A stretch of DNA of 64,000 nucleotides from Stenotrophomonas sp. 364. GTDB lineage: Bacteria; Pseudomonadota; Gammaproteobacteria; Xanthomonadales; Xanthomonadaceae. Positions 1 to 64,000 of the stretch are shown here, in pieces. The translations under genes and the position numbers were made by a program. The stretch is from contig NZ_CP047135.1 of assembly GCF_009832905.1 (NCBI RefSeq), forward strand, positions 1,218,001-1,282,000. Reading direction: 5' to 3'. Positions within the stretch are counted from its first letter, which is position 1; each line of letters begins with the position of its first letter. The notes below the pieces were generated by a model that ran no database searches, was not told where the DNA came from, and saw only the letters and a program-made list of their open reading frames with translations.

Positions 1-118
1 GGAGCGGCTGATGGCGCACGCGGCGGTGGCGGCGGTGATCGACGCGGCCCGGCCGTGGTTCAAGTATTTTCCGGGGCGGGCAGGGTTGGCGCGCCGTTAC
101 TACGATCCCGAGGCTTGA
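1..118 (+). CDS. C-terminal end of an unidentified protein (partial)
   Basis: An open frame runs from base 2 to a TGA at 116-118 and gives the last 38 residues of a protein that begins before the window. It starts ERLMAHAAVAAVID and ends in an aromatic, basic tail (PWFKYFPGR, then RRYYDPEA). The helix-like start and aromatic tail could fit a glutathione S-transferase-type C-terminus, but that is a guess. Codon use (strong G/C in third positions) fits the neighbouring genes, so the frame is probably real. Its function cannot be assigned from this fragment. Confidence 0.5.
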   Translation, partial: ERLMAHAAVAAVIDAARPWFKYFPGRAGLARRYYDPEA

Positions 119-153
119 CCCGCCCTATCCGGGAGGGCCGGAGGCCAGAAACG

Positions 154-176
154 AAAAAACCCGCTTGCGCGGGTTT
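154..176 (-). terminator. Intrinsic terminator of tRNA-Leu
   Basis: On the minus strand an 8-bp perfect stem (AAACCCGC / GCGGGTTT) with a 4-nt loop is followed directly by a run of T residues. It lies 18 bases past the 3' end of the tRNA gene, so it most likely ends that transcript. It could also slow plus-strand transcription from the truncated upstream gene. Confidence 0.85.
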
Positions 177-193
177 GATCATTTACTGAGTCA

Positions 194-280
194 TGGTGCC
201 CAGGAGAGGACTCGAACCTCCACGAAGTTGCCCCCGCTAGCACCTGAAGCTAGTGCGTCTACCAATTCCGCCACCTGGGC
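194..280 (-). tRNA. tRNA-Leu (anticodon CAG)
   Basis: This 87-nt gene includes an encoded 3' CCA. The acceptor stem GCCCAGG pairs with CCTGGGC, the D-arm contains the GGTAGACGC segment, the anticodon loop is TTCAGGT with CAG in the centre, there is a long class II variable arm, and the T-loop is TTCGAGT. The CAG anticodon reads CUG, the dominant leucine codon in such a GC-rich genome. A sigma70-like promoter lies just upstream and a terminator just downstream, so it is an independent unit divergent from rnr. Confidence 0.97.
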
Positions 281-294
281 GACTCAGGAGGCGA

Positions 295-323
295 ATTGTG
301 AAGATGCCGCCGAGGCTTGTCAA
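295..323 (-). promoter_or_regulatory. Sigma70-type promoter of tRNA-Leu
   Basis: Reading the minus strand, a perfect TTGACA (318-323) is followed after 17 bp by CACAAT (295-300), which matches four of six -10 positions. The mature tRNA begins 14 bases further on. The spacing and the consensus -35 are what a strong stable-RNA promoter should show. Confidence 0.75.
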
Positions 324-408
324 CGGTTTTGTTAAATTTCTTCACAAACCTGCATATGCCGCGCCCATGACCGGTTCTGCACACTGTCAGCGGTTACCAT
401 GGAGGCCA

Positions 409-2877
409 ATGAAACCAAAGAAACCGACCCAGGGCGCGAAAGCCCCCAAGTCCCCGGCGCCCAAGCAGGCTGCCGGTCCGTCGGGCAAGCCCCGCGCTGC
501 CGCCAAGAAGGCCGGCAAGCTGCCACCGTGGATGCCCGAATCAATGAACACCCCAGCGCCGCCGCGCGGTGGCAAGCGGTCCGGCCCCAAGCCGGATGCC
601 GGCGCGCCGATCCCGACCCGTCGCCGCCCGCACCCGACTGCTGCCGACATGAACGTGATCGACCCCCATGCCGCGCGTGAGGCCGAGCGCTATGCGCAGC
701 CCATCGCAAGCCGCGAAGCCATCCTGCAGCTGCTGGACCGCTGCGACGGCCCGCAGACCGCCGAGGAAATCGGCATCCATCTCGGCCTGACCGAACCCGA
801 CCGCGCCGACGCGCTGGGCAAGCGTCTGGGCGCGATGGTGCGCGATGGACAGCTGGTGCAGAACCGCCGCGGCGGTTTCGCCCCGGTGCAGGCCACCAAC
901 CTCATCACCGGCGTGGTCATCGCCAACCCGGAAGGCTTCGGCTTCCTGCGTCCGGTGGAGGGCGGGGATGACCTGTTCCTGCCGCCGTATGAAATGCGCA
1001 AGGTCATGCACGGCGACCGCGTGCTGGCCAACGTGACCGGCATCGATCGCCGCGGCCGTCGCGAGGGCAGCATCGCCCGCGTGCTTGAGCGCGGCATGAC
1101 CCGCCTGATCGGCCGCTTCAGCGTCGAGTTCGGCATCAATTACGTGGTGCCCGACGACAAGCGCGTGCAGCGCAACGTGCAGATTCCGCCGGACCAGACC
1201 GGCGACGCCCGCGACGGCCAGCTGGTGGTCTGCGAGCTGACCCAGGCGCCGGATACCCGCCGCCCGCCGATCGGCCGCATCATCGCCGTGCTGGGCGACA
1301 AGCTCACCGCCTCGCTGATCGTGGAAACCGCCATCCACGGCCATGAACTGCCTTTCGAGTTCCCGCAGGACGTGCTCAACCAGGCCGCGTCGGTGCCGCT
1401 GGTTGTCGAACCGGCCATGCTGGGCAACCGCGTGGACCTGCGCAGCACGCCGCTGGTGACCATCGACGGTGAGGACGCCAAGGACTTCGATGACGCGGTG
1501 TTCTGCGAACCGAATGCCGAAGGTTTCCGCCTGGTGGTGGCCATCGCCGACGTGTCCAACTACGTCCGCCCCGGCACGCCGCTGGATGACGAAGCGCAGA
1601 AGCGCGCCACCTCGGTCTATTTCCCGGGTTTTGTGGTGCCGATGCTGCCCGAGACGCTGTCCAACGGCATCTGCTCATTGATGCCCAAGGTCGACCGCAT
1701 GTGTTTCGTCTGCGACATGCAGGTGAACCGCGACGGCGAGGTGATCCATTCGCGCTTCTACGAAGCGGTGATGAATTCGCACGCCCGCCTGACCTACAAC
1801 CAGGTCTGGCAGGCGGTCGGTGAAAACGACCCGGCAGTACGCAAGGAAATCGCTGCGGTGCTGCCGCAGGTCGAGCGCCTGCACCAGCTGTACAAGGTGC
1901 TGGCCAAGGCCCGTACCAAGCGCGGCGCGATCGAGTTCGAATCGTCTGAAGTGCGCTTCGTGCTCGACAACACCGGCGAAGTGACCCAGGCCGGCATGCT
2001 GGTGCGCAACGATGCGCACAAGCTGATCGAAGAATGCATGATTGCCGCCAACGTGCAGGCCGCGCGTTACCTGCTGCACAAGCAGGTGCCGGCGCCGTTC
2101 CGCGACCATGCCAAACCGCCGGAAGCCAAGTACGAGGACCTGCTGGAGTTCCTGAAGGAATTCAAGCTGAGCCTGCCGCCGTGGTCGAAGGTGCAGCCGG
2201 GTGATTACACCAAGCTGCTCAAGAAGGTGCGCGAGCGCCCGGATGCGGCGCTGCTGGAATCGGTGCTGCTGCGCAGCCAGAGCCTGGCCGTGTATTCGCC
2301 GGACAACCAGGGCCACTTCGGCCTGTCGCTGGACGCGTACGCGCACTTCACCTCGCCGATTCGCCGTTACCCGGATCTGCTGGTGCACCGTGCTATCAAG
2401 CATGCACTCAGTGGCGCGCCGGCGGAGAAGTACACCTATTCCCCGCGCGAAATGGCCGCGCTGGCGCTGCAGTGTTCCGAGCGCGAGCGCCGGGCCGATG
2501 AGGCCGAGCGCGAAGTGGACGAACGCTACCGCGCCGCGTGGATGGAAAAGCATGTGGGCGGCCAGTTCGACGGTGTGATCAGCGGCGTGACCAGTTTCGG
2601 CCTGTTCGTCGAACTGGACGAATCCAAGGTCAACGGCCTGGTCCACGTGACCCAGCTGCCGCACGACTATTACCAGTTCGATGCCACCCGCAAGACGCTC
2701 AGCGGCGAACGCCGTGGCAAGGCCTACCGGCTGGGCGACCGCGTGCGCATCCTGGTGCTCAAGGCCAGCATGGAAGAGCGCAAGATCGACTTCCGCCTCG
2801 TCGAAGAGCAGGGCGACGAGGTGGACGAACTGCCGCCGCGTGGCCAGCCAGCCAAGCGCAAGAAGCAGAAGTACTGA
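409..2877 (+). CDS. rnr: Ribonuclease R
   Basis: RNase R is a processive 3'-5' exoribonuclease that degrades structured RNA and takes part in rRNA and tmRNA quality control. The 822-residue product has a lysine/alanine/proline-rich N-terminus, cold-shock-type RNA-binding segments, an RNB catalytic domain with the aspartate cluster D353/D356/D359/D361/D362, an S1 domain from about residue 717, and a basic tail ending KRKKQKY. E. coli RNase R has 813 residues. The frame is open upstream to 253, but that overlaps the tRNA gene, so ATG 409 is chosen. GGAGG lies only 3 bases before it, which is tight, and ATG 367 is a weaker alternative. Confidence 0.95.
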   Translation: MKPKKPTQGAKAPKSPAPKQAAGPSGKPRAAAKKAGKLPPWMPESMNTPAPPRGGKRSGPKPDAGAPIPTRRRPHPTAADMNVIDPHAAREAERYAQPIASREAILQLLDRCDGPQTAEEIGIHLGLTEPDRADALGKRLGAMVRDGQLVQNRRGGFAPVQATNLITGVVIANPEGFGFLRPVEGGDDLFLPPYEMRKVMHGDRVLANVTGIDRRGRREGSIARVLERGMTRLIGRFSVEFGINYVVPDDKRVQRNVQIPPDQTGDARDGQLVVCELTQAPDTRRPPIGRIIAVLGDKLTASLIVETAIHGHELPFEFPQDVLNQAASVPLVVEPAMLGNRVDLRSTPLVTIDGEDAKDFDDAVFCEPNAEGFRLVVAIADVSNYVRPGTPLDDEAQKRATSVYFPGFVVPMLPETLSNGICSLMPKVDRMCFVCDMQVNRDGEVIHSRFYEAVMNSHARLTYNQVWQAVGENDPAVRKEIAAVLPQVERLHQLYKVLAKARTKRGAIEFESSEVRFVLDNTGEVTQAGMLVRNDAHKLIEECMIAANVQAARYLLHKQVPAPFRDHAKPPEAKYEDLLEFLKEFKLSLPPWSKVQPGDYTKLLKKVRERPDAALLESVLLRSQSLAVYSPDNQGHFGLSLDAYAHFTSPIRRYPDLLVHRAIKHALSGAPAEKYTYSPREMAALALQCSERERRADEAEREVDERYRAAWMEKHVGGQFDGVISGVTSFGLFVELDESKVNGLVHVTQLPHDYYQFDATRKTLSGERRGKAYRLGDRVRILVLKASMEERKIDFRLVEEQGDEVDELPPRGQPAKRKKQKY

Positions 2878-2883
2878 AAGACG

Positions 2884-2910
2884 GGCGTACCGGCTATCGG
2901 CCGGTACGCC
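2884..2910 (+). terminator. Hairpin downstream of rnr
   Basis: A 10-bp perfect stem (GGCGTACCGG / CCGGTACGCC) with a 7-nt loop starts 6 bases after the rnr stop codon. No T-run follows, so it may be an mRNA 3'-end stabiliser or a weak terminator rather than a canonical one. A degraded GCCGACC-type palindrome follows at about 2970-2996. Confidence 0.4.
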
Positions 2911-3029
2911 AGGGCCGCCCTGCCGGTGCGGCCACACCAAAACGGTGGGTACCGACCGTTACCCGGTGGGTGCCGACCGTTGGTAGGTACGCCTCAACCG
3001 GACCCCGCACCCCGATTCGGAGCGCGCCA

Positions 3030-3488
3030 ATGCCCGACCTCCCCGAATACAGCGGCGGCTGCCAGTGCGGCGCCATCCGCTTCCACGTCCGCGGCGAACT
3101 CACCGACAGTTCGATCTGCCATTGCCGGATGTGCCAGAAAGCCTTCGGTGCCTATTACGCACCGCTGGTGTCGGTGCGCACCGTCGAGTTCACCTGGACC
3201 CGGGGCGAGCCGCGCCGATTTGCCTCTTCCAACCTGGTCCAGCGGGGTTTCTGCCCCGACTGCGGCACGCCGCTGACCTACGAAGCGCCGAACGGGATGG
3301 CCGTTGCCGCCGGGGCCTTTGACGAACCTGCGCGCCTGCCGCCGACCGTGCAGTACGGCACCGAAGCCAAGCTGCCGTTCGTGGATACGTTGGGGTCGCT
3401 GCGCGTTATCCGCGACGAGGATGACCCCGAGATGGCGCTGCTGCAGGGCCTGGTCAGCCACCAGCACCCCGACCACGACACCCCCTGA
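3030..3488 (+). CDS. GFA/CENP-V family zinc protein
   Basis: This 152-residue protein belongs to the glutathione-dependent formaldehyde-activating (GFA) fold family. Members bind structural zinc and a catalytic or thiol-associated zinc. Seven cysteines form the expected pattern: C11/C13 (CQCG), C30/C32/C35 (CHCRMC) and C75/C78 (CPDC). ATG 3030 starts exactly at the domain. The same frame extends upstream through the end of rnr, but only as a shadow. Most members of this family have no proven substrate, so formaldehyde activation should not be assumed. No operon partner is obvious, as rlmB follows after 105 bp. Confidence 0.9.
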   Translation: MPDLPEYSGGCQCGAIRFHVRGELTDSSICHCRMCQKAFGAYYAPLVSVRTVEFTWTRGEPRRFASSNLVQRGFCPDCGTPLTYEAPNGMAVAAGAFDEPARLPPTVQYGTEAKLPFVDTLGSLRVIRDEDDPEMALLQGLVSHQHPDHDTP

Positions 3489-3593
3489 CGCCGCCGCGCC
3501 GCAGGGTCGGGCCCCCGTCGTGAACGCCCGGCGGGGCAGGCGGGGCCTTGATGCTCTACCATTACCACCCCCTGTACCGGTCGTGCCCCCGCA

Positions 3594-4340
3594 ATGAGCA
3601 AGCAAAGCCAGTGGATCGTCGGCGTCAACGCTGTCGCCTCTTCGATCGAGAACGATGCCGAGAACGTCCGCGAGGTGCTGATCGAAGCCAGCGCGAAGAA
3701 TCCGCGGCTGGTGGAAATCGAAGAGAACGCGCGCCGCAAGGGCATCGACGTGCGCAAGGTCAACACCCAGGCGCTCGATGGCGTGGGCGGCTCGGTACGC
3801 CACCAGGGCGTGGCCGCGCGCTACCAGGCGGCACGCACCTACGGTGAGAACGAACTGGAAGGCCTGGTCGAGGCCGCCGAGGGCAAGGCCCTGCTGCTGA
3901 TCCTCGACGAGGTGCAGGACCCGCACAACCTCGGCGCCTGCCTGCGCAGCGCGGCGGCCGCCGGTGCCACCGCAGTGATCATTCCCAAGGACAAGTCGGC
4001 CACGGTCAACGCCACCGTGCGCAAGACCTCGGCCGGTGCGGCCGACCGCATCCCGGTGGTGGCGGTGACCAACCTGTCGCGCTGCCTGAAGGACCTGCAG
4101 AAGCTGGGGGTGTGGATCTACGGCCTGGCCGGTGAAGCCACCGCGTCGCTGTACTCGATCGACCTGAAGGGCAACGTGGCGCTGGTGCTGGGCGGCGAAG
4201 CCGACGGCCTGCGCCGCCTGACCCGTGAAAACTGCGATGGCCTGGTCAAGATTCCGATGCCGGGCGATATCGAGAGCCTGAACGTCTCCGTCGCCACCGG
4301 CGTGAGCCTGTTCGAGGCCGTCCGCCAGCGCGGCCTGTAA
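3594..4340 (+). CDS. rlmB: 23S rRNA (guanosine-2'-O)-methyltransferase RlmB
   Basis: This 248-residue SPOUT/TrmH-family methyltransferase is predicted to methylate the 2'-O of G2251 in 23S rRNA. The N-terminal substrate-binding domain (to about residue 85) starts WIVGVNAV. The catalytic domain has the knot motifs DPHNLGACLRSA, LGGEADGLRRL and IPMPGDIESLNVSVA, in the usual order. RlmB normally lies next to rnr, as it does here, with only the GFA gene between them. Length matches the family (about 243-250). The start ATG is 105 bases after the preceding stop. Confidence 0.95.
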   Translation: MSKQSQWIVGVNAVASSIENDAENVREVLIEASAKNPRLVEIEENARRKGIDVRKVNTQALDGVGGSVRHQGVAARYQAARTYGENELEGLVEAAEGKALLLILDEVQDPHNLGACLRSAAAAGATAVIIPKDKSATVNATVRKTSAGAADRIPVVAVTNLSRCLKDLQKLGVWIYGLAGEATASLYSIDLKGNVALVLGGEADGLRRLTRENCDGLVKIPMPGDIESLNVSVATGVSLFEAVRQRGL

Positions 4341-4353
4341 CCCGCCCGCGCGC

Positions 4354-4806
4354 GGCGCCGAACGGCAGCCGACCAACGGTCGGCTCTACCCGGCGGGGGT
4401 TGCCGCGTGGTGCTGCATCGTCGCGATCCCGGAATGGGTAGAGCCGACCGTTGGTCGGCTAGCTTGCCAAGCGTGGTGCCGGAGGGCAGCCGACCAACGG
4501 TCGGCTCTACGCGGTGGGGTCACCGCGTGCTGCTGTGTCGTCGCAATCCCAGAATGGGTAGAGCCGACCGTTGGTCGGCTAGCGCGCGGCGCGCGGTGCC
4601 TGAGGGCAGCCGATCAACGGTCGGCTCTACGCGGTGGGGTCACCGCGTGCTGCTGTGTCATCGCGATCCCGGAATGGGTAGAGCCGACCGTTGGTCGGCT
4701 AGCGTGCGACGCGCGCTGCTTGAGGGCAGCCGACCAACGGTCGGCTCTACACGGTGGGGTACCCGCGTGCTGCTGCGTCGTCGCGATCCCTGAATGGGTG
4801 GACCCG
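4354..4806. repeat. Tandem 120-bp array of GTAG (SMAG-type) REP palindromes
   Basis: About 3.6 copies of a unit repeat head to tail, with period exactly 120 bp from 4501 on and 121 bp for the first copy. Each unit carries two palindromes in opposite orientation: GTAGAGCCGACCGTTGGTCG and its complement ending GGTCGGCTCTAC. They are separated by a conserved spacer that includes GGGTCACCGCGTGCTGCTG and GATCCCGGAATGG. The GTAG head is the signature of the SMAG family of S. maltophilia. The array fills the gap between rlmB and the convergent efflux operon. An open frame through it (4407-4793) is only repeat sequence. Confidence 0.9.
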
Positions 4807-4814
4807 ACCAGGGA

Positions 4815-6248
4815 TCAGCCTGCGCTGCCGCCCAATGCCTTGAACAACGTTACATCGTTGATCAACTGTCGCTGCCTCACCGAGGCCAGCGACAGCTCCG
4901 CATCGCGTCGGGTCTGCTGCGCTTCCAGCCAGGTGCGCAGGTCGGTGGCGCCTACCCGGTAGCGCACTTCGTACATCTTCTCGATCGCAACCGCTTCGTC
5001 GTAGGACGCCTGCGAGGCGGCCACCTGCGTGGCGAACTGCGTGCGCGCCGACAGGGCGTTGTCCACTTCCGACAGCGCGGTGTACAGCGTGCGGCGGAAG
5101 CCGTTGGCGGCGATCTGATAATCGGTACCGGCCAGCCGGGTGTTCAACTGGGCCTGGCGCACATTGAGGAACGGCAACGACAGCCCGGCACCGAGCGTGG
5201 CCACCGGGTTCTTCAGCACGTCCGACAGTGAGGTTGCGCCGGTGCCGACGCTGCCGGTGAGGCTGAGCGCCGGGTAGTACTGGGTGGCGGTCACCTTGAT
5301 GGTTTTCAGGCTGTTGCGCAGGCGCAGTTCGGCCGCGCGCAGGTCCGGGCGTCGGCCGAGCAGATCAGCCGGCAGGCCTTCGGCCACCACCGGGCTACCC
5401 ACGCGCGCCAACTGCTGCGGCTCGTCGGACAGTGCCAGCGGCTGGCCGTCCAGCAGCACGGTCAGCGCATTGCGCGCGGCGACACGCTGCTGCTCCAGCG
5501 CACTCTGCGCGGCGCGTTGGGCCTCCAGGCTCTGGGCTGCCTGGCGTACTTCCAGGCGCGACACCGCCCCGGCGTCGAAGCGGGCCTGGACCAGCTCGCG
5601 GGTGCGCTGCAGACGGTCCAGGTTGGCCTGGCCGGCGGCAATGGACTGGTTGAGGAACGCCAGCGTCCAGTACTGCGTGGCCACGTCGCTGATCACCAGC
5701 AGGGCGGTGTTCTGCAGATCTTCCTGGCTGGCCTGGGCTTCCCACTGGGCGATGTCACGCTGGGTGCGCAGACGGCCCCACAGGTCGATCTCCCATTGCA
5801 GGGATACGCCGGCCGAGCTGCCGCGGTTCCAGTCCGCGCTCTGGTCGATCGGGCGGTTGCCGCTGCTGCTGACGCTGCCCGAGGGCTGCGGCCACAGCGC
5901 GTTGTCGGCCAGCCCGGCCTGCAGGCGCGCGCGCTGCACGGCCAGCCCGGCCGAGACCAGATCCGTGTTGGCGGCCAGGGCGCGGTCGATCACACGGTCC
6001 AGGCCGGGGTCACCAAACTGGGTCCACCAGGCATCGCTGCGCACATCCGAGGTCACTGCATGCGGCTGCTCGGTGACGGGTTCAGTGGGGGTGTTCAAAC
6101 GGGCATCGCCCCGGCCGTAGCTGGCCGGCACCGCCGGTGCATCGACCTGGTAGTGGCCGGTGCTGACACACGCCGACAGCGACACGGTGGCGGCGCAGGC
6201 CAGGGCCAGCGGACGCAGGTGGGCAAACAGGAAAGTTGGGGTCTTCAT
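4815..6248 (-). CDS. macC: NodT-type outer-membrane efflux lipoprotein (MacC)
   Basis: This is the TolC-like outer-membrane channel of a tripartite efflux pump, 477 residues long. The lipobox LSAC places the acylated cysteine at C27. Two outer-membrane-efflux repeats follow, with typical segments such as [14 protein letters not shown] and [15 protein letters not shown]. The ATG overlaps the macB stop by 4 bp, so it is the last gene of macA-macB-macC. A dedicated outer-membrane component is characteristic of Stenotrophomonas MacABC, whereas E. coli MacAB borrows TolC. The substrate (macrolide, peptide, envelope-stress product) cannot be read from the sequence. Confidence 0.92.
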
Positions 6249-8215
6249 TCGCGCGCCAGCGCCTCCACGGGATCAAGTTGGGCGGCATTGCGCGCCGGCA
6301 GGAAGCCGAACGCCACGCCGATCAGGCTGGAGCAGGCGAACGCGGCCACGATGGATGCGGTCGAGAACAGCATCTGGAAGTCCGGGGCGAACTTGCCGAA
6401 CAACCAGCCGACCACCAGCGACAGGCCGACGCCGAGCAGGCCGCCGAGCAGGCAGACCAGCACCGCCTCGATCAGGAACTGCTGACGGATGTCGCTCTGC
6501 CGCGCGCCGACGGCCATGCGCACGCCGATCTCGCGGGTGCGCTCGGTCACCGATACCAGCATGATGTTCATCACCCCGATGCCACCCACCAGCAGCGCGA
6601 TCGCGGCGATGGCGCTGATCAGCAGCGTCATCGTGCGGGTGGTCTGCTCGATGGTCTGGCGGATCTCGGCGCTGTTGCTGAGGAAGAAGTCCTCGGTGCC
6701 ATGCCGCATGATCAGCAGCTTGGAAATCGCCGACTGCGCGGCATCCATCGGAGTGGCGTCATCCACGCGCACGGTGATGCTGGACACATGGCTCTGGCCC
6801 AGCATGCGCGACATCACCGTGGTGTAGGGCACCCACACGCTCAGGCTGGTGCTGCCACCGAAGCCGAAACTCTGCCGCTGCGCCACGCCGACCACGCGTA
6901 CCGGCACGTTGCCCAGCAGGATCACCTGGCCCACCGGGTCTTCGCCATTGGGGAAGAACTGGGTGCGGGTGTTCTCATCGATGATCGCCACCTGGGCCAG
7001 GCTGCGCACCGCATCGGTGTCGAAGAAGCTGCCGGCGATCAGGGTGACGCCCTTGACCCGGAAGAACTGCTCGCCCACGCCGTTGACCTGCGCGGTGGCC
7101 GACTGGTTGCGGTAGCGCGCGGTCACCGAAGAGGACACGCTGGGGGTGGCACTGTCGATGTAGCTCTGCCGGCCCAGCGCATCGGCGTCACTGGCCTTGA
7201 GCGTCTGCACCCGCGCCGAGCGCATGTCGCCGAAACCGCGCCCGGGATAGACATCGATCGTGTTGGTGCCCAGCGCGCTGATGTTCTGCAGGATCTGCTG
7301 CTGCGAGCCATTGCCCATCGCCACCACCGAGACCACCGAGGCGATGCCGATGATGATGCCGAGCATGGTCAGGAAGGTGCGCAGGCGGTGCGCGTTCATC
7401 GCCAGCAGCGCCATGCGGAACGCTTCGGTGAAGCGGTCGCGGGCGGCGCGCCAGCTGTGGCCCTTGCCGGCGGCCACGGTGGGCTGGCGCTGCGCGCGGT
7501 AGCTCGGTGCCTTGTCGTTGATACGGTCGGCGATGATCTCGCCGTCGCGGATCTCGATGATGCGCTGGGCATGTTCGGCCACGCTCATGTCGTGGGTGAC
7601 GATGATGATGGTGTGGCCTTCGGCATGCAGCTCGCCGAGGATGCCCATCACTTCTTCGCCGGATTTCGTGTCCAGTGCACCGGTCGGCTCATCGGCCAGG
7701 ATCACCTCGCCGCCGTTCATCAGCGCACGCGCGATCGACACGCGCTGCTGCTGGCCGCCGGAGAGCTGGCCGGGCTTGTGGTTCATGCGGTCGCCCAATC
7801 CGAGCCGCTGCAGCAGCTGTTCGGCGCGCGCGGTGCGCACCGGGCCGGGGCTGCCGGCATACACCGCCGGCACGGCCACGTTGCCGCGCGCGTCCAGGTC
7901 GCCCAGCAGGTGGTACCGCTGGAAGATGAAACCGAAATGCTCGCGGCGCAGCTCGGCCAGTTCGTCGGGCAGCATGCTGCCGGTTTCGCGGCCGGCCACC
8001 TGGTAGCTGCCGCGGGTCGGGCGGTCCAGGCAGCCGAGGATGTTCATCAGCGTGGATTTGCCCGACCCGGACTGGCCGACAATGGCGACGATCTCGCCGG
8101 CGGCGATGTCCAGGTTGACGTCGCGCAGCACCGCGATGGTTTCATCGCCCGCCGGAAACTCGCGGCGCAGGTCACGCAGGCGCAGCAGCGGCGTGCCGGT
8201 GGATGCCGGGGTCAT
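6245..8215 (-). CDS. macB: MacB ABC transporter (ATPase-permease)
   Basis: The 656-residue product is a type VII ABC mechanotransmission transporter that powers export from the periplasm through MacA and the outer-membrane channel. Residues 1-230 form the nucleotide-binding domain (Walker A GQSGSGKS 47-54, signature LSGGQQQR, Walker B VILADEP). A first membrane helix near residue 280, a periplasmic MacB domain, and a last three-helix FtsX-like bundle follow (near [20 protein letters not shown] and after). Length matches E. coli MacB (648). The ATG overlaps the macA stop by 4 bp, showing translational coupling. Confidence 0.95.
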
Positions 8216-9453
8216 CGACGCGGTCCGCCCATGCCCGGGCCACCGATCCGCATCTGCGCACCGCCGCGGCCACCACTGCCGCTGCCGCCGGCGGCAGCGC
8301 CACCTTCACCCACCACCACCTTCTCGCCTTCCTTCAACCCGGACAGCACTTCGGCCGTGGCGCCGTTGTTGATGCCGATCTTGACCTTGCGCGGCGTGGG
8401 CATGCCGTCGGCATCGGCCACGCGCACCATGTACTGGCCATCGCGGGTCTTCGGGCCCAGCGCCACGGCCGGAATGGTCAGCACGCCCTTGGCCTGCTTG
8501 AGCATCACCGACACCTGCGCGGTCATGTCGATGCGCAGCGTGCCGTCGGGGTTTTCCACGTCGAACAGCGCGTTGTAGTACACCGCGCTGCTGGCGCTGG
8601 AACTGGACGAACTGGAACTGGATGCGCTGTCGTTGGCGATCGACGACGGTGCCGGGTTCACCTGGCGCAGGGTGGCGTGGTACTTGCGATCCGGCTCGCC
8701 CAGCGTGGTGAAGTACACCGGCATGCCGGCCTTGATCTTCACCACGTCCGCCTCGGACACCTCGGCGTTGACCGTCACCAGGTCCAGCCGCGCCAGCATC
8801 ACGATGGTCGGTGCGGTCTGGTTGGCGTTGACGGTGCGGCCTTCTTCGGCCACCACCGCCACCACGGTGCCGTCCATCGGCGCGGTGATGCGGGTATAGG
8901 CCAGGTTGGCGCGGGCGGTGCCCAGTTCGGTTTCGCGGCCCTTGATCTGTGCGTCGTAGGACTGGATCTGGGCACGCGCGGTTTTCAGCTTCGCATCGGC
9001 GGCGTCGTATTCGGCGCGCGAGGTGGCCTCGGCGGCGAGCATCTGCTGCTGGCGGGCGAATTCCAGCTCGGCTTCGCGCAGGCTGGCCTGCTGCACCGAG
9101 CGCTGGGCCTTGACCTGGTCCAGCGTGGCCTGCGCGTTGAGCACCTGGTTCTGCTGGGTAGTGGCGTCGATCTCGGCGATCAGGTCGCCCTGCTTGACGC
9201 CATCGCCCAGCTGGACCTTCAGCGACTTGATCTGGCCCGAGGCCTGCGCACCCACGCTGACCAGCTTGTAGGCGTCGATCACCCCGGTGGCTTCCACGGT
9301 CTGTTCGATGTCCCCGCGGCTGACCGGCGTGGTGGCCAGGGCCGGTGCGGCCGGCTTGCGCAGGGTCCATGCGACAATGGCACCCAGCACGGCAATCACG
9401 ATGATCAACAGCAGCACGCGGCCGCGACGGGTGGTGGGCAGGCGGGGCTTCAC
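8212..9453 (-). CDS. macA: MacA periplasmic adaptor protein
   Basis: This 413-residue membrane-fusion protein has one N-terminal membrane anchor ([18 protein letters not shown]) followed by a biotinyl-lipoyl half-domain ([12 protein letters not shown]), an alpha-helical hairpin of about residues 95-190, a second lipoyl half ([18 protein letters not shown]) and beta-barrel domains. A serine homopolymer (about residues 280-291) and a glycine-rich C-terminal tail are unusual low-complexity additions. It is the first gene of macABC. Translation starts at GTG. A 201-bp divergent control region separates it from the response regulator. Confidence 0.93.
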
Positions 9454-9654
9454 GATGATCGTCTACTCGGCAGGCCGGCGTGCGGCGTTGTCAGCATTGT
9501 GAAGAGCGCTACGCGAAGGCTCAACACTCGCCATGTGTCGCCGCGTAACCAGACCGGGGCCGGTGTGTGTCGTTGTGTGTCTGGTGCTGCATTTGAAACA
9601 TGCGTACGTAAACCACTGGATGCGGTTCAGCTCCCGACAGGGGATCATGGCCGC

Positions 9655-10383
9655 ATGGAGACTCTCAATCCGATGCATCGACTGCTGATCGTCGACGACG
9701 ACAACGACATCCGCCAGCTGCTGGCCGAACAGCTGGGCCGTGCCGGCTACCAGGTGAGCACGGCCAGCGATGGCCATGGCATGCGCCAGGTACTCGAACG
9801 CGAGCACGTGGACCTGATCGTGCTCGACCTCAACCTGCCGCGTGAAGACGGGCTTACCCTGTGCCGCGACCTGCGCGCGCGCTCCAATACGCCGGTGATC
9901 ATGCTCACCGCACGCAGCGAGCCGATCGACCGCGTGCTGGGCCTGGAGATGGGCGCCGACGATTACCTGGGCAAGCCGTTCGAACCGCGCGAACTGCTGG
10001 CGCGCATCCGCAACGTGCTGCGTCGCACCGAAGCGCTGCCGGCCAACCTGGAGCCGCTGGCCATCCGCCGCGCCCGGTTCTCGCACTGGATCTTCGACCT
10101 GGAGCATCGCCACCTGCTCGATCCCGATGGCCGTGTGGTGGTGCTGTCCGGGGCGGAGTTCCGGCTGCTGCGGGTGTTTGTCGGGCATGCCAACAAGGTG
10201 TTGTCTCGCGAGCAGCTGGTGGCGCTGAGCAGCGGCCGCAGCTATGAATCGCAGGACCGCGCGATCGACCTGCAGGTGAGCCGGCTGCGCAACAAGCTGG
10301 CCGACGACGGCGGCAGCGACGGATTGATCAAGACCGTGCGCAACGAAGGGTATGTGCTGGCCACGGCAGTGACCCTGGAATGA
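9655..10383 (+). CDS. macR: OmpR-family response regulator (MacR-like)
   Basis: This 242-residue regulator has a receiver domain (acidic pair D14/D15, phospho-acceptor D58 in VLDLNLP, lysine in LGKPF) and a C-terminal winged helix ending in QDRAIDLQVSRLRNKL and TVRNEGYVLA, typical of OmpR/PhoB. It is transcribed divergently from macABC and directly coupled to a sensor kinase (4-bp overlap), so it may control the pump. A two-component pair next to macABC has been named MacRS in S. maltophilia; the symbol rests on this location. ATG 9655 has AGGGGA about 10 bases upstream; ATG 9673 is an alternative start. Confidence 0.9.
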   Translation: METLNPMHRLLIVDDDNDIRQLLAEQLGRAGYQVSTASDGHGMRQVLEREHVDLIVLDLNLPREDGLTLCRDLRARSNTPVIMLTARSEPIDRVLGLEMGADDYLGKPFEPRELLARIRNVLRRTEALPANLEPLAIRRARFSHWIFDLEHRHLLDPDGRVVVLSGAEFRLLRVFVGHANKVLSREQLVALSSGRSYESQDRAIDLQVSRLRNKLADDGGSDGLIKTVRNEGYVLATAVTLE

Positions 10384-11783
10384 ATCGCCTGCGCCGCTTC
10401 TTCGCCTCGATGGTGGGGCGCCTGTTCGTGATCCTGCTGCTGGGCATGAGCGTGGCCGCGATCGGCGCGACCATGCTGGCCAGCTCAAAGCGCCAGCAGG
10501 AGTTCGAGCGGCAGAACCTCAACCGCATCGCCGACCGCCTGCAGGGTTACGTCAACCTGCTCGATGGCAACCCCGAGCTGCGCGACCGCCTGCTCGACAG
10601 CGGCGGCCCCAGCGTGCGGCGCTTGCCACCGGGCGCCCGGGTAGGGCGACCGGACGCGGCCTTGATGGAGGTGCTGGACGACCGCCCCGGGGCGGTGTCG
10701 AGCAGCCAGGTGGCCTTCACCTCGTTCCGTTCCTGCCTGCCGACATTGCCCGAACTGCCGCACCCGAAGAAGCCGCGCAACGGCCCGCCGCGTGAACGCG
10801 ACCCGGCCTTCATTCCACCCCGCTGCCGCATGGTGTCGCTTCGCCTGAGCGACGGCACGCCGCTGCAGCTGGCGCTGGATTCACCGGCGGTCGCGCACAA
10901 CGGCATCCTGGCGGTGGACCCGCTGTTCCTGACCCTGCTGGTGCTGGCCATCGCGGTGCTGGCCTATATCGTGGCGCGCATGGCCAGCGCGCCGCTGCAG
11001 CGCCTGGCCGCCGCCGCGGCTGCACTGGGCGATGACCTGCAGGGCGCGCCGATGCCGGTGACCGGGCCACTGGAAGTACGCCGCGCTGCGGAAGCCTTCA
11101 ATGCCATGCAGAAGCGATTGCAGCGCCATCTGGGCGAGCGCACCCAGATGCTGGCCGCCATCACCCATGACCTGCAGACCCCGGTCACCCGGCTGCGCCT
11201 GCGCCTGGAGAACGTGGCCGATGAGACGCTGCGCGAACGTCTGGTGGGCGACCTGGCCGCGATGCAGGCCCTGATCCGCGAAGGCCTGGAGCTGGCGCGC
11301 AGTGCCGAGAGTGCCGAACAACGCGCGGCGCTGGACCTGGACTCGCTGCTGGAGAGCATCGTCGAGGATGCGGTGGAAGCCGGCGCCGACGTGCGTTTCG
11401 ACAAGCCCAGTGGCGCGGTGCTGATGCTTCGTCCGCTGGCCATGCACCGGCTGTTCTCCAACCTGGTGGACAACGCGGTGACCTACGGCCAATCGGCCCG
11501 GGTCAGCGTGGAGCAGGATGCCGAGCGGGTGGTGGTGCGCATCCGCGACAGTGGACCCGGCCTGGACGGGGACGAACTGGAGGCGGTGTTCGACCCGTTC
11601 GTGCGACTGGAGACCTCGCGCTCGCGTGAAACCGGCGGCGCCGGCCTGGGCCTGACCATTGCCCGCGCGCTCGCCGAGAAGGACGGCGCGTGGCTGGTGC
11701 TGCGCAACCATCCGCAGGGCGGGCTGGAGGCGGTGGTGGAGTGGCCGGCCAGCCTGCGCGCAGCGGGCAGCCGCGGGGGCTGA
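10380..11783 (+). CDS. macS: Membrane sensor histidine kinase (MacS-like)
   Basis: The 467-residue sensor kinase has an N-terminal membrane helix (residues 12-33) and a periplasmic sensor of about 145 residues rich in proline and arginine. A second helix (PLFLTLLVLAIAVLAYIVA) leads into HAMP, a HisKA domain with H263 in ITHDLQTPV, and an HATPase domain with N-box VDNAVTYG and G-boxes RDSGPGLDGDE and GGAGLGLTIA. It is translationally coupled to the response regulator. The periplasmic part has two widely spaced cysteines (SCLPTLP and PPRCRMV) that could form a disulfide; this is inferred only. Confidence 0.92.
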   Translation: MNRLRRFFASMVGRLFVILLLGMSVAAIGATMLASSKRQQEFERQNLNRIADRLQGYVNLLDGNPELRDRLLDSGGPSVRRLPPGARVGRPDAALMEVLDDRPGAVSSSQVAFTSFRSCLPTLPELPHPKKPRNGPPRERDPAFIPPRCRMVSLRLSDGTPLQLALDSPAVAHNGILAVDPLFLTLLVLAIAVLAYIVARMASAPLQRLAAAAAALGDDLQGAPMPVTGPLEVRRAAEAFNAMQKRLQRHLGERTQMLAAITHDLQTPVTRLRLRLENVADETLRERLVGDLAAMQALIREGLELARSAESAEQRAALDLDSLLESIVEDAVEAGADVRFDKPSGAVLMLRPLAMHRLFSNLVDNAVTYGQSARVSVEQDAERVVVRIRDSGPGLDGDELEAVFDPFVRLETSRSRETGGAGLGLTIARALAEKDGAWLVLRNHPQGGLEAVVEWPASLRAAGSRGG

Positions 11784-11930
11784 GCGGTCTCGACACAAAG
11801 TGCTGCGGTTTTGCCTACTATGGGCAACCCCACCGCTTTCTCCCGCATGAGCGCGCCTTTGCCTGTCGGTTGCCATCCCGGTGCATCGCCGCCCGTCCCG
11901 CTGTTTCGTTCCCCTGGCCGGTCCTGACGG

Positions 11931-14900
11931 ATGAGCCAAGGGGGGCGTGGTAGCCGGTGGCGGCCGGTACAACTGAACGTTATTCGACGCCTGGGCGCCG
12001 CCTTGCTGTGGCTGTGCCTGTGCGGGGTGTTGTCGTGGCCGCTGGCGGCCCAGGACGGACCACCGCCACTGCGCGACTACGCCATCGACGTATGGACTTC
12101 GCGCAATGGCCTGCCGCACAACTCGCTGCGCGACATCGCCCAGACCCCCGAAGGCCACCTGTGGTTCGCCACCTGGGAAGGGCTGGTGCGCTACAACGGG
12201 CTGGATTTCACTGTGTTCGACCGCAGTACCCGGCCGGGCCTGCGCGACAACGGCGTGGGTGCGCTGCTGGTCGACCGTAGTGGTGCGCTGTGGATCAGCG
12301 ATTCGCGCGGGAACGTGACCCGGCGCGGCAGCGACGGGCGCTGGCAGGTCTACGAACACCAGGCCGGCACCCCGCAGGTGCTGATCCAGGCGATGCAGAT
12401 GGACAGCCATGGCCGCCTGTGGCTGCTCTACGAAGGGCAGGGGATCGGCAGCCTGGTTCCGGACGGCGGCATCCAGTACCAGCCGCACCCGCCCGAGGTG
12501 CCGATGGCGATGAGCTTCACCAAGCTGGTGGTGGATGCGCAGGATCGGGTCTGGGTAGGCACCCTGGACGGGCTGGTGGTGCGCGACACCGACGGTGTAC
12601 TGCGCCGCGCGCCGGACAGCTTCGGGCTGGGGCGCGGCCTGGTCTGGCCCTACCGCGGGCCGGACGGCGTGATGTGGATCGTGGCCTCCGAGCGCATCTA
12701 CCGCATGCAGGACGGTGTGCCGCAGCTGCAGCACCGCCTGCCGGGCGTCATGCACATCACCGCGATGCTGCAGGACCGCCATGGCGACCTGTGGCTGGGC
12801 ACCGAGAACCAGGGCCTGCTGCGCCTGTCGCGGCATGGCCTGGAGCGCCTGCCCACCGGGCTGTCGCTGCCCGGCGGGCGCGTTGTGAGCCTGCGCGAGG
12901 ACGCCGAAGGCAGCATCTGGGTGGGCGCCAACGGCGGCCTGTACCGGCTGCGCGAAACCTTGTTCAGCAGCTTCACCGAACGCGACGGGCTCAGCGGCGA
13001 CTACATCCGCACGGTGTTGGAGGACCAGCGGCGGCAGGTGTGGATCGGCAGTGCCAGCGGCCTGGACCGGCGCGATGCGCAGGGCCGGTTCTCACCGGTG
13101 ACCCTGCGCAACAGCGGCGGCAAGACGCCGTCGGTGCTCAGCCTGGCCCAGGGCCACGATGGCGACCTGTGGGTCGGCACGTTTGGCGACGGGGTGTTCC
13201 GGCTGGATGCCCAAGGCCGCACGCTGCGCAACTACGGCACTGCCGACGGCCTGCCCGGCGGCAACATCCGCGCCATCAGCGTCGATCGCGCCGGGGTGGT
13301 GTGGGCCGGTACCCAGAAGGGCGTGGTGCGCATCGACGGCCACGGGGTGGAAGTGCCGCGCGTGCCGGGCATGCCGGGGGGGCTGATCACCGCCCTGGCG
13401 CACGATGCCGAGGGCGCGCTGTGGATCGGGACCATCGAAGGCATCCGCGTGCTGCGCGGCAACCGCGTGCAAAGCATCGATCTTGCCCCACTGGGTGGCG
13501 GCCGCAGCGTGTTCGGCTTCCAGCAGGTCGGCGACGCGATGTGGGTCAGCAGCGACCGTGGCCTGTACCGCTGGCAGGACGGCCGCCTGGCACGGGTCGG
13601 GCTGGAGCAGGGCATGCCGGTGGACACCGTGTTCCAGCTGGTGCCCGACCGCATCGGCAACGTGTGGATCAGCAGCAACCGCGGCGTGCTGCGCACCGAC
13701 ATGGCCATGCTCAACGACGTGGCCGATGGCCGCACCGCGCGAATCGAGGTGGAGCACTACAACGAGATCGACGGCATGGCCAACTCGCAGGCCAACGGCA
13801 GTTCCGGGCCGTCTGCGATCCTGCGCCAGGACGGCACGTTCTGGGTGGTGACCGCAGGGGGCCTGAGCACGGTCGACCCGCTGCGCCTGCAGCGCTTCCG
13901 CGAGCGGCTGGCGCCGCCGGCGGTGATCGAAAGCGTGCAGGTCGATGGCAAGCCGCTGCACTGGCAGGGCGCCAACCACAACAGTATTCCCGGTGGACGT
14001 CGGCTCAGCGTGAGCTATGTCGGCCTGAGCTATTTGATGTCCGAACGGATCCGCTACCGTACCCGGCTGACCGGCCTGGACAAGGGCTGGATCGAGCGCG
14101 GCCAACAGCGCAGCGTGGAGTTCATCGGTCTGCCGCCGGGTGATTACACCCTGCACGTGTCCGCCGCGCACCCCGGTGGCAGCTGGAGCGACAGCGAGGC
14201 GGTGTGGGACTTCACCGTTGAACCGTTCCTGTGGCAGCGCCGCAGCGTACAGGCGGTGGCCGCGCTGCTGCTGTTGGGCGGTCTGATCGCGCTGTACCTG
14301 TACCTGATCCACCGCTACAAGGCCAGCAACGTGCGCCTGGCGCAGAAGGTGGACGAAGCTACCCGCGACCTGCAGGCGCAGACGGTGAACCTGCAGGCGT
14401 TGAACCAGGAAAAGACCGAACTGGCCGACCGTCTGGCGGTGCAGGCCGAGCAGTTCGGCCGCCAGGCACGCGAGGATGCACTGACCGGGCTGCCCAACCG
14501 GCGCGCCTTCGATGAAGCACTGGCGCGCGACTTCGCCCGTTCCCAGCGCAGTGGCCATCCGTTGTGCCTGGTGGTGCTGGACATCGACCACTTCAAGGAA
14601 GTGAATGACCAGCACAGTCACAGCGTGGGCGACGTGGTGCTGGTGGAAGTGGCCCGCGTGATCGCCTCGGCCTGCCGCGATTCGGACATGCCCGCGCGTA
14701 CCGGCGGCGAAGAGTTCACGCTGCTGCTCAACGACACCCGCCTGGCCGAAGCGGCGCAGGTATGCGCGCGCCTGCGCGGGCTGTTCCATGACCACCCGGA
14801 CTGGGCCGGCGTGCCGGGCCTGAAGGTGACCTTCAGCGCGGGCCTGGTGGAACTGGATGCCGCCGACCGCACCCCGATGCTGCTCTACCAGCGCGCCGAC

Positions 14901-14954
14901 CGCGCGCTGTACCGCGCCAAGAGCGAAGGCCGCGACCGCACCGCCATCGGGTAG
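11931..14954 (+). CDS. Two-component-propeller (Reg_prop/Y_Y_Y) diguanylate cyclase
   Basis: This 1007-residue protein has an N-terminal signal sequence (about residues 18-40, ending PLAAQ). Two seven-bladed propellers follow, built of Reg_prop repeats with recurring LWxGT-like segments (LWLGTENQGL, LWVGTFGDGV, LWIGTIEGI). Next come a Y_Y_Y domain, one membrane helix near residues 775-800, a coiled coil, and a GGDEF domain with active motif GGEEF at 925-929. An intact inhibitory site R916-D-S-D919 is five residues upstream. It is probably an active, feedback-inhibited c-di-GMP synthase sensing a periplasmic ligand. It lies 147 bp after the kinase and may be separately transcribed. Confidence 0.9.
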   Translation: MSQGGRGSRWRPVQLNVIRRLGAALLWLCLCGVLSWPLAAQDGPPPLRDYAIDVWTSRNGLPHNSLRDIAQTPEGHLWFATWEGLVRYNGLDFTVFDRSTRPGLRDNGVGALLVDRSGALWISDSRGNVTRRGSDGRWQVYEHQAGTPQVLIQAMQMDSHGRLWLLYEGQGIGSLVPDGGIQYQPHPPEVPMAMSFTKLVVDAQDRVWVGTLDGLVVRDTDGVLRRAPDSFGLGRGLVWPYRGPDGVMWIVASERIYRMQDGVPQLQHRLPGVMHITAMLQDRHGDLWLGTENQGLLRLSRHGLERLPTGLSLPGGRVVSLREDAEGSIWVGANGGLYRLRETLFSSFTERDGLSGDYIRTVLEDQRRQVWIGSASGLDRRDAQGRFSPVTLRNSGGKTPSVLSLAQGHDGDLWVGTFGDGVFRLDAQGRTLRNYGTADGLPGGNIRAISVDRAGVVWAGTQKGVVRIDGHGVEVPRVPGMPGGLITALAHDAEGALWIGTIEGIRVLRGNRVQSIDLAPLGGGRSVFGFQQVGDAMWVSSDRGLYRWQDGRLARVGLEQGMPVDTVFQLVPDRIGNVWISSNRGVLRTDMAMLNDVADGRTARIEVEHYNEIDGMANSQANGSSGPSAILRQDGTFWVVTAGGLSTVDPLRLQRFRERLAPPAVIESVQVDGKPLHWQGANHNSIPGGRRLSVSYVGLSYLMSERIRYRTRLTGLDKGWIERGQQRSVEFIGLPPGDYTLHVSAAHPGGSWSDSEAVWDFTVEPFLWQRRSVQAVAALLLLGGLIALYLYLIHRYKASNVRLAQKVDEATRDLQAQTVNLQALNQEKTELADRLAVQAEQFGRQAREDALTGLPNRRAFDEALARDFARSQRSGHPLCLVVLDIDHFKEVNDQHSHSVGDVVLVEVARVIASACRDSDMPARTGGEEFTLLLNDTRLAEAAQVCARLRGLFHDHPDWAGVPGLKVTFSAGLVELDAADRTPMLLYQRADRALYRAKSEGRDRTAIG

Positions 14955-15069
14955 AGCCGACCGTTGGTCAACCGCACGCACGCCACACCGCGTGCGGCCG
15001 ACCAACGGTCGGCGCTACCTTCGGGGGGTGTCGGGTGCGGAAACGCAGCCGACCAACGGTCGGCTATAC
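14951..15069. repeat. Three SMAG-type palindromes
   Basis: A GTAGAGCCGACCGTTGGTC half (14951-14969) overlaps the stop of the propeller cyclase gene. Complete copies in inverse orientation lie at 14997-15018 (ending GGTCGGCGCTAC) and 15048-15069 (ending GGTCGGCTATAC). They fill the gap between two convergent genes. Confidence 0.85.
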
Positions 15070-15080
15070 GGTTCCGGGGG

Positions 15081-15731
15081 TTACCGCGGCCAGGCGTTGG
15101 CGATGGTGCAGAACAGCTTGGCGGTCTGCTCGGTGTCGTACACCGCGCTGTGCGCTTCGTCGGCGTCCCAGCCCAGTCCCGCGGCGGCGGCGGCGCGGGC
15201 GAGGACGGTCTGGCCGTACGCGATGCCGGCCATGGTGACGGTGTCGAACACGCTGAAGGGATGGAACGGGTTGCGCTTGTGGCCCACCCGGTTCACCGCG
15301 GCGTTGACGAAGCCCAGGTCGAAGTGCGCGTTGTGCCCGACCAGGATCGCGCGCTGGCAGCCGTACTTCTTCACCGCCGCACGCACCGGCGCGAAGATAT
15401 GGTCCAGCGCGTCCTTCTCGGACTTGGCCAGACGGAACGGGTGATCGAGGATGATGCCGGTGATTTCCAGCGACTTCGGGTCGATCTCCAGGCCTTCGGC
15501 CGGGATCACGTGCGCGCTGGCCGTCTGGCCGGGATACAGCAGCCCGTTCTCATCCATCTCGATCGGCACCGCGGCGATTTCGAGCAGCGCGTTGCGGTTG
15601 CAGTCGAAGCCACCGGTCTCCACGTCGATCACTACCGGCAGGAAGCCGCGGAAGCGCTGGGCCATGGCCAGGTTCACTGCCGGGGCAGCAGGCGCCGGAG
15701 CGGCGGTGGGGGGCAAGGCGGCATCTGTCAT
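15081..15731 (-). CDS. rnt: Ribonuclease T
   Basis: RNase T is a DEDDh 3'-5' exonuclease that trims tRNA ends and other small RNAs. The 216 residues include an alanine/proline-rich N-terminus of about 25 residues. The exonuclease motifs are D36/E38 in [21 protein letters not shown], and [11 protein letters not shown], which carries the catalytic histidine and last aspartate. The central region [15 protein letters not shown] is typical of RNase T rather than DnaQ. Length matches the family (about 215). ATG 15731 is the only reasonable start. Confidence 0.95.
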
Positions 15732-15771
15732 GCGGGGATTCTAGCAGAGGGGGCCTGTACGTCCCCCGCGC

Positions 15772-16281
15772 TCAGGCCAGTGCAGGCGTGCGCGCCAGGC
15801 AACGCTGGAGCAGGCGGTCCAGGCTCAATGGGCCGGCCCCCTGCAGGGCCAGCGGCAGCAGCATGGCCATGAACAGCACCGGCAGCTTGAAGTTGCCAAA
15901 GCCCTGGTCGGTGATGGCATAGCCCATCGCCAGCTCGCCCAGCCCGTCCCAGTGCATGGGCCAATGCACGGCGGCGGTGGCCACCACGGTCAACACCAGC
16001 AGGCTGCTGGCGGCCATGCGCGTGCCCAGGCCGACCAGCAGGCAGGCCGCGCCCACCAGCTCGAACCACGTGGCCAGCTGCCAGTTGACGCTGGCCGGCA
16101 CCTGGTCGAAGGGAAACGGGAACGCCTGCTGCAGGTCGCCGAACCAGTTGCTGCCGTGCAGTTTCTCGCGGCCGGATTCGAAATACTCCCAGGCCATCAG
16201 CAGGCGCAGGCCCAGCGGGGCAATCCACGGGCCGAGCGGGTCCAGCCGGCTGCGCAGGGCGGCCAGGTACGGTGTCTTCAT
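15772..16281 (-). CDS. bufD: DoxX-family membrane protein (BufD/HvfD-like)
   Basis: The 169 residues form four predicted membrane helices of the DoxX/terminal-oxidase-like family, with the family segment [18 protein letters not shown] after the first helix. It is the last gene of bufA-bufB-bufC-bufD, 23 bp after bufC. In related clusters (HvfABCD, bufferins) a DoxX protein is the usual fourth member, but its biochemical role is not established. The symbol is given by position and family only. Confidence 0.88.
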
Positions 16282-16304
16282 CGATGACGTCCTTTGTGGG
16301 GGGA

Positions 16305-17060
16305 TCAGGAAGCGGGAGCGGCCAGGCCGATCACGCCGCTGCCGAGGAACTGGTGCAGCAACGCCGCGCCGGAGGTGAGCAGCGCATCAGCGTCCAGGCC
16401 GTGGGCCAGGGCAAGCTGCTGCAGGTGCCACGTGCCGGTATGGCCGGGCTGCTGGCCGATCTGCTCCAGCACCTGCGCGGCCATCGGGCTGATGGACGCA
16501 AACCGGACCTGCCCGTCCGGGTCACGCCGCACCAGCAGCCCGGTGGGGGCGTCGCCGGGCGCGGGGGGAGCGTCGTCGCTGCCCAGCCGGTGCACCGGCC
16601 AGTGGTACAGCAGCGGCCACGCCAGCGGCGAACGCTGCAATGGGGCGTGCATCGGGTCCAGCCCGGGCGTGGCCGGCAGCGGTCGGGCATCCAGCTGGTA
16701 CAGCGCGGTTTCCACCCACTCGTAGTGGGCCAGTTCGGCCAGCGCGGGGTGCGGCAGCGTCGGCTGGACCTGCAGCCACTGCACGAACTCGGCGGCCAGT
16801 TCGGTGAACAACGGAGTCTGCGCGCGGTGTCCGGCCACGAAGCGGCGCACCAGTACGGTCCATTCGGGATCGCCAAGCAGCTGCACGCAGACCGGAAAAC
16901 CGGTGCCTAGCAGGCCCAGGATGTTGTTGAACACCAGCCGGCGGTAGACCGCCAGCCGACGTGCATCCAGGCCGGCGGGCGAGGCAACGTGTGCCGGGTC
17001 GCGCAGGTGGCTGGTGAGTGCCCGCTGCTGGGCGTGCAGGCGGGCCGGGGCGTCAGTCAC
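16305..17060 (-). CDS. bufC: DUF2063 partner protein of an MNIO enzyme (BufC/HvfC-like)
   Basis: This 251-residue protein has an N-terminal DUF2063 domain ([25 protein letters not shown], then [12 protein letters not shown]) and a variable C-terminal winged-helix-like part ([20 protein letters not shown]). DUF2063 proteins act with DUF692 oxidases, binding the precursor peptide and helping the enzyme. The GTG start overlaps the bufB stop by 8 bp, so the two products are probably made in equal amounts. The only obvious alternative reading of the domain, a plain DNA-binding regulator, is contradicted by this context. Confidence 0.9.
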
Positions 17061-17925
17061 GGTCGGCTCCGGCGTGCGCGGCCATCAGCTGGCGGATGGT
17101 GCGCAGTTCGTCGCGCAGTTCGGGGTAGGGCGGGAAGTTGAAGTCGCGTTCGAGCAGGGTGGGGCGTGCACCGATGCGCGCGTAGGTGCGGGCCAGCAGG
17201 TCCCAGACCGGGTCGATCACGGCGCTGCCGTGGGTGTCGATTTTCAGGTCCTCGGCCTCGTCCAGGTGGCCGGCCACGTGCAGGCAGACGATGCGCTGGG
17301 CGGGCACTCCGGCGATGAATGCGTCGGCGTCGTAGCCGTGGTTGCAGGCGTTGACGTAGACGTTGTTGACGTCGAGCAGCAGGTCGCAATCGGCTTCGGC
17401 GAGCACGGCGTTGGTGAAGGCCAGTTCGTCCATGGCCGGTTCGGGGGCGAGGTAGTAGGAGACGTTTTCCACCGCGATGCGCCGGCCCAGGAGATCCTGT
17501 ACGCGGGCGATGCGTGCGGCGGTGTGGTGCACGGCTTCGTCGGTGAAGGGGATGGGCAGCAGGTCGTAGAGGTGGCCATCGTCGCTGCAGTAGCTGAGGT
17601 GTTCGCTGTAGAGCGGTACCCGGTGCTGGTCGAGGAAGCGGCCGACCTGTTCAAGCAGGTGGGTATCCAGTGGCGCGGTGCTGCCCAGCGACAGGGACAG
17701 GCCGTGGCAGCTGAGCGGGTAGCGTTGGGCGAGGTCGGCCAGGGCGTCGGCGGCGGGGCCGCCCACGCCGATCCAGTTTTCCGGCGCGCATTCGAGGAAG
17801 TCGAGGTCGCCGGCCGGGGCATCGCGCAGGGTCTGCAGCAGTGCGCGGCGCAGGCCCAGTCCGGTCGCCGCCGCAGGCAGCGGCGACCGGTGGCTGCCCG
17901 GGGCGATGGGGTCAGTGCTTGGCAC
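17053..17925 (-). CDS. bufB: DUF692 multinuclear iron oxidase (MNIO; BufB/HvfB-like)
   Basis: DUF692 enzymes (MbnB family) are TIM-barrel oxidases with two or three irons that convert peptide cysteines into heterocycles or thioamides. The 290 residues contain family landmarks [67 protein letters not shown] and ERDFNFPP, which supply the conserved His/Glu/Asp/Asn ligands. The frame extends upstream through the bufA repeats out of frame with that gene, so GTG 17925, overlapping the bufA stop by 14 bp with GAAGG nearby, is chosen. It presumably modifies the EGKCG cysteines of BufA. Confidence 0.9.
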
Positions 17926-18289
17926 CGCACTTGCCTTCGCCGCACTTGCCTTCGGCGGTCTTCTTGTCGCCGGCGGTCTTGGTTTTGGCGTCGGTGGCCT
18001 TGCCTTTGTCGGCGCCGCACTTGCCTTCGCCACACTTGCCTTCTGCGGTCTTTGCACCGGTTGCGGTGGCCGTTTTGCCAGCGGCCTGGGTGCCGGCCTT
18101 GTCGCCGTGGGCGCCACACTTGCCTTCACCGCACTTGCCTTCGGCGGCCTTGGTCGCGGCCTGTCCTGCAACGAGGTAGCCCTGGGCCAGGTCGGTAATG
18201 CTCAAGGCAGACGCCGACGCGGTGACGCCGAGGCCGGCGGCGAGCGCGGTGGCAGCCAGCAGGGACAGCGAACGGGTGGGGTTGCTCAT
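17912..18289 (-). CDS. bufA: Cysteine-motif RiPP precursor (BufA/HvfA-like, DUF2282 type)
   Basis: This 125-residue exported peptide has a Sec signal (residues 1 to about 29, ending ASASA). Its mature part has six EGKCG motifs arranged as three [10 protein letters not shown] doublets, separated by lysine/threonine/alanine-rich linkers and ending GAKH. All six cysteines are in these motifs. In bufferins and oxazolins, MNIO enzymes modify the EGKCG cysteine and the product binds copper. AAGGAG lies 9 bases before ATG 18289; the upstream extension of the frame is not needed. The DNA of the three doublets is nearly identical, suggesting recent internal duplication. No metal-responsive operator was recognised upstream. 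Confidence 0.9.
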
Positions 18290-18509
18290 CGGGTGGTGCT
18301 CCTTGGTATGGGCCGGGGCCCGGGATGGCTGCGTGGGGGCAGCAGGTGCGGCCATGGTGGGCCGGCCCGGCTCAACGAATCCTCACACAGGATTCAATGT
18401 TTCGTGAAGTGTGGGGTGGGTGTTTTTCTTTTTTGAAGCGAAAAGCCAGAGCTGGAGCAACAGCAACTGCAACAGCAACAGCCGAGGGTGCGGGCGTGCC
18501 TGGCTTGGC

Positions 18510-18819
18510 GGGTACGGGTGGGTTGGCGGGACACGCCGCAAGTACGTCCGTGTAGGCTCGTGAGCGCCATCCATGGCGCCCAACGGTCCCGCCAACCCAC
18601 CCGTACCCACCTATGACAGTGAGTCGGGTGGCCACGAAGGAGCAGAGCACTTAGTCCGTGCCGTTGTAGCTTTGCGGTGCTTCGCCTTGCCATGGCTGCC
18701 AGTCAAGTGTCGAGGGTGGGGGTGTGTGGGTTCGCGGGACCCTGAGCCGCATGGATGCGGCGACGGAGCCTACAAGGACGTACTTGCGGCGTGTCCTGCG
18801 AACCCACACAGCTCCACCC
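18510..18819. repeat. Composite hairpin element, copy 1
   Basis: Two long hairpins lie in opposite orientation. The first (18510-18608) has 23-bp perfect arms containing GTGGGTTGGCGGGAC around an inner palindrome GGCGCCATCCATGGCGCC-like segment. The second (about 18714-18819) has arms with GTGGGTTCGCGGGAC and one core mismatch, around GCCGCATGGATGCGGC. Both inner parts share GAGCCTACA and GTACTTGCGGCGT. A (GCAACA)n stretch (18459-18480) precedes it. The whole gap 18290-18886 between bufA and the phoU terminator holds this element and flanks but no convincing gene. The motif is distinct from the SMAG palindromes. Confidence 0.85.
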
Positions 18820-18886
18820 AGCTCAGGTCAAGCAGAAGACTGCAGCTGTTGAGCTCCATCTTTGGCAGTTACGGAGACCCGAAACG

Positions 18887-18914
18887 AAAAAAGCCGCCAC
18901 CCGAAGGCAGCGGC
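18887..18914 (-). terminator. Intrinsic terminator after phoU
   Basis: On the minus strand a 9-bp stem (two wobble pairs) closed by a TTCG tetraloop is followed by six T residues. It starts 27 bases after the phoU stop and should end the pst-phoU transcript. Confidence 0.85.
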
Positions 18915-18940
18915 GTTTTGCTTTTCTACAGCGAGGCGGA

Positions 18941-19648
18941 TCAGACGTGATCGGTGCTGCTGGTTTCGTCGCGCTTTTCGCGCGGCGGAAGGACCTGCTC
19001 GCCGTGTACCAGGAACCAGACGTTCTCGGCGATGTTGGTGGCGTGGTCGCCCACCCGTTCCAGGTTCTTGGCCATGAACAACAGGTGCGTGCACGGGGTG
19101 ATGTTGCGCGGGTCTTCCATCATGTACGTCAGCAGCTCGCGGAACAGCGCCGTGTACTGCGCGTCCAGCCGTGCGTCGTCGTCGCGCAGGGCCAGCGCGG
19201 CGGCCGCATCGTTGTCGCGGTAGGCCTCGATCGCGCGGCGTACCTGCTGGGCTGCCAGCCGGCCCAGCGAACGCAGGCCCTGGATCTGCGGCAGCGGCGG
19301 TACCTTGCTCAGGGCGATGGAACGCTTGGCCACGTTCGCGGCGTAATCGCCGATGCGCTCGATATCGGCCGGAATGCGCAGGCCCGCCAGGATCTCGCGC
19401 AGGTCGCGTGCCATCGGCCCGCGCAGTGCAAGACGCATCACGTCGTGGCTGATCTGCTGCTCCAGCCCGTCGATCGCCTCGTCGTTGGCGATGATGCGCT
19501 GGGCAGCGTTTTCGTCGCGCTTCTCGATCACGTCCATCGACGCCTCGAGCTGGGCGACCGCCATCTCGCCCATGCGCACGATCTCGGCCACCAGCCGCTG
19601 CTGCTCTTCGTCGTAGCTCTTGACGATATGGTCGTTGGGAATGCTCAT
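18941..19648 (-). CDS. phoU: Phosphate transport regulator PhoU
   Basis: PhoU links the PstSCAB transporter to the PhoR/PhoB two-component system and represses the Pho response when phosphate is plentiful. The 235 residues form the usual two three-helix bundles, each with a metal-binding signature: LRIPADIERIGDYAANVAKR in the first and LFMAKNLERVGDHATNIAE in the second. ATG 19648 is chosen because the upstream extension would need a TTG start. It follows pstB by 31 bp in the same transcript. Confidence 0.96.
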   Translation of the reverse strand: MSIPNDHIVKSYDEEQQRLVAEIVRMGEMAVAQLEASMDVIEKRDENAAQRIIANDEAIDGLEQQISHDVMRLALRGPMARDLREILAGLRIPADIERIGDYAANVAKRSIALSKVPPLPQIQGLRSLGRLAAQQVRRAIEAYRDNDAAAALALRDDDARLDAQYTALFRELLTYMMEDPRNITPCTHLLFMAKNLERVGDHATNIAENVWFLVHGEQVLPPREKRDETSSTDHV

Positions 19649-19679
19649 GCGGGTGTAGTCCAAAGGTTCGTGGCCGGGA

Positions 19680-20537
19680 TCAGCCGAAACGGCCGGTGAT
19701 GTAGTCTTCGGTCTGCTGCTTGTTGGGCTGCGAGAAGATCACTTCGGTGCGGTCGTGTTCGATCAGGTCGCCCAGGTACATGAAGGCGGTGTAGTCCGAC
19801 ACGCGCGCGGCCTGCTGCATGTTGTGGGTCACAATCACGATGGTGTAATCGTGCTTGAGCTCTTCCACCAGCTGCTCGATGCGGCTGGTGGAAATCGGGT
19901 CCAGCGCCGAGGTCGGCTCGTCCAGCAGCAGCACGTCCGGACGCAGGGCCACGGCGCGGGCAATGCACAGACGCTGCTGCTGGCCACCGGACAGGCCCAG
20001 CGCGCTCTGGTTGAGCTTGTCCTTCACCTCGTCCCACAGCGCGCCCTGGCGCAGCGCCTGCTCGACGCGCACGGCCATGTCGGCCTTGGACAGCTTCTCG
20101 TGGTGGCGGATGCCGTAGGCCACGTTCTCGAAGATCGTCATCGGGAACGGCACCGGCTTCTGGAACACCATGCCTACCTTGCTGCGCAGGCGGTTCATCG
20201 GGTACTTCGGCGACAGGATGTTCTCGCCGTCCAGCAGTACCTCACCGCGCGCTTCCATCTTGGGGTACAGCGCGTAGATGCGGTTGAAGATGCGCAGCAG
20301 CGTGGACTTGCCGCAGCCGGACGGACCGATCAGGGCAGTGACGCGCTTTTCGGGGATCTCCAGCTCGATGTTCTTCAGCGCATGGAACTTGTCGTAGTAG
20401 AAATCCAGCCCACGCGCGGCCAGCTTGATCGGCGCCGGGGTCTGCAGGTTTTCATGCGAGGCCGGGACCACGATGCGCTGCATCGGCACGGCGTTGGAAA
20501 GATCGTTCATGGCGATATCCGCGGAAAGGTCAGTCAT
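19680..20537 (-). CDS. pstB: Phosphate ABC transporter ATPase PstB
   Basis: This is the ATP-hydrolysing subunit of the high-affinity phosphate importer, 285 residues long. It has Walker A GPSGCGKS, the PstB-specific region [20 protein letters not shown], signature [14 protein letters not shown], Walker [14 protein letters not shown] and switch histidine in VTHN. An N-terminal extension of about 35 residues precedes the ATPase core. ATG 20537 overlaps the pstA stop by 8 bp; ATG 20510 is an alternative start that would shorten this extension. Confidence 0.97.
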
Positions 20538-21405
20538 GGGAGATACGGTTGCGCAGCAGGATGCCGCGCGCGGAGAGGCTGACCAGCAGCACGAACACAG
20601 TCAGCACCAGCGCGCCGGCCCAGGCCAGCACCTGCCAGGATTCATACGGGCTGCCGGCGAACTGGTTCATCACCACCGGGACCGAAGCCATCGGCTGGAA
20701 CACGTTGCTGTTCCAGTACTGGTTGCCGAAGGCAGTGAACAGCAGCGGCGCGGTTTCACCGGAGATGCGGGCCAGTGCCAGCAGGATGCCGGTGATGATG
20801 CCGGCGGCGGCACTGCGGTACAGCACCTGCACGGTCACCTTCCACTGCGGGATGCCCAGCGACAGCGCGGCTTCGCGCATCTGCGACGGCACCAGGCGCA
20901 GCATTTCATCGGTGGTGCGCACCACCACCGGCAGCACGATGAAGGCCAGCGACAGCGCACCGGCGAAGGCCGAGAACTGCCCGCCGGTCTGCATCACGTA
21001 CAGCGTGTAGACGAACAGGCCCAACACGATGGACGGCGCCGAGAGCAGGATGTCGTTGACGAAGCGGACCACCGTGCCGGCCTTGCGGAAGTTGCCGTAC
21101 TCGGCCAGCCAGGTACCGGCCAGCACACCCAGCGGGGTGCCGATGGCAATGGCCAGGCCGCACATCACCGCGCTGCCGAAGAACGCATTGGCCAGGCCGC
21201 CTTCCTGCATCGGCGGCGGCGTCATCTTGGTGAACAGGTCCAGGTTGATCCCGGCCAGGCCCTTGGAGGCCAGCGTCCACAGGATCCAGCCGAGGAAGAA
21301 CAGGCCGAACAGCGCGGTCAGGCAGGACATCAGCAGCGCGACCACGTTGACGATGCGGCGGCGCAGGTACAGGGGCTGGGAAGAGTGCGTAGCGACGGTG
21401 GACAT
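20530..21405 (-). CDS. pstA: Phosphate ABC transporter permease PstA
   Basis: PstA is one of the two membrane subunits of the Pst importer. The 291 residues have six predicted membrane helices and the ABC-permease coupling (EAA-like) loop [22 protein letters not shown]. Its start shares one base with the pstC stop (TGATG), and its stop overlaps pstB, so translation is coupled along pstC-pstA-pstB. Confidence 0.96.
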
Positions 21406-22373
21406 CAGTTGCCCTCCTTGCGGGACAGACGCATCAGCATCAGGCGGGCGATTGCCAGCACCACGAAGGTGACGATGAAGAGCACGAAGCCGAGCAGCAG
21501 CAGCGCGGAGCGGTAGGTTTCGGTGGCTTCACCGAAGTCGTTGGCGATCAGTGCGGCAATGGTGGTGCCCGGTTCCAGCAGCGACGGCGACAGGCGCACG
21601 CTGTTGCCGATCACGAAGGCCACCGCCATGGTTTCGCCGAGCGCGCGGCCCAGGCCCAGGAAGATGCCGCCGATCACCGCCGAGCGGGTGTAGGGCAGCA
21701 CGATGTCCCAGCTGACTTCCCACTTGGTGGACCCCAGCGCATAGGCCGATTCCTTCAAGCGGGTCGGCACGGTGAGGAACACTTCGCGCATCACCGAGGA
21801 AATGAAGGGGATGACCATGATGGCCAGCACGAAGCCGGCGGTGAGCACGCCGATGCCCAGCGGCGGGCCCTGGAACAGCGGGCCGATGATCGGCATCGTG
21901 CCCAGGTGGTCGTTGAGGAACGGGGTGACGTACTCGGTCATCACCGGGACCAGCACGAACAGGCCCCACATGCCGTAGATGATCGAGGGGATGCCGGCCA
22001 GCAGTTCGATGGCGGTGCCGACCGGGCCACGCAGCCAGCGCGGCGCGACTTCGGTGAGGAAGAAGGCGATGCCGAAGCTCACCGGCACGGCGATGACCAT
22101 CGCGATCAGCGCGGTGACCAGGGTGCCGTAGATGGGCGCGAGCGCGCCGAATTTGTTTTCGACCGGATTCCATTCGGACGAATAGAAGAAGCTCAGGCCC
22201 TGCTCCTGCAGGGCATGGCGGCCGCCCCACAGCATCGAGAGCGCGGCGCAGGCCAGGGCCACCAGTACCAGGATGACGGTGGCGATCAGGACCCAACGGA
22301 ACAGTTTGTCGTTGCGGGCGTCGCGCAGGTCGCGGATGGACGGTGCGGGAACAGGCTGGGCAATGGCATTCAT
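21405..22373 (-). CDS. pstC: Phosphate ABC transporter permease PstC
   Basis: PstC is the second membrane subunit of the Pst importer, 322 residues long. It has a cytoplasmic N-terminus, six or more predicted helices, the family segment LAGIPSIIYGMWGLFVL and the coupling loop KESAYALGSTKWEVSWDIVL. It begins 133 bp after the lipoprotein pstS, with a pair of SMAG palindromes between them that could reduce read-through or mark an mRNA processing site. Confidence 0.96.
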   Translation of the reverse strand: MNAIAQPVPAPSIRDLRDARNDKLFRWVLIATVILVLVALACAALSMLWGGRHALQEQGLSFFYSSEWNPVENKFGALAPIYGTLVTALIAMVIAVPVSFGIAFFLTEVAPRWLRGPVGTAIELLAGIPSIIYGMWGLFVLVPVMTEYVTPFLNDHLGTMPIIGPLFQGPPLGIGVLTAGFVLAIMVIPFISSVMREVFLTVPTRLKESAYALGSTKWEVSWDIVLPYTRSAVIGGIFLGLGRALGETMAVAFVIGNSVRLSPSLLEPGTTIAALIANDFGEATETYRSALLLLGFVLFIVTFVVLAIARLMLMRLSRKEGN

Positions 22374-22402
22374 GGGAGAAGGCGGGGGCCGTAAGAAGAG
22401 GG

Positions 22403-22468
22403 GTAGTGCCGGGCCATGCCCGGCAACACAGGTGCAGCGTGGTGCTGCCGGGCAGTGCCCGGCACTAC
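22403..22468. repeat. Inverted pair of SMAG-type palindromes
   Basis: GTAGTGCCGGGCCATGCCCG (from 22403) and its inverse, ending GCCCGGCACTAC (to 22468), form a head-to-tail pair between pstS and pstC. This is the GCCGGGC subfamily, different in stem from the GCCGACC array at 4.4 kb. In mRNA the pair could fold as two stems or one long stem and uncouple expression of pstS from pstCAB. Confidence 0.85.
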
Positions 22469-22506
22469 GACCGCTCAGGCCCGCGACGCGCGCGGGCCTG
22501 GCTGTT

Positions 22507-23598
22507 TCACTTGAACTCGGCCGTCCAGTAGGCCTCGATCTGGGTCACCAGCTCGGCCGGCAGCGGCACGTAATGCAGTTCGTTGGCCTGCTTCTGGCCG
22601 TTCTCGAAGGCCCACTTGAAGAACGCCAGGGTTTCCTTGCTGCGCTTGGCATCCTTGGGCTGCTTGTGCATCAGCATGAAGTTGGTGGCGGTGATCGGCC
22701 ACGCCTGGTCGCCCGGGGCGTTGGTGATGACCAGGTTGAAGTCCTTGGCGCTGGCCCAGTCGGCGCTGGCAGCGGCCGCGGCGAAGGTTTCGGCGCTCGG
22801 CTGCACCCAGTTGCCGGCGGCGTTCTGCATCGAGGCATACGGCATCCCGTTCTGCAGCGCGTAGGCCAGTTCGACGTAGCCGATGGAGCCCTTGATCTGC
22901 TTCACGTACGAGGCGACGCCTTCGTTGCCCTTGCCACCCACGCCATCGGGCCACTGCACCGAGGTGCCTTCGCCGACCTTGCTCTTCCAGTCCGGGCTGA
23001 CCTTGGACAGGTAGTTGGAGAAGTTGAAGGTGGTGCCCGAGCCGTCGGAGCGGTGGACGAGGGTGATCTTGCCGTCGGGCAGCTTGACGCCCGGGTTGGC
23101 GGCAACGATGGCCGGGTCGTTCCAGGTCTTGACCTTGCCGAGGAAGATGTCGGCCAGCAGCGCGCCGCTGAGGCGCAGCTTGCCGGCGTCGAGGCCGTCG
23201 ATGTTGACCACCGGCACCACGCCGCCGATCGCCGACGGGAACTGGCCGAGTCCGGCCTGGGCCAGTTCTTCGCTGCTCAGCGGCTTGTCGGAGGAACCGA
23301 AGTCGACGGTACCGGCCTTGATCTGCGCGATGCCGCCGCCGGAGCCGATCGACTGGTAGTTGATTTTGGCGCCGGTGGCGGTGTTGTAGTCGGCCGACCA
23401 CTTGGACACCAGCGGGAAGATGAAGGATGCGCCGGCACCGGAAATTTCAGCGGTCAGGCGGTCGCCGGCCGCCGGTGCAGCGGCGGGAGCGTCGGCAGCC
23501 GGCGCAGCGGCCTGGCCTTCGGCGCCCGGCTTGCAGGCGGAAAGACCCAGCGCGATGGCCAGGGAAAGGGCGGTCAAGCCAGCCGTGTGCAGTTTCAT
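22507..23598 (-). CDS. pstS: Phosphate-binding protein PstS, predicted lipoprotein form
   Basis: PstS delivers phosphate to PstCA. The 363-residue protein has a lipoprotein signal (LSAC, acylated C22) and an alanine/proline-rich linker to about residue 45. The phosphate-binding fold follows with ISGAGASFIFP, GSGGGIAQI, HRSDGSGTTFNF and ATNFMLM. It therefore should be membrane-anchored, unlike its neighbour at 24429. Its own Pho box lies 66-83 bases upstream. The two PstS proteins are closely similar through the mature part, implying duplication. Confidence 0.95.
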   Translation of the reverse strand: MKLHTAGLTALSLAIALGLSACKPGAEGQAAAPAADAPAAAPAAGDRLTAEISGAGASFIFPLVSKWSADYNTATGAKINYQSIGSGGGIAQIKAGTVDFGSSDKPLSSEELAQAGLGQFPSAIGGVVPVVNIDGLDAGKLRLSGALLADIFLGKVKTWNDPAIVAANPGVKLPDGKITLVHRSDGSGTTFNFSNYLSKVSPDWKSKVGEGTSVQWPDGVGGKGNEGVASYVKQIKGSIGYVELAYALQNGMPYASMQNAAGNWVQPSAETFAAAAASADWASAKDFNLVITNAPGDQAWPITATNFMLMHKQPKDAKRSKETLAFFKWAFENGQKQANELHYVPLPAELVTQIEAYWTAEFK

Positions 23599-23663
23599 CG
23601 GTCACTCCATAGCGGGATAGGGGGCCGGTCTCTCCGGCGACGCTGCTATGAAATGATGTTTTT

Positions 23664-23681
23664 GTTACAACCGTATGACGG
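23664..23681 (-). promoter_or_regulatory. Candidate Pho box upstream of lipoprotein pstS
   Basis: On the minus strand CCGTCAT-ACGG-TTGTAAC reads as two 7-bp direct repeats with a 4-bp spacer, resembling the PhoB consensus CTGTCAT-N4-CTGTCAT. It lies 66-83 bases before the start codon. The second repeat is imperfect (TTGTAAC), so this is a moderate match supported by its position. Confidence 0.55.
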
Positions 23682-23778
23682 TGTGACCGGCGGCACGTGG
23701 AGGCCTTGTGGGGCTTGGGTTCTGGTCGAATTCTCAAGGGGAAAGCGTGAAGCCTGGCGGGCAACCTGCGCCCGGGCT

Positions 23779-24243
23779 GGGCGGGGAGGAGTGGGTTCGC
23801 GGGACACGCCGTGAACCCATCCATGGGGGCTCGTGTACGGCATCCATGCCGTACACGGTCCCGCGAACCCACTCCTCCCCGCCCCTGACAGTTGGCCGGA
23901 GGCCGTGGATAAGCCAAAGGAAAGACCCTCAACCTCCGACCTCCATCTCAGAATCCCAGCAACCAGATCCCAGACGTCAGGCCAGGGCAACCCAAATCCA
24001 ACCGCACTCCCGCTTCATTGCGCAGACGCTTTCGCTGACGGGCCAGGAAACTGTCGGGGGCTGGTGGGGGTGGGTAGCCGGGGCCCTCCATCGCATGGAT
24101 GCGATGGCGGAGCTTACAAGGGTGAGGGCGCATTGCTTGCGAGGCACTGCCTCGCATGCGTCCGAACGCACAGCCGCCGGCGGCTGGGCCGGGCCGCGGA
24201 GCGGGACTTGCAGCGTGCCCCGGCTACCCACCCCCACCAGCCC
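23779..24243. repeat. Composite hairpin element, copy 2
   Basis: The first hairpin (23779-23884) has 27-bp perfect arms containing GAGTGGGTTCGCGGGAC around an inner palindrome GTGTACGGCATCCATGCCG and its partner. The second (24058-24243) has 27-bp perfect arms (containing GGGGGTGGGTAGCCGGGGC) in opposite orientation. It encloses a longer insert with the inner stem CCATCGCATGGATGCGATGG, GGAGCTTACA, and further stems (GCGAGGCA/TGCCTCGC; AGCCGCCGGCGGCT). The element and its flanks fill 23682-24340 between the two pstS genes. No gene is supported there. Confidence 0.85.
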
Positions 24244-24340
24244 AGCCAGCAGAACCGACCCCGCACGTCGCCAGGCTCTGGCAATAGCTCCGGCTCCGGC
24301 CTTGGGCTTTTCAGCTTCTAAAAAAAACAAACCCCACAAA

Positions 24341-24372
24341 CAAGAAAAGGCGCGGATCTTTCGATCCGCGCC
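24341..24372 (-). terminator. Intrinsic terminator after the second pstS
   Basis: On the minus strand a 10-bp perfect stem (GGCGCGGATC / GATCCGCGCC) with a GAAA loop is followed by TTTTCTTG and a further T-rich tract. A second 12-bp hairpin (24374-24408) lies between it and the stop codon. The second pstS is thus probably transcribed as its own unit. Confidence 0.85.
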
Positions 24373-24428
24373 CGGCGGCGGCAGGGGGAGAGAGGACCTG
24401 CCGCCGCCATTGCCTCGTTGCTGCCCGA

Positions 24429-25448
24429 TCAGTACTTCAGGTTCTGCGACCAGTAGGTCTCGATCTGCTTCACCAGCGTGTCCGGCAGCGGCACATAGTC
24501 CAGCTGCTTGGCCTGCGCATCGCCGCTCTTGTAGATCCAGCGGAAGAACTCCTGGGTCGCCTTCGCGCTGGCCACGTTCTTCGGCTGCTTGCGCACCAGA
24601 ATGAAGTTGGTCGCCGTGATCGGCCAGGCGTCCGCGCCCGGCGCGTTGGTCATCACCAGGTAGAAGTCCTTCGAGCTGGCCCAGTCGGCGCTGGCAGCAG
24701 CCGCGGCGAACGACGTGTCGCTCGGCAGCACCACCTTGCCCGACGCGTTCTTCATCGCCGCGTAGGACATCTTGTTCTGCAGCGCGTACGACAGCTCCAC
24801 ATAGCCGATGCCGCCCTTGATCTGCTTCACGTACGCAGCAACGCCTTCATTGCCCTTGCCGCCGATGCCCACCGGCCACTGCACCGAGGTGCCTTCGCCG
24901 ACCTTGCTCTTCCACTCCGGGTTGACCTTGGACAGGTAGTTGACGAAGTTGAAGGTGGTGCCCGAACCATCCGAGCGGTGCACGACCGTGATCTTGCCGT
25001 CGGACAGCTTCACGCCCGGGTTCAGGGCCGCAATGGTCGGGTCGTTCCAGGTCTTGATCTTGCCCAGGAAGATGTTGGCCAGCGTCGGGCCATCCAGCTT
25101 CAGCGCACCCGGCGCGATGCCGGCCACGTTGATCACCGGCACCACGCCGCCGATCACCGACGGGAACTGGGCCAGGCCGGCCGCGGCCAGTTCTTCCGGC
25201 TTCAGCGGGGCATCGGACGAACCGAAATCGACCGTCGCCGCCTTGATCTGGGCGATACCGCCACCCGAACCGATCGACTGGTAATTGACCTTCTTGCCGG
25301 TCGCGGTGTTGTAGTCGGCCGACCACTTGGACATGACCGGGTAGATGAACGAGGCGCCCGCGCCGGTCACATCGGCGGCATTGGCGGCGAACACGGACGA
25401 CGCGGCGAGGACGGCAACGGCGGCGCGCGACTTGAAGGCGTGGATCAC
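24429..25448 (-). CDS. pstS: Phosphate-binding protein PstS, soluble periplasmic form
   Basis: The 339 residues start with a signal peptidase I-type leader (ending FAANA) and no lipobox. The phosphate-binding fold follows (GAGASFIYPVMSKW, GSGGGIAQI, HRSDGSGTTFNF, DAWPITATNFIL). It is closely related to the lipoprotein paralogue at 22507 but lacks its linker. Translation starts at GTG 25448 with AGGAG 8 bases upstream. It has its own Pho box and terminator. The likely division of labour is a soluble scavenger alongside an anchored one. Confidence 0.95.
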   Translation of the reverse strand: MIHAFKSRAAVAVLAASSVFAANAADVTGAGASFIYPVMSKWSADYNTATGKKVNYQSIGSGGGIAQIKAATVDFGSSDAPLKPEELAAAGLAQFPSVIGGVVPVINVAGIAPGALKLDGPTLANIFLGKIKTWNDPTIAALNPGVKLSDGKITVVHRSDGSGTTFNFVNYLSKVNPEWKSKVGEGTSVQWPVGIGGKGNEGVAAYVKQIKGGIGYVELSYALQNKMSYAAMKNASGKVVLPSDTSFAAAAASADWASSKDFYLVMTNAPGADAWPITATNFILVRKQPKNVASAKATQEFFRWIYKSGDAQAKQLDYVPLPDTLVKQIETYWSQNLKY

Positions 25449-25536
25449 GGGGTGGCTCCTGGGATGGATGACGGTGCGGGGTGTCCCGCCCGGTGCTCAT
25501 TCCATAACGGTTCGATGACAGCGCAGCGTCTGTCAT

Positions 25537-25554
25537 ATGACCGCACCGTGACAT
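25537..25554 (-). promoter_or_regulatory. Candidate Pho box upstream of soluble pstS
   Basis: On the minus strand ATGTCAC-GGTG-CGGTCAT gives two 7-bp direct repeats with 4-bp spacing, close to the PhoB consensus. A further exact CTGTCAT (25515-25521) lies in phase at three 11-bp steps, suggesting an extended PhoB array. The site is about 90-106 bases before the GTG start. Confidence 0.65.
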
Positions 25555-25571
25555 GCGTCATGAGGTGCCCG

Positions 25572-26348
25572 TCACAACGGGCGCAGTGCCTCCGGAACCG
25601 CGTACTGGCGCCCGTCATGGCGCAGCACGTAGCGCCCGGTGTCCACCGGCGTGTCCTGGTCGCGGCACTGCGCGCCGTCCATCCAGCTGCGGCTGGTCAC
25701 CCGGCGCTCGCTGACGATCAGCTCGGCCAGGCCCTGCCGCGGCGGCCGGCCCACCGCGAGCGTGCGTGTCATGTCGATGGACTCGCCCGCGCAGCGCGTG
25801 TCCCACTCGGCCTGGTAGCGGCGCGTCACCAGCGGCGGGCTGAGTTCGCGCAGGGCGGTGCCCTGTATCGCCAGCAGCCGCAGCTGTTCTTCGCTGAAGG
25901 GATTGGGGCCGGAGCCATTGCGCCGCTGCAGGCGCAGCCCGAACGCCAGCGTATCGGCAGACAGCGCGTAGCGCGCGGTGTCGAGGCGCATGCCGTCGAA
26001 GAACACCGCGTCGCTGTCCAGCGTGCCTGCCAGCACCGTCCAGGCGCGCGGTGCCAGCGTGTCGGTGTCGATCACCATCACCTCCACATCGCCATCGCGG
26101 GAATCGTTGTCGCCGCCATCGCGCCAGACCGGCGTGGCCAGCAGCGTCAGCCCGGGGCGGGCCGGCCAGCGCCGGCAGACGCTGCCGGTGGTGTCCCGGG
26201 TGTAGCCGGCGCGATCGGGCAGCACGTTGCCTGCCCGTTCCAGGTACGCCTGCTGCGCCGCCGCCTGGGCATCGTGGCAGTCCTGCGCATGCGCGGGCAG
26301 GGCGGCGCCGCACAGGGCCGCCAGCAACACCAACAGGGCACTTCGCAT
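25572..26348 (-). CDS. Uncharacterised exported protein
   Basis: The product has 258 residues with a clear Sec signal (about 21 residues, ending LPAHA). The mature protein is rich in charged residues, has three to four cysteines (QDCHD, SVCRRW, DTRCAGE, GAQCRDQ) that could form two disulfides, and has no membrane helix. I do not recognise a named domain. The upstream frame is open to 26498, but ATG 26348 begins exactly at the signal peptide and is preferred. Its place between pstS and the porin suggests a possible link to phosphate starvation, but no separate Pho box was seen for it. Confidence 0.75.
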   Translation of the reverse strand: MRSALLVLLAALCGAALPAHAQDCHDAQAAAQQAYLERAGNVLPDRAGYTRDTTGSVCRRWPARPGLTLLATPVWRDGGDNDSRDGDVEVMVIDTDTLAPRAWTVLAGTLDSDAVFFDGMRLDTARYALSADTLAFGLRLQRRNGSGPNPFSEEQLRLLAIQGTALRELSPPLVTRRYQAEWDTRCAGESIDMTRTLAVGRPPRQGLAELIVSERRVTSRSWMDGAQCRDQDTPVDTGRYVLRHDGRQYAVPEALRPL

Positions 26349-26425
26349 CGTCACATCCACAGGGCAGGGGGCGCCCAGCATACGCGCCAGGGGTGCCCGG
26401 CATGCGCGACAACGTGACGCAACCG

Positions 26426-26450
26426 GTAGAGCCACCCCCATGGGGGCTGC
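26426..26450. repeat. GTAG-headed palindrome, variant stem
   Basis: GTAGAGCCACCCCCATGGGG followed by GCTGC is a single palindrome with the SMAG head but a stem (AGCCACCCCC/TGGGGGCT) unlike the others in the window. It lies between the exported protein gene and the terminator of the porin gene. Confidence 0.6.
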
Positions 26451-26478
26451 GCAGAAAAAGACCGGGGTGGCTACGCAT

Positions 26479-26510
26479 AAAAAAAGGGCACAGCCCAAGC
26501 TGCGCCCTTT
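26479..26510 (-). terminator. Intrinsic terminator after the porin gene
   Basis: On the minus strand an 11-bp stem with one mismatch (AAAGGGCGCAG / CTGTGCCCTTT) is followed by a T-run. It starts 24 bases after the porin stop codon. Confidence 0.85.
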
Positions 26511-26533
26511 CCATCACACAGTTACCGCCACGC

Positions 26534-27745
26534 TTACCAGAAGAACTGCAGGCGCGCTTCGAGGATGTTCGGGTCGTCGTTGACGAACGCACGCGCGGTC
26601 GAGTTGTACTTTTTGCTGTCCACCATCACGTAGTTCAGCGCGAACTTGGTGTTGGAGCGCCAGTAGTAGTTCACGCCCACGGTCCAGATGTCCATCTTGC
26701 CGCCGAGCACGCCGTCGACGATCGGCGGACGGCCGGCCACCGGGTTGGCGTTGACGTTGCCGTCGTTCAGATCCATGTGGTCGTAACGCGCGCCCAGCTG
26801 CCACATGCCGCGGCCCGGCTCGTCCGGCAGGCCGGTGGTCGGGGTGCCGCCCTTGTAGCCCCAGGTCTCGCCGGTGATGTTCCACAGGCCGCTGACGTAG
26901 AAGCCGTCGCTGGTGTAATTGTCGCGGGTATAGCGCTTGGCCTTGCTGGTGTAGTACTCGGCCTGGGCCTTGAACGGGCCGCCGATGTACATCGCTTCGG
27001 CGCCGATCGTGCTGACGCGGTCGGTGTCCACCATGTTGCCGCTGTCGACCAGGCGCGCGGTGGCCAGGTCGGCGTTGGGACGGGCACGCACGCGCAGGGT
27101 GTCGGCGTCGGTGTCGTAGTCCACATAGCTCAGGCCGAAATGCAGCACCTGGCCCTTGTCGTTGATCGGCGCCCAGGTACCGCGCGCGCCGTAGCCGCTG
27201 CCGTGGGCCAGGTTGCGAGTCAACTCGCGGCCGAAGGCGCTGGCGGTCACCGACCAGTTGTTGTCGCCGATGCTGTAGGCACCGCCGAGGCGACGGGCCA
27301 CGGCGTAGGTATTGGTGACTGCAGCCTTGGAAATGAAGTCGTTGTTCTTGGTGCTGGACAGTTCTTCCAGGCTGTTGGGCTGCTTGAACTGGCCGAACTG
27401 CACGAAGTGGTTGGCGTTGCCGGCCAGCTTGTACTTCAGGTTGGTGTCCAGGAACTTGTCGGCCTTGGCGTCGTAGCCGACCACCCATTCGATGTTGCCC
27501 GGGCCCTTGCCCTTGAGCACCAATTCGGCGCGGCGCAGTTCGAACTCGCTGTCCTTGCCGTTACCGGCATCACCGCCGTTGAGGTCGGTCAGGTCGTTGT
27601 CGAACCAGTTGCCGTCGGCCTGGACCAGGCCTTCGAAGGTGATCTCCGAGCCGCCGATCACATCGATGGCCACTTCGGCGTGGGCAGCCGGGACGAACAG
27701 CGCAGCCGCAACAGCCGCGGTCAGGAGTTGGCGATGCAGTTTCAT
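26534..27745 (-). CDS. oprP: OprO/OprP-family phosphate/polyphosphate porin
   Basis: This 403-residue outer-membrane porin has a Sec signal (ending PAAHA) and a beta-barrel rich in alternating aromatic strands. Family segments include FELRRAELVLKGK, WVVGYDAKADKFLDTNLKY and FGQFKQPNSLEELSSTKNNDF. The chain ends ...LQFFW, the aromatic C-terminus needed for barrel insertion. OprP/OprO porins conduct phosphate or polyphosphate across the outer membrane under phosphate limitation. This fits the adjacent pst genes and an upstream Pho half-box. OprP and OprO cannot be told apart here. Confidence 0.92.
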   Translation of the reverse strand: MKLHRQLLTAAVAAALFVPAAHAEVAIDVIGGSEITFEGLVQADGNWFDNDLTDLNGGDAGNGKDSEFELRRAELVLKGKGPGNIEWVVGYDAKADKFLDTNLKYKLAGNANHFVQFGQFKQPNSLEELSSTKNNDFISKAAVTNTYAVARRLGGAYSIGDNNWSVTASAFGRELTRNLAHGSGYGARGTWAPINDKGQVLHFGLSYVDYDTDADTLRVRARPNADLATARLVDSGNMVDTDRVSTIGAEAMYIGGPFKAQAEYYTSKAKRYTRDNYTSDGFYVSGLWNITGETWGYKGGTPTTGLPDEPGRGMWQLGARYDHMDLNDGNVNANPVAGRPPIVDGVLGGKMDIWTVGVNYYWRSNTKFALNYVMVDSKKYNSTARAFVNDDPNILEARLQFFW

Positions 27746-27799
27746 GGAGAGGAGCCTTGCAGGCAGGTGGGAAGATGCTGCGCAGGCTAATTAGTGAAG

Positions 27800-27817
27800 A
27801 TTGCGTAAATATGACAG
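27800..27817 (-). promoter_or_regulatory. Candidate Pho box upstream of the porin
   Basis: On the minus strand an exact CTGTCAT (27811-27817) is followed after the AT-rich spacer ATTT by ACGCAAT, a poor second repeat. The site lies 55-72 bases before the porin start codon. The perfect first half and A/T-rich spacer are suggestive, but one strong half-site only. Confidence 0.5.
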
Positions 27818-27926
27818 TTTCAGGCAAACCGACGGCCGGCCCGGGTCAGGCCCTGTCAGGGGTTGCCATTGATGCCCGACGCAGATGACGGTCGGGTTGC
27901 GTGCAGATGGCAGTCGCGGTGCCGCG

Positions 27927-28616
27927 TCAGGCGGCGGTTTTCTGCTTGAACCGGCACAGGTCGCGGATGACGCATTGCGGGCAGTCCGGCTTGCGCGCCT
28001 TGCACACATAGCGGCCGTGCAGGATCAGCCAGTGGTGCGCATCGAGCAGGAACTCGGCCGGGATCACCTTCACCAGCAGGTCCTCCACTGCGCGGACGTC
28101 CTTGCCCGGGGCCAGCCCGGTGCGGTTGGACACGCGGAAGATGTGGGTATCCACCGCCATCACCGGTTCGCCGAAGGCGGTGTTGAGCACCACGTTGGCG
28201 GTCTTGCGGCCCACCCCGGGCAGCGCCTCCAGCGCGGCACGGTCGCGCGGGACCTCGCCGCCGTGCTGGTCGATCAGCATCGCGCAGGCGGCGATCACGT
28301 TCTTGGCCTTGGCGTTGAACAGGCCGATGGTGGCGATGTACTTCTTCAGGCCGTCTTCGCCCAGCGCAAGCATCGCCTGCGGCGTGTTGGCCACGGGAAA
28401 CAGCTTGCGGGTGGCCTTGTTGACGCCCACGTCGGTGGCCTGCGCAGACAGCGCCACGGCCACCAGCAGTTCGAACGGCGAGCTGTACTCCAGTTCGGTC
28501 TTCGGGTGCGGATTGAGTTCGCGCAGGCGCGTGAACATCTCGATCACGTCGGCCTTCGGCATGCGCGCGCTGCGCGGCGCAGGTTTGGCCGTCGGGGTAC
28601 TCTTCATCGTGCTCAT
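27927..28616 (-). CDS. nth: Endonuclease III
   Basis: Endonuclease III is a bifunctional DNA glycosylase/AP lyase that removes oxidised pyrimidines. The 229 residues carry the helix-hairpin-helix LPGVGRKTANVV with the catalytic lysine, the catalytic aspartate in AVDTHIFRVSNR, and the C-terminal [4Fe-4S] ligands C-X6-C-X2-C-X5-C (CKARKPDCPQCVIRDLC). The ATG overlaps the preceding small gene by 4 bp. An N-terminal basic extension of about 20 residues precedes the conserved core. Confidence 0.97.
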   Translation of the reverse strand: MSTMKSTPTAKPAPRSARMPKADVIEMFTRLRELNPHPKTELEYSSPFELLVAVALSAQATDVGVNKATRKLFPVANTPQAMLALGEDGLKKYIATIGLFNAKAKNVIAACAMLIDQHGGEVPRDRAALEALPGVGRKTANVVLNTAFGEPVMAVDTHIFRVSNRTGLAPGKDVRAVEDLLVKVIPAEFLLDAHHWLILHGRYVCKARKPDCPQCVIRDLCRFKQKTAA

Positions 28617-28975
28617 CGGGAGGTCTTGCCGGCAGCCTTGGCCTTCGCGCGCGCCAGGATCGCGGCGGCGGCGGGCGGCAGGGCCGGCTTCAGTTCGGGG
28701 GTAGGGGCAGGCGGTGCGCGGCGCGCCTCGCGCTCGGCGGCGCGGCGGGCCAGCCGCTGCGCGCGCTGCTGGTAGCGCGCGCGCGCGGCCCAGGCGCGGC
28801 GCAGCTGCTGCTGGGCCTGCAGCAGGCGCGCGGCAAGATCCGGGTGGCCCGGCAGCAGTGCGGCATCACCCGGTGAGGGCACGTAGTCCATCAGGCCCGC
28901 TGCCAGCGCAGCGTCCAGATCGTCATCCAGCACCAACAGCAACAGGCGGGCGGGCAGGGCGGGTGCGGCGTGCAT
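28613..28975 (-). CDS. Small conserved-looking protein of unknown function, coupled to nth
   Basis: The 120 residues comprise an N-terminal hydrophobic/acidic stretch (RLLLLVLDDDLDAALAAGLMDYV) and a long arginine/alanine-rich helix (about residues 55-90) that could be a coiled coil or nucleic-acid-binding segment, then a basic tail. I do not recognise the family. The start is 3 bases after the enoyl-CoA hydratase stop and the end overlaps nth by 4 bp (ATGA), so it is a translated member of a three-gene operon. Confidence 0.7.
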   Translation of the reverse strand: MHAAPALPARLLLLVLDDDLDAALAAGLMDYVPSPGDAALLPGHPDLAARLLQAQQQLRRAWAARARYQQRAQRLARRAAEREARRAPPAPTPELKPALPPAAAAILARAKAKAAGKTSR

Positions 28976-28978
28976 GGC

Positions 28979-29776
28979 TCAGCGGTTCTGGAACACCGGC
29001 GGGCGCCGGGCAAGGAAGGCGGCGGTGCCTTCGCGCATGTCCTCGGTGGCGAACATCAGCCCGAACTGCGCACTTTCGTATTCCAGGCCTTCGCCCAGTG
29101 CGCTTTCGCCGCCCACGTGGATCGCATCCAGGATGCCGCGCAGCGCCAGCGGCGCGGCCTTGGCCAGCTGCACTGCCAGTTCGGCCACGCGCGCGTCGAG
29201 CGCGTCGGCGGCTACCACCTCGTTGACGATGCCCAGCTGCAGGGCGCGCGACGCGGCGATCGGCGTGCCCAGCAGGCACAGCTCCAGCGCGGCGGCGCGG
29301 CCGCACAGGCGCAGCAGGCGCTGGCTGCCGCCGAAGCCGGGAATCAGCCCCAGGTTGATCTCCGGCTGGCCCACTTTGGCGGTGTCCGCGGCGATGCGCA
29401 GGTGGCAGGCCATGGCCAGTTCCAGCCCACCGCCCAGCGCAAATCCGTTGATCCGGGCCAGCACCGGCTTGGGCATGCGCTCGATGCGGCGCATCAATTT
29501 CTGGCCCAGGAGGGAGAAGTCACGTCCCTGAACCGGGGTCAATACGTTCATTTCCGCAATGTCCGCGCCGGCCACGAAGGCCTTCGGGCCGGCCCCGGTC
29601 AGCACTACCACGCGCACTGCCGGATCGGCTGCGGCCGCCGCAAACGCCGCATCCAGGGCCTCCAGCGTGGCGCGGTTGAGGGCATTGAGCTTGTCCGGCC
29701 GGTTCACGGTCACGGTGCGGATGGCACCGTCATCGGCAACGTCGATAGGGGCGGGGGCGATGGGGGCGTCGGCCAC
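28979..29776 (-). CDS. Enoyl-CoA hydratase/isomerase family protein
   Basis: This is a crotonase-fold protein of 265 residues, predicted to hydrate trans-2-enoyl-CoA in fatty-acid or amino-acid breakdown. It contains the CoA-binding and oxyanion segments FVAGADIAEM and GFALGGGLELAMACH (first catalytic glutamate in LEL) and the second glutamate in KVGQPEINLGLIPGFGG. The GTG start has AGGAG 8 bases upstream. It leads the operon with the small protein and nth, a linkage with no obvious functional logic. Confidence 0.9.
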   Translation of the reverse strand: MADAPIAPAPIDVADDGAIRTVTVNRPDKLNALNRATLEALDAAFAAAAADPAVRVVVLTGAGPKAFVAGADIAEMNVLTPVQGRDFSLLGQKLMRRIERMPKPVLARINGFALGGGLELAMACHLRIAADTAKVGQPEINLGLIPGFGGSQRLLRLCGRAAALELCLLGTPIAASRALQLGIVNEVVAADALDARVAELAVQLAKAAPLALRGILDAIHVGGESALGEGLEYESAQFGLMFATEDMREGTAAFLARRPPVFQNR

Positions 29777-29814
29777 GGCGGGACTCCTGAAAAACGTTAA
29801 AAAAAAGTGATGTT

Positions 29815-29841
29815 GAACTCTTGAAACGAAGTCAGGTCAGA
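29815..29841 (+). promoter_or_regulatory. Possible sigmaE-type promoter of the FKBP-like gene
   Basis: GAACTC (29815-29820), a 15-bp spacer and GTCAGA (29836-29841) resemble the extracytoplasmic sigmaE pattern (GAACTT-N15/16-GTCNNA), about 104 bases before the start codon. In E. coli fkpA belongs to the sigmaE regulon, which makes the match more plausible. The -35 element is imperfect. Confidence 0.35.
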
Positions 29842-29944
29842 GCCTGCGTCGTTAGTGGCGGTTCAACGTTGCGGCGGCTATCCTAACCCGTCGCCTCAGG
29901 GCGGCCCAATGCGTCCTGAGTTACCACCCCTGGAGAAACGTTTG

Positions 29945-30646
29945 ATGAAGTTGCGTTCTATCGCGGTCGCCGTCGCGGCCCTGGCCCTGACGGGCAATGC
30001 CTTCGCCCAGGACACCTCGTCCGAAAAGGGCAAGCTGAGCTATTACTTCGGTTACGACTACGGTAACAACCTGGCTGAACTCACCGCCCGCGGCGAGCAG
30101 CTGGACATCAACTCGGTGGTCAAGGGCCTGCAGGATGCCTACGCCAAGAAGCAGCCGTCGATCACGGCCGAGCAGTTGAAGCCGGCGGTCGAAGCCTTCC
30201 AGAAGCGTGAGCAGGGTCGTGCCCAGGCCGCCAAGGCCGAATACGACAAGGCCGCAGCCGACAACAAGACCAAGAGCACCCAGTTCCTGGCCGCCAACAA
30301 GGCCAAGGCCGGCGTGCAGGCGCTGCCGAGCGGCGTGCAGTACCGCGTGATTGAAGCCGGCAAGGGCGCCAAGCCGACCCAGGCCAGCACCGTGCAGCTG
30401 GAAGTCGCCGGTCCGTACCCGTACGGCACCCGTCCGGCTGAAGCGCGTCCGGCGCAGCAGATTCCGTCGATCAAGGTCAGCGAAGTCGAAATGAAGGCCA
30501 TGCGCGAAGTGCTCGTGCAGATGCCGGCCGGCTCGAAGTGGGAAGTCACCCTGCCGCCGGAACAGGCCTACGGTGCCGACCCGCGTACCCCGTTCCCGCC
30601 GAACGTGGCGGTGCAGTTCGAGATCAAGCTGGTCAGCGTCAAGTAA
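29945..30646 (+). CDS. FkpA-like periplasmic protein with a divergent FKBP domain
   Basis: The 233 residues have a Sec signal (ending GNAFA). An FkpA-type helical dimerisation domain (KGKLSYYFGYDYGNNLAEL, VVKGLQDAY) and a long lysine/alanine helix (about residues 90-118) follow. A C-terminal FKBP-like domain starts LPSGVQYRVIEAGKGAKPT and ends VQFEIKLVSVK. The middle of that domain departs from FKBP: VEYTG becomes LEVAG, and the FDSS aspartate and active-site tryptophan (IPGW) are absent. Prolyl isomerase activity is thus doubtful; a chaperone role in the periplasm is more likely. GGAG lies 9 bases before ATG 29945. Confidence 0.85.
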   Translation: MKLRSIAVAVAALALTGNAFAQDTSSEKGKLSYYFGYDYGNNLAELTARGEQLDINSVVKGLQDAYAKKQPSITAEQLKPAVEAFQKREQGRAQAAKAEYDKAAADNKTKSTQFLAANKAKAGVQALPSGVQYRVIEAGKGAKPTQASTVQLEVAGPYPYGTRPAEARPAQQIPSIKVSEVEMKAMREVLVQMPAGSKWEVTLPPEQAYGADPRTPFPPNVAVQFEIKLVSVK

Positions 30647-30663
30647 TACGCGTTGTACCTCGA

Positions 30664-30694
30664 ACGCGCCGGTGAATCACCGGCGCGTTTTTTT
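30664..30694 (+). terminator. Intrinsic terminator after the FKBP-like gene
   Basis: An 11-bp perfect stem (ACGCGCCGGTG / CACCGGCGCGT) with an AAT loop is followed by seven T residues, 18 bases after the stop codon. It is one of the strongest terminators in the window. Confidence 0.93.
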
Positions 30695-30797
30695 GTGTCC
30701 GCCATGCCGCGCCAGGCGTCCGTGGATGGACCGAAGAGACGGCCCGACAGTGCCTGAAAACCGCGCAGATCCCGTGCATTCGCGCTACTGTTGCCCG

Positions 30798-31610
30798 GTG
30801 CATTCCCTGGCAGACCCCACGCATGCAATACCCACACCCTGCATCGGCATCTGTGCGCTGGATCGCGCCGGGCTGTGCACGGGCTGCCTGCGCAGCGTGG
30901 ATGAAATCACCCGCTGGTCCACGATGACTCGACACCAACAGAACCATGTCATGCAGCACACGCTGCCGCTGCGCGAGCAGTTGCGGCAATCGCTGCGCGG
31001 CTCGCTGGCCGAACACGAGCGCCTGTTGCGCGCCCTGCACCCGCTGGACCAGCCGCCCACCGGCGATGGCTGGAACCGCAGCGAACTGATCGATCTGCTG
31101 CCGCCCGGTCCGCCGGTGGAAGCGGCGGTGCTGGCCGGCATCGTGCCGCGCGCCGAAGGCGCGCAGGTAATTCTCACCCGGCGCACCGAAACGCTGCGCC
31201 AGCACGGTGGGCAGGTGGGCTTTCCCGGTGGCCGCACCGAGCCGGACGATCGCGATGCGGTGGCTGCCGCGCTGCGCGAAAGCGAGGAAGAAATCGCGCT
31301 GCCCGCCGAGCAGGTCCAGGTGCTCGGCTATCTGGACCCGTTCGTGACCATCACCGGCTACCGGGTGATGCCGGTGGTGGCGGTGATCGACCCGGCCTTC
31401 GTGGCGGTGCCGCAGCCGGATGAAGTGGCCGAAGTGTTCGAAGTGCCGTTGGCCTACCTGATGGATCCGGACAACCTGCGCCACGTGGACATCGAGCACC
31501 GTGGCCGTGTGCGCCACGTGCTGGAGTACGGCTGGCCCGGCCAGCGCATCTGGGGCGCCACCGCCGCCATTCTCTACAACCTGCGTCGCCGCCTGGAGCA
31601 GACCGAATGA
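30798..31610 (+). CDS. DUF1289-Nudix fusion, CoA pyrophosphatase (NudL-like)
   Basis: This continuous frame encodes two domains. The first 60 or so residues are a DUF1289 domain with its cysteine signature (PCIGICALDRAGLCTGC). The rest is a Nudix hydrolase of the coenzyme A pyrophosphatase type (ILTRRTETLRQHGGQVGFPGG, then the Nudix box ending ALRESEEEIAL). It would cleave CoA or oxidised CoA to phosphopantetheine products. The start is uncertain: GTG 30798 (270 residues) begins just before DUF1289, and ATG 30726 is possible. It overlaps the next gene by 4 bp. The two domains are usually separate proteins. Confidence 0.82.
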   Translation: MHSLADPTHAIPTPCIGICALDRAGLCTGCLRSVDEITRWSTMTRHQQNHVMQHTLPLREQLRQSLRGSLAEHERLLRALHPLDQPPTGDGWNRSELIDLLPPGPPVEAAVLAGIVPRAEGAQVILTRRTETLRQHGGQVGFPGGRTEPDDRDAVAAALRESEEEIALPAEQVQVLGYLDPFVTITGYRVMPVVAVIDPAFVAVPQPDEVAEVFEVPLAYLMDPDNLRHVDIEHRGRVRHVLEYGWPGQRIWGATAAILYNLRRRLEQTE

Positions 31611-32509
31611 CCCCCCGCCTCCCTACCTGGACCACCTTGGTCGATGCCGTCGATCTGGCCGCAACCCTGGGCCAGGCCGGCACCCGCGTGCTTGACGCGC
31701 GCGCCACGGCCAGTACCGCGGTGCGCGTGATGGACGCGCGTTTCGCGCTGGCCGATCCGCAGTCCGGTGCGCAGGCTTACGCGCAGGGGCATCTTCCCGG
31801 GGCGCTGCACGCCGATCTTGATCGTGACCTGGCCGACCTGAGCAAGACCGGCCACGGCCGCCATCCGCTGCCCGACAGTGACACGTTCGCGGCCACGCTG
31901 GGGCGTTGGGGCATCGCGCCCGATACCGAGGTGGTGGTTTACGACGCCGCGGATGGCAGCATGGCGGCCGCGCGCCTGTGGTGGCTGCTGCGGCTGATGG
32001 GCCATGCGCGGGTCGCGGTGCTCGACGGCGGCGTGGCGGCCTGGCAGGCCGCTGGCCTGGCGCTGACCACCGACCAACCGGTGGTGGAGCCTCTACCGCC
32101 CTATCCGGGCCGTTTCGATCGCGGCCAGGTCGCCACGGTCGACGAAGTCGCCGCACGGCTCAAGCATGCGCCGGGGTGGCTGCTGGATGCGCGCGCGGGC
32201 GAGCGGTTCCGCGGCGAAGTGGAGCCGCTCGACCCGGTGGCCGGCCACGTTCCCGGCGCGGTCAACCGACCGTTCGCGCTGAACGTGGCAGACGGCCGCC
32301 TGCGCCCGGCGCCTGATCTGCGCGCCGCATTGCAGCCGTTGATCGGCACCCATGCCCCCGAACAGGTAGTGCTGATGTGCGGCTCGGGCGTCACCGCCTG
32401 TCACCTGTTGCTGGCCATGGAAGTGGCCGGCCTGCACGGCGCAAAGGTCTATGCCGATTCGTGGAGCGGCTGGGTCAGCGACGCCTCGCGCCCGGTCGCC
32501 ACCGGCTGA
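31607..32509 (+). CDS. Two-domain sulfurtransferase (SseA/rhodanese family)
   Basis: The 300 residues form two rhodanese domains: an N-terminal inactive one (DAADGSMAAARLWWLLRLMGH) and a C-terminal one with the active loop CGSGVTA, nucleophile C258. A CG(S)GVTA loop fits the 3-mercaptopyruvate/thiosulfate sulfurtransferase group (SseA), which transfers sulfane sulfur to thiols or cyanide. The ATG overlaps the preceding Nudix gene by 4 bp. Substrate preference cannot be decided from the loop alone. Confidence 0.9.
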   Translation: MTPRLPTWTTLVDAVDLAATLGQAGTRVLDARATASTAVRVMDARFALADPQSGAQAYAQGHLPGALHADLDRDLADLSKTGHGRHPLPDSDTFAATLGRWGIAPDTEVVVYDAADGSMAAARLWWLLRLMGHARVAVLDGGVAAWQAAGLALTTDQPVVEPLPPYPGRFDRGQVATVDEVAARLKHAPGWLLDARAGERFRGEVEPLDPVAGHVPGAVNRPFALNVADGRLRPAPDLRAALQPLIGTHAPEQVVLMCGSGVTACHLLLAMEVAGLHGAKVYADSWSGWVSDASRPVATG

Positions 32510-32520
32510 TGCCCGGACCC

Positions 32521-32609
32521 GTAATGCCGGGCTGTGCCCGGCAAAAAAAACCGTAGTGCCGGGCTCTGCCCGGCAAGCAAACCCGCAGTGCCGGGCTCTG
32601 CCCGGCAAC
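32521..32609. repeat. Three SMAG-type palindromes in direct orientation
   Basis: GTAATGCCGGGCTGTGCCCG (from 32521), GTAGTGCCGGGCTCTGCCCG (from 32553) and GCAGTGCCGGGCTCTGCCCG (from 32585) follow each other at a 32-bp period between two convergent genes. They are all in the same orientation, unlike the inverted pairs elsewhere. They may end both transcripts. Confidence 0.85.
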
Positions 32610-32614
32610 CCGAT

Positions 32615-33184
32615 TCAACCCCGCAGTTCCTGCAGGGCTACCGCCGCCAACACCCGCGGCCACGGGAACAACGGACCGGGATCGCGCTTGCGCGGCACCC
32701 GCCGATCCGGATCGTCGCTGGCCACTTCCTCGCGCGTGTCCAGCCACTCGTGCCCGGCGATGTACTGCAGGCCCGGCAAGGTCTGGCACAGGTGCTGCAG
32801 CAGGTCGATCAGCGCGGCGATCTGGGCATCGGGGTAGGGCTCGTCCATGGCCTGGTGGCGCGAATCCAGCCAGTGCGGGTAGCGCCCGCGGTTGACCAGC
32901 TCGATCCCGATCGAACGCGGGTTGTAGCCGCTGACATGGTGCGCCACCCGGTCCACCGCCACGTACTGCACGATGCGGCCGTCACGGTCGATGTAGAAGT
33001 GCCCGCTGTTGCCACTGCCGCTGGCGTACAGCACACGCTCGCCGTACGCGCGCGCCATGGCCAGGTCGGGCAGTTCGGTGCAGTGGATCACCACCAGGTC
33101 GATCTGCGCCGGCACGCGCGCCTGCAGGCTGTCCTGGTAGGGCAGGGGCTGCGGATCGATCGGTGGCGGGGCGCGGCCGGGCAT
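32615..33184 (-). CDS. AmpD-like N-acetylmuramoyl-L-alanine amidase
   Basis: This zinc amidase of the Amidase_2 family has 189 residues and no signal peptide, so it is predicted cytoplasmic like AmpD, acting on imported anhydromuropeptides. Likely zinc ligands are H34 (VVIHCTE), H145 (AGHEWLD) and D168 (RKRDPGP). The spacing between the last two is about 13 residues longer than the AmpD pattern. GHFYIDRDGRIVQYV and NPRSIGIELVN are typical of the fold. A canonical AmpD probably exists elsewhere; whether this copy affects beta-lactamase induction is unknown. Confidence 0.85.
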   Translation of the reverse strand: MPGRAPPPIDPQPLPYQDSLQARVPAQIDLVVIHCTELPDLAMARAYGERVLYASGSGNSGHFYIDRDGRIVQYVAVDRVAHHVSGYNPRSIGIELVNRGRYPHWLDSRHQAMDEPYPDAQIAALIDLLQHLCQTLPGLQYIAGHEWLDTREEVASDDPDRRVPRKRDPGPLFPWPRVLAAVALQELRG

Positions 33185-33241
33185 GGCGCGATGCTAGCAT
33201 TCCGCCATGAACGCTCAAATCGATTCCTGCCCGGTGCGTGC

Positions 33242-33769
33242 ATGAGCCGCGGCCACTGCATCCTTTCCCACGGCTTTGAAAGCGGCCCGGACGCCACCAA
33301 GGTGACCGCGCTGGCCGAGGTCGCCCAGCGCCTGGGCTGGACCCATGAACGCCCCGATTACACCGACCTGGACGCCATGCGCGCGGTCAGCAGCGTGGGC
33401 GATGTGCGCGCGCGCCTGCAGCGGCTGCTCGCCCTGGCCGCCGCGGCCGCCCCGCGCGGCCCGGTGGTGCTGGCGGGCTCCAGCCTGGGCGCCTACATCT
33501 CGGCCATCGCCTCGCTGCAGGTCCCCACCCGGGGCCTGTTCCTGATGGTGCCGCCCACCACCATGGGCCCGATGCCGGCCTTGGACGCGGCCGCAGTGCC
33601 CACCAGCGTGGTGCATGCCTGGCATGACGAGCTGATTCCGGCCGCGCAGGTGATCGCCTGGGCCCAGGCCCGCTCGGCGCGGCTGCTGCTGGTCGATGAC
33701 GGGCACCGGCTGAACAACCACGTCGAGGTGTCGGCGCGGGCGTTCGAGGAATTGCTGCTGTCGCTGTGA
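33242..33769 (+). CDS. YqiA-like alpha/beta hydrolase
   Basis: This small alpha/beta hydrolase (175 residues) has an oxyanion segment HGFESGP, nucleophile elbow GSSLGAY with S81, and a terminal histidine in LLVDDGHRL. The catalytic acid is probably in WHDELI. Size and motifs resemble the YqiA/UPF0227 esterase group. The true substrate is unknown. ATG 33242 overlaps the stop of a 12-codon frame (33207-33245) by 4 bp. Confidence 0.8.
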   Translation: MSRGHCILSHGFESGPDATKVTALAEVAQRLGWTHERPDYTDLDAMRAVSSVGDVRARLQRLLALAAAAAPRGPVVLAGSSLGAYISAIASLQVPTRGLFLMVPPTTMGPMPALDAAAVPTSVVHAWHDELIPAAQVIAWAQARSARLLLVDDGHRLNNHVEVSARAFEELLLSL

Positions 33770-34011
33770 CGGCGGCCCGACCGGGACAGCGCACTGCCGT
33801 GCCGTAGCGGCGCAGCGATCGACGTTCGGTGCCTGCCCGTTCGCTGACGGCGCAGCGACCTGCCATCGGCTGTGCCCGGGATCCGGTGCCCTGTCCGCGC
33901 CGCCGGGGCGATCCTGCCCCGGTCACGTACAATGGCCCTCCTGGCGCCCGCGCCGGGCTGCTTGCCGTGCCCGAGGGCACCCCTTCTCCGCTGACCTGCG
34001 ATACCGATCCT

Positions 34012-36156
34012 GTGAAATTCTTTGTTTCCTGCGCCAAGGGCCTGGAGTACCTGCTTGCCGACGAACTGTTGGCGCTCGGCCTGGACAAGGCCACCGCCAC
34101 CATTTCCGGCGTCAACGCCGAGGGCGAACTGTCGCAGGCGCTGCGGGTGGTGCTCTGGTCGCGCCTGGCCAGCCGGGTGCTGTGGCCGCTGACCGAGTTC
34201 GACTGCCCCGATGAAGGCTCGCTCTACCAGGGCGTGTCGGCAATGGCGTGGGAGCAGCACATCAGCCCCGAGCTGACCCTGTCGGTGGACGCGCACGTGT
34301 CCGGGACCGAAATCACCCACGCGCGCTTTGCCGCGCAGCGGGTCAAGGACGGCGTGGTCGACAGCCTGCGTTCGCAGGGCCTGGAGCGGCCGTCGGTCAA
34401 TACCGAATTCCCCGATGTGCGCATCAATCTGTCGCTGCGCAAGGGCCGGGCCACGATCTCGATCGACCTGGGCGGTGGCCCGATGCACCGCCGCGGCTGG
34501 CGCATGGCGCAGAACGATGCGCCGCTGAAGGAAAACCTGGCCGCCGCCGTGCTGCTGCGTGCCAACTGGCCGAAGATCCACCGCGAAGGTGGTGGCCTGC
34601 TCGACCCGATGTGCGGCAGCGGCACGCTGCTGATCGAAGGCGCCTTGATGGCCGCCGACGTGGCCCCGGGCCTGCAGCGCCACGGCAGCATTCCGCCGAG
34701 CCGCTGGCTGGGCTTCGACCGCGATGCCTGGAACAGCCTGATGGACGAAGCGCGCGCCCGCGAAACCGCCGGCCGCAGCGCTCTCAAGCAGGTCATCCAT
34801 GGCAGCGACGTGGATCCGCACGCCATCCACGCAGCCAAGCAGAACGCCGAAACGGCCGGCGTGGCCCATGCGATCTGGTTCGGCGTGCGCGACATCACCG
34901 ATGTGCAGGTGCCGCCGCAGGACACCGGCTGCGTGGTCTGCAACCCGCCCTATGACGAGCGCCTGGCCGCCGACGCGGTGCTGTACCGCCAGCTCGGCGA
35001 TGCGCTCAAGCGCACGGTGCCGCAGTGGCGCGCCAGCCTGTTGTGCGGCAGCGCCGACCTGGCTTTCGCCACCGGCCTGCGCGCCAACAAGAAGTACCAG
35101 CTGTTCAACGGCGCCATCGAGTGCGCGCTGATCGTCTGCGACCCCATCGCGGTGCCGCAGCGCGAGAACGCCGGGCAGCCGCGTGAGCTCAGCGAAGGCG
35201 CGCAGATGGTGGCCAACCGCCTGCGCAAGAACATCAAGAAGTTCAAGAACTGGCGCGCCCGCGAAGCAATCACCTGCTACCGCGTCTACGATGCCGACCT
35301 GCCCGAGTACGCCGCGGCCATCGACGTGTACGAAGAAGACGGCGGCGCACGGCGTACCTTCCTGCACGTGCAGGAATACGCTGCACCGGCCACCATTCCC
35401 GACGTTGACGTACGCCGCCGCCGCAACGAGCTGCTGTCGGCTGCCCGCGACGTGTTCCAGGTGCCGGCCGAGCAGGTGGCGCTGAAGTCGCGCGAACGTG
35501 GCAAGGGCGGCAGCAAGTACGGTCGTTTCGAGCAGCGCGGCGAGTTCGTGCTGGTACGCGAGAACGACGCGCTGCTGCGCGTGAACCTGTTCGACTACCT
35601 CGACACCGGCCTGTTCCTGGACCACCGCCCGCTGCGCTGGCACATGGCCCAGGAGGCGATCGGCAAGCGCTTCCTCAACCTGTTCTGCTACACCGGCGTG
35701 GCCAGCGTGCAGGCGGCGGTGGCGGGTGCGGCGTCGACCACCAGCGTGGACCTGTCCGGCACCTACCTGCAGTGGTGTGCCGACAACCTGGCCCTCAACG
35801 GCAAGGGCGGCAGCCAGCACCAGCTGATCCAGGCCGATGCCCTGGCCTGGCTGGAGGCCGAGCGGCACCGCTTCGATGTGATCTTCTGCGATCCGCCGAC
35901 CTTCTCCAACTCCGCGCGCGCCGAAGACTTCGACGTGCAGCGCGAGCACGTGCGCCTGCTGCGCGCGGCCGTGGCGCGGTTGAGCCCCGAGGGCGTGCTG
36001 TACTTCTCCAACAACTTCCGCCGCTTCAAGCTGGATGAGGAAGCGATCAAGGAATTTGCCGAGTGCAGGGAGATCTCCGCCGACACCATCGGCGACGACT
36101 TCGAGCGTAACCCGCGCATCCACCGCGCATGGGAACTGCGCCGTTACGGCGCCTGA
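34012..36156 (+). CDS. rlmL: Bifunctional 23S rRNA guanine methyltransferase RlmKL
   Basis: This 714-residue fusion enzyme modifies 23S rRNA with two methyltransferase domains: N2 of G2445 (RlmL half) and N7 of G2069 (RlmK half). A THUMP domain opens the protein ([17 protein letters not shown]). The first methyltransferase has [16 protein letters not shown] and the base-binding CNPPYDERL. The second has [16 protein letters not shown] and CDPPTFSNS. Length matches E. coli RlmL (702). GTG 34012 is chosen as the start because the upstream frame (to 33829) lacks homology-like sequence. Confidence 0.96.
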
Positions 36157-36170
36157 CGGGAAACGGCTGC

Positions 36171-36707
36171 ATGGACGATCGTCACCTCCACGCCCACGGA
36201 CTGCTGCTGCGTCCCTTCGAGGACACCGATGCCGCCGCGTTCGCCGCGGCGGTGCGCGAGTCGGCCGAGGGCATGCGGCGCTGGATGCCGTGGTCCTCGG
36301 TGGACTACACGAACGAACAGGCGTTGCAGTGGTTTCAGGCCTGCCGCGAGGGCTGGGCGGCGGGCACGGCGTACGAGTACGGCGTGTTCGATCCGGCCAC
36401 CGGCGCGTTTCTGGGCGGCGCCGGATTGAACGCCATCCGGCACGATCACCGCTTCTGCAACCTGGGGTACTGGGTGCGGCAGGCGGGGCAGGGCCAGGGC
36501 GTTGCCACCCGCGTCGTGCAGGCGCTTGCGGCCCACGCGTTCGGGCCGCTGCAGCTGCAGCGGGTGGAGATCGTCGTAGCGGTGGGCAACCTGGCCAGCG
36601 AACGGGTCGCGGTGAAGTCCGGTGCGCTGCACGAGTGCGTGGCCCGCAACCGGCTGGTCATCGACGACCTGGCCGCACCGGCGCACGTGTTCTCACTGGT
36701 CCCCTGA
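36171..36707 (+). CDS. GNAT-family N-acetyltransferase (RimJ/RimL-like)
   Basis: The 178 residues form a GNAT domain of the RimJ/RimL type: LLLRPFEDTDAAAFAAAV at the start, MRRWMPW, and the acetyl-CoA loop VRQAGQGQGVATRVVQ, then NLASERVAVKSGA, where substrate and CoA are bound. Substrate may be a ribosomal-protein N-terminus or another amine, not determinable here. ATG 36171 is 14 bases after the rlmL stop, so the two may be co-transcribed. Confidence 0.88.
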   Translation: MDDRHLHAHGLLLRPFEDTDAAAFAAAVRESAEGMRRWMPWSSVDYTNEQALQWFQACREGWAAGTAYEYGVFDPATGAFLGGAGLNAIRHDHRFCNLGYWVRQAGQGQGVATRVVQALAAHAFGPLQLQRVEIVVAVGNLASERVAVKSGALHECVARNRLVIDDLAAPAHVFSLVP

Positions 36708-36760
36708 CCGGGTAACCCCGTCGCGCCTGCCGCTGCCCGGCTGCCGTCCGCGGAAATGTT

Positions 36761-36971
36761 GATTGCCGGGCAGCGCCCGGCACTACCCGCTCGCCGTTCG
36801 CGGGGTGACCCTTGCCGGGCAGAGCCCGGCACTACCCGCCCGCCGGTCGCCGGATGACCCGGTAGAGCCGACCGTTGGTCGGCTGCCTTTCGTTCGGGCA
36901 TCGCGATAGCCGACCAACGGTCGGCTCTACCCGTTCGGGCATCGCGATAGCCGACCAACGGTCGGCGCTAC
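36761..36971. repeat. Cluster of five SMAG-type palindromes, two subfamilies
   Basis: Two GCCGGGC-type elements (about 36761-36786 and 36812-36835) are followed by three GCCGACC-type elements (about 36862-36887, 36907-36930, 36948-36971). The third is in opposite orientation to the rest. The last two are separated by a duplicated spacer (CCGTTCGGGCATCGCGATAG). They fill the gap between the convergent GNAT and DUF3325 genes. Confidence 0.85.
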
Positions 36972-36987
36972 CCTGTTCGGCCGCCCG

Positions 36988-37323
36988 TCAGCGTGCGAGC
37001 AGCGCCACCGCCATCCCGATCACCGGTAACGCCCACGCCAACGGCACGATCCAGCGTGGCCGGAACGGGTACAGGCCGAAGGCGATCAGTATGCCGCTGA
37101 CCGTCATCGCGCCCAGCCACAGCACCGGACCGGCGGCCCAGCCGTGGTCCCACACGCACAGCGCGAATGACAGCGCCAGCAGCGCCCAGCCCAGCCAACG
37201 CCATCGCCGCATGCGTGCCGGGCTGGCCGGCGCCTTGCCGTGCAGGTCCAGCTGGTGCTTGTCCATGGCCAGCGACAGCGCGGTAAAGGCCGAGAAGCTT
37301 ACGGTGAGGGCCAGCAGCATCAT
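36988..37323 (-). CDS. DUF3325 membrane protein
   Basis: The 111-residue integral membrane protein has three or four predicted helices (LLALTVSFSAFTALSLAM at the start). It fits DUF3325, a family commonly found as the last gene after DUF3649 and PepSY genes beside siderophore receptors. The start ATG overlaps the PepSY stop by 4 bp. Its biochemical role is not known; the context suggests iron(III)-siderophore handling at the inner membrane. Confidence 0.82.
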   Translation of the reverse strand: MMLLALTVSFSAFTALSLAMDKHQLDLHGKAPASPARMRRWRWLGWALLALSFALCVWDHGWAAGPVLWLGAMTVSGILIAFGLYPFRPRWIVPLAWALPVIGMAVALLAR

Positions 37324-38969
37324 GCGTTGGCCTCCACAGGTGCGCTTTCCTGCGCCTTGGCGGCCGCCGCCGCGGCAACCTGCCGCTTCTTCTTCTCCGC
37401 CGCGCTCAACGCCGGCTGCCAACGCTGCATGCGCAGCGCGCAGTAGGCCAGCACCGCACCGAAGGCCAGCATCATCAGGTCGAACCCGGCCAGCACCCAG
37501 TCGCCGGTGCGCAGGGTCACGCCCAGGTGGGCGTGGGTGGTGAGGGCATTGATCACCGGGATCAACAGGAACATCGCCGCGCCCAGGTACAGCTGCCACG
37601 CCCACATCAGCCGCTTGGGCCAGAGGAAGGCCGCCAGCAGGGCCGCGCCCCAGGCGTAGAAGAACACGTTCACTTCCGCATCGGAACGTTCGGCCATCTG
37701 CACGGGCAGCAGCCGGTTGCCCCAGAAGTAGGCGGCGAAGGCGATCGGCAGGCCGGCGACCGCGCCGATGTTGAGCGCGTCCACCAAGCGCAGGCCGAAG
37801 CCGATCTTTCCGCTTTTGGCATGCTTGGGCCGTTCCTTGACCGCCCACAGCACCACGCCGCTGGCCACCATCAGGCAGCCGATCAGGCCGGACACGAAGA
37901 ACAATGCCCGCAGGCCCCAGTCGGCAAACCGCGCCAGGTGCAGGCCGTACATCACCCCGCGGGTCTGGGTGGCGCCGCCCGAGCGCGGGCTGGCCTCCAT
38001 CAGCGCACCGGTCACCGCGTTGAAGCGTAGCGACGGCGTATCTACCGACAGGCGCTTGCCATCGCGCTGCTGGATATCGATCACCGCGTTGGCCGCACCC
38101 GGGTGGTAGAGGGTGAAGCCGCCCACCTGCGCGCCCTTCCACTCGGCGCGCGCAGCGTCGAGCAGCTGCTGGATCGGCAGGGCGGCGGCGTGTCCTTCCG
38201 ACGGCGTGTCGATGTCGGCCAGGCGCGCGAAGGCTTCGCTGAAGAACGCATCCTCATCCTTGGGGTAGGCCACGTTCACGCCCCACGGCAGGTACATGAA
38301 CATCAGGGTGACGATGCCGGTGTAGGTGATCATCGCGTGGTACGGCAGGGCCATCACCGCGCTGACGTTGTGGAAATCCAGCCACGAGCGCAGGCCCTTG
38401 TCCTTGCGGAAGGTGAAGAAGTCCTTGAAGATTTTCTTGTGGGTGATCACCCCGGTGATGATTGCCACCAGCATGAACATCGCGCAGAACCCCACCAGGT
38501 AGCGCGCCCAGTACACGGGGATGTAGTGCAGGTCGAAGTGCAGGCGGTAGAAGAAGTCACCGCCGCGGGTTTCGCGCGCGGCCACTTCCTCGCCGGTGCC
38601 GGGGTCCACGGTGGCATCACCGAAACGGCCACCGCCACGCCGCCGGCGCTTCTCGCCTTCCGCAGGCGGTTTGACCATCGATTCGGGATTGCGCCAGAAC
38701 ATCCGCATGGCCGGGTTGCGTGGGTCGGGCAGGGTCACGTTCCAGCTTTCGGCCTGCGGCGCCTTGTGCTGCAGGAAGGCAATGGCCCGTTCGGCGGCGA
38801 TCTCGTTGGACACCGTGTTGCGCGGCAGCTCCGGGCGCATCCAGCGGCTGATCTCTTCGCGGTAGTAGCTGGCCGTGCCGGCCATGAAAATCAGCAGCAG
38901 CAGCCAGCCGACCAGCAGGCCGGTCCAGGTGTGCAGCCACGCCATCGATTGGCGGAATCCGTTTTTCAT
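37320..38969 (-). CDS. PepSY-associated membrane protein (siderophore-iron reductase type)
   Basis: The 549-residue inner-membrane protein opens with MKNGFRQSMAWLHTWTGLLVGW, the first of four or more helices of the PepSY_TM family (others: YLVGFCAMFMLVAIITGV, LFFVSGLIGCLMVASGVVLWAV). A periplasmic PepSY-rich part with HFDLHYIPVYWAR and histidine pairs is suited to haem or metal binding. Relatives reduce iron in imported siderophores. A basic RRRRGGGR stretch (about residue 115) is unusual. It overlaps its neighbours by 4 bp on both sides. The frame continues upstream to 39086, but ATG 38969 is preferred. Confidence 0.88.
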   Translation of the reverse strand: MKNGFRQSMAWLHTWTGLLVGWLLLLIFMAGTASYYREEISRWMRPELPRNTVSNEIAAERAIAFLQHKAPQAESWNVTLPDPRNPAMRMFWRNPESMVKPPAEGEKRRRRGGGRFGDATVDPGTGEEVAARETRGGDFFYRLHFDLHYIPVYWARYLVGFCAMFMLVAIITGVITHKKIFKDFFTFRKDKGLRSWLDFHNVSAVMALPYHAMITYTGIVTLMFMYLPWGVNVAYPKDEDAFFSEAFARLADIDTPSEGHAAALPIQQLLDAARAEWKGAQVGGFTLYHPGAANAVIDIQQRDGKRLSVDTPSLRFNAVTGALMEASPRSGGATQTRGVMYGLHLARFADWGLRALFFVSGLIGCLMVASGVVLWAVKERPKHAKSGKIGFGLRLVDALNIGAVAGLPIAFAAYFWGNRLLPVQMAERSDAEVNVFFYAWGAALLAAFLWPKRLMWAWQLYLGAAMFLLIPVINALTTHAHLGVTLRTGDWVLAGFDLMMLAFGAVLAYCALRMQRWQPALSAAEKKKRQVAAAAAAKAQESAPVEANA

Positions 38970-39289
38970 GCGCCAGCCCTCAGCAGTTCGGTACCCACCC
39001 AGAACAGCGCGGTGGGGATCAGGATGCCGACCCACGCGCGCAGCGCGGTACGGGTGGCGAATGCCCACAGCGCCGCGCAGGCGCACAGCACGATCGCCAC
39101 CAGCATCCCGGTCAACACGGCCTGTCCACGCGCGATCGGCAGGGCCACGGCGAAGAACATCGCGCAGGTGGCGGCCAGCGCGTAGCCGCCGAAGATGGCG
39201 GCCAGCGAGCGTGACAACACGCCCAGCCAGGGGCGGGCGAAGAAACTTCCGAAGCGGCTGAACCAGCTGGCGTCAGGCGTGCTGTCCAC
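38966..39289 (-). CDS. DUF3649 membrane protein
   Basis: The 107-residue protein has three hydrophobic helices (SLAAIFGGYALAATCAMFFAVAL, VLTGMLVAIVLCACAALWAF, VGILIPTALFWVG). It fits DUF3649, regularly the first gene of the DUF3649-PepSY-DUF3325 group in iron uptake loci. It lies 117 bp after the TonB receptor stop on the same strand, with a perfect palindrome between them. Function unknown. Confidence 0.82.
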   Translation of the reverse strand: MDSTPDASWFSRFGSFFARPWLGVLSRSLAAIFGGYALAATCAMFFAVALPIARGQAVLTGMLVAIVLCACAALWAFATRTALRAWVGILIPTALFWVGTELLRAGA

Positions 39290-39321
39290 GGGGAACCTGC
39301 AATGTCATGTCGAACAACGGA

Positions 39322-39345
39322 CATCACCGGCCGCGGCCGGTGATG
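39322..39345. other. 24-bp perfect palindrome between receptor and DUF3649 gene
   Basis: CATCACCGGCC-GC-GGCCGGTGATG reads identically on both strands for 24 bases. It sits in the 117-bp gap after the TonB receptor gene and has no T-run. It may be an mRNA hairpin that lowers transcription or stability into the membrane genes, or a protein-binding operator. Confidence 0.6.
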
Positions 39346-39406
39346 CATGGAAAAGTGGCCGTCCGTGGCCGTGTCGCTGCACGAAGCAACGTTCCCTGGA
39401 GAACGG

Positions 39407-41641
39407 TTACAGCTTCCAGCGCAGGTTCAACATCACGTTGCGCGGCTCGCCCCAGTACACGCCGTTATAGAAACCAACGTTGCTGTAGTACTTCTTGTCG
39501 AGCAGGTTGTTGATGTTGAGCTGGGCCGAGAAATTGTCGTTGAAGCGGTAGCCGGCGAACACATTGACCAGGTAGAACGCGTCCTGGGTGATGCGTGCCG
39601 ATTCGGTGCGGCCGCTGGTCAGGTAGTCGGCGCGCGGCTTGGTGCTGTTGCGGTAGATGCTGCTCTGCCAGGTCACCCCGCCGCCCAGCGACAACCGGTC
39701 CCAGGCACCGCTGGGCCGCCAGCTGGTGCTCAGGCGGAAGGTGTCGATCGGGTTGGTGGTGTTCTGCAGCACGCCCGCCTGGTTGCGGATGGTCGTGTGG
39801 GCAAAGCCGGCCGAGATGTTCCAGTTCTCGGTGATGCTGCCCTGGGTTTCCACTTCCCAGCCCCGCACCTTGTTGCCCTTGCCGGTGGAGCGGTAGGCAT
39901 CGGTGCCATCGGGCAGGCTGCCTGGCTGCACCGTGTCGTCCAGTTCGGCCACGTTGTCCTTGACGCCCTTGAACACCGCCGCGGAGGCATTGAGGCGGCC
40001 GTTGAAGAATTCGCCCTTCAGGCCGGCTTCCCACATGTCCCCGACCACCGGCTCCAGGTAGTTGTTGTTGCGGTCGCGGTAGGACTGCGGCTGGAAGATG
40101 TCGGTGTAGCTCGCATAGGCGCTGAGCTGCCGGGTGAAATCGTAGATCAGGCCGAAATACGGGGTGAGGGAGTCGTCCGGCTTGTAGCCGCCGCGGGTGG
40201 TGCCGTTGCGGTTGCCGGCCGCGTCATAGCGGTAGGCCCAGGTACGGGTTTCCCAGCTGCCGTAGCGCGCGCCGAGCACCGCCAGCAATGGATCGGCCAG
40301 CTGCAGCCTGGCGGCCACGTAGGCGGCGCGCTGGCGCAGCTCGTTTTCCGAGGCGATGCGGCCCAGGCGCTGGATCGGCAGCTGCGCGACCTGGCCGGTC
40401 CAGTTGCGCCAGTCGGGCACCTGGGCGTAGCTGGCCGGGTAGTCGGGGATGTCGATGCCGGGCACCTCACTGTCGCGCACCGACTGGCCGATGCCGGCGA
40501 CCAGCTCATGCTCCTGGCCGAACAGACGGAACGGGCCGCTGACGTTGAGGTCGAATACCTTCATTTCGCTGCGTTCGGCGAAGTGGCTGGTGTAGGCAGT
40601 GACGCCGGTGCCGTCCGCACGCGGGTAGCCGGCCGCGCCATACCAGACGCTGCCGTCGGTATCGCGCTTGGCCTGGGTGGCGGCGGCCTTGATCGCCCAG
40701 CCGTTGCCCAGCTGTTGCTCCAGGCGGGCGAAGGTGGTCTTTTCCACGATCGGCCAGCTGCTCCATTCGGCAGACAAGTTGGTGGAACGGGGCAGGTTGG
40801 CCGGCGTGCCATCGGCCCCCCAGTACGGCACCACGCCCCAGGTCACGCCGGTGGTCTTCGGCGACTGGTAGTCATAGCCGACCTCGAACAGGGTGCTGTC
40901 GCCCAGGTCGGCCTGCACGATGCCGTAGAACACATCCTTGTCGAGTTTGTAGATGTCGCGGAACGAATCGCTCTGCTGCTTGGCGGCCACGAACCGCGCG
41001 CGCACGCGGCCGTCCAGGGCGACCGGGCCGCCGATGTCCGCTTCCAGGCGCTGGTTGCCCCAGCGGCCCACGGTGAGCGCGGCGCTCATCGCCACGGCAT
41101 CGGTGGGGCGCTTGCGCACCATGTTGATGGTGCCCGACGGATCGCCGGCACCGGTGGTCAGCCCGGTGGCGCCGCGAACCACTTCGATGCGCTCGTAGAT
41201 CGCGCTGTCGGTGTTGGTCTTGAGCGACCCACCGAAGGTGTTGAGCATGCCGTCGATCTGGAAGTTGTTGATCGCATAGCCGCGCGAGATGTAGCTGATG
41301 CGCTCGCTGTCGGTGACCGACACATGCACGCCGGTGACCTGGCTCATCACGTCGGACAGGGCGAACAACCCCATGTCGTCCAGGCGTTGGCGAGTAACCA
41401 CCGTGACCGACTGCGGGGTATGCCGCAACGAAAGATCCAGTTTGGTGGCGGTACGCGCCTGCTTGACCGTGTACGAAGTCGGGATGTCGCCGTCGGCGGT
41501 GACCTTGACCGTGTCCAGCGTGGTGGCATCGCCCGGATCGGTCTCGGCCAGCGTCACCGGTGCATGGCCGGCAAGGACAGCAAGCAGGGCCAGGCTCAGC
41601 AGGGAGGGGCGGATCAGCGGCGATGCGGTTGAAGCGGTCAT
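39407..41641 (-). CDS. TonB-dependent siderophore receptor (FoxA/FhuA-like)
   Basis: The 744-residue outer-membrane receptor imports a ferric siderophore using TonB energy. A Sec signal (ending VTLAE) precedes the TonB box region (TLDTVKVTAD). A plug domain (KLDLSLRHTPQSVTVVTRQRLDD, DGMLNTFGGS, VVRGATGLTTGAGDPSGTIN) and a 22-strand barrel (ARFVAAKQQSDSF ... NVMLNLRWKL) follow. The neighbouring DUF3649-PepSY-DUF3325 operon supports a hydroxamate or similar siderophore, but the ligand is not determined. ATG 41641 is preferred; the open frame upstream to 41878 lies in a leader after a Fur box. Confidence 0.93.
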   Translation of the reverse strand: MTASTASPLIRPSLLSLALLAVLAGHAPVTLAETDPGDATTLDTVKVTADGDIPTSYTVKQARTATKLDLSLRHTPQSVTVVTRQRLDDMGLFALSDVMSQVTGVHVSVTDSERISYISRGYAINNFQIDGMLNTFGGSLKTNTDSAIYERIEVVRGATGLTTGAGDPSGTINMVRKRPTDAVAMSAALTVGRWGNQRLEADIGGPVALDGRVRARFVAAKQQSDSFRDIYKLDKDVFYGIVQADLGDSTLFEVGYDYQSPKTTGVTWGVVPYWGADGTPANLPRSTNLSAEWSSWPIVEKTTFARLEQQLGNGWAIKAAATQAKRDTDGSVWYGAAGYPRADGTGVTAYTSHFAERSEMKVFDLNVSGPFRLFGQEHELVAGIGQSVRDSEVPGIDIPDYPASYAQVPDWRNWTGQVAQLPIQRLGRIASENELRQRAAYVAARLQLADPLLAVLGARYGSWETRTWAYRYDAAGNRNGTTRGGYKPDDSLTPYFGLIYDFTRQLSAYASYTDIFQPQSYRDRNNNYLEPVVGDMWEAGLKGEFFNGRLNASAAVFKGVKDNVAELDDTVQPGSLPDGTDAYRSTGKGNKVRGWEVETQGSITENWNISAGFAHTTIRNQAGVLQNTTNPIDTFRLSTSWRPSGAWDRLSLGGGVTWQSSIYRNSTKPRADYLTSGRTESARITQDAFYLVNVFAGYRFNDNFSAQLNINNLLDKKYYSNVGFYNGVYWGEPRNVMLNLRWKL

Positions 41642-41885
41642 GGCGGGTTTCCAGGGGGGTAAAGCGGCGTTGCAATCCATTGCGGGCCGCGCTGGGCGTG
41701 GCGCCACGTGACAACGTGGTGGGGCAGGGCAGCCTGCATCTCCGGCGGGATTGCTCCGGCGCACCGCTTCGCCGCCATCGGCGATTCGCGGGCACCAGAA
41801 CGGGTCGTCGAGGGGCGTACACGGGGCGGGACCATGGCGCGACGCGCGCTGCCGGGGCCGGAGAGGCTGGGCGTACATCCGATGC
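41642..41885 (-). other. Long 5' leader of the siderophore receptor gene
   Basis: The 244 bases between the Fur box and the receptor ATG contain no convincing gene. They include several possible stems, such as CCACG-TTGTCA-CGTGG and nearby GC-rich inverted repeats. I looked for cobalamin riboswitch landmarks and saw only partial similarity, so no riboswitch is claimed. The length of the leader is greater than usual for a simple Fur-controlled receptor. Confidence 0.4.
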
Positions 41886-41904
41886 GTGAATGATAGTCAT
41901 TATC
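41886..41904. promoter_or_regulatory. fur box: Fur box between receptor and class V aminotransferase
   Basis: GTGAATGATAGTCATTATC matches 16 of 19 positions of the Fur consensus GATAATGATAATCATTATC and is almost palindromic. It is 245-263 bases before the receptor start (minus) and 108-126 bases before the aminotransferase start (plus), in a locally AT-rich stretch suitable for divergent promoters. Both genes may be repressed by Fur when iron is plentiful. Confidence 0.82.
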
Positions 41905-42011
41905 ATTTCGTTCGGCAAGCGTTATCAAACTGTTCACTCCCTGCCATGGCGTGGCCATGCACGCCGGTGCACTGGCAGACTGCAACCTGCCAAGACCGAT
42001 GCAGACACGTG

Positions 42012-43241
42012 ATGATGGATGGGCTTGAACTGCCGATGATCCGCGACCGCACGCCAGCCCAGCTGGCCACCGACGACATCTGGTGGGCGCACATAAGCGC
42101 GCTGTACGACCTCGACAATGAGGTGGTGATGCTCGACAACGGGTACTGGGGGGCCATGGCACGCCCGGTACTGCAGGCCTACCAGCAGGCCACCGCGACG
42201 GTGAACGCCGGCAATGCGTGGTTCGGGCGGCGGGCGTTTCCACCGCTGCTGGAACAGGCGCGAACCCGTCTGGCCGAGGTGCTGGGCGTGCACGCCGACG
42301 AGATCGCGCTCACCCGCGGCGCCACCGAGGCGATGCAGGTCCTGATCGGCGGCTATCACCGGCTCGCCCCCGGTGACACCGTGCTGTACGCCGACACCGA
42401 CTACGACAGCATGATCAGCGCGATGCGCTGGCTGCACGTGCGCCGCGGTGTGGCGGCACAGCGCATCGTGCTGCCCGAACCGTTCGACCACGACAGCATC
42501 ATCGACACCTACCGGCAGGCGCTGCAGCGCCACCCGCGTACCCGCCTGCTGCTACTCACCCAGGTCAACCACCGCAACGGCATGCTGCTGCCCGTGGCCG
42601 AGATCGCGGCGCTGGCCCGTGCCGCCGGCGTGGACGTGGTGCTCGATGCCGCGCATGGCATCGGCCAGGTGGACACCCCGCTGCGCGCGCTGGGCGTGGA
42701 CTTCGTCGGCATCAACCTGCACAAGTGGATCGGCGCGCCGGTCGGCATGGGGGCGATCTACGTGCGGCGCGGCCGCGTGCGCGATCTGGACCCGTACATG
42801 GGCGAGGCCGATGATGACAGCATCGACAGCCGCGTCCACACCGGCACGGTCAACTTCGCCGCGTGCATGGCGCTGCCGGTCGCGCTGGACCTGCACCAGC
42901 GCATCGGGGTGGCCAACAAGCGCGCCCGCCTGTTGTACCTGCGCAACCTGTGGCTCGATGCACTACGCGACGATGACCGCGTGCAACTGCTGGCCTCGTC
43001 CGATCCAGGCCTGTCCAGCGCGATCGCCGCCTTCCGTCTGCGCGGGCAGGCCACGCTGGCCGATACCACCGCCACCGCCGAACAGATGGTCCGGCACTCG
43101 GGCGTGTTCGTGGTGCCGCGCGACGGCCTGGCCTCAGGCGCCTGCCTGCGGGTGACGCCAGGCATTTTCAGCACGCCGGCGCAGATGGAGGCGTTGGTGG
43201 GCGCGGTACGCCGGGTCATCGCTTCGCGCAGGCCTTCTTGA
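42012..43241 (+). CDS. Class V aminotransferase (cysteine desulfurase/isopenicillin-epimerase-like)
   Basis: This PLP enzyme has 409 residues and no signal peptide. The PLP lysine is K238 in NLHKWIGAPVG, preceded by the aspartate/histidine pair of VVLDAAHGIGQ. Conserved segments are ALTRGATEAMQVLIGG, LTQVNHRNGMLLPV and the C-terminal LRVTPGIFSTPAQME. It resembles the CsdA/isopenicillin-N-epimerase branch more than IscS. No cysteine-bearing active loop near the C-terminus was evident, so sulfur transfer is uncertain. ATG 42012 lies downstream of the Fur box. The gene converges with and overlaps a DUF4124 gene by 26 bp. Confidence 0.88.
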   Translation: MMDGLELPMIRDRTPAQLATDDIWWAHISALYDLDNEVVMLDNGYWGAMARPVLQAYQQATATVNAGNAWFGRRAFPPLLEQARTRLAEVLGVHADEIALTRGATEAMQVLIGGYHRLAPGDTVLYADTDYDSMISAMRWLHVRRGVAAQRIVLPEPFDHDSIIDTYRQALQRHPRTRLLLLTQVNHRNGMLLPVAEIAALARAAGVDVVLDAAHGIGQVDTPLRALGVDFVGINLHKWIGAPVGMGAIYVRRGRVRDLDPYMGEADDDSIDSRVHTGTVNFAACMALPVALDLHQRIGVANKRARLLYLRNLWLDALRDDDRVQLLASSDPGLSSAIAAFRLRGQATLADTTATAEQMVRHSGVFVVPRDGLASGACLRVTPGIFSTPAQMEALVGAVRRVIASRRPS

Positions 43242-43617
43242 TCTCGTCTTCAACGCGCTGCGGCGCGGTGCGGCCGAAGGCCTCGCTGATGTCGCGACGC
43301 ACGCGCAGGTCCTCGCACTTTTCCGGATCCATCGAGCCGTCGATGACCGTACCGCGCACCGCCGGCTGACCGCGGCCGGCATCGGCCTGCATGCGCCGGC
43401 GGGCGTCGTACAGCTCGCGCTGGGCGCGGGTGCGTTCTTCCCAGGTCAGGTTGGGGTCGCGGGTGATCGGCCGGGTCACGCCGGTGTCCTGCTCGGGCGG
43501 GCAGGGCACGGTCTGGTAGATGGTCTGCCCGCCGGCGGCGCATTTGTACACGCGCCCGGCATGGGCGCTGCTGGCCAGCGCGCACAGCGCCAGCGCAAGG
43601 ATGGTCCTTTGCATCAT
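43216..43617 (-). CDS. DUF4124 exported protein
   Basis: The 133-residue protein has a signal peptide (LALALCALASSAHA) and a DUF4124 domain (RVYKCAAGGQTIYQTVPCPP) with two cysteines. A charged helical C-terminus with CEDLRVRRDISEAFG and KKACAKR follows. DUF4124 proteins are common in xanthomonads and have no assigned function. The start is at the ATG ATG pair (43617). The 3' end overlaps that of the class V aminotransferase gene by 26 bp in convergent orientation. Confidence 0.85.
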   Translation of the reverse strand: MMQRTILALALCALASSAHAGRVYKCAAGGQTIYQTVPCPPEQDTGVTRPITRDPNLTWEERTRAQRELYDARRRMQADAGRGQPAVRGTVIDGSMDPEKCEDLRVRRDISEAFGRTAPQRVEDEIKKACAKR

Positions 43618-43671
43618 TCCCCCTGTGGGCCACACCAGCCCGGAATGCGCGGCAGAATACGCGAACCAATT

Positions 43672-43703
43672 CACAAAAACACCCGGTCAATCCGTCAACC
43701 GGG
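43672..43703 (-). terminator. Intrinsic terminator after the DUF445 gene
   Basis: On the minus strand CCCGGT-N10-ACCGGG forms a 6-bp stem followed by TGTTTTTGTG. It lies just after the DUF445 stop codon. The stem is short, so confidence is moderate. Confidence 0.6.
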
Positions 43704-43711
43704 CAGGGTGC

Positions 43712-45004
43712 CTACCAGTGCATCCACACCGTCAGGGCGTGCAGCAGCAGACCGATCAGGCCGCCCACCAGGGTGCCGTTGAAGCGGATGAACTGCAGGT
43801 CGCGGCCCACGCTGAGTTCCAGCTGTTCGACCAGGTGGCGCTCGTCCCAGCCCTTGACGGTCTGCGCGATGTGCTGGGTGACACCCTCGCGCAGGCGGCT
43901 GGTCAGGCGTTCGGCGCCGTCCATCAGGTGCTGGTTGAGCGCATCGCGCAGCGACGGGTCGTCCTGCAGCGCCTGCCCGACCGAGGCCAGGCTGCGGCGC
44001 AGGTGGCCGGCCAGTGCGGACTCCTCACTGGACAGGTCCGCGCGCAGGCTGGCGTGGATGCGCTCCCACAGGCCCTGCACATACTCCTGCACGGCGGGGT
44101 GGTCGATGATCTGCTGCTTGATCTGGTCGATCTTCCCGGCCAGCGCCGGGTCGGTGCGCAGGCGCTGGATGTAATCGGCGAGCCAGGTTTCGTAATCGCG
44201 CCGCAGCGGGTGCTCGGGCTGGGCCAGGATCTGCTGCAGCTCGGCCAGCACCGCGTGCGCCATGCGCTCGGCCAGGCTGTCACCGATCTCGTCGATCGGC
44301 TTGACCCAGTTCACGGTGCTGGCCAGCTTGGGCCACTCGCGCTGGATGTAGCGCACGATCAGCTCGGACGCGCGCTGCTTCACCGAGTCGTTGTCCAGCC
44401 ACTCGCTGACCCGGGTCAGACCCTCGTCAAGCACGCGCTGATGGCGGTTGTCGGCGGTGAGCAGGCCCAGCAGCTCGCCGGCGGTGGCTGCGGCATTCCA
44501 CTGCCGCAGTTGCTGGATCACAAAGCCCTGGATGCTGCGCCGTACCGCCGCCTCGTCCAGGAAGTCCAGCGCCTGCAATGCCCAGCCGCGGGCCATGTCG
44601 GCCAACAGCCGCGACCGCGCGGGGTCGGCCAGCCAGCTGCCCAGCCGGCTGGCCGGGTCGAACACCTGCAACCGCGCCAGCAGCGCCTGCGGCTCCAGGA
44701 ACTGGTCGCGCACGAACACCGCCAGGCTGTCTGCGATGCGGTCCTTGCTGTGCGGGATGATTGCCGTGTGCGGAATGGGCAGGCCCAGTGGGCGGCGGAA
44801 CAGCGCCACCACGGCGAACCAGTCGGCCAGCGCGCCCACGGCAGCGGCCTCGCAGAACGCCGACACCCAGGCCCAGACGCCGCGCTCGCCCTGCAGATGG
44901 CTGATGACAAAGCCGCCCAGCATGGCCAACAGCATCGCCAGCGCGATCAGTTTGAGACGGCGCAGCTGCGCGCGGCGGGGGTCGGGGGGAGCAATAGGTG
45001 TCAT
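43712..45004 (-). CDS. DUF445 membrane protein
   Basis: The 430-residue protein is of the DUF445 (YjiN-like) family. An N-terminal membrane helix (LIALAMLLAMLGGFVISHL) is followed by the family motif GALADWFAVVALFRRPLGLPIPHTAIIP, a long helical cytoplasmic or periplasmic part, and a C-terminal hydrophobic segment (GTLVGGLIGLLLHALTVW). Family function is unknown. ATG 45004 is preferred over a GTG six bases upstream. Confidence 0.88.
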   Translation of the reverse strand: MTPIAPPDPRRAQLRRLKLIALAMLLAMLGGFVISHLQGERGVWAWVSAFCEAAAVGALADWFAVVALFRRPLGLPIPHTAIIPHSKDRIADSLAVFVRDQFLEPQALLARLQVFDPASRLGSWLADPARSRLLADMARGWALQALDFLDEAAVRRSIQGFVIQQLRQWNAAATAGELLGLLTADNRHQRVLDEGLTRVSEWLDNDSVKQRASELIVRYIQREWPKLASTVNWVKPIDEIGDSLAERMAHAVLAELQQILAQPEHPLRRDYETWLADYIQRLRTDPALAGKIDQIKQQIIDHPAVQEYVQGLWERIHASLRADLSSEESALAGHLRRSLASVGQALQDDPSLRDALNQHLMDGAERLTSRLREGVTQHIAQTVKGWDERHLVEQLELSVGRDLQFIRFNGTLVGGLIGLLLHALTVWMHW

Positions 45005-45038
45005 CCCCACAGTCTACCCACCCCCGTATGAGCACCCG

Positions 45039-45188
45039 GTAGTGCCGGGCTCTGCCCGGCACTACCGGGCGAACCCCGCGAACCCAAACAGAACGGTAAT
45101 TCCGGGCTCTGCCCGGCAACCAGGCACATCGTCCGACAGGCCATGGCGATGCCCGCACCAAGAGCAGCCGGGCAGAGCCCGGCTCTAC
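45039..45188. repeat. Three GTAG-type palindromes
   Basis: GTAGTGCCGGGCTCTGCCCG with a full inverse tail ending CACTAC (45039-45065), GTAATTCCGGGCTCTGCCCG (from 45096), and an inverse copy ending GCCCGGCTCTAC (45164-45188) fill the gap between the ParB-like gene and the DUF445 promoter region. The first is nearly a perfect 27-bp palindrome with GTAG at both ends. Confidence 0.85.
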
Positions 45189-45206
45189 GCGGCGCACCGC
45201 TTCACA

Positions 45207-46088
45207 TCACGCGTCTGCGTCTGCCAGCTGCTTGCGCAGCGCCGCCAGCTGCTGGCGCAGGGCGTCGTTTTCCAGCGTCAGCGCGATCACCCGCTGGCGC
45301 AGTTCCGCCGGGCCTTCGCCCAGGGCGTTGAGCGCGTCGGCAATCTCGGCTTCGCGGCTGGGGTCCACCTCGGCGTCACCGTCGGCGCTGTGCAGCACCT
45401 CCTGCACCGGCTTGCGCGGCTTGCGCTTGGCCTCGCGCACGCGCTTGGCCGCCTGCTTCAGCTCGTCCTTGCCGCCCACGGCCGCGGCGCGCTGCTCATC
45501 CTCGGGCAGGTCGGCCACCGCGGCGGCTGCGCTGATCGAGATCACCCCGGTCTTCACTGCTTCCACCAGCTCCGGCGCGGCCTGCTTGTGGATGCGCTCG
45601 ATCATCGTGACCTGGCTGCTGCTCAGGCGCGCTTCGCGGGCCATGTCGGCGCGGCTGACCTTCGGTGCCGGCGCCCATGGCGGGCTGTCCTCGTCGCCTT
45701 CAGGGCTGGCATGGGCGATCTCACCGTCGCTCTCCTTCTGCAGCTGGGCCTGCTCGGCGCGGTGGCGCTCGGCCAGGATGTCGCGCTTGCGCAGGGCCAG
45801 CACGCCGCGCTGGAAGTCGGACACGCTGCGCCGCCCCAGGTGCTGCTCGATCATCCACAGGTGCACGTCGTCCATCGACTGGAAACGGGTGTTCTGCACG
45901 GTCTGGAACGGCAGGCCGTGCTTCTGGCAGATACCGAAGCGGTTATGTCCGTCCACCAGCACATCGCCCCACAGCACCAGCGCATCGCGGCAGCCTTCGG
46001 CCAGGATGCTGCGCTCCAGCGCGTCGTGCTCGTCGGTGGTCAGGGGATCGATGTAGGCCTTCAGTTCTTCTTTGACAACAATGTCCAT
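45207..46088 (-). CDS. ParB-domain protein, orphan
   Basis: The 293 residues have a ParB/Srx-like N-terminal domain (AYIDPLTTDEHDALERSI, WGDVLVDGHNRFGICQKHGL) and a helix-turn-helix part (SRADMAREARLSSSQVTMIERI, SISAAAAVADLPEDEQ). A C-terminal leucine-rich coiled coil is present (ALTLENDALRQQLAALRKQLAD). No parA partner or parS-like array is visible, so it is not a standard chromosome segregation protein. Similar chromosomal proteins in xanthomonads are annotated as plasmid replication/partition related. ATG 46088 is preferred as the start. Confidence 0.82.
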   Translation of the reverse strand: MDIVVKEELKAYIDPLTTDEHDALERSILAEGCRDALVLWGDVLVDGHNRFGICQKHGLPFQTVQNTRFQSMDDVHLWMIEQHLGRRSVSDFQRGVLALRKRDILAERHRAEQAQLQKESDGEIAHASPEGDEDSPPWAPAPKVSRADMAREARLSSSQVTMIERIHKQAAPELVEAVKTGVISISAAAAVADLPEDEQRAAAVGGKDELKQAAKRVREAKRKPRKPVQEVLHSADGDAEVDPSREAEIADALNALGEGPAELRQRVIALTLENDALRQQLAALRKQLADADA

Positions 46089-46186
46089 GCAATCCGGTAC
46101 GCGAGCCAACGTGACCGAACATTGTAATGGGGCGGGGTAGTTGCGTCCCGGTCGCCGGGTTCAGCCAGGCCCTGCGCCATGGCGTA

Positions 46187-47539
46187 TCAGGCGGTGGCGT
46201 TGATCATGTCGCCCAGGATCTCCACGATGCGGTCGATCTGCGCCTTGTCGATGATCAACGGCGGCGACAGCGCGATCACGTCACCCGTGCAGCGCACCAG
46301 CAGGCCGCCCTCGCGGAAGCAGCGCGCGAACACCTCATAGCCACGCGCGCCGGGGGCATCCTTGCGCGGCATCAGCTCCACCGCGCCGATCAGCCCGAAA
46401 TTGCGGATGTCGACCACGTGCGGCAGACCGCGCAGGCTGTGCAGCGCCGATTGCCAGTAGTCGCCCAGCTCGATGGCGCGCTCGAACAGGTGCTCCTCGG
46501 CATAGGTGTCCAGCGTGGCCAGCGCCGCGGCGCAGGCCAGCGGGTGGGCCGAATAGGTATAGCCATGGAACAGCTCGATCGCCGCCGGCGGGCCCTGCAT
46601 GAAGGCCGCATGGACCGCATCGGACACCAGCGTGGCGCCCATCGGCACCGCGCCGTTGGTGAGCCCCTTGGCCAGCGTCATCAGGTCCGGGGTGACGCCA
46701 AAACGCTGCGCGGCAAACGCATTGCCCACCCGGCCGAAGCCGGTGATCACCTCATCGAACACCAGCAGGATGCCGTGCTGGTCGCAGATCTCGCGCAGCC
46801 GCTGCAGGTAGCCAGGCGCCGGCAGGATCACCCCGGCCGAGCCGGCGATCGGTTCGACGAATACCGCTGCAATGGTGGAGGCGTCGTGCAGCGCGATCAG
46901 CCGCTCCAGGTCCTCGGCGAGCTCGGCGCCATGCCGCGGCAGGCCGGCGCTGAAGGCGTTGCGCTCCAGGTCCAGGGTGTGGCGCAGGAAATCGCTGCCG
47001 GCCAGCAGCGAGCCGAACTGCTTGCGGTTGTTGGGCAGCCCGCCAATGGACATGCCGCCGAAACCGACCCCGTGGTAGGCCTTTTCACGGCCGATGAAGC
47101 GGGTGCGCTGCCCCTCGCCGCGCAGGCGGTGGTAGCCCAGCACGATCTTCATCGCGGTATCCACCGCTTCGGAACCGGAATTGCTGAAGAACACATGGTT
47201 CAACGGTGCCGGCGCCAGCGCGGCCAGGCGCTGGGCCAGCACGAACGGCAACGGCGTGCCCATCTGGAAGGGCGGGGCGAAATCCAGCGTGGCCGCCTGC
47301 TGCTGGATCGCCTGCACGATCCGCGGCCGTGCGTGGCCGGCGTTGCAGCACCACAACCCGGCCGCGGCATCCAGCACCGGGCGGTCGTCGACATCGTGGT
47401 AGTACATGCCTTCGGCCCGCACCAGCAGGCGCGGGGACGCCTTGAACTGGCGGTTGGCGCTGAACGGCATCCAGAACGCGTCCATCGCGTCGGGACGCTG
47501 CTGGGACAGGGACGACAACGGGTGTTCGGCACGGCGCAT
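46187..47539 (-). CDS. Class III omega-aminotransferase (SpuC/putrescine-pyruvate type)
   Basis: This PLP transaminase of 450 residues has the class III landmarks FFSNSGSEAVDTAMK, AYHGVGFGG, FDEVITGFGRVG and the PLP lysine K291 in TLAKGLTNG. Its place beside an aldehyde dehydrogenase and the puu/pot genes suggests putrescine or a related omega-amine as donor and pyruvate as acceptor; beta-alanine transaminase is the main alternative. ATG 47539 has GGAG 7 bases upstream and is preferred over the upstream GTG. It is divergent from the dehydrogenase across about 110 bp that includes TATAAA (47614-47619). Confidence 0.88.
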   Translation of the reverse strand: MRRAEHPLSSLSQQRPDAMDAFWMPFSANRQFKASPRLLVRAEGMYYHDVDDRPVLDAAAGLWCCNAGHARPRIVQAIQQQAATLDFAPPFQMGTPLPFVLAQRLAALAPAPLNHVFFSNSGSEAVDTAMKIVLGYHRLRGEGQRTRFIGREKAYHGVGFGGMSIGGLPNNRKQFGSLLAGSDFLRHTLDLERNAFSAGLPRHGAELAEDLERLIALHDASTIAAVFVEPIAGSAGVILPAPGYLQRLREICDQHGILLVFDEVITGFGRVGNAFAAQRFGVTPDLMTLAKGLTNGAVPMGATLVSDAVHAAFMQGPPAAIELFHGYTYSAHPLACAAALATLDTYAEEHLFERAIELGDYWQSALHSLRGLPHVVDIRNFGLIGAVELMPRKDAPGARGYEVFARCFREGGLLVRCTGDVIALSPPLIIDKAQIDRIVEILGDMINATA

Positions 47540-47649
47540 CGGCAACTCCGCAGGGAACCGGATGGTCACGACTCTATCGCAGATGCGTCACGGCGCGGGG
47601 TGAGGACGGTGGGTATAAAGGGGGCCGATATCCACTGCTGGAGACTCCG

Positions 47650-49152
47650 ATGACCGCTGCCCGTACCCGCGAGGAATGGCAACGCCAGGCCGATGCGCTG
47701 GTGGTGAATGGCCAGGCCTTCATCGATGGCCGTTACGTGGACGCCGCCGACGGCGCGCGCTTTGCCTGTATCAGCCCGATCGACGGCCGTGCACTGGCCC
47801 AGGTGGCCGATTGCGGCAGCGCCGACGTGGAGCGCGCGGTGGCTGCCGCGCGGCGCGCCTTCGATGCCGGACACTGGTCGCGCGCCGCGCCGGTCCACCG
47901 CAAGAAGGTGCTGTTGCGGCTGGCCGACCTGGTCGAACAGCATGCCGACGAGCTGGCCCTGCTGGAAAGCCTGGACATGGGCAAGCCGGTCCGCGACGCG
48001 CGCCAGGGCGACCTGCCGGGCGCGGTGCGCTGCCTGCGCTGGACTGCCGAGGCCATCGACAAGCTATACGGCGAGATCGCCCCGACCGCACCGGACACGC
48101 TGGGCCTGGTCAGCCGCGAGCCGGTGGGCGTGGTGGCCGCCATCGTGCCGTGGAACTTCCCGCTGCTGATGGCCTGCTGGAAGATCGCCCCGGCCCTGGC
48201 AGCTGGCAATTCGCTGATCCTCAAGCCGTCCGAGCGCTCGCCGTTGAGTGCAATCCGACTGGCCGCACTGGTCGCCGAGGCCGGCGTTCCCGACGGTGTG
48301 TTCAACGTGTTGCCCGGCGACGGCACCCGCGCCGGCGAACCCCTGGCGCTGCACATGGAGGTGGACGCGCTGGCATTCACCGGGTCCACTGTCGTGGGCA
48401 AGCGGCTGCTGCAGTGCGCCGGGCGGTCCAACCTCAAGCGCACCTGGCTGGAGTGCGGCGGCAAGAGCCCGAACCTGGTGTTCGCCGATGCACCGGACCT
48501 GGACAAGGCCGCCGAAGCGGCCGCCACCGGCATTTTCTACAACCAGGGCGAGGTGTGCACGGCAGCATCGCGGCTGCTGGTGCAGCGCTCGATCCAGGAC
48601 GAATTCGTGACCCGGGTGCTGGCGCACGCGCGGCGCATGCAGCCGGCCCACCCCTTCGACCCGGACGCGCCGATGGGCGCGCTGGTGGACGATCGGCACG
48701 CCGACCAGGTGCTGGACCACATCAACCGTGGCCAGGCCGAAGGCGCGCGCCTGCTGCTGGGCGGCAAGCGGGTGGAGGTGGTGGCCGGGGGCAGCTATGT
48801 GCAGCCCACCGTGTTCGACGAGGTGGATGCCGGCCACAGCATTGCCCGCGAGGAAATCTTCGGGCCGGTGCTGAGCGTGCTGGGCTTCGACCACGAAGCC
48901 GATGCGCTGCGGCTGGCCAACGATTCACGCTACGGCCTGGCCGCCGGTCTGTGGACCCGCGACCTGGGCCGTGCACACCGGGTAGCGCGCCAGCTGCGCG
49001 CAGGCAGCGTGTGGGTGAACCAGTGGGACGGCGGCGACATGACCGCCCCGTTTGGCGGCTACAAACAGTCCGGCATCGGTCGCGACAAATCGTTGCACGC
49101 GTTCGACAAATACACCGAGCTGAAGGCCACCTGGATCCACTTGGGCGATTGA
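47650..49152 (+). CDS. puuC: Aldehyde dehydrogenase, PuuC-like
   Basis: This NAD(P)-dependent aldehyde dehydrogenase has 500 residues, catalytic C303 (GEVCTAAS) and general base E268 (WLECGGKSPN), with the N-terminal Rossmann segment VVAAIVPWNFPLLMA and FTGSTVVGKR. In this setting it should oxidise gamma-glutamyl-aminobutyraldehyde or aminobutyraldehyde formed from putrescine. A strong Shine-Dalgarno TGGAG lies 7 bases before the ATG. The symbol rests on context; other amino-aldehydes are possible. Confidence 0.85.
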   Translation: MTAARTREEWQRQADALVVNGQAFIDGRYVDAADGARFACISPIDGRALAQVADCGSADVERAVAAARRAFDAGHWSRAAPVHRKKVLLRLADLVEQHADELALLESLDMGKPVRDARQGDLPGAVRCLRWTAEAIDKLYGEIAPTAPDTLGLVSREPVGVVAAIVPWNFPLLMACWKIAPALAAGNSLILKPSERSPLSAIRLAALVAEAGVPDGVFNVLPGDGTRAGEPLALHMEVDALAFTGSTVVGKRLLQCAGRSNLKRTWLECGGKSPNLVFADAPDLDKAAEAAATGIFYNQGEVCTAASRLLVQRSIQDEFVTRVLAHARRMQPAHPFDPDAPMGALVDDRHADQVLDHINRGQAEGARLLLGGKRVEVVAGGSYVQPTVFDEVDAGHSIAREEIFGPVLSVLGFDHEADALRLANDSRYGLAAGLWTRDLGRAHRVARQLRAGSVWVNQWDGGDMTAPFGGYKQSGIGRDKSLHAFDKYTELKATWIHLGD

Positions 49153-49258
49153 GCGCGCTGGGCCGGCATGCCGGCGGCGACGGTCACGTCTGCAACCATC
49201 GGCCGCAGCGTCGCGCGGCCATGGCAGAATCGGGCAGCTGCCCTTTTGCGTGTGCCCG

Positions 49259-50551
49259 ATGTCGACTCCTGCCGCACCTGCCGCCAATTCGCCCCGCCGC
49301 ATCCTGCTGGCCAGCCTGATCGGCACCACCATCGAGTTCTTCGACTTCTACATCTACGCCACGGCGGCGGTGCTGGTGTTCCCGCATCTGTTCTTCCCCG
49401 ACAGTAGCGATGGCGCGGCCCTGCTGCAGTCGCTGGCCACCTTCGCGGTGGCCTTCATCGCGCGGCCGGTGGGCTCGGCGGTGTTTGGTCACTACGGCGA
49501 CCGGATCGGGCGCAAGGCCACGCTGGTGGCCGCCCTGTTGACCATGGGCGTGTCCACCGTGGCGATCGGCCTGCTGCCCACGCATGCCAGCATCGGCATC
49601 CTCGCCCCGGCCCTGCTGGCGTTGTGTCGGTTCGGCCAGGGCCTTGGGCTGGGCGGTGAGTGGGGCGGGGCGGTGCTGCTGGCCACCGAGAACGCGCCGC
49701 CGGGCAAGCGCGCCTGGTACGGCATGTTCCCGCAGTTGGGGGCGCCGCTGGGCTTCCTGTTGTCGGCCGGCATCTTCCTGTTGCTGGGCCGGGCGATGAG
49801 CGACGGCGACTTCCTGCAGTGGGGCTGGCGCGTCCCGTTCCTGGCCAGTTCGCTGCTGGTCGCCGTCGGCCTGTGGGTCCGCCTGAACATCCATGAGACC
49901 CCGCAGTTCCAGGCCGCGCTGGACCGCAACGAGCGGGTCAGGCTGCCCATGTGGACGGTCATGCGCGAGCACTTCCTGACCCTGGTGCTGGGCACGCTGG
50001 GCGCGTTCGCCACCTTCGTGCTTTTCTACCTGATGACGGTGTTTACCCTCGGCTACGGCACCACCGTGTTGCAGTACAGCCGCGAGCAGTTCCTGCTGCT
50101 GCAGATGGTGGGCATCCTGTTCTTCGCCGCCGGCATTCCGTTGTCGGCGCTGTACGGCGACCGCTGGGGCACGCGCCGCACCATGATCGTGGCCAGCGGC
50201 CTGATCCTCGCGTTCGGCATCGTGTTCGCCCCGCTGTTCCAGGCCGGCAGCCCGTGGCTGGTGCTGGGCTTCCTGTCGCTGGGCCTGTTCCTGATGGGCC
50301 TCACCTACGGCCCGTGCGGCACCTTCCTGGCTGAAATCTACCCGGTGCAGGTGCGCTATACCGGCGCGTCGCTGTCGTTCAACCTGGCCGGCATCCTCGG
50401 CGCGGCCCCGGCGCCGTACGTAGCCACCTGGTTGGCCGAGCGCTTCGGCCTGCTCGCGGTGGGCTTCTACCTGTGCGGCACCGCCCTGGTGACCATCCTG
50501 GCGCTGCTGGCCATGGGCCGGCGCGCGGCGCTCAGCGGAAGAAGCGCTTGA
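49259..50551 (+). CDS. MFS transporter, metabolite:H+ symporter (MHS) family
   Basis: The 430-residue protein has twelve predicted membrane helices. It begins [25 protein letters not shown], the MHS/ShiA-ProP hallmark, followed by [14 protein letters not shown] between helices 2 and 3. The duplicated loop in the second half is [12 protein letters not shown]. It follows the aldehyde dehydrogenase by 106 bp and could bring in an amine, a carboxylate or a compatible solute. No substrate can be assigned from sequence. Its last 20 bases overlap the 3' end of the convergent bacteriohemerythrin gene. Confidence 0.88.
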
Positions 50552-50993
50552 GCGTGCGCCCCAGCCAGTTGCCCTGCTGGTGCTCGCGGGCGAACTGGTT
50601 CAGGTGCTGCTTGACCTGCGGTGCATAGGCCTTGTCGTCGCCACGGATGTGGTTGAACAGCCAGCGCGACAGCATGGTGCGCAGTTCGTCACTGATGTCT
50701 TCGCCGGCCTGGAAACGCAGGCGGTACTCGGCCACGCGCTTGATGAAAATCTCGTGCACGCGCTTGTGCGCCGCGCAGAACGGGTAGCCGGCTTCCTCCA
50801 TCAGCTCTTCCTCGAAGGCGAAGTGCGACATGGTGTAGTCCACCAGTTCGTCGATCACCTCGGCCACCGCCAGCCGCTGCAGGCTGGTCTGCGCCACGTG
50901 CAGGTGGTTGAGCATCTCCACGATCCGCATGTGCTGGTGGTCGATGACGTCGATGCCGATGTTCAGGTCGTCCTGCCAGACCAGAAGTGCCAT
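50532..50993 (-). CDS. Bacteriohemerythrin
   Basis: This single-domain hemerythrin (153 residues) has a non-haem di-iron centre that binds O2. Iron ligands are in [21 protein letters not shown] and NHIRGDD, in the canonical H...HxxxE...HxxxH...HxxxxD order. It has no signal peptide. Suggested roles are oxygen storage or sensing, or delivering oxygen to a partner; the next gene on this strand is a c-di-GMP cyclase. It overlaps the MFS gene by 20 bp at the 3' end. Confidence 0.92.
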
Positions 50994-51063
50994 GGTGCGT
51001 TCCCTGTGGTGTTCAACTGGGAACGACTCTAGGTTGATCGCGACACGCTCGCGTTGATCTCGA

Positions 51064-52404
51064 TCAAGGCGTCAGGGCGGTTTCCCGGGCGGCACTGGCC
51101 ACGCTGGTGCAGCTCACGCGGTTGCGCCCGCCGGCCTTGGCCAGGTACAGCTGGCGGTCGGCCTCGGAGATCAGGCGGTGCAGGGAATCGCGCTGCGGAC
51201 GCAGGCAGCACAGCCCGATGCTCACGGTCATGCGCAGGGTGGTGTCGCCCAGCTTCACCTCCAGCGCCGCAATGCGCTCGCGCAGTATTTCGAAATAGCC
51301 GCGCGCCTCGTCTTCTTCCAGGCCCGGCACCAGCAGGCAGAATTCTTCGCCGCCGAAGCGTGCGATCAGGTCCTGGTCGCGGGCATGGCCAGCCACTGCG
51401 GCGGCCACCGCGCGCAGTGCGTCGTCGCCGGCCTCGTGGCCGTGGGTGTCATTGATGTGCTTGAAGTGGTCGATGTCGATCATCGCTACGGCCACCAGGT
51501 CGTCGTTGTGGTGCAGCTGCGGCAGCTGGCGCTGGCTCTGCTCCAAGAAGCTGCGCCGGTTCGGCAGCCCGGTCAGGAAGTCGCGCGTGGCCAGGTCCTG
51601 CAGGGTGCCGATCAGCTCCAGCTGGTCCACGTTCTGCGAGACCCGGCAGAAGAATTCCTCGCGGGAAAACGGCTTGCGCAGGAAATCGTTGGCCCCGTTC
51701 TTGAGGAAGCGCGGGATCAGCGAGGGGTCGGTGTTGCCGGAAATGCCGATCACCGCCAGCTTGTCGCGCGAGCGCATCGTGCGCAGCCGGCGGGTGAATT
51801 CCACGCCTTCCATCCCCGGCATTTCCTGGTCCACCACCGCCAGCCGGATCGCCGGGTGCGCCTCGATCGCCTTCAGGCCCTCGGCGCCGTCGGCCGCCTC
51901 GTAGACGGTATGGCCGTACATGCGCAGCAGCGAGGCGGCGTACATCCGCGCCGACATCGAATCATCCACCACCAGGGCCGCGATGCGCCGGTTGCGCTCC
52001 AGCCGCTGCACCAGCCACACCAGGTAGTCGATGCTGCCGGGGGTGTTCTTCAGGACGTAGTCGATGATCTGCTGCTGCAGCACGCGCTTGCGCAGGTCTT
52101 CGTCGTAGACGCCGCTGACCACCACCGTGGGCAGCCCGCGCGACAGGAAGAACTCTACCACGTGGTCGCGGTCGCCGTCGGCCAGCACCAGCCCGGTCAG
52201 CACCAGGAACCAGCCTTGTTCCTCGTCCAGCAGCCGTCCGGCCTCGGCCAGGCTTGTGGCGACGAACACCGGCAGCTCCAGCCGCTGCTCGATCGCCTCG
52301 CGCAGCATGCTGGTGAAGGTGCGCGAGTTTTCCACCAGCAGGATCCGCTGGGGTAAGGCATCACCGGGGTCGCTGTCGAAAGCGCCCTGCAACAGAGCCG
52401 GCAT
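51064..52404 (-). CDS. Tandem-receiver diguanylate cyclase response regulator
   Basis: The 446-residue protein has two receiver domains and a GGDEF domain. Receiver 2 keeps D147/D148 and phospho-acceptor D192 (AVVDQEMPG). Receiver 1 is degenerate: the usual aspartate is T70 ([12 protein letters not shown]) and the acidic pair is replaced by E25-N26, while the lysine K119 remains. GGEEF (351-355) and an inhibitory site R342-D-Q-D345 indicate an active, feedback-controlled c-di-GMP synthase. ATG 52404 is preferred. No cognate kinase is adjacent; the MASE1 protein at 53283 is a possible but unproven partner. Confidence 0.9.
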
Positions 52405-52736
52405 GTGGCGTACGCTCGATTTCGAGTGGGTCGGCAGATATAGCGGCGATTTCACATGCAACTTTAGGGTGGATGTGTGGCTGGCAGTGCGGCGGTGCCG
52501 GTCGGGACGGGCGGGGTAGGCCAGTCCTCTGCCGGGACTTTTGGCGCCAGATGGGGACCCGGAACACGCCTGCCGCGCGGTGCAAAAGACTGAGGACTCT
52601 GCTGGAGCTCATGCCGTCGCTGGCGGGGCGAGCCAAAAAGGGTCATTTCGCTTTAGGAATACTGTCAAAGAATATGTCCCCGCGGCAACGATAGAATCAA
52701 CTGGCTGTTTCCATTACTTATACTCCGGAGGTGCTT
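52405..52736. other. Intergenic stretch without a recognised gene
   Basis: These 332 bases lie between two divergently transcribed genes. No long frame with typical codon use was seen. The last 120 or so bases are notably AT-rich for this genome and contain TATACT (52720-52725) and a clear Shine-Dalgarno, consistent with a promoter for the following secreted-protein gene. Confidence 0.4.
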
Positions 52737-53183
52737 GTGCGAATTTTCCGCGTTCGTGATGTGGTTTTGGTCGTGAGCCTGCTCTCGATGCCGTTCGTTG
52801 CGGCAGCCGCCTGCTGTCCGAGCGATGGCAACGGCATTGCGTTGGCGAAAAGCGGCATGGGGGAATCGCTTCCGCTGGCTGTGAACCTGAGTCAGGATCC
52901 CAACTGGCGCGTATACGGTTTTGAGCGCGATGGAATCTCGTATTACCAGGTAAATGATCTTGCGGGCCAGGTGCGCGTGATCGTGGGCAAGATCGACGAT
53001 CAATTCTTCACCTTACCAGCCGGTAAGAGTCCCGCACGCACCTCGTTGCCGTCCCAGCGCCTGGTCGTGCCGGGCAACGCCGTGCGCCGCGAGGTGTACA
53101 GGCGTGCCGAGTTCGCGCTGGTGGTCTACGGCGAGGGCAATGACGCCATCTGGTCCGTCGAGGTTCCCGCCAACGGCGGTTGA
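52737..53183 (+). CDS. Small exported protein of unknown function
   Basis: The 148 residues have a signal peptide (VVLVVSLLSMPFVAAA) and a mature N-terminus starting with two cysteines (CCPSDG). About 120 residues of beta-rich sequence follow, with no recognised domain. GTG 52737 lies 6 bases after GGAG and is preferred over GTG 52731. Codon use is less GC-biased than in neighbours, suggesting foreign origin or low expression. It stands alone between a divergent cyclase gene and a convergent MASE1 gene. Confidence 0.7.
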   Translation: MRIFRVRDVVLVVSLLSMPFVAAAACCPSDGNGIALAKSGMGESLPLAVNLSQDPNWRVYGFERDGISYYQVNDLAGQVRVIVGKIDDQFFTLPAGKSPARTSLPSQRLVVPGNAVRREVYRRAEFALVVYGEGNDAIWSVEVPANGG

Positions 53184-53282
53184 TGTCCCCGCGCGATGCA
53201 GCGCGGAACTGAAAACGTCTGCAGGTGGCTGAGGCCACCTGCAGATCCGTCCGCAGCGATCTGCAGGGCGCCTGGACCGACG

Positions 53283-54911
53283 CTAGAGTGCGTTCTCGCG
53301 CAGCACGAGCGGGGTCTGCACTGGCTGTCTGGAGGCAGGTGCGGGCGCATCTACCAGCAGCATTCGGACACGATTGCGGTGGCAGGTCACTGCTCCGCCA
53401 TAGGCCAACGCACGCGCCGCCAGACGTTCGGAGACCAAGGCCATGGTTGCCGGGGAAAGGGTGCGGTTGACGTCCAACAGCCCCACGGTGACCAAAATGC
53501 CGCGATGCTGCTGGACCTGACCGCAACGCGCACGTACTTGAATCTGCCCGTACTCGTTCTTGAGGAGAATGGATACCGCGTCGGTCAATGTCCGGTACGT
53601 GGCCAACTGAAGTCCTACGCTCAACCTGCACGGGTCTCCACCCAGGCGAGGGCGCGACACCCTGTCGGTCGCATCCCAGGCTTCGCGGGCACCGCTTACC
53701 TGCAGGGCAAGATAAAGGCCCACCTGCTCAAGTGCTGTTGGGTACACCATGCTGGTCTGCTCACGGAATTGCCGCGAATGGGCCGCCGAGGCACGCAGCA
53801 GCCGCTCGGCAGGCTCGTGGTGGCCATGCCGCCTGAGCAGTTCAACTGTTTCCTGGATGGATACGTCCAAGCCATCGGCGATCTTTCTCAGGCCCAGCGC
53901 CCGTTCGCGCAGGTCCATCTCACTGGCGATGTGTGCGGTCCGGGAAAGGATGAGTGCCCGCTTGCCATCCTGGTCGCGGCGCGCGTACTGGTGGAAGTAG
54001 TGACTGATCTGTGCGCCCAAGGCGAGAAGCGCAGTACCGGCAAGCGCAATGATCTGCTGCGTGGCGAAGGTAGGCGCGTCGAACGAGCCGGGCAGGCCGG
54101 TGCTTGGTGTGGTCGCGCTGATGATCAGGTTCAGCAGCGGCACACCTACCGCGGCGCCACGCCAGCCGTGCATGCAGGTCAAGGCAACCACGGGCAACGC
54201 CATCATCAGTTGCAGGCTGGTTTTGGTCGCGTCACCATCGGCGGCGGCCAGCCGGGTCACAATGGCAAGCACCAGCAGCAAAGAGAGCGCAATGACCGTC
54301 GGTAGCCCTCGCCATGCCTGCCAGTCGTAGCGCGCTCCGCGTTTCGTCCAGAGCAGGGCCAAGGGGGCGAGCGTCAATATTCCGATGTAATCGCCCAGTG
54401 CGAATCGTGCTGCGCTGCTGAGAATGGGCAGGCTGGGCGGTATGGGCCACAACAGATGCGACAGTCCAAGCTTCAGAACGGTGGCTACCAGTGCGGCGGT
54501 CGCGGCAACCGAGAGAAGCCACACCTCCGCCTGCGCCGTCATCATCTTGCGATGCAGGCGCACCACCAGCGCCACCGCCGGCATCATGCATGCCGACGCG
54601 ATCACCACCCAGGTCAGCCCGTACTTGTCGATCATGGGATACCGCATCTGGGCGAAGTACGCGTATTCGCCCAGGATCAGGTATGGCCAGAAGCGGGCAG
54701 GGCAGAGCAGCAGGGCGGCAACCCGGACGCCAGCGGGCAGATAGAACTGATCAAGCGATACCTGTCGTGCACCCCAACAGGCGAAGGCGTACACCAATGC
54801 AACGGCGAACCCGGCCGGCCGGATACGCAGGTTGAGTTGAAGTCCATTTCTCCACCAATCCAATCGTTGGTTCCTCCTGCTGTTCGTGCCCATACCCGCG
54901 CGGGTCGACAT
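53283..54911 (-). CDS. MASE1-domain membrane sensor with a degenerate kinase-like C-terminus
   Basis: The 542-residue protein has an N-terminal MASE1-type integral membrane sensor of about eight helices (to about residue 285), followed by a cytoplasmic half that resembles a NarX/DesK-type kinase. YPTALEQVGLYLALQVSG and LQLATYRTLTDAV align in outline with kinase dimerisation and ATPase motifs. The phosphoacceptor histidine, the N-box asparagine and clear G-boxes are missing. It is therefore unlikely to phosphorylate by itself. A scaffold or sensor passing its state to a partner is more likely. ATG 54911 has no evident Shine-Dalgarno. Confidence 0.75.
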   Translation of the reverse strand: MSTRAGMGTNSRRNQRLDWWRNGLQLNLRIRPAGFAVALVYAFACWGARQVSLDQFYLPAGVRVAALLLCPARFWPYLILGEYAYFAQMRYPMIDKYGLTWVVIASACMMPAVALVVRLHRKMMTAQAEVWLLSVAATAALVATVLKLGLSHLLWPIPPSLPILSSAARFALGDYIGILTLAPLALLWTKRGARYDWQAWRGLPTVIALSLLLVLAIVTRLAAADGDATKTSLQLMMALPVVALTCMHGWRGAAVGVPLLNLIISATTPSTGLPGSFDAPTFATQQIIALAGTALLALGAQISHYFHQYARRDQDGKRALILSRTAHIASEMDLRERALGLRKIADGLDVSIQETVELLRRHGHHEPAERLLRASAAHSRQFREQTSMVYPTALEQVGLYLALQVSGAREAWDATDRVSRPRLGGDPCRLSVGLQLATYRTLTDAVSILLKNEYGQIQVRARCGQVQQHRGILVTVGLLDVNRTLSPATMALVSERLAARALAYGGAVTCHRNRVRMLLVDAPAPASRQPVQTPLVLRENAL

Positions 54912-55076
54912 GGAAACTCATCAGCGCGACAGTATCGACTGATCCCTGCGCATGCAATCGTCGTGGGCGATTATCGGAATCCAATGAGACGCGGCGGGCG
55001 TGAAGTGCTGCGTATTATCTACACCTGAATGTGATGCATGTCGCTATTGCTATGGAATTGATTTCGTCATCGGTGT

Positions 55077-56372
55077 TCACCACAACGCATCCCGCAGTTT
55101 GTACCAGGACATCGCCGCCACCAGCAGCGGCGTGCGCAACAGCCGACCCCCTGGGAAGGGGCGGTGGGGAATGCGCTCGAATACATCCAGGCGTTCGTTC
55201 TGCCCGGCGATGGCCTCGGCCAGCACCGCCCCGGCCAGCCCGGTCGCGGCCACGCCATGGCCGGAAAACCCTTGCGCGAAGTACACGTTGGGCGTGAGCC
55301 GGCCCCAATGTGGCGCCCGGTTGCGGGTGATGTCCACGTAGCCGCCCCAGACCTGTTCCATGCCCACGTCGGCCAACTGGGGGAACACCTGGTGCATGCG
55401 CCGGGTCATCACCCCGCGCAGCCCGGGGGGAGGGAGCGCGGAGTAACTGGCCCGCCCGCCGAACAACAGCCGGTGATCGGCGCTGAGCCGGAAGTAGTCC
55501 AGCGCCCAGCTGACGTCGGCCACGGCCATACCGTTGCGGATCAGCGACCGGGCGCGTTCGGCCCCCAGTACCTGCGAGGCGCCGATGTAGGTGCCGACCG
55601 GCATGATCCGCGTTTCCAGCTCCGGGGCGATGCCCTGCAGCCAGGCGTTGCCGGCGATCACCACGTGGTCGGCGCGGATGCTGCCGTGGGCGGTGCGCAG
55701 TTGCGGACGCGGCCCCCGCACCAGCTGCACGACCGGCGATTGCTCGTGGATGACCACCCCCAGGCCTTCTGCCGCGCGCGCCAGGCCCTGGGCATAGGCC
55801 AGCGGCTGCAGGTGGCCACTGGCCGCATCGAACATGGCCCCGGTGTAGCGGGGGCTGTCCAGCTGCGCCTGCAGCTGGGTGCGGTCCCACCACTGCAGCG
55901 GATAGTCGTAGCGCTCTGCGAGGTCGAGCAGCCCGCCACGCAGCGCGCGCTCCTGGCGGGCCGTGATCGGCACGCTGGCGTGACCATCGTGCCAGTCGCA
56001 GTCGATCTGGTAGTGCTGCAGGCGGTGGCGCAGCAAGGCCATGCCGTCGCGCGAATAGTCGAACAGCACCCGTGCGTCTTCGGCGCCCACCAGCTGTTCC
56101 AGTGTATCCACTTCACACCCGTAGCCAACGATGGCCTGGCCGCCATTGCGCCCGGACGCGCCCCAGCCCACCCGATGCGCTTCCAGCACGCTGACCCGGT
56201 AGCCGCGCTCGGCCAGCGACAGCGCCGCCGACAGGCCGGTATAACCCGCGCCCAGCACGCACACATCGGTGGCGTGGTCGCCGGCCAGCGCCGGGCGCAG
56301 TCGTTGCGCGGGCAGGCTGTCGGCATACCAGCTGGACACATGGTCCTGGCCGGCGCGGCTCACGGTGTGCAC
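55077..56372 (-). CDS. puuB: Gamma-glutamylputrescine oxidase-like FAD oxidoreductase
   Basis: The 431-residue flavoprotein of the DAO family has an N-terminal FAD Rossmann motif (VCVLGAGYTGLSAALSLAERGYRV), GWGASGRNGGQ, and the C-terminal motif FAQGFSGHGVAATGLAGAVLAEAI. PuuB oxidises gamma-glutamylputrescine to the aldehyde with H2O2 release. Neighbouring puuD and puuA make this the likely substrate, and the shared direction (divergent from puuD) suggests common control. Translation begins at GTG 56372, which has no strong Shine-Dalgarno. Confidence 0.88.
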   Translation of the reverse strand: MHTVSRAGQDHVSSWYADSLPAQRLRPALAGDHATDVCVLGAGYTGLSAALSLAERGYRVSVLEAHRVGWGASGRNGGQAIVGYGCEVDTLEQLVGAEDARVLFDYSRDGMALLRHRLQHYQIDCDWHDGHASVPITARQERALRGGLLDLAERYDYPLQWWDRTQLQAQLDSPRYTGAMFDAASGHLQPLAYAQGLARAAEGLGVVIHEQSPVVQLVRGPRPQLRTAHGSIRADHVVIAGNAWLQGIAPELETRIMPVGTYIGASQVLGAERARSLIRNGMAVADVSWALDYFRLSADHRLLFGGRASYSALPPPGLRGVMTRRMHQVFPQLADVGMEQVWGGYVDITRNRAPHWGRLTPNVYFAQGFSGHGVAATGLAGAVLAEAIAGQNERLDVFERIPHRPFPGGRLLRTPLLVAAMSWYKLRDALW

Positions 56373-56554
56373 CGGCAGGGGAGGGTGGGGACGTCAATCA
56401 TGGTGACAGCATGCCAGCAACGATCCGCGGTGACAGCGCGCAGTCTGTCGCAGGTACTGCCGCCGGTATGTGAGGGCGCACGCCTCCGGCCGGGCGTGTT
56501 GCACCGCGCCCGGGCACGGCGCTACCGTGGCAGCAGGTCATCGGAGCATGCCGC

Positions 56555-57313
56555 ATGGTCGCGCCCCCCTGGGTTGGCCTGCCCACTGACAGCACGCCAC
56601 TGGGCCACCATCGCTTTGCGGTGGTCGGTGAGAAGTACATCCGCGCGCTGGCCGTGGCGGCCGGTGCCACGCCGGTCCTGTTGCCCAGCCTGCAGCCACC
56701 ATTGCCGGCCAATCACTGGCTGGACCGGCTCGACGGTCTGTTGCTGACCGGTGCAGTAAGCAACATCGAGCCGCATCACTACGGCGGTGCACCTACCTGG
56801 CCGGGCAACCCGCACGACCCGGCGCGCGACGCCAATGCGCTGTCGTTGCTGCAGGCCGCGCTGGAACGCGACCTGCCGGTGCTCGCGATCTGCCGCGGCT
56901 TCCAGGAATTGAACGTGGCCCTCGGTGGCACCTTGCACGCGCGCGTGCACGGGGTGCCCGGGCTGGCCGATCACCGCGAGGACGCGGCCGCGCCGGTGGA
57001 GCAGCAGTACGCAGCGGCGCACGCCGTGCAGTTAACCGGCGGCGGCTGGCTCGCGGCATGGGCCGGCGCGGACCGTGTGAAGGTCAATTCGGTGCACGGG
57101 CAGGGCATTGATCGCCTCGCTGCCGGCCTGCGGGTGGAGGCGCGTGCCGACGATGGCCTGGTGGAAGCCGCGCGCAGCCACGCCCACAGCTTCGTGCTCG
57201 GGGTACAGTGGCACCCGGAATGGCGTGTTACCGACCATCCCTTCCATCACCGCATTTTCCAAGCCTTCGGCGATGCTTGTCGCCGTTACTCCTGCAAAGC
57301 AGACCGGTCATGA
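56555..57313 (+). CDS. puuD: Gamma-glutamyl-gamma-aminobutyrate hydrolase
   Basis: This class I glutamine-amidotransferase-like hydrolase (252 residues) releases GABA and glutamate from gamma-glutamyl-GABA. The nucleophile is C113 in AICRGFQELN, with H220 and E222 in VQWHPEW completing the triad. DGLLLTGAVSNIEPHHY is the family oxyanion region. Its stop overlaps the puuA ATG by 4 bp. About 180 bp of divergent control DNA separates it from puuB. Confidence 0.92.
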   Translation: MVAPPWVGLPTDSTPLGHHRFAVVGEKYIRALAVAAGATPVLLPSLQPPLPANHWLDRLDGLLLTGAVSNIEPHHYGGAPTWPGNPHDPARDANALSLLQAALERDLPVLAICRGFQELNVALGGTLHARVHGVPGLADHREDAAAPVEQQYAAAHAVQLTGGGWLAAWAGADRVKVNSVHGQGIDRLAAGLRVEARADDGLVEAARSHAHSFVLGVQWHPEWRVTDHPFHHRIFQAFGDACRRYSCKADRS

Positions 57314-58743
57314 CCACCCGAACGCGTTCGCGTAAAGCCACAGCCCCGCGCAAAGCGGCCTCTTCTTCGCGCAAGGCCGCTCCGCCGCCGGTGCCCGAAG
57401 AAAGCACGCTGCTGCGCTGGCTCAAGGACCGGCGCATCACCGAGGTGGAGTGCCTGGTGCCGGACATCACCGGCAACGCGCGCGGCAAGATCATTCCGGC
57501 CGACAAGTTCTCGCACGATTACGGCACGCGCCTGCCGGAAGGCATCTTCGCCACCACGGTCACCGGCGAGTTCCCAGACGATTACTACGAGCTGACCTCA
57601 CCCTCGGACTCGGACATGATCCTGCGCCCGGATGCCGACACCGTGCGCATGGTGCCGTGGGCGACCGATCCCACCGCCCAGGTCATCCATGACTGTTTCA
57701 CCAAGACCGGTGAGCCGCATGAACTGGCCCCGCGCAACGTGCTGCGGCGCGTCCTCAATGCCTATGCCGAACTGGGCCTCCGCCCGGTGGTGGCGCCGGA
57801 GCTGGAGTTCTTCCTGGTCCAGAAGAACACCGACCCGGACTTCCCGCTGCTGCCGCCGGCCGGCCGCTCCGGACGCCCTGAAACCGCGCGCCAGTCCTAC
57901 TCCATCGATGCGGTCAACGAGTTCGATCCGATCCTCGATCTGATGTACGACTACTGCGATGCAATGAAGCTGGACGTGGACACGCTGATCCACGAATCCG
58001 GCGCGGCCCAGCTGGAGGTCAACTTCACCCACGCCAATGCGATGGATCTGGCCGACCAGGTGTTCCTGTTCAAGCGCACCATGCGTGAGTCGGCGATGCG
58101 CCACGGTATCTACGCCACCTTCCTGGCCAAGCCGATGGAGAACGAGCCGGGCAGTGCGATGCACATCCACCAGAGCCTGCTGCGGATCAGCGACGGCAGC
58201 AACGTGTTCACCGGCGAGCATGGCGGTGAGGATTTCAGCCCGCTGTTCGGGCACTACCTGGCCGGCCTGCAGAAGTACGTGCCGGCGGCGATGGCATTCT
58301 TCGCGCCGAACGTGAACTCCTACCGCCGGCTGATGTTCGGCGAGGTCTCCCCGAGCAATGTGCACTGGGGCTTCGACAACCGCACCTGCGGGCTGCGCGT
58401 GCCACTGGATACGCCGGAGAACATGCGGGTGGAAAGCCGGTTCGCCGGCTCGGATGCCAACCCCTACCTGGCCATCGCCGCCACCCTGGCCGCCGGCCTG
58501 CTCGGCATCCGCGAGCAGGGCTCCCCCACCGCGCCGATCGCTGGCAGTGCCAAGGAGCTGGGCTACGACCTGCCGCGCTCGCTGGGCGAGGCGCTGGACG
58601 GGCTGGAAGGCTGCCCGGAACTGCGCGAGATGCTGGGCGAGCGCTTCTGCCGGGCCTATGTGTCGGTCAAGCGCAAGGAATACGAGACCTTCTTCCGCGT
58701 GATCAGCTCGTGGGAGCGTGAATTCCTGCTGCTCAACGTCTGA
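57310..58743 (+). CDS. puuA: Gamma-glutamylputrescine synthetase
   Basis: This glutamine-synthetase-fold ligase joins glutamate to putrescine using ATP. The 477 residues have a basic N-terminal tail of about 30 residues (TRTRSRKATAPRKAASSSRK). The GS beta-grasp region (RITEVECLVPDITGNARGK) and catalytic barrel follow, with APELEFFL, ESGAAQLEVN, AMHIHQSL and NRTCGLRVP. It resembles GlnA-type polyamine ligases more than housekeeping GlnA. ATG 57310 is fixed by overlap with puuD. Confidence 0.93.
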   Translation: MTTRTRSRKATAPRKAASSSRKAAPPPVPEESTLLRWLKDRRITEVECLVPDITGNARGKIIPADKFSHDYGTRLPEGIFATTVTGEFPDDYYELTSPSDSDMILRPDADTVRMVPWATDPTAQVIHDCFTKTGEPHELAPRNVLRRVLNAYAELGLRPVVAPELEFFLVQKNTDPDFPLLPPAGRSGRPETARQSYSIDAVNEFDPILDLMYDYCDAMKLDVDTLIHESGAAQLEVNFTHANAMDLADQVFLFKRTMRESAMRHGIYATFLAKPMENEPGSAMHIHQSLLRISDGSNVFTGEHGGEDFSPLFGHYLAGLQKYVPAAMAFFAPNVNSYRRLMFGEVSPSNVHWGFDNRTCGLRVPLDTPENMRVESRFAGSDANPYLAIAATLAAGLLGIREQGSPTAPIAGSAKELGYDLPRSLGEALDGLEGCPELREMLGERFCRAYVSVKRKEYETFFRVISSWEREFLLLNV

Positions 58744-58879
58744 GCGGCGGCCCGTCGCTAGATCCGGCATGGCCGTGAGGGCCATGTGCTGGGAAAATGG
58801 GGGCATGCCCGTTAGGCTGGCACCCGTTGTGCCGGTCTGGCCGGTTCCCCCATCTCGCACCTGACCTGTGGAGAGTCCG

Positions 58880-59986
58880 ATGAAGCTGCGAATCCTCACC
58901 CTCGGCATTGCCGTATCCGTACTCAGCGCCTGTGGCGGCGGCAAGTCCGACGACGACAGCAAGGTGCTGAACGTCTACAACTACAGCGATTACATCGCCG
59001 AAGACACCATTCCCACCTTCGAGAAGGCCACCGGCATCAAGGTGACCTACGACGTGTTCGACAGCGACGAAATGGTGGAAACCAAGCTGCTGGCCGGCAA
59101 CAGTGGCTACGACGTGGTGGTGCCGACGCTGAACTTCTTCGGCCGCCAGATCAAGGCCGGCGTGTTCCTGCCGCTGGACAAGAGCAAGATCCCGAACCTG
59201 GCCAACCTCGATCCGGAGGTGATGAAGCGCATCGCCCAGCAGGACCCGGACAACCAGTACGGCGTGCCGTACATGATCGGCACCACCGGCATCGGCTACA
59301 ACGTGGAACTGCTCAAGCAGCGTTTCGGCGGCAGCACCGACATCGCAAACAGCTGGGACCTGATCTTCAAGCCCGAGAACATCGCCAAGATGAAGGACTG
59401 TGGGATCACCATCCTGGACACGCCGTCGGACATGATCCCGATCGCGCTGCACTACCTCGGCGAAGATCCGCACAGCCAGGACCCGGCCACGCTGGAAAAG
59501 GCCGCCGCGCTGCTCAAGGGCATCCGCCCGTACGTGCAGAACTTCCACTCCTCCCAGTACGTGGGCTCGCTGGCCAATGGCGGCACCTGTCTGGTGGTGG
59601 GCTGGTCCGGTGACATCATCCAGGCCCGCGACCGCGCCGCCGAAGCGGCCAACGGGGTGACGGTGGCCTATTCGATCCCGCGCGAAGGCGCCCCGCAGTG
59701 GTTCGACATGCTGGCCATCCCCAAGGACGCCAAGCACCCGGAGGCCGCCTATGCCTTCATCAACTACCTGCTGGAACCGAAGGTGGCTGCCGCCAACACC
59801 AACTTCATCCACTACGCCAACCCGGTGACCAAGGCCACCCCGCTGGTGGACGAGGCGATCCGCACCGACCCGACCATCTACCCGCCGGCCGACGTGGCCG
59901 CCAAGATGTTCACCTACTCGATCAACACCCCGGAGGTGGACAAGCTCTACACCCGGTTGTGGACCGAAGTGAAGACCGGTCGCTGA
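58880..59986 (+). CDS. potF: Putrescine-binding lipoprotein PotF
   Basis: This periplasmic polyamine-binding protein of the PotD/PotF family has 368 residues. It has a lipobox (LSAC, acylated C18), so it is anchored rather than free. Polyamine-site segments are VYNYSDYIAEDTIPTFEKATGI, VFDSDEMVETKLLAGNSGYDVVVP, WDLIFKPEN and DTPSDMIPIALHYLG. TGGAG lies 7 bases before ATG 58880. It follows puuA by 136 bp that contain an inverted repeat around GGCC. PotF implies putrescine preference, but spermidine cannot be excluded. Confidence 0.92.
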   Translation: MKLRILTLGIAVSVLSACGGGKSDDDSKVLNVYNYSDYIAEDTIPTFEKATGIKVTYDVFDSDEMVETKLLAGNSGYDVVVPTLNFFGRQIKAGVFLPLDKSKIPNLANLDPEVMKRIAQQDPDNQYGVPYMIGTTGIGYNVELLKQRFGGSTDIANSWDLIFKPENIAKMKDCGITILDTPSDMIPIALHYLGEDPHSQDPATLEKAAALLKGIRPYVQNFHSSQYVGSLANGGTCLVVGWSGDIIQARDRAAEAANGVTVAYSIPREGAPQWFDMLAIPKDAKHPEAAYAFINYLLEPKVAAANTNFIHYANPVTKATPLVDEAIRTDPTIYPPADVAAKMFTYSINTPEVDKLYTRLWTEVKTGR

Positions 59987-59994
59987 CCGCTTCC

Positions 59995-60022
59995 ACGACG
60001 CCGGCCGCAGGGCCGGCGTCGT
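59995..60022 (+). terminator. Hairpin between potF and potG
   Basis: A 12-bp stem (ACGACGCCGGCC / GGCCGGCGTCGT) with a GCAG loop starts 8 bases after the potF stop, without a clear T-run. Such a structure between a binding-protein gene and its transporter genes commonly stabilises the upstream mRNA and lowers expression of downstream genes. Confidence 0.6.
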
Positions 60023-60148
60023 CGTTTCAGGGGTCTGCACGGCGGCAGGCCGGGGGCCGGGTAGCCGGTCCGGGCACACCATGACGCCGCGACCACCGGT
60101 AAAATGGAATCCTCCCCCCGTCCGCTGCCGCTCCTGGAGCCGCCCCCC

Positions 60149-61282
60149 ATGCCATTTGATGCCAAGCCGGAAGGCGAGGTCGTGCCGGTCCTCGAGCCGG
60201 GCTATCTGTCCATCCGCGCGCTGCGCAAGGAATTCGACGGCTTCGTCGCGCTCGACGATGTCAGCCTGGACGTGCGCAAGGGTGAGATCTTCGCCCTGCT
60301 CGGCGGCTCGGGCAGTGGCAAATCCACGCTGCTGCGCTGCCTGGGGGGGTTTGAAACGCCTACCAAGGGCAGCATCGAGCTGGATGGCCAGCGCATCAAC
60401 GACCTGCCGCCCTACCAGCGGCCGATCAACATGATGTTCCAGTCCTACGCGCTGTTCCCGCACATGACGGTGGAACAGAACATCGCCTTCGGGCTGAAAC
60501 AGGACGGCCTGGCCCGCGATGCGATCCGCACCCGCGTGGGCGAAATGCTGGAGCTGGTGCAGCTGGGCAGGCTGGCCAAGCGCAAGCCGCACCAGCTGTC
60601 GGGTGGCCAGCAGCAGCGCGTGGCGCTGGCGCGGTCGCTGGCCAAGGGGCCCAAGCTGCTGCTGCTGGACGAACCGATGGGCGCGCTGGACAAGAAGCTG
60701 CGCTCGCAGATGCAGCTGGAGCTGGTCAACATCATCGAAACCTCGGGCGTGACCTGCGTGATGGTCACCCACGACCAGGAAGAGGCGATGACCATGGCCA
60801 CCCGCCTCGCGGTGATGGACGCCGGCTGGATCCAGCAGGTGGGTAAGCCCGATGAAATCTACGAGCAGCCGGCCAACCGCTTCGTGGCCGAGTTCATCGG
60901 CTCGGTGAACCTGTTCGACGGGGTCATCGACGAGGATCTGCCGGAGTACGTCACTGTGCGCACGCCGCTGTTTCCGGCGCCGATCTACGTGGCCCACGGT
61001 ATCACCGGCTACGAAGGCCAGCCGGTGGCGTTCGCGCTGCGCCCGGAGAAGGTGATGATCGGCAAGGACGAGCCGGCCGGGGACACCAACAAGGCGCAGG
61101 GGGTGATCGAGGAGATCGCCTACTTCGGTAGCCATTCGGTGTACCACGTGCGCCTGCCCAGCGGGGCCAAGGTCCTGTCCAACTTCGCCAATTCGCAGCG
61201 CTGGGCCAGCGACGGGCTGACCTGGGGCGACAGCGTGTGGGTGTGCTGGCGCGACAACGACGGCGTGGTGCTCACCGCATGA
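60149..61282 (+). CDS. potG: Polyamine ABC transporter ATPase PotG
   Basis: The ATP-binding subunit of the putrescine importer has 377 residues. Walker A is GGSGSGKS (52-59), signature [15 protein letters not shown], Walker B LLLLDEPMGALD. A C-terminal TOBE domain holds GQPVAFALRPEKVMIG. GGAG lies 9 bases before ATG 60149; an in-frame ATG at 60104 is less likely. The stop overlaps potH by 4 bp. Confidence 0.95.
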   Translation: MPFDAKPEGEVVPVLEPGYLSIRALRKEFDGFVALDDVSLDVRKGEIFALLGGSGSGKSTLLRCLGGFETPTKGSIELDGQRINDLPPYQRPINMMFQSYALFPHMTVEQNIAFGLKQDGLARDAIRTRVGEMLELVQLGRLAKRKPHQLSGGQQQRVALARSLAKGPKLLLLDEPMGALDKKLRSQMQLELVNIIETSGVTCVMVTHDQEEAMTMATRLAVMDAGWIQQVGKPDEIYEQPANRFVAEFIGSVNLFDGVIDEDLPEYVTVRTPLFPAPIYVAHGITGYEGQPVAFALRPEKVMIGKDEPAGDTNKAQGVIEEIAYFGSHSVYHVRLPSGAKVLSNFANSQRWASDGLTWGDSVWVCWRDNDGVVLTA

Positions 61283-62190
61283 ACGCCGCCGTCTGGAAGC
61301 GCTGGCTCCCCGGCACCCGCGGTGGTGTGATCGCCGCGCCCTACCTGTGGCTGCTGCTGTTCTTCGCGGTGCCGTTCGTGATCATCCTGATGATCTCGTT
61401 CGCGCGCACGCAGGTGGGCTCGCCGCCCTACACATGGCTGCTGGAATACGTGGACGGGGCGTTTTCGCTGAAGCTCAACCTGGGCAACTACGCGGCGCTG
61501 GTGAAGGACAGCCAGTACGTGCTGGCCTACCTGAGTTCGATCAAGATCGCGGTGATCGCCACGCTGTTCACGCTGCTGATAGGCTACCCGATGGCCTACG
61601 TGATTTCGCGGATGTCACCGGCCGCGCGCAACGTGGCGATGATGCTGGTGGTGCTGCCGTCGTGGACCTCGTTCCTGATCCGCGTGTACGCGTGGATCGG
61701 CATCCTGGACCGCAACGGGCTGCTGAACCAGCTGCTGCTCAAGCTTGGCGTGATCGATGCGCCGCTGCAGATCCTGTACACGCCGACCGCCGCCTACATC
61801 GGCATCGTCTACTGCTACCTGCCGTTCATGGTGCTGCCGCTGTACGCGAACCTGGTCAAACTGGACAACCGGCTGCTGGAGGCGGCCTACGACCTGGGCG
61901 CCCGGCCGTGGCAGGCGTTCCTGCGGATCACCCTGCCGTTGTCGCGCACCGGCATCATCGCCGGCTGCATGCTGGTGATGATCCCGGCGGTGGGCGAGTT
62001 CGTGATTCCCGAGATGCTGGGCGGTCCGGACACGCTGATGATCGGGCGGGTGCTGTGGGGCGAGTTCTTCAACAACCGCGACTGGCCAACGGCCTCGGCG
62101 GTGGCGATCGTGATGCTGCTGTTGCTGCTGGTGCCGATCCTGCTGTTCAACCGTGTCCAGCAGCGTGAGCTGGAAGGAAAGCTGGCATGA
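61279..62190 (+). CDS. potH: Polyamine ABC transporter permease PotH
   Basis: The 303-residue inner-membrane permease has about six helices (YLWLLLFFAVPFVIILMISFA first) and the coupling loop LLEAAYDLGARPWQAFLRITLPLS. It is the first of the two permeases of PotFGHI. ATG 61279 overlaps the potG stop by 4 bp and its own stop overlaps potI by 4 bp, indicating coupled translation. Confidence 0.95.
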   Translation: MNAAVWKRWLPGTRGGVIAAPYLWLLLFFAVPFVIILMISFARTQVGSPPYTWLLEYVDGAFSLKLNLGNYAALVKDSQYVLAYLSSIKIAVIATLFTLLIGYPMAYVISRMSPAARNVAMMLVVLPSWTSFLIRVYAWIGILDRNGLLNQLLLKLGVIDAPLQILYTPTAAYIGIVYCYLPFMVLPLYANLVKLDNRLLEAAYDLGARPWQAFLRITLPLSRTGIIAGCMLVMIPAVGEFVIPEMLGGPDTLMIGRVLWGEFFNNRDWPTASAVAIVMLLLLLVPILLFNRVQQRELEGKLA

Positions 62191-63032
62191 GCATGGTGCG
62201 CGGCAACCGCTGGCTGGGCTGGTCGGTGCTGGGGCTGGGCTTCGGCTTCCTGTACCTGCCGATCCTGCTGTTGATGATCTACTCCTTCAACGAATCCAAG
62301 CTGGCCACGGTGTGGTCGGGCTTTTCCACGCGCTGGTATGGGGAGCTGTTCAACAACCGGCAGATTCTGGATGCGCTGTGGATCAGCCTGAAGGTGGCGT
62401 TCTGGACGGCCTGTGCGTCCACGGTGCTGGGCACGATGGCGGCGATGGTGATGACGCGCTTCAAGCGTTTCCCGGGCAAGACGATGTTCGGTGCGCTGAT
62501 CACCGCGCCGCTGGTGATGCCGGAAGTGATCCTGGGCTTCTCGCTGATGACGCTGCTGGTGGCGATGGGCGGGATTCCCGGTTTTCCGGCACGCGGGGTA
62601 ACCAGCATCTGGATCGCGCATGTAACGTTCACGCTGTCGTTCGTGACGGTGGTGGTGTCGTCGCGGCTGCAGGAGCTGGACCGGTCGCTGGAGGAGGCGG
62701 CGATGGATCTGGGGGCGGGGCGGTTGAAGGTGTTTCTGCAGATCACGCTGCCGATCATCGCGCCGGCGCTGGTGGCCGGCTGGCTGTTGGCGTTTACGCT
62801 GTCGCTGGACGATGTGGTGATCGCCAGTTTCGTGGCGGGTCCGAGTTCGACGACGCTGCCGATGAAGGTGTTCGCGTCGGTGCGGATGGGGATCAAGCCG
62901 GAGATCAATGCATTGGCGACGCTGATGGTGCTGGCGGTGTCGCTCGCGGCGGTGGTGGGGTGGTTCGTGACGGCCCGCGGCGAGAAGCGCCGCCAGCGCG
63001 ACATGCAGATGGCGTTGCAGGACAAGGGTTGA
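62187..63032 (+). CDS. potI: Polyamine ABC transporter permease PotI
   Basis: The 281-residue second permease has six predicted helices and the coupling loop SLEEAAMDLGAGRLKVFLQITLPI. It is the last gene of the potFGHI transcript; the following 600 bp hold the third composite hairpin element before the next gene. Start ATG 62187 overlaps potH. Confidence 0.95.
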   Translation: MSMVRGNRWLGWSVLGLGFGFLYLPILLLMIYSFNESKLATVWSGFSTRWYGELFNNRQILDALWISLKVAFWTACASTVLGTMAAMVMTRFKRFPGKTMFGALITAPLVMPEVILGFSLMTLLVAMGGIPGFPARGVTSIWIAHVTFTLSFVTVVVSSRLQELDRSLEEAAMDLGAGRLKVFLQITLPIIAPALVAGWLLAFTLSLDDVVIASFVAGPSSTTLPMKVFASVRMGIKPEINALATLMVLAVSLAAVVGWFVTARGEKRRQRDMQMALQDKG

Positions 63033-63076
63033 GGCAACGGCAACAGCAACAGCAACAGAGGGGCAGGGTCTGGGGT

Positions 63077-63527
63077 GGCGTCGGCGTGGGTGGGTTGGCG
63101 GGACACGCCGCAAGTACATCCCTGTAGCTCGTGGGCGCCATCCATGGCGCCCAACGGTCCCGCCAACCCACCCACGCCGACGCCCGGCAGGTTGTTTGCC
63201 CTTTTGTTGAAGGCGCAGGGCAACGGCGCATGGCAGTTGCCGCGTTGCACCGCGTAGAGCCGGGCTCTGCCCGGCTGCTCTTCTCAATCAAAGCGGTCGG
63301 CCGGCTCTTGCTCTTGGTTCGGCAACCGACACACTGTCCAGGCATGGTGAGGGTGGGTTGACGGGGCCCTGAGCCGCATGGATGCGGCGACGGAGCTTAC
63401 ATGGGTGAAGGCGCATTGTTTGCGAGGCACTGCCTCGCATGCGACTGAACGCACAGCCGCCAGCGGCTGGGCTGGGCCGCGGAGCGGGACTTGCAGCGTG
63501 CCCCCGGCAACTCACCCTCACCGTGCC
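63077..63527. repeat. Composite hairpin element, copy 3, with a SMAG palindrome in its spacer
   Basis: The first hairpin (63077-63184) has 28-bp perfect arms (GTGGGTGGGTTGGCGGGAC and an outer GC-rich part) around the inner palindrome GGCGCCATCCATGGCGCC. The second (63341-63527) has imperfect arms in opposite orientation with inner GCCGCATGGATGCGGC, GGAGCTTACA and the same extra stems as copy 2. A (GCAACA)n tract (63033-63056) precedes it, as in copy 1. A GTAG-headed palindrome (63254-63278) lies in the spacer. The gap 63033-63671 holds no supported gene. Confidence 0.85.
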
Positions 63528-63671
63528 CGCCCGGAAGAAGCGACTGCTAACGCTTCGGCTCCAACCTGCGACGCCATGTCGCAACCCAACCCCCGGCTCC
63601 CCGCCAACCCCGGCAACATCCGGATCACACCCCCGGGCGCAGAATGATGCACTGTCTTCCGGAGTACCACG

Positions 63672-64000
63672 ATGACCGTTGAAATCGTCAACCCCGCCAC
63701 CGGCCAGGTCACCTACCGCCACGAACTGCTTGATGCCGCCCAGATCGAGCAGCGCCTGGCCGCTGCGGCAGGCGCGTTTCCCGCCTGGTCGGGCCAGTCG
63801 CTGCAGGCGCGCAGCGTCATCCTGCGTGGCATTGCCGCGCAGCTGCGGACCCGCAAGGATGAGATCCAGCGGGCCATGACCACGGAGATGGGCAAGCTCA
63901 AGGCCGAAGCCCTGGCCGAAGTGGAAAAGTGCGCGCAGGCCTGCGAGTTCTACGCCGACCATGCCGCCGACTACCTCAAGCCGCAGCTGATCGACACCGA
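63672..64000 (+). CDS. gabD: Succinate-semialdehyde dehydrogenase (N-terminal part, truncated by window end)
   Basis: ATG 63672, with GGAG about 9 bases upstream, begins a frame that stays open to the last base (about 109 residues). MTVEIVNPATGQVTYRHELL, AFPAWSGQSLQARSVILR and KDEIQRAMTTEMGKLKAEALAEVEKCA are typical of the N-terminus of NAD(P)-dependent succinate-semialdehyde dehydrogenases. The catalytic region lies beyond the window. Its position after the puu/pot genes fits the final step of GABA breakdown to succinate. Confidence 0.85.
   Translation, partial: MTVEIVNPATGQVTYRHELLDAAQIEQRLAAAAGAFPAWSGQSLQARSVILRGIAAQLRTRKDEIQRAMTTEMGKLKAEALAEVEKCAQACEFYADHAADYLKPQLIDT

Follow-up and report, generated by a model that had tools for sequence, protein, structure and literature searches.

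A long-stemmed, TwoAYGGAY-related hairpin as a high-copy intergenic repeat in Stenotrophomonas, with a plausible link to CsrA/RsmA

Introduction

The window, a stretch of 64,000 nucleotides from the genome of Stenotrophomonas sp. 364, contains three places at which two long hairpins lie close together in opposite orientations. The question raised by these places is what kind of element they represent: a mobile DNA element, a site at the ends of transcripts, a by-product of replication or a structured RNA. A sequence-only reading of the same DNA had described them as an undescribed-looking composite element that is neither random nor a single terminator, and had suggested a non-autonomous mobile element or a structured DNA/RNA site.

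Results and Discussion

Hairpin pairs in the window

All three sites are present, and by sequence and by covariance model each is a minus/plus pair of long hairpins (Table 1). The model, R1, has 125 positions and 39 pairs and was built from A1, an alignment of 27 copies from the same genome; a BLAST search of this genome with one hairpin gave 55 matches. R1 places five of the six hairpins of the window and the sixth in part. The sixth is the right-hand hairpin of pair 2, which is matched only at 24044-24168 with 28.7 bits and whose orthologue in the genome G458 is a short form. In pair 3 the segment 63077-63187 has a folding energy of -90.8 kcal/mol, which lies at z -11.1 relative to 200 dinucleotide-shuffled sequences; for the fold of the segment 63340-63530, z is -5.1. 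The gene names phoU, pstS-like, potI-like and gabD-like were assigned by reading translations.

Table 1. Hairpin pairs in the window, their parts and their neighbouring genes
Feature	Position in window	Strand	Basis
Pair 1 setting: small gene on one side, phoU on the other	17912-18355; 18941-19663	-; -	ORFs
Pair 1 left, short hairpin	18501..18626	- (GGA-presenting strand minus)	R1, 126.9 bits
Pair 1 spacer; conserved 5' flanks of both hairpins point inward	18627..18699		
Pair 1 right, short hairpin	18700..18824	+	R1, 136.3 bits
Pair 1 right, P2 loop CATGGATG, hexaloop AUGGAU	18750..18757	+	sequence
Pair 1 right, P3 UACAAGGACGUA, similar to CsrA SELEX consensus RUACARGGAUGU	18771..18782	+	sequence; PMC7652899 (excerpts)
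Pair 2 setting: flanked by two pstS-like genes	22507-23598; 24429-25448	-; -	ORFs
Pair 2 left, short hairpin	23774..23898	-	R1, 129.1 bits
Pair 2 right, long-form hairpin, larger domain in place of P3	~24044..24243	+	sequence
Pair 3 setting: potI-like and gabD-like genes	62187-63032; from 63672	+; +	ORFs
Pair 3 left, short hairpin	63073..63197	-	R1, 117.0 bits
Pair 3 left, P3 UACAGGGAUGUA	63115..63126	-	sequence
Pair 3 left, P2 loop CATGGATG	63139..63146	-	sequence
Pair 3 right, long-form hairpin	63327..63532	+	R1, 91.5 bits

The motifs that the sequence-only reading had listed as common to the hairpins hold to different degrees. Counted by eye, the inner-stem core CATGGATG is found in all six, and TGTC stands directly outside the G-rich arm in five of the six, just as it had said. 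The arm core GTGGGTT(G/C)GCGGGAC is exact in four hairpins, while the two long right-hand hairpins read GTGGGTAGCCGGGGC and GTGGGTTGACGGGGC. GGAGC(C/T)TACA is exact in the three plus copies only, the minus copies having GAGCCTACA, GAGCCCCCA and GAGCTACA. The GTAG head of SMAG elements is indeed absent from the hairpins, which have the consensus foot CTGTC. Dense arrays of SMAG/GTAG palindromes, including a 120-bp tandem unit, are present at 4348-4760, 14944-15080 and 36861-36980 of the window.

Anatomy and covariation

The outer stem P1 comprises 27 model pairs; its sequence is free and its pairing is kept. It encloses two apical hairpins, P2 and P3, whose loops expose GGA. CATGGATG is invariant across A1, and the P2 hexaloop is AUGGAU in 93 of the 95 copies scored in this genome. 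P3 consists of a three-pair tip, a GGA hexaloop and a 5-nt 3' bulge, and is present as CANGGANG in 73 of 100 copies here; the canonical P3 GGA loop is missing in 27, among them 21 long-form matches and another two long forms that R1 truncates. The P3 loops of this genome include ACGGAC (15 copies) and AUGGAU (10 copies), both of the AYGGAY type, and many of the others are ARGGAY. P3 is found in 54 of 55 hairpins from other genomes, most commonly as UACAGGGAUGUA (12) and UACAGGGACGUA (10). The distance from GGA to GGA is 20 nt in 71 of 73 copies here and in 47 of 53 from other genomes. An expanded P2 with extra AGGA and AGGAUU loops is seen in two hairpins of this genome (L085 and L086) and in one of G458 (L304:12569-12773).

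In A1, 96.9% of cells pair and 27 of the 39 pairs show changes on both sides, which none of 500 shuffles equalled. The alignment A4 draws on 44 loci of other genomes and has 59 rows, four of them antisense readings; 96.8% of its cells pair and 38 of the 39 pairs show both-side changes, pairing figures that are flattered because A4 was fitted to the model. All four Watson-Crick types occur at most stem positions of A4. At two loci from different families (L075 and L177) a further inverted repeat, GTTCCGAAT.../...ATTCGGAAC, encloses the hairpin by eye.

Copies in the genome and their gene context

The covariance search of the genome that the sequence-only reading had proposed is positive. R1, run on stretches of this genome around R1 matches and on the window, gave 175 matches; collapsing opposite-strand readings of one hairpin to the better match left 100 among the best 150, and four hairpins with weak matches (in L085, L086, L116 and at 24060-24235 of the window) were included manually. 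The 4.84 Mb genome holds at least 104 hairpins at 67 sites, a recurrence beyond chance, as had been claimed from the window. R1 copy numbers here and below are lower bounds, since the best 150, 113, 88, 23 or 12 candidates were scored per genome.

Pairs make up 37 of the 67 sites; a lone hairpin is found at the others, plus-oriented at 17 and minus-oriented at 13. Every one of the 37 close pairs is ordered minus then plus, with spacers of 54-367 nt. About 20-30 nt of 5' flank (GCACCGGCCAACTGTC type) are conserved in the copies of this genome and the 3' flank is not, and in paired hairpins the conserved flanks face one another. Partners within a pair resemble each other no more than random hairpins do (0.606 versus 0.615 in 18 short-form pairs), and an origin of the pairs by local duplication was rejected for this reason. 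In several pairs the spacers have short stretches in common, which read as SMAG units.

None of the 67 sites overlaps a gene predicted by our home-made codon-model gene finder. The flanking genes are co-directional at 43 sites, convergent at 16 and divergent at eight, compared with 89, 27 and 35 when every gap of 100 bp or more in these stretches is counted, element sites included, and 59 of the 67 sites lie downstream of at least one gene. Such positions would suit hairpins at operon ends that act as intrinsic terminators or stabilise mRNA in a generic way, an explanation that we regard as very improbable. A five-T run within about 30 nt on the 3' side is found in none of 104 hairpins of this genome and none of 55 from other genomes, and intrinsic terminators were rejected for the missing U-tract; many copies lie beyond a terminator-like hairpin, and the conserved loops would be left unexplained. 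A terminator-like hairpin precedes the element at 33 of 75 facing gene ends, with 21 of 118 at other gene ends, where other window lengths were used. The element seems to sit beyond the terminators at gene ends of this genome, and many copies may therefore fall outside the mRNAs of their neighbours.

Single copies between co-directional genes are sense in eight cases and antisense in 12, so there is no sense bias. Sigma70-like promoters, scored against a promoter table, are not enriched upstream of the hairpins, either in this genome (means of 1.24 sense, 1.27 antisense and 1.24 shuffled) or in other genomes (3.79, 4.22 and 4.21, respectively). Independent sRNA genes with sigma70 promoters were rejected for lack of this enrichment.

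Strand asymmetry and exposure of GGA

The stems contain wobbles that favour one strand. On the GGA strand, 77 hairpins of this genome have 56 G-U and 10 A-C wobbles, and 53 hairpins from other genomes have 45 and 4; these are counts in which events are non-independent, as copies share ancestry. Hairpins with more G-U than A-C outnumber the reverse by 38 to 5 here (34 ties) and by 23 to 1 elsewhere (29 ties). The set consists of hairpins in which both GGA loops were detected, namely 77 of the 150 rows of alignment A3 and 53 of the 59 rows of A4; the A3 rows outside it are mostly long forms or readings of the antisense strand. The wobbles occur in both orders (17 + 39 here, 17 + 28 elsewhere), so that a C-to-T bias on one arm is insufficient as an explanation. 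A strict SMAG control shows no asymmetry, with a per-hairpin sign of 3:5, which is a small number. A looser SMAG control (504 matches, 123:95) was contaminated by chance matches and was dropped, the strict set being used instead.

Since the wobbles favour the GGA strand, this strand appears to matter in single-stranded form. G-U is a true pair in RNA, and RNA is therefore a likelier single-stranded form than ssDNA. When folded, 100 of 104 hairpins expose at least one GGA in the sense orientation, as against 4 of 104 in antisense and 18 of 130 control intergenic stretches; under a strict accessibility cut only 41 of the 104 have two or more open GGAs.

Perfect stems might also be maintained by quasi-palindrome dynamics, in which template-switch correction at replication keeps the arms complementary and neither selection nor function is involved. 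The unconstrained stem sequence, with all four Watson-Crick types at most A4 positions, is in keeping with this, as are module swaps between orthologues that look like conversion (see below). Template correction does not predict a wobble asymmetry on one strand, however, and the GGA loops and their spacing are conserved over the class sample. This loop conservation argues against quasi-palindrome dynamics as the whole story, and we consider the explanation improbable.

Relation to TwoAYGGAY and other named families

The nearest named family is Rfam TwoAYGGAY (RF01731), which belongs to clan CL00106, the clan of CsrB (RF00018). TwoAYGGAY dates from 2010, and a 2014 paper still gives its function as a predicted CsrA role. 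Excerpts of PMC2864571 give its occurrence as human gut, gamma-Proteobacteria and Clostridiales and rate it 'RNA: probably; cis-regulatory: probably not'. According to excerpts of PMC4333381, its external stem is poorly conserved, it contains two strong matches to the CsrA-binding motif and it is predicted to bind CsrA, with validation then in progress.

The copies described here fall below the RF01731 gathering score of 43 bits: there is no match in 18690-18835 (E<=10), in the window (E<=1) or in this genome (E<=0.001). For the hairpin at L072 the sub-threshold match was to TwoAYGGAY, with 35.3 bits. An Rfam scan of the window gave nothing over threshold on the hairpins, and the microRNA and Ysr224 matches that it gave below threshold appear to reflect a long stem in general. 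Among 15 genomes tried, TwoAYGGAY is over threshold in G359 (11 matches) and G226 (one match), and the G359 copies that reach threshold, with up to 55 bits, are R1 copies too. R1 matches coincide in place and strand with 11 of the 12 RF01731 loci examined (of 17 matches), the exception being L139. Because the RF01731 threshold is missed but R1 coincides with its loci, we file the element as a related variant of TwoAYGGAY and not as a member.

The two share an outer stem around two hairpins with GGA-bearing loops. For the AYGGAY loops of TwoAYGGAY, P2 here has AUGGAU (93/95), and P3 has AYGGAY in some copies, ARGGAY in many and no canonical loop in 27/100. Differences from TwoAYGGAY, whose copy numbers were surveyed in 15 genomes, are the 5-nt 3' bulge of P3, the approximately 100 copies in this genome and the close minus-plus pairs. 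A literature search of open-access papers, at the level of listings, brought up no recognised report of a high-copy form. SMAG/GTAG REPs are likewise intergenic palindromic repeats of this genome, but the element is without the GTAG tag and has a far longer stem, and the strict SMAG set is without the wobble asymmetry.

The description 'undescribed-looking' is thus partly wrong, as a related named family exists, although the copies here are below its threshold. The sequence-only reading had held that a match to a named family would speak against it, which partly applies because TwoAYGGAY is a related family. Its interpretation of a recurrent, structured and paired element that is not SMAG and possibly a structured RNA site is partly supported.

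Distribution across genomes

At E<=0.001, and with this genome included, R1 matches 23 of 31 Stenotrophomonas genomes, 39 of 149 genomes of the family (16 of 54 genera) and 45 of 274 genomes of the class (40 of 221 genera). The carriers in the class sample span 38 families by a hand count of labels, and in 40 of these carriers the copies range from one to at least 87, the best 88 candidates having been scored. By hand count among the matches listed for other genomes, seven of eight pairs within 600 bp are minus-plus. In G412 (L066, region 2995-3616) a minus-plus pair (3230-3351 and 3463-3587) is found just past a 6S RNA gene at 2995-3178.

Exact-pattern searches of viral contigs gave one match in one search and none in another. 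Nucleotide searches, which are weak for a repeat with free stems, gave none in plasmid records (two hairpins as queries) or phage records (one hairpin); carriage by phages or plasmids was set aside, almost nothing having been found by these weak searches. The element is real, widespread and structured, and the strongest results are those on its structure, its strand asymmetry and its breadth.

Spread and stability

A serious rival, although we think it somewhat unlikely, is a non-autonomous DNA transposable element of MITE or REPIN-like kind. The hairpins would be its ends, an HUH or other transposase would read them as ssDNA, the loops would be the recognised motif and CsrA would be irrelevant. 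This would account for the minus-plus order of all 37 close pairs here and of seven of eight pairs within 600 bp among the matches listed elsewhere, and for the conservation of about 20-30 nt of 5' flank, on the inner side, but not of the 3' flank; recognition of ssDNA also predicts strand-biased wobbles. It is less easily reconciled with the likeness between partners, which does not exceed that between random hairpins (0.606 versus 0.615), or with the near absence of the element from viral contigs and its absence from plasmids and phages in the weak searches above.

Mobilisation by Y1 transposases, suggested by the TIRYT elements in excerpts of PMC3733652, was examined at 83 Y1-transposase (PF01797) loci. 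These are all the matches in the 31 Stenotrophomonas genomes, with about 1.5 kb on each side, some cut by contig ends. R1 gave no match at 31 loci and, in the other 52, three matches of 22-24 bits at two loci (L321 and L349). With nothing above 24 bits near the 83 genes, and no convincing neighbouring hairpin, Y1/TIRYT mobilisation was rejected, which also weighs against the mobile element. A crude pattern finds two or more GGGGTCAGA-type TIRs in nine of the 83 loci, four or more SMAG-like units in 24 and neither in 52. Both Y1 genes of this genome adjoin GTAG repeats, and one (L031:900-2740) lies inside a long array of SMAG-bearing units.

The TIRYT of S. maltophilia K279a resemble the element as self-complementary repeats close together in the same species group (PMC3733652, excerpts). 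A self-complementary 41-bp repeat of the GGGGTCAGATCCC..GGGATCTGACCCC type flanks the Y1 gene in L034, L037 and L038 and is unrelated to the element; it fits the GGGGWSAS motif of the same excerpts and is linked to ORF 1152 by description only. Inverted repeats are also found at like positions around the Y1 genes of L036, L042 and L044.

The search for empty sites in relatives, also proposed from the window, found that occupancy differs between species at the phoU and potI loci, which favours a mobile element. Downstream of phoU, R1 has a match in none of 80 loci of relatives (two of them, L208 and L232, have less than 120 nt there). In L181, whose PhoU is 97% identical, 117 nt of other sequence separate the phoU terminator from the upstream region of the next gene, compared with 475 nt containing the pair here. 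At potI, hairpins are present at three of 30 loci (this genome, G458 and G462), 16 of the 30 having been seen as sequence; the potI of G458 is 96% identical. By eye, the potI locus L268 retains a remnant resembling an arm. Another long hairpin, unlike the element and with the tip GGCAAAGTAAAGGAGG...GGGGGACATTTGCC, lies about 150-320 nt downstream of phoU in L180 (JAHREJ010000007.1). This record is titled Bacillus subtilis SK7B5 and encodes a PhoU 99% identical to the Stenotrophomonas PhoU described here; the assembly is probably mislabelled or contaminated.

Over 400 kb of G458, which is a close relative, every R1 match is at a site that is occupied here too, which counts against a mobile element. 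Nine of ten comparable sites of this genome are occupied there, and the site of L091 keeps only a 26.5-bit match. When six pair sites were aligned with their G458 counterparts, none had an inverted spacer, and inverted pair units were rejected on these six sites. P3 has been exchanged, or long and short forms switched, at three places (pair 1 left, pair 2 right and L097 left), where P1 is nearly unchanged; the left hairpin of pair 2, by contrast, differs in P1 as well as in P2, and by eye the right-hand stem at potI also differs in G458. This exchange of modules between orthologues, as read from the aligned sequences, suggests that copies undergo conversion or template switching with one another.

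A possible role in CsrA/RsmA regulation

On balance we favour a reading of the element as a TwoAYGGAY-type hairpin with a long stem, present as a high-copy intergenic repeat, that would be transcribed and whose two GGA loops would be bridged by one CsrA/RsmA dimer. Such bridging would make each short-form copy a dual CsrA site, and collectively the copies would form a distributed sink for CsrA/RsmA or would label the transcripts in which they lie. A CsrA role is plausible from the form of the sites. In excerpts of PMC7652899 the CsrA SELEX consensus is RUACARGGAUGU, with loops mostly of six nucleotides, and CsrA bridges sites 10-63 nt apart with an optimum above 18. P3 (UACARGGAYGUA type) resembles this consensus, and the short forms agree with the same description of CsrA sites, having GGA in hairpin loops and two sites within 10-63 nt. 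The stems of SELEX ligands usually have at most four pairs, whereas the P2 stem here is longer, and the long forms are without a second canonical CsrA-type site.

Several GGA motifs exposed in loops are also a feature of CsrB/CsrC, RsmX/Y/Z and RsmU. As far as the cited excerpts describe them, those are individual sRNAs, whereas here one or two canonical predicted sites per hairpin are dispersed over the chromosome. According to excerpts of PMC7694677, no homologue of CsrB or RsmX/Y/Z was found in Xanthomonas, and the 3'UTR-derived RsmU binds RsmA; its binding in vitro persists after all predicted GGAs are replaced, so that the GGA motif is not a complete guide.

A csrA match is present in 235 of the 274 class-sample genomes, in 41 of 45 R1-positive and 194 of 229 R1-negative ones. 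As csrA is near-universal in this sample, its co-occurrence with the element is non-discriminating. No CsrA match passes the cut-off in four R1-positive genomes, although hits with E values up to 10 were listed: G369 (98% complete, nine copies), G243 (88%, 37 copies), G183 (75%) and G274 (67%). These four carriers without detectable csrA, together with the long forms, the lack of sense bias and the lack of a promoter signal, count against the CsrA step.

Conclusions

Going one step further, we suggest tentatively that the element, with about a hundred GGA-loop hairpins per genome in head-to-head pairs, could be a class-wide, chromosomally dispersed CsrA/RsmA sponge that sets the level of free CsrA where bacteria lack CsrB-type RNAs. 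Alternatively, it could be a selfish repeat whose spread exploited CsrA. With a family of about 100 copies, a strand-specific constraint and closely spaced GGA loops, the prediction that TwoAYGGAY binds CsrA becomes directly testable. The element bears on the titration of RsmA in the Lysobacteraceae, as excerpts of PMC7694677 report that Xanthomonas showed no CsrB-type RNA. A sponge or a CsrA-exploiting repeat, if true, would connect global post-transcriptional control with bacterial repeats, and would give a possible function to a family of bacterial intergenic repeats, a class often seen as selfish or structural DNA.
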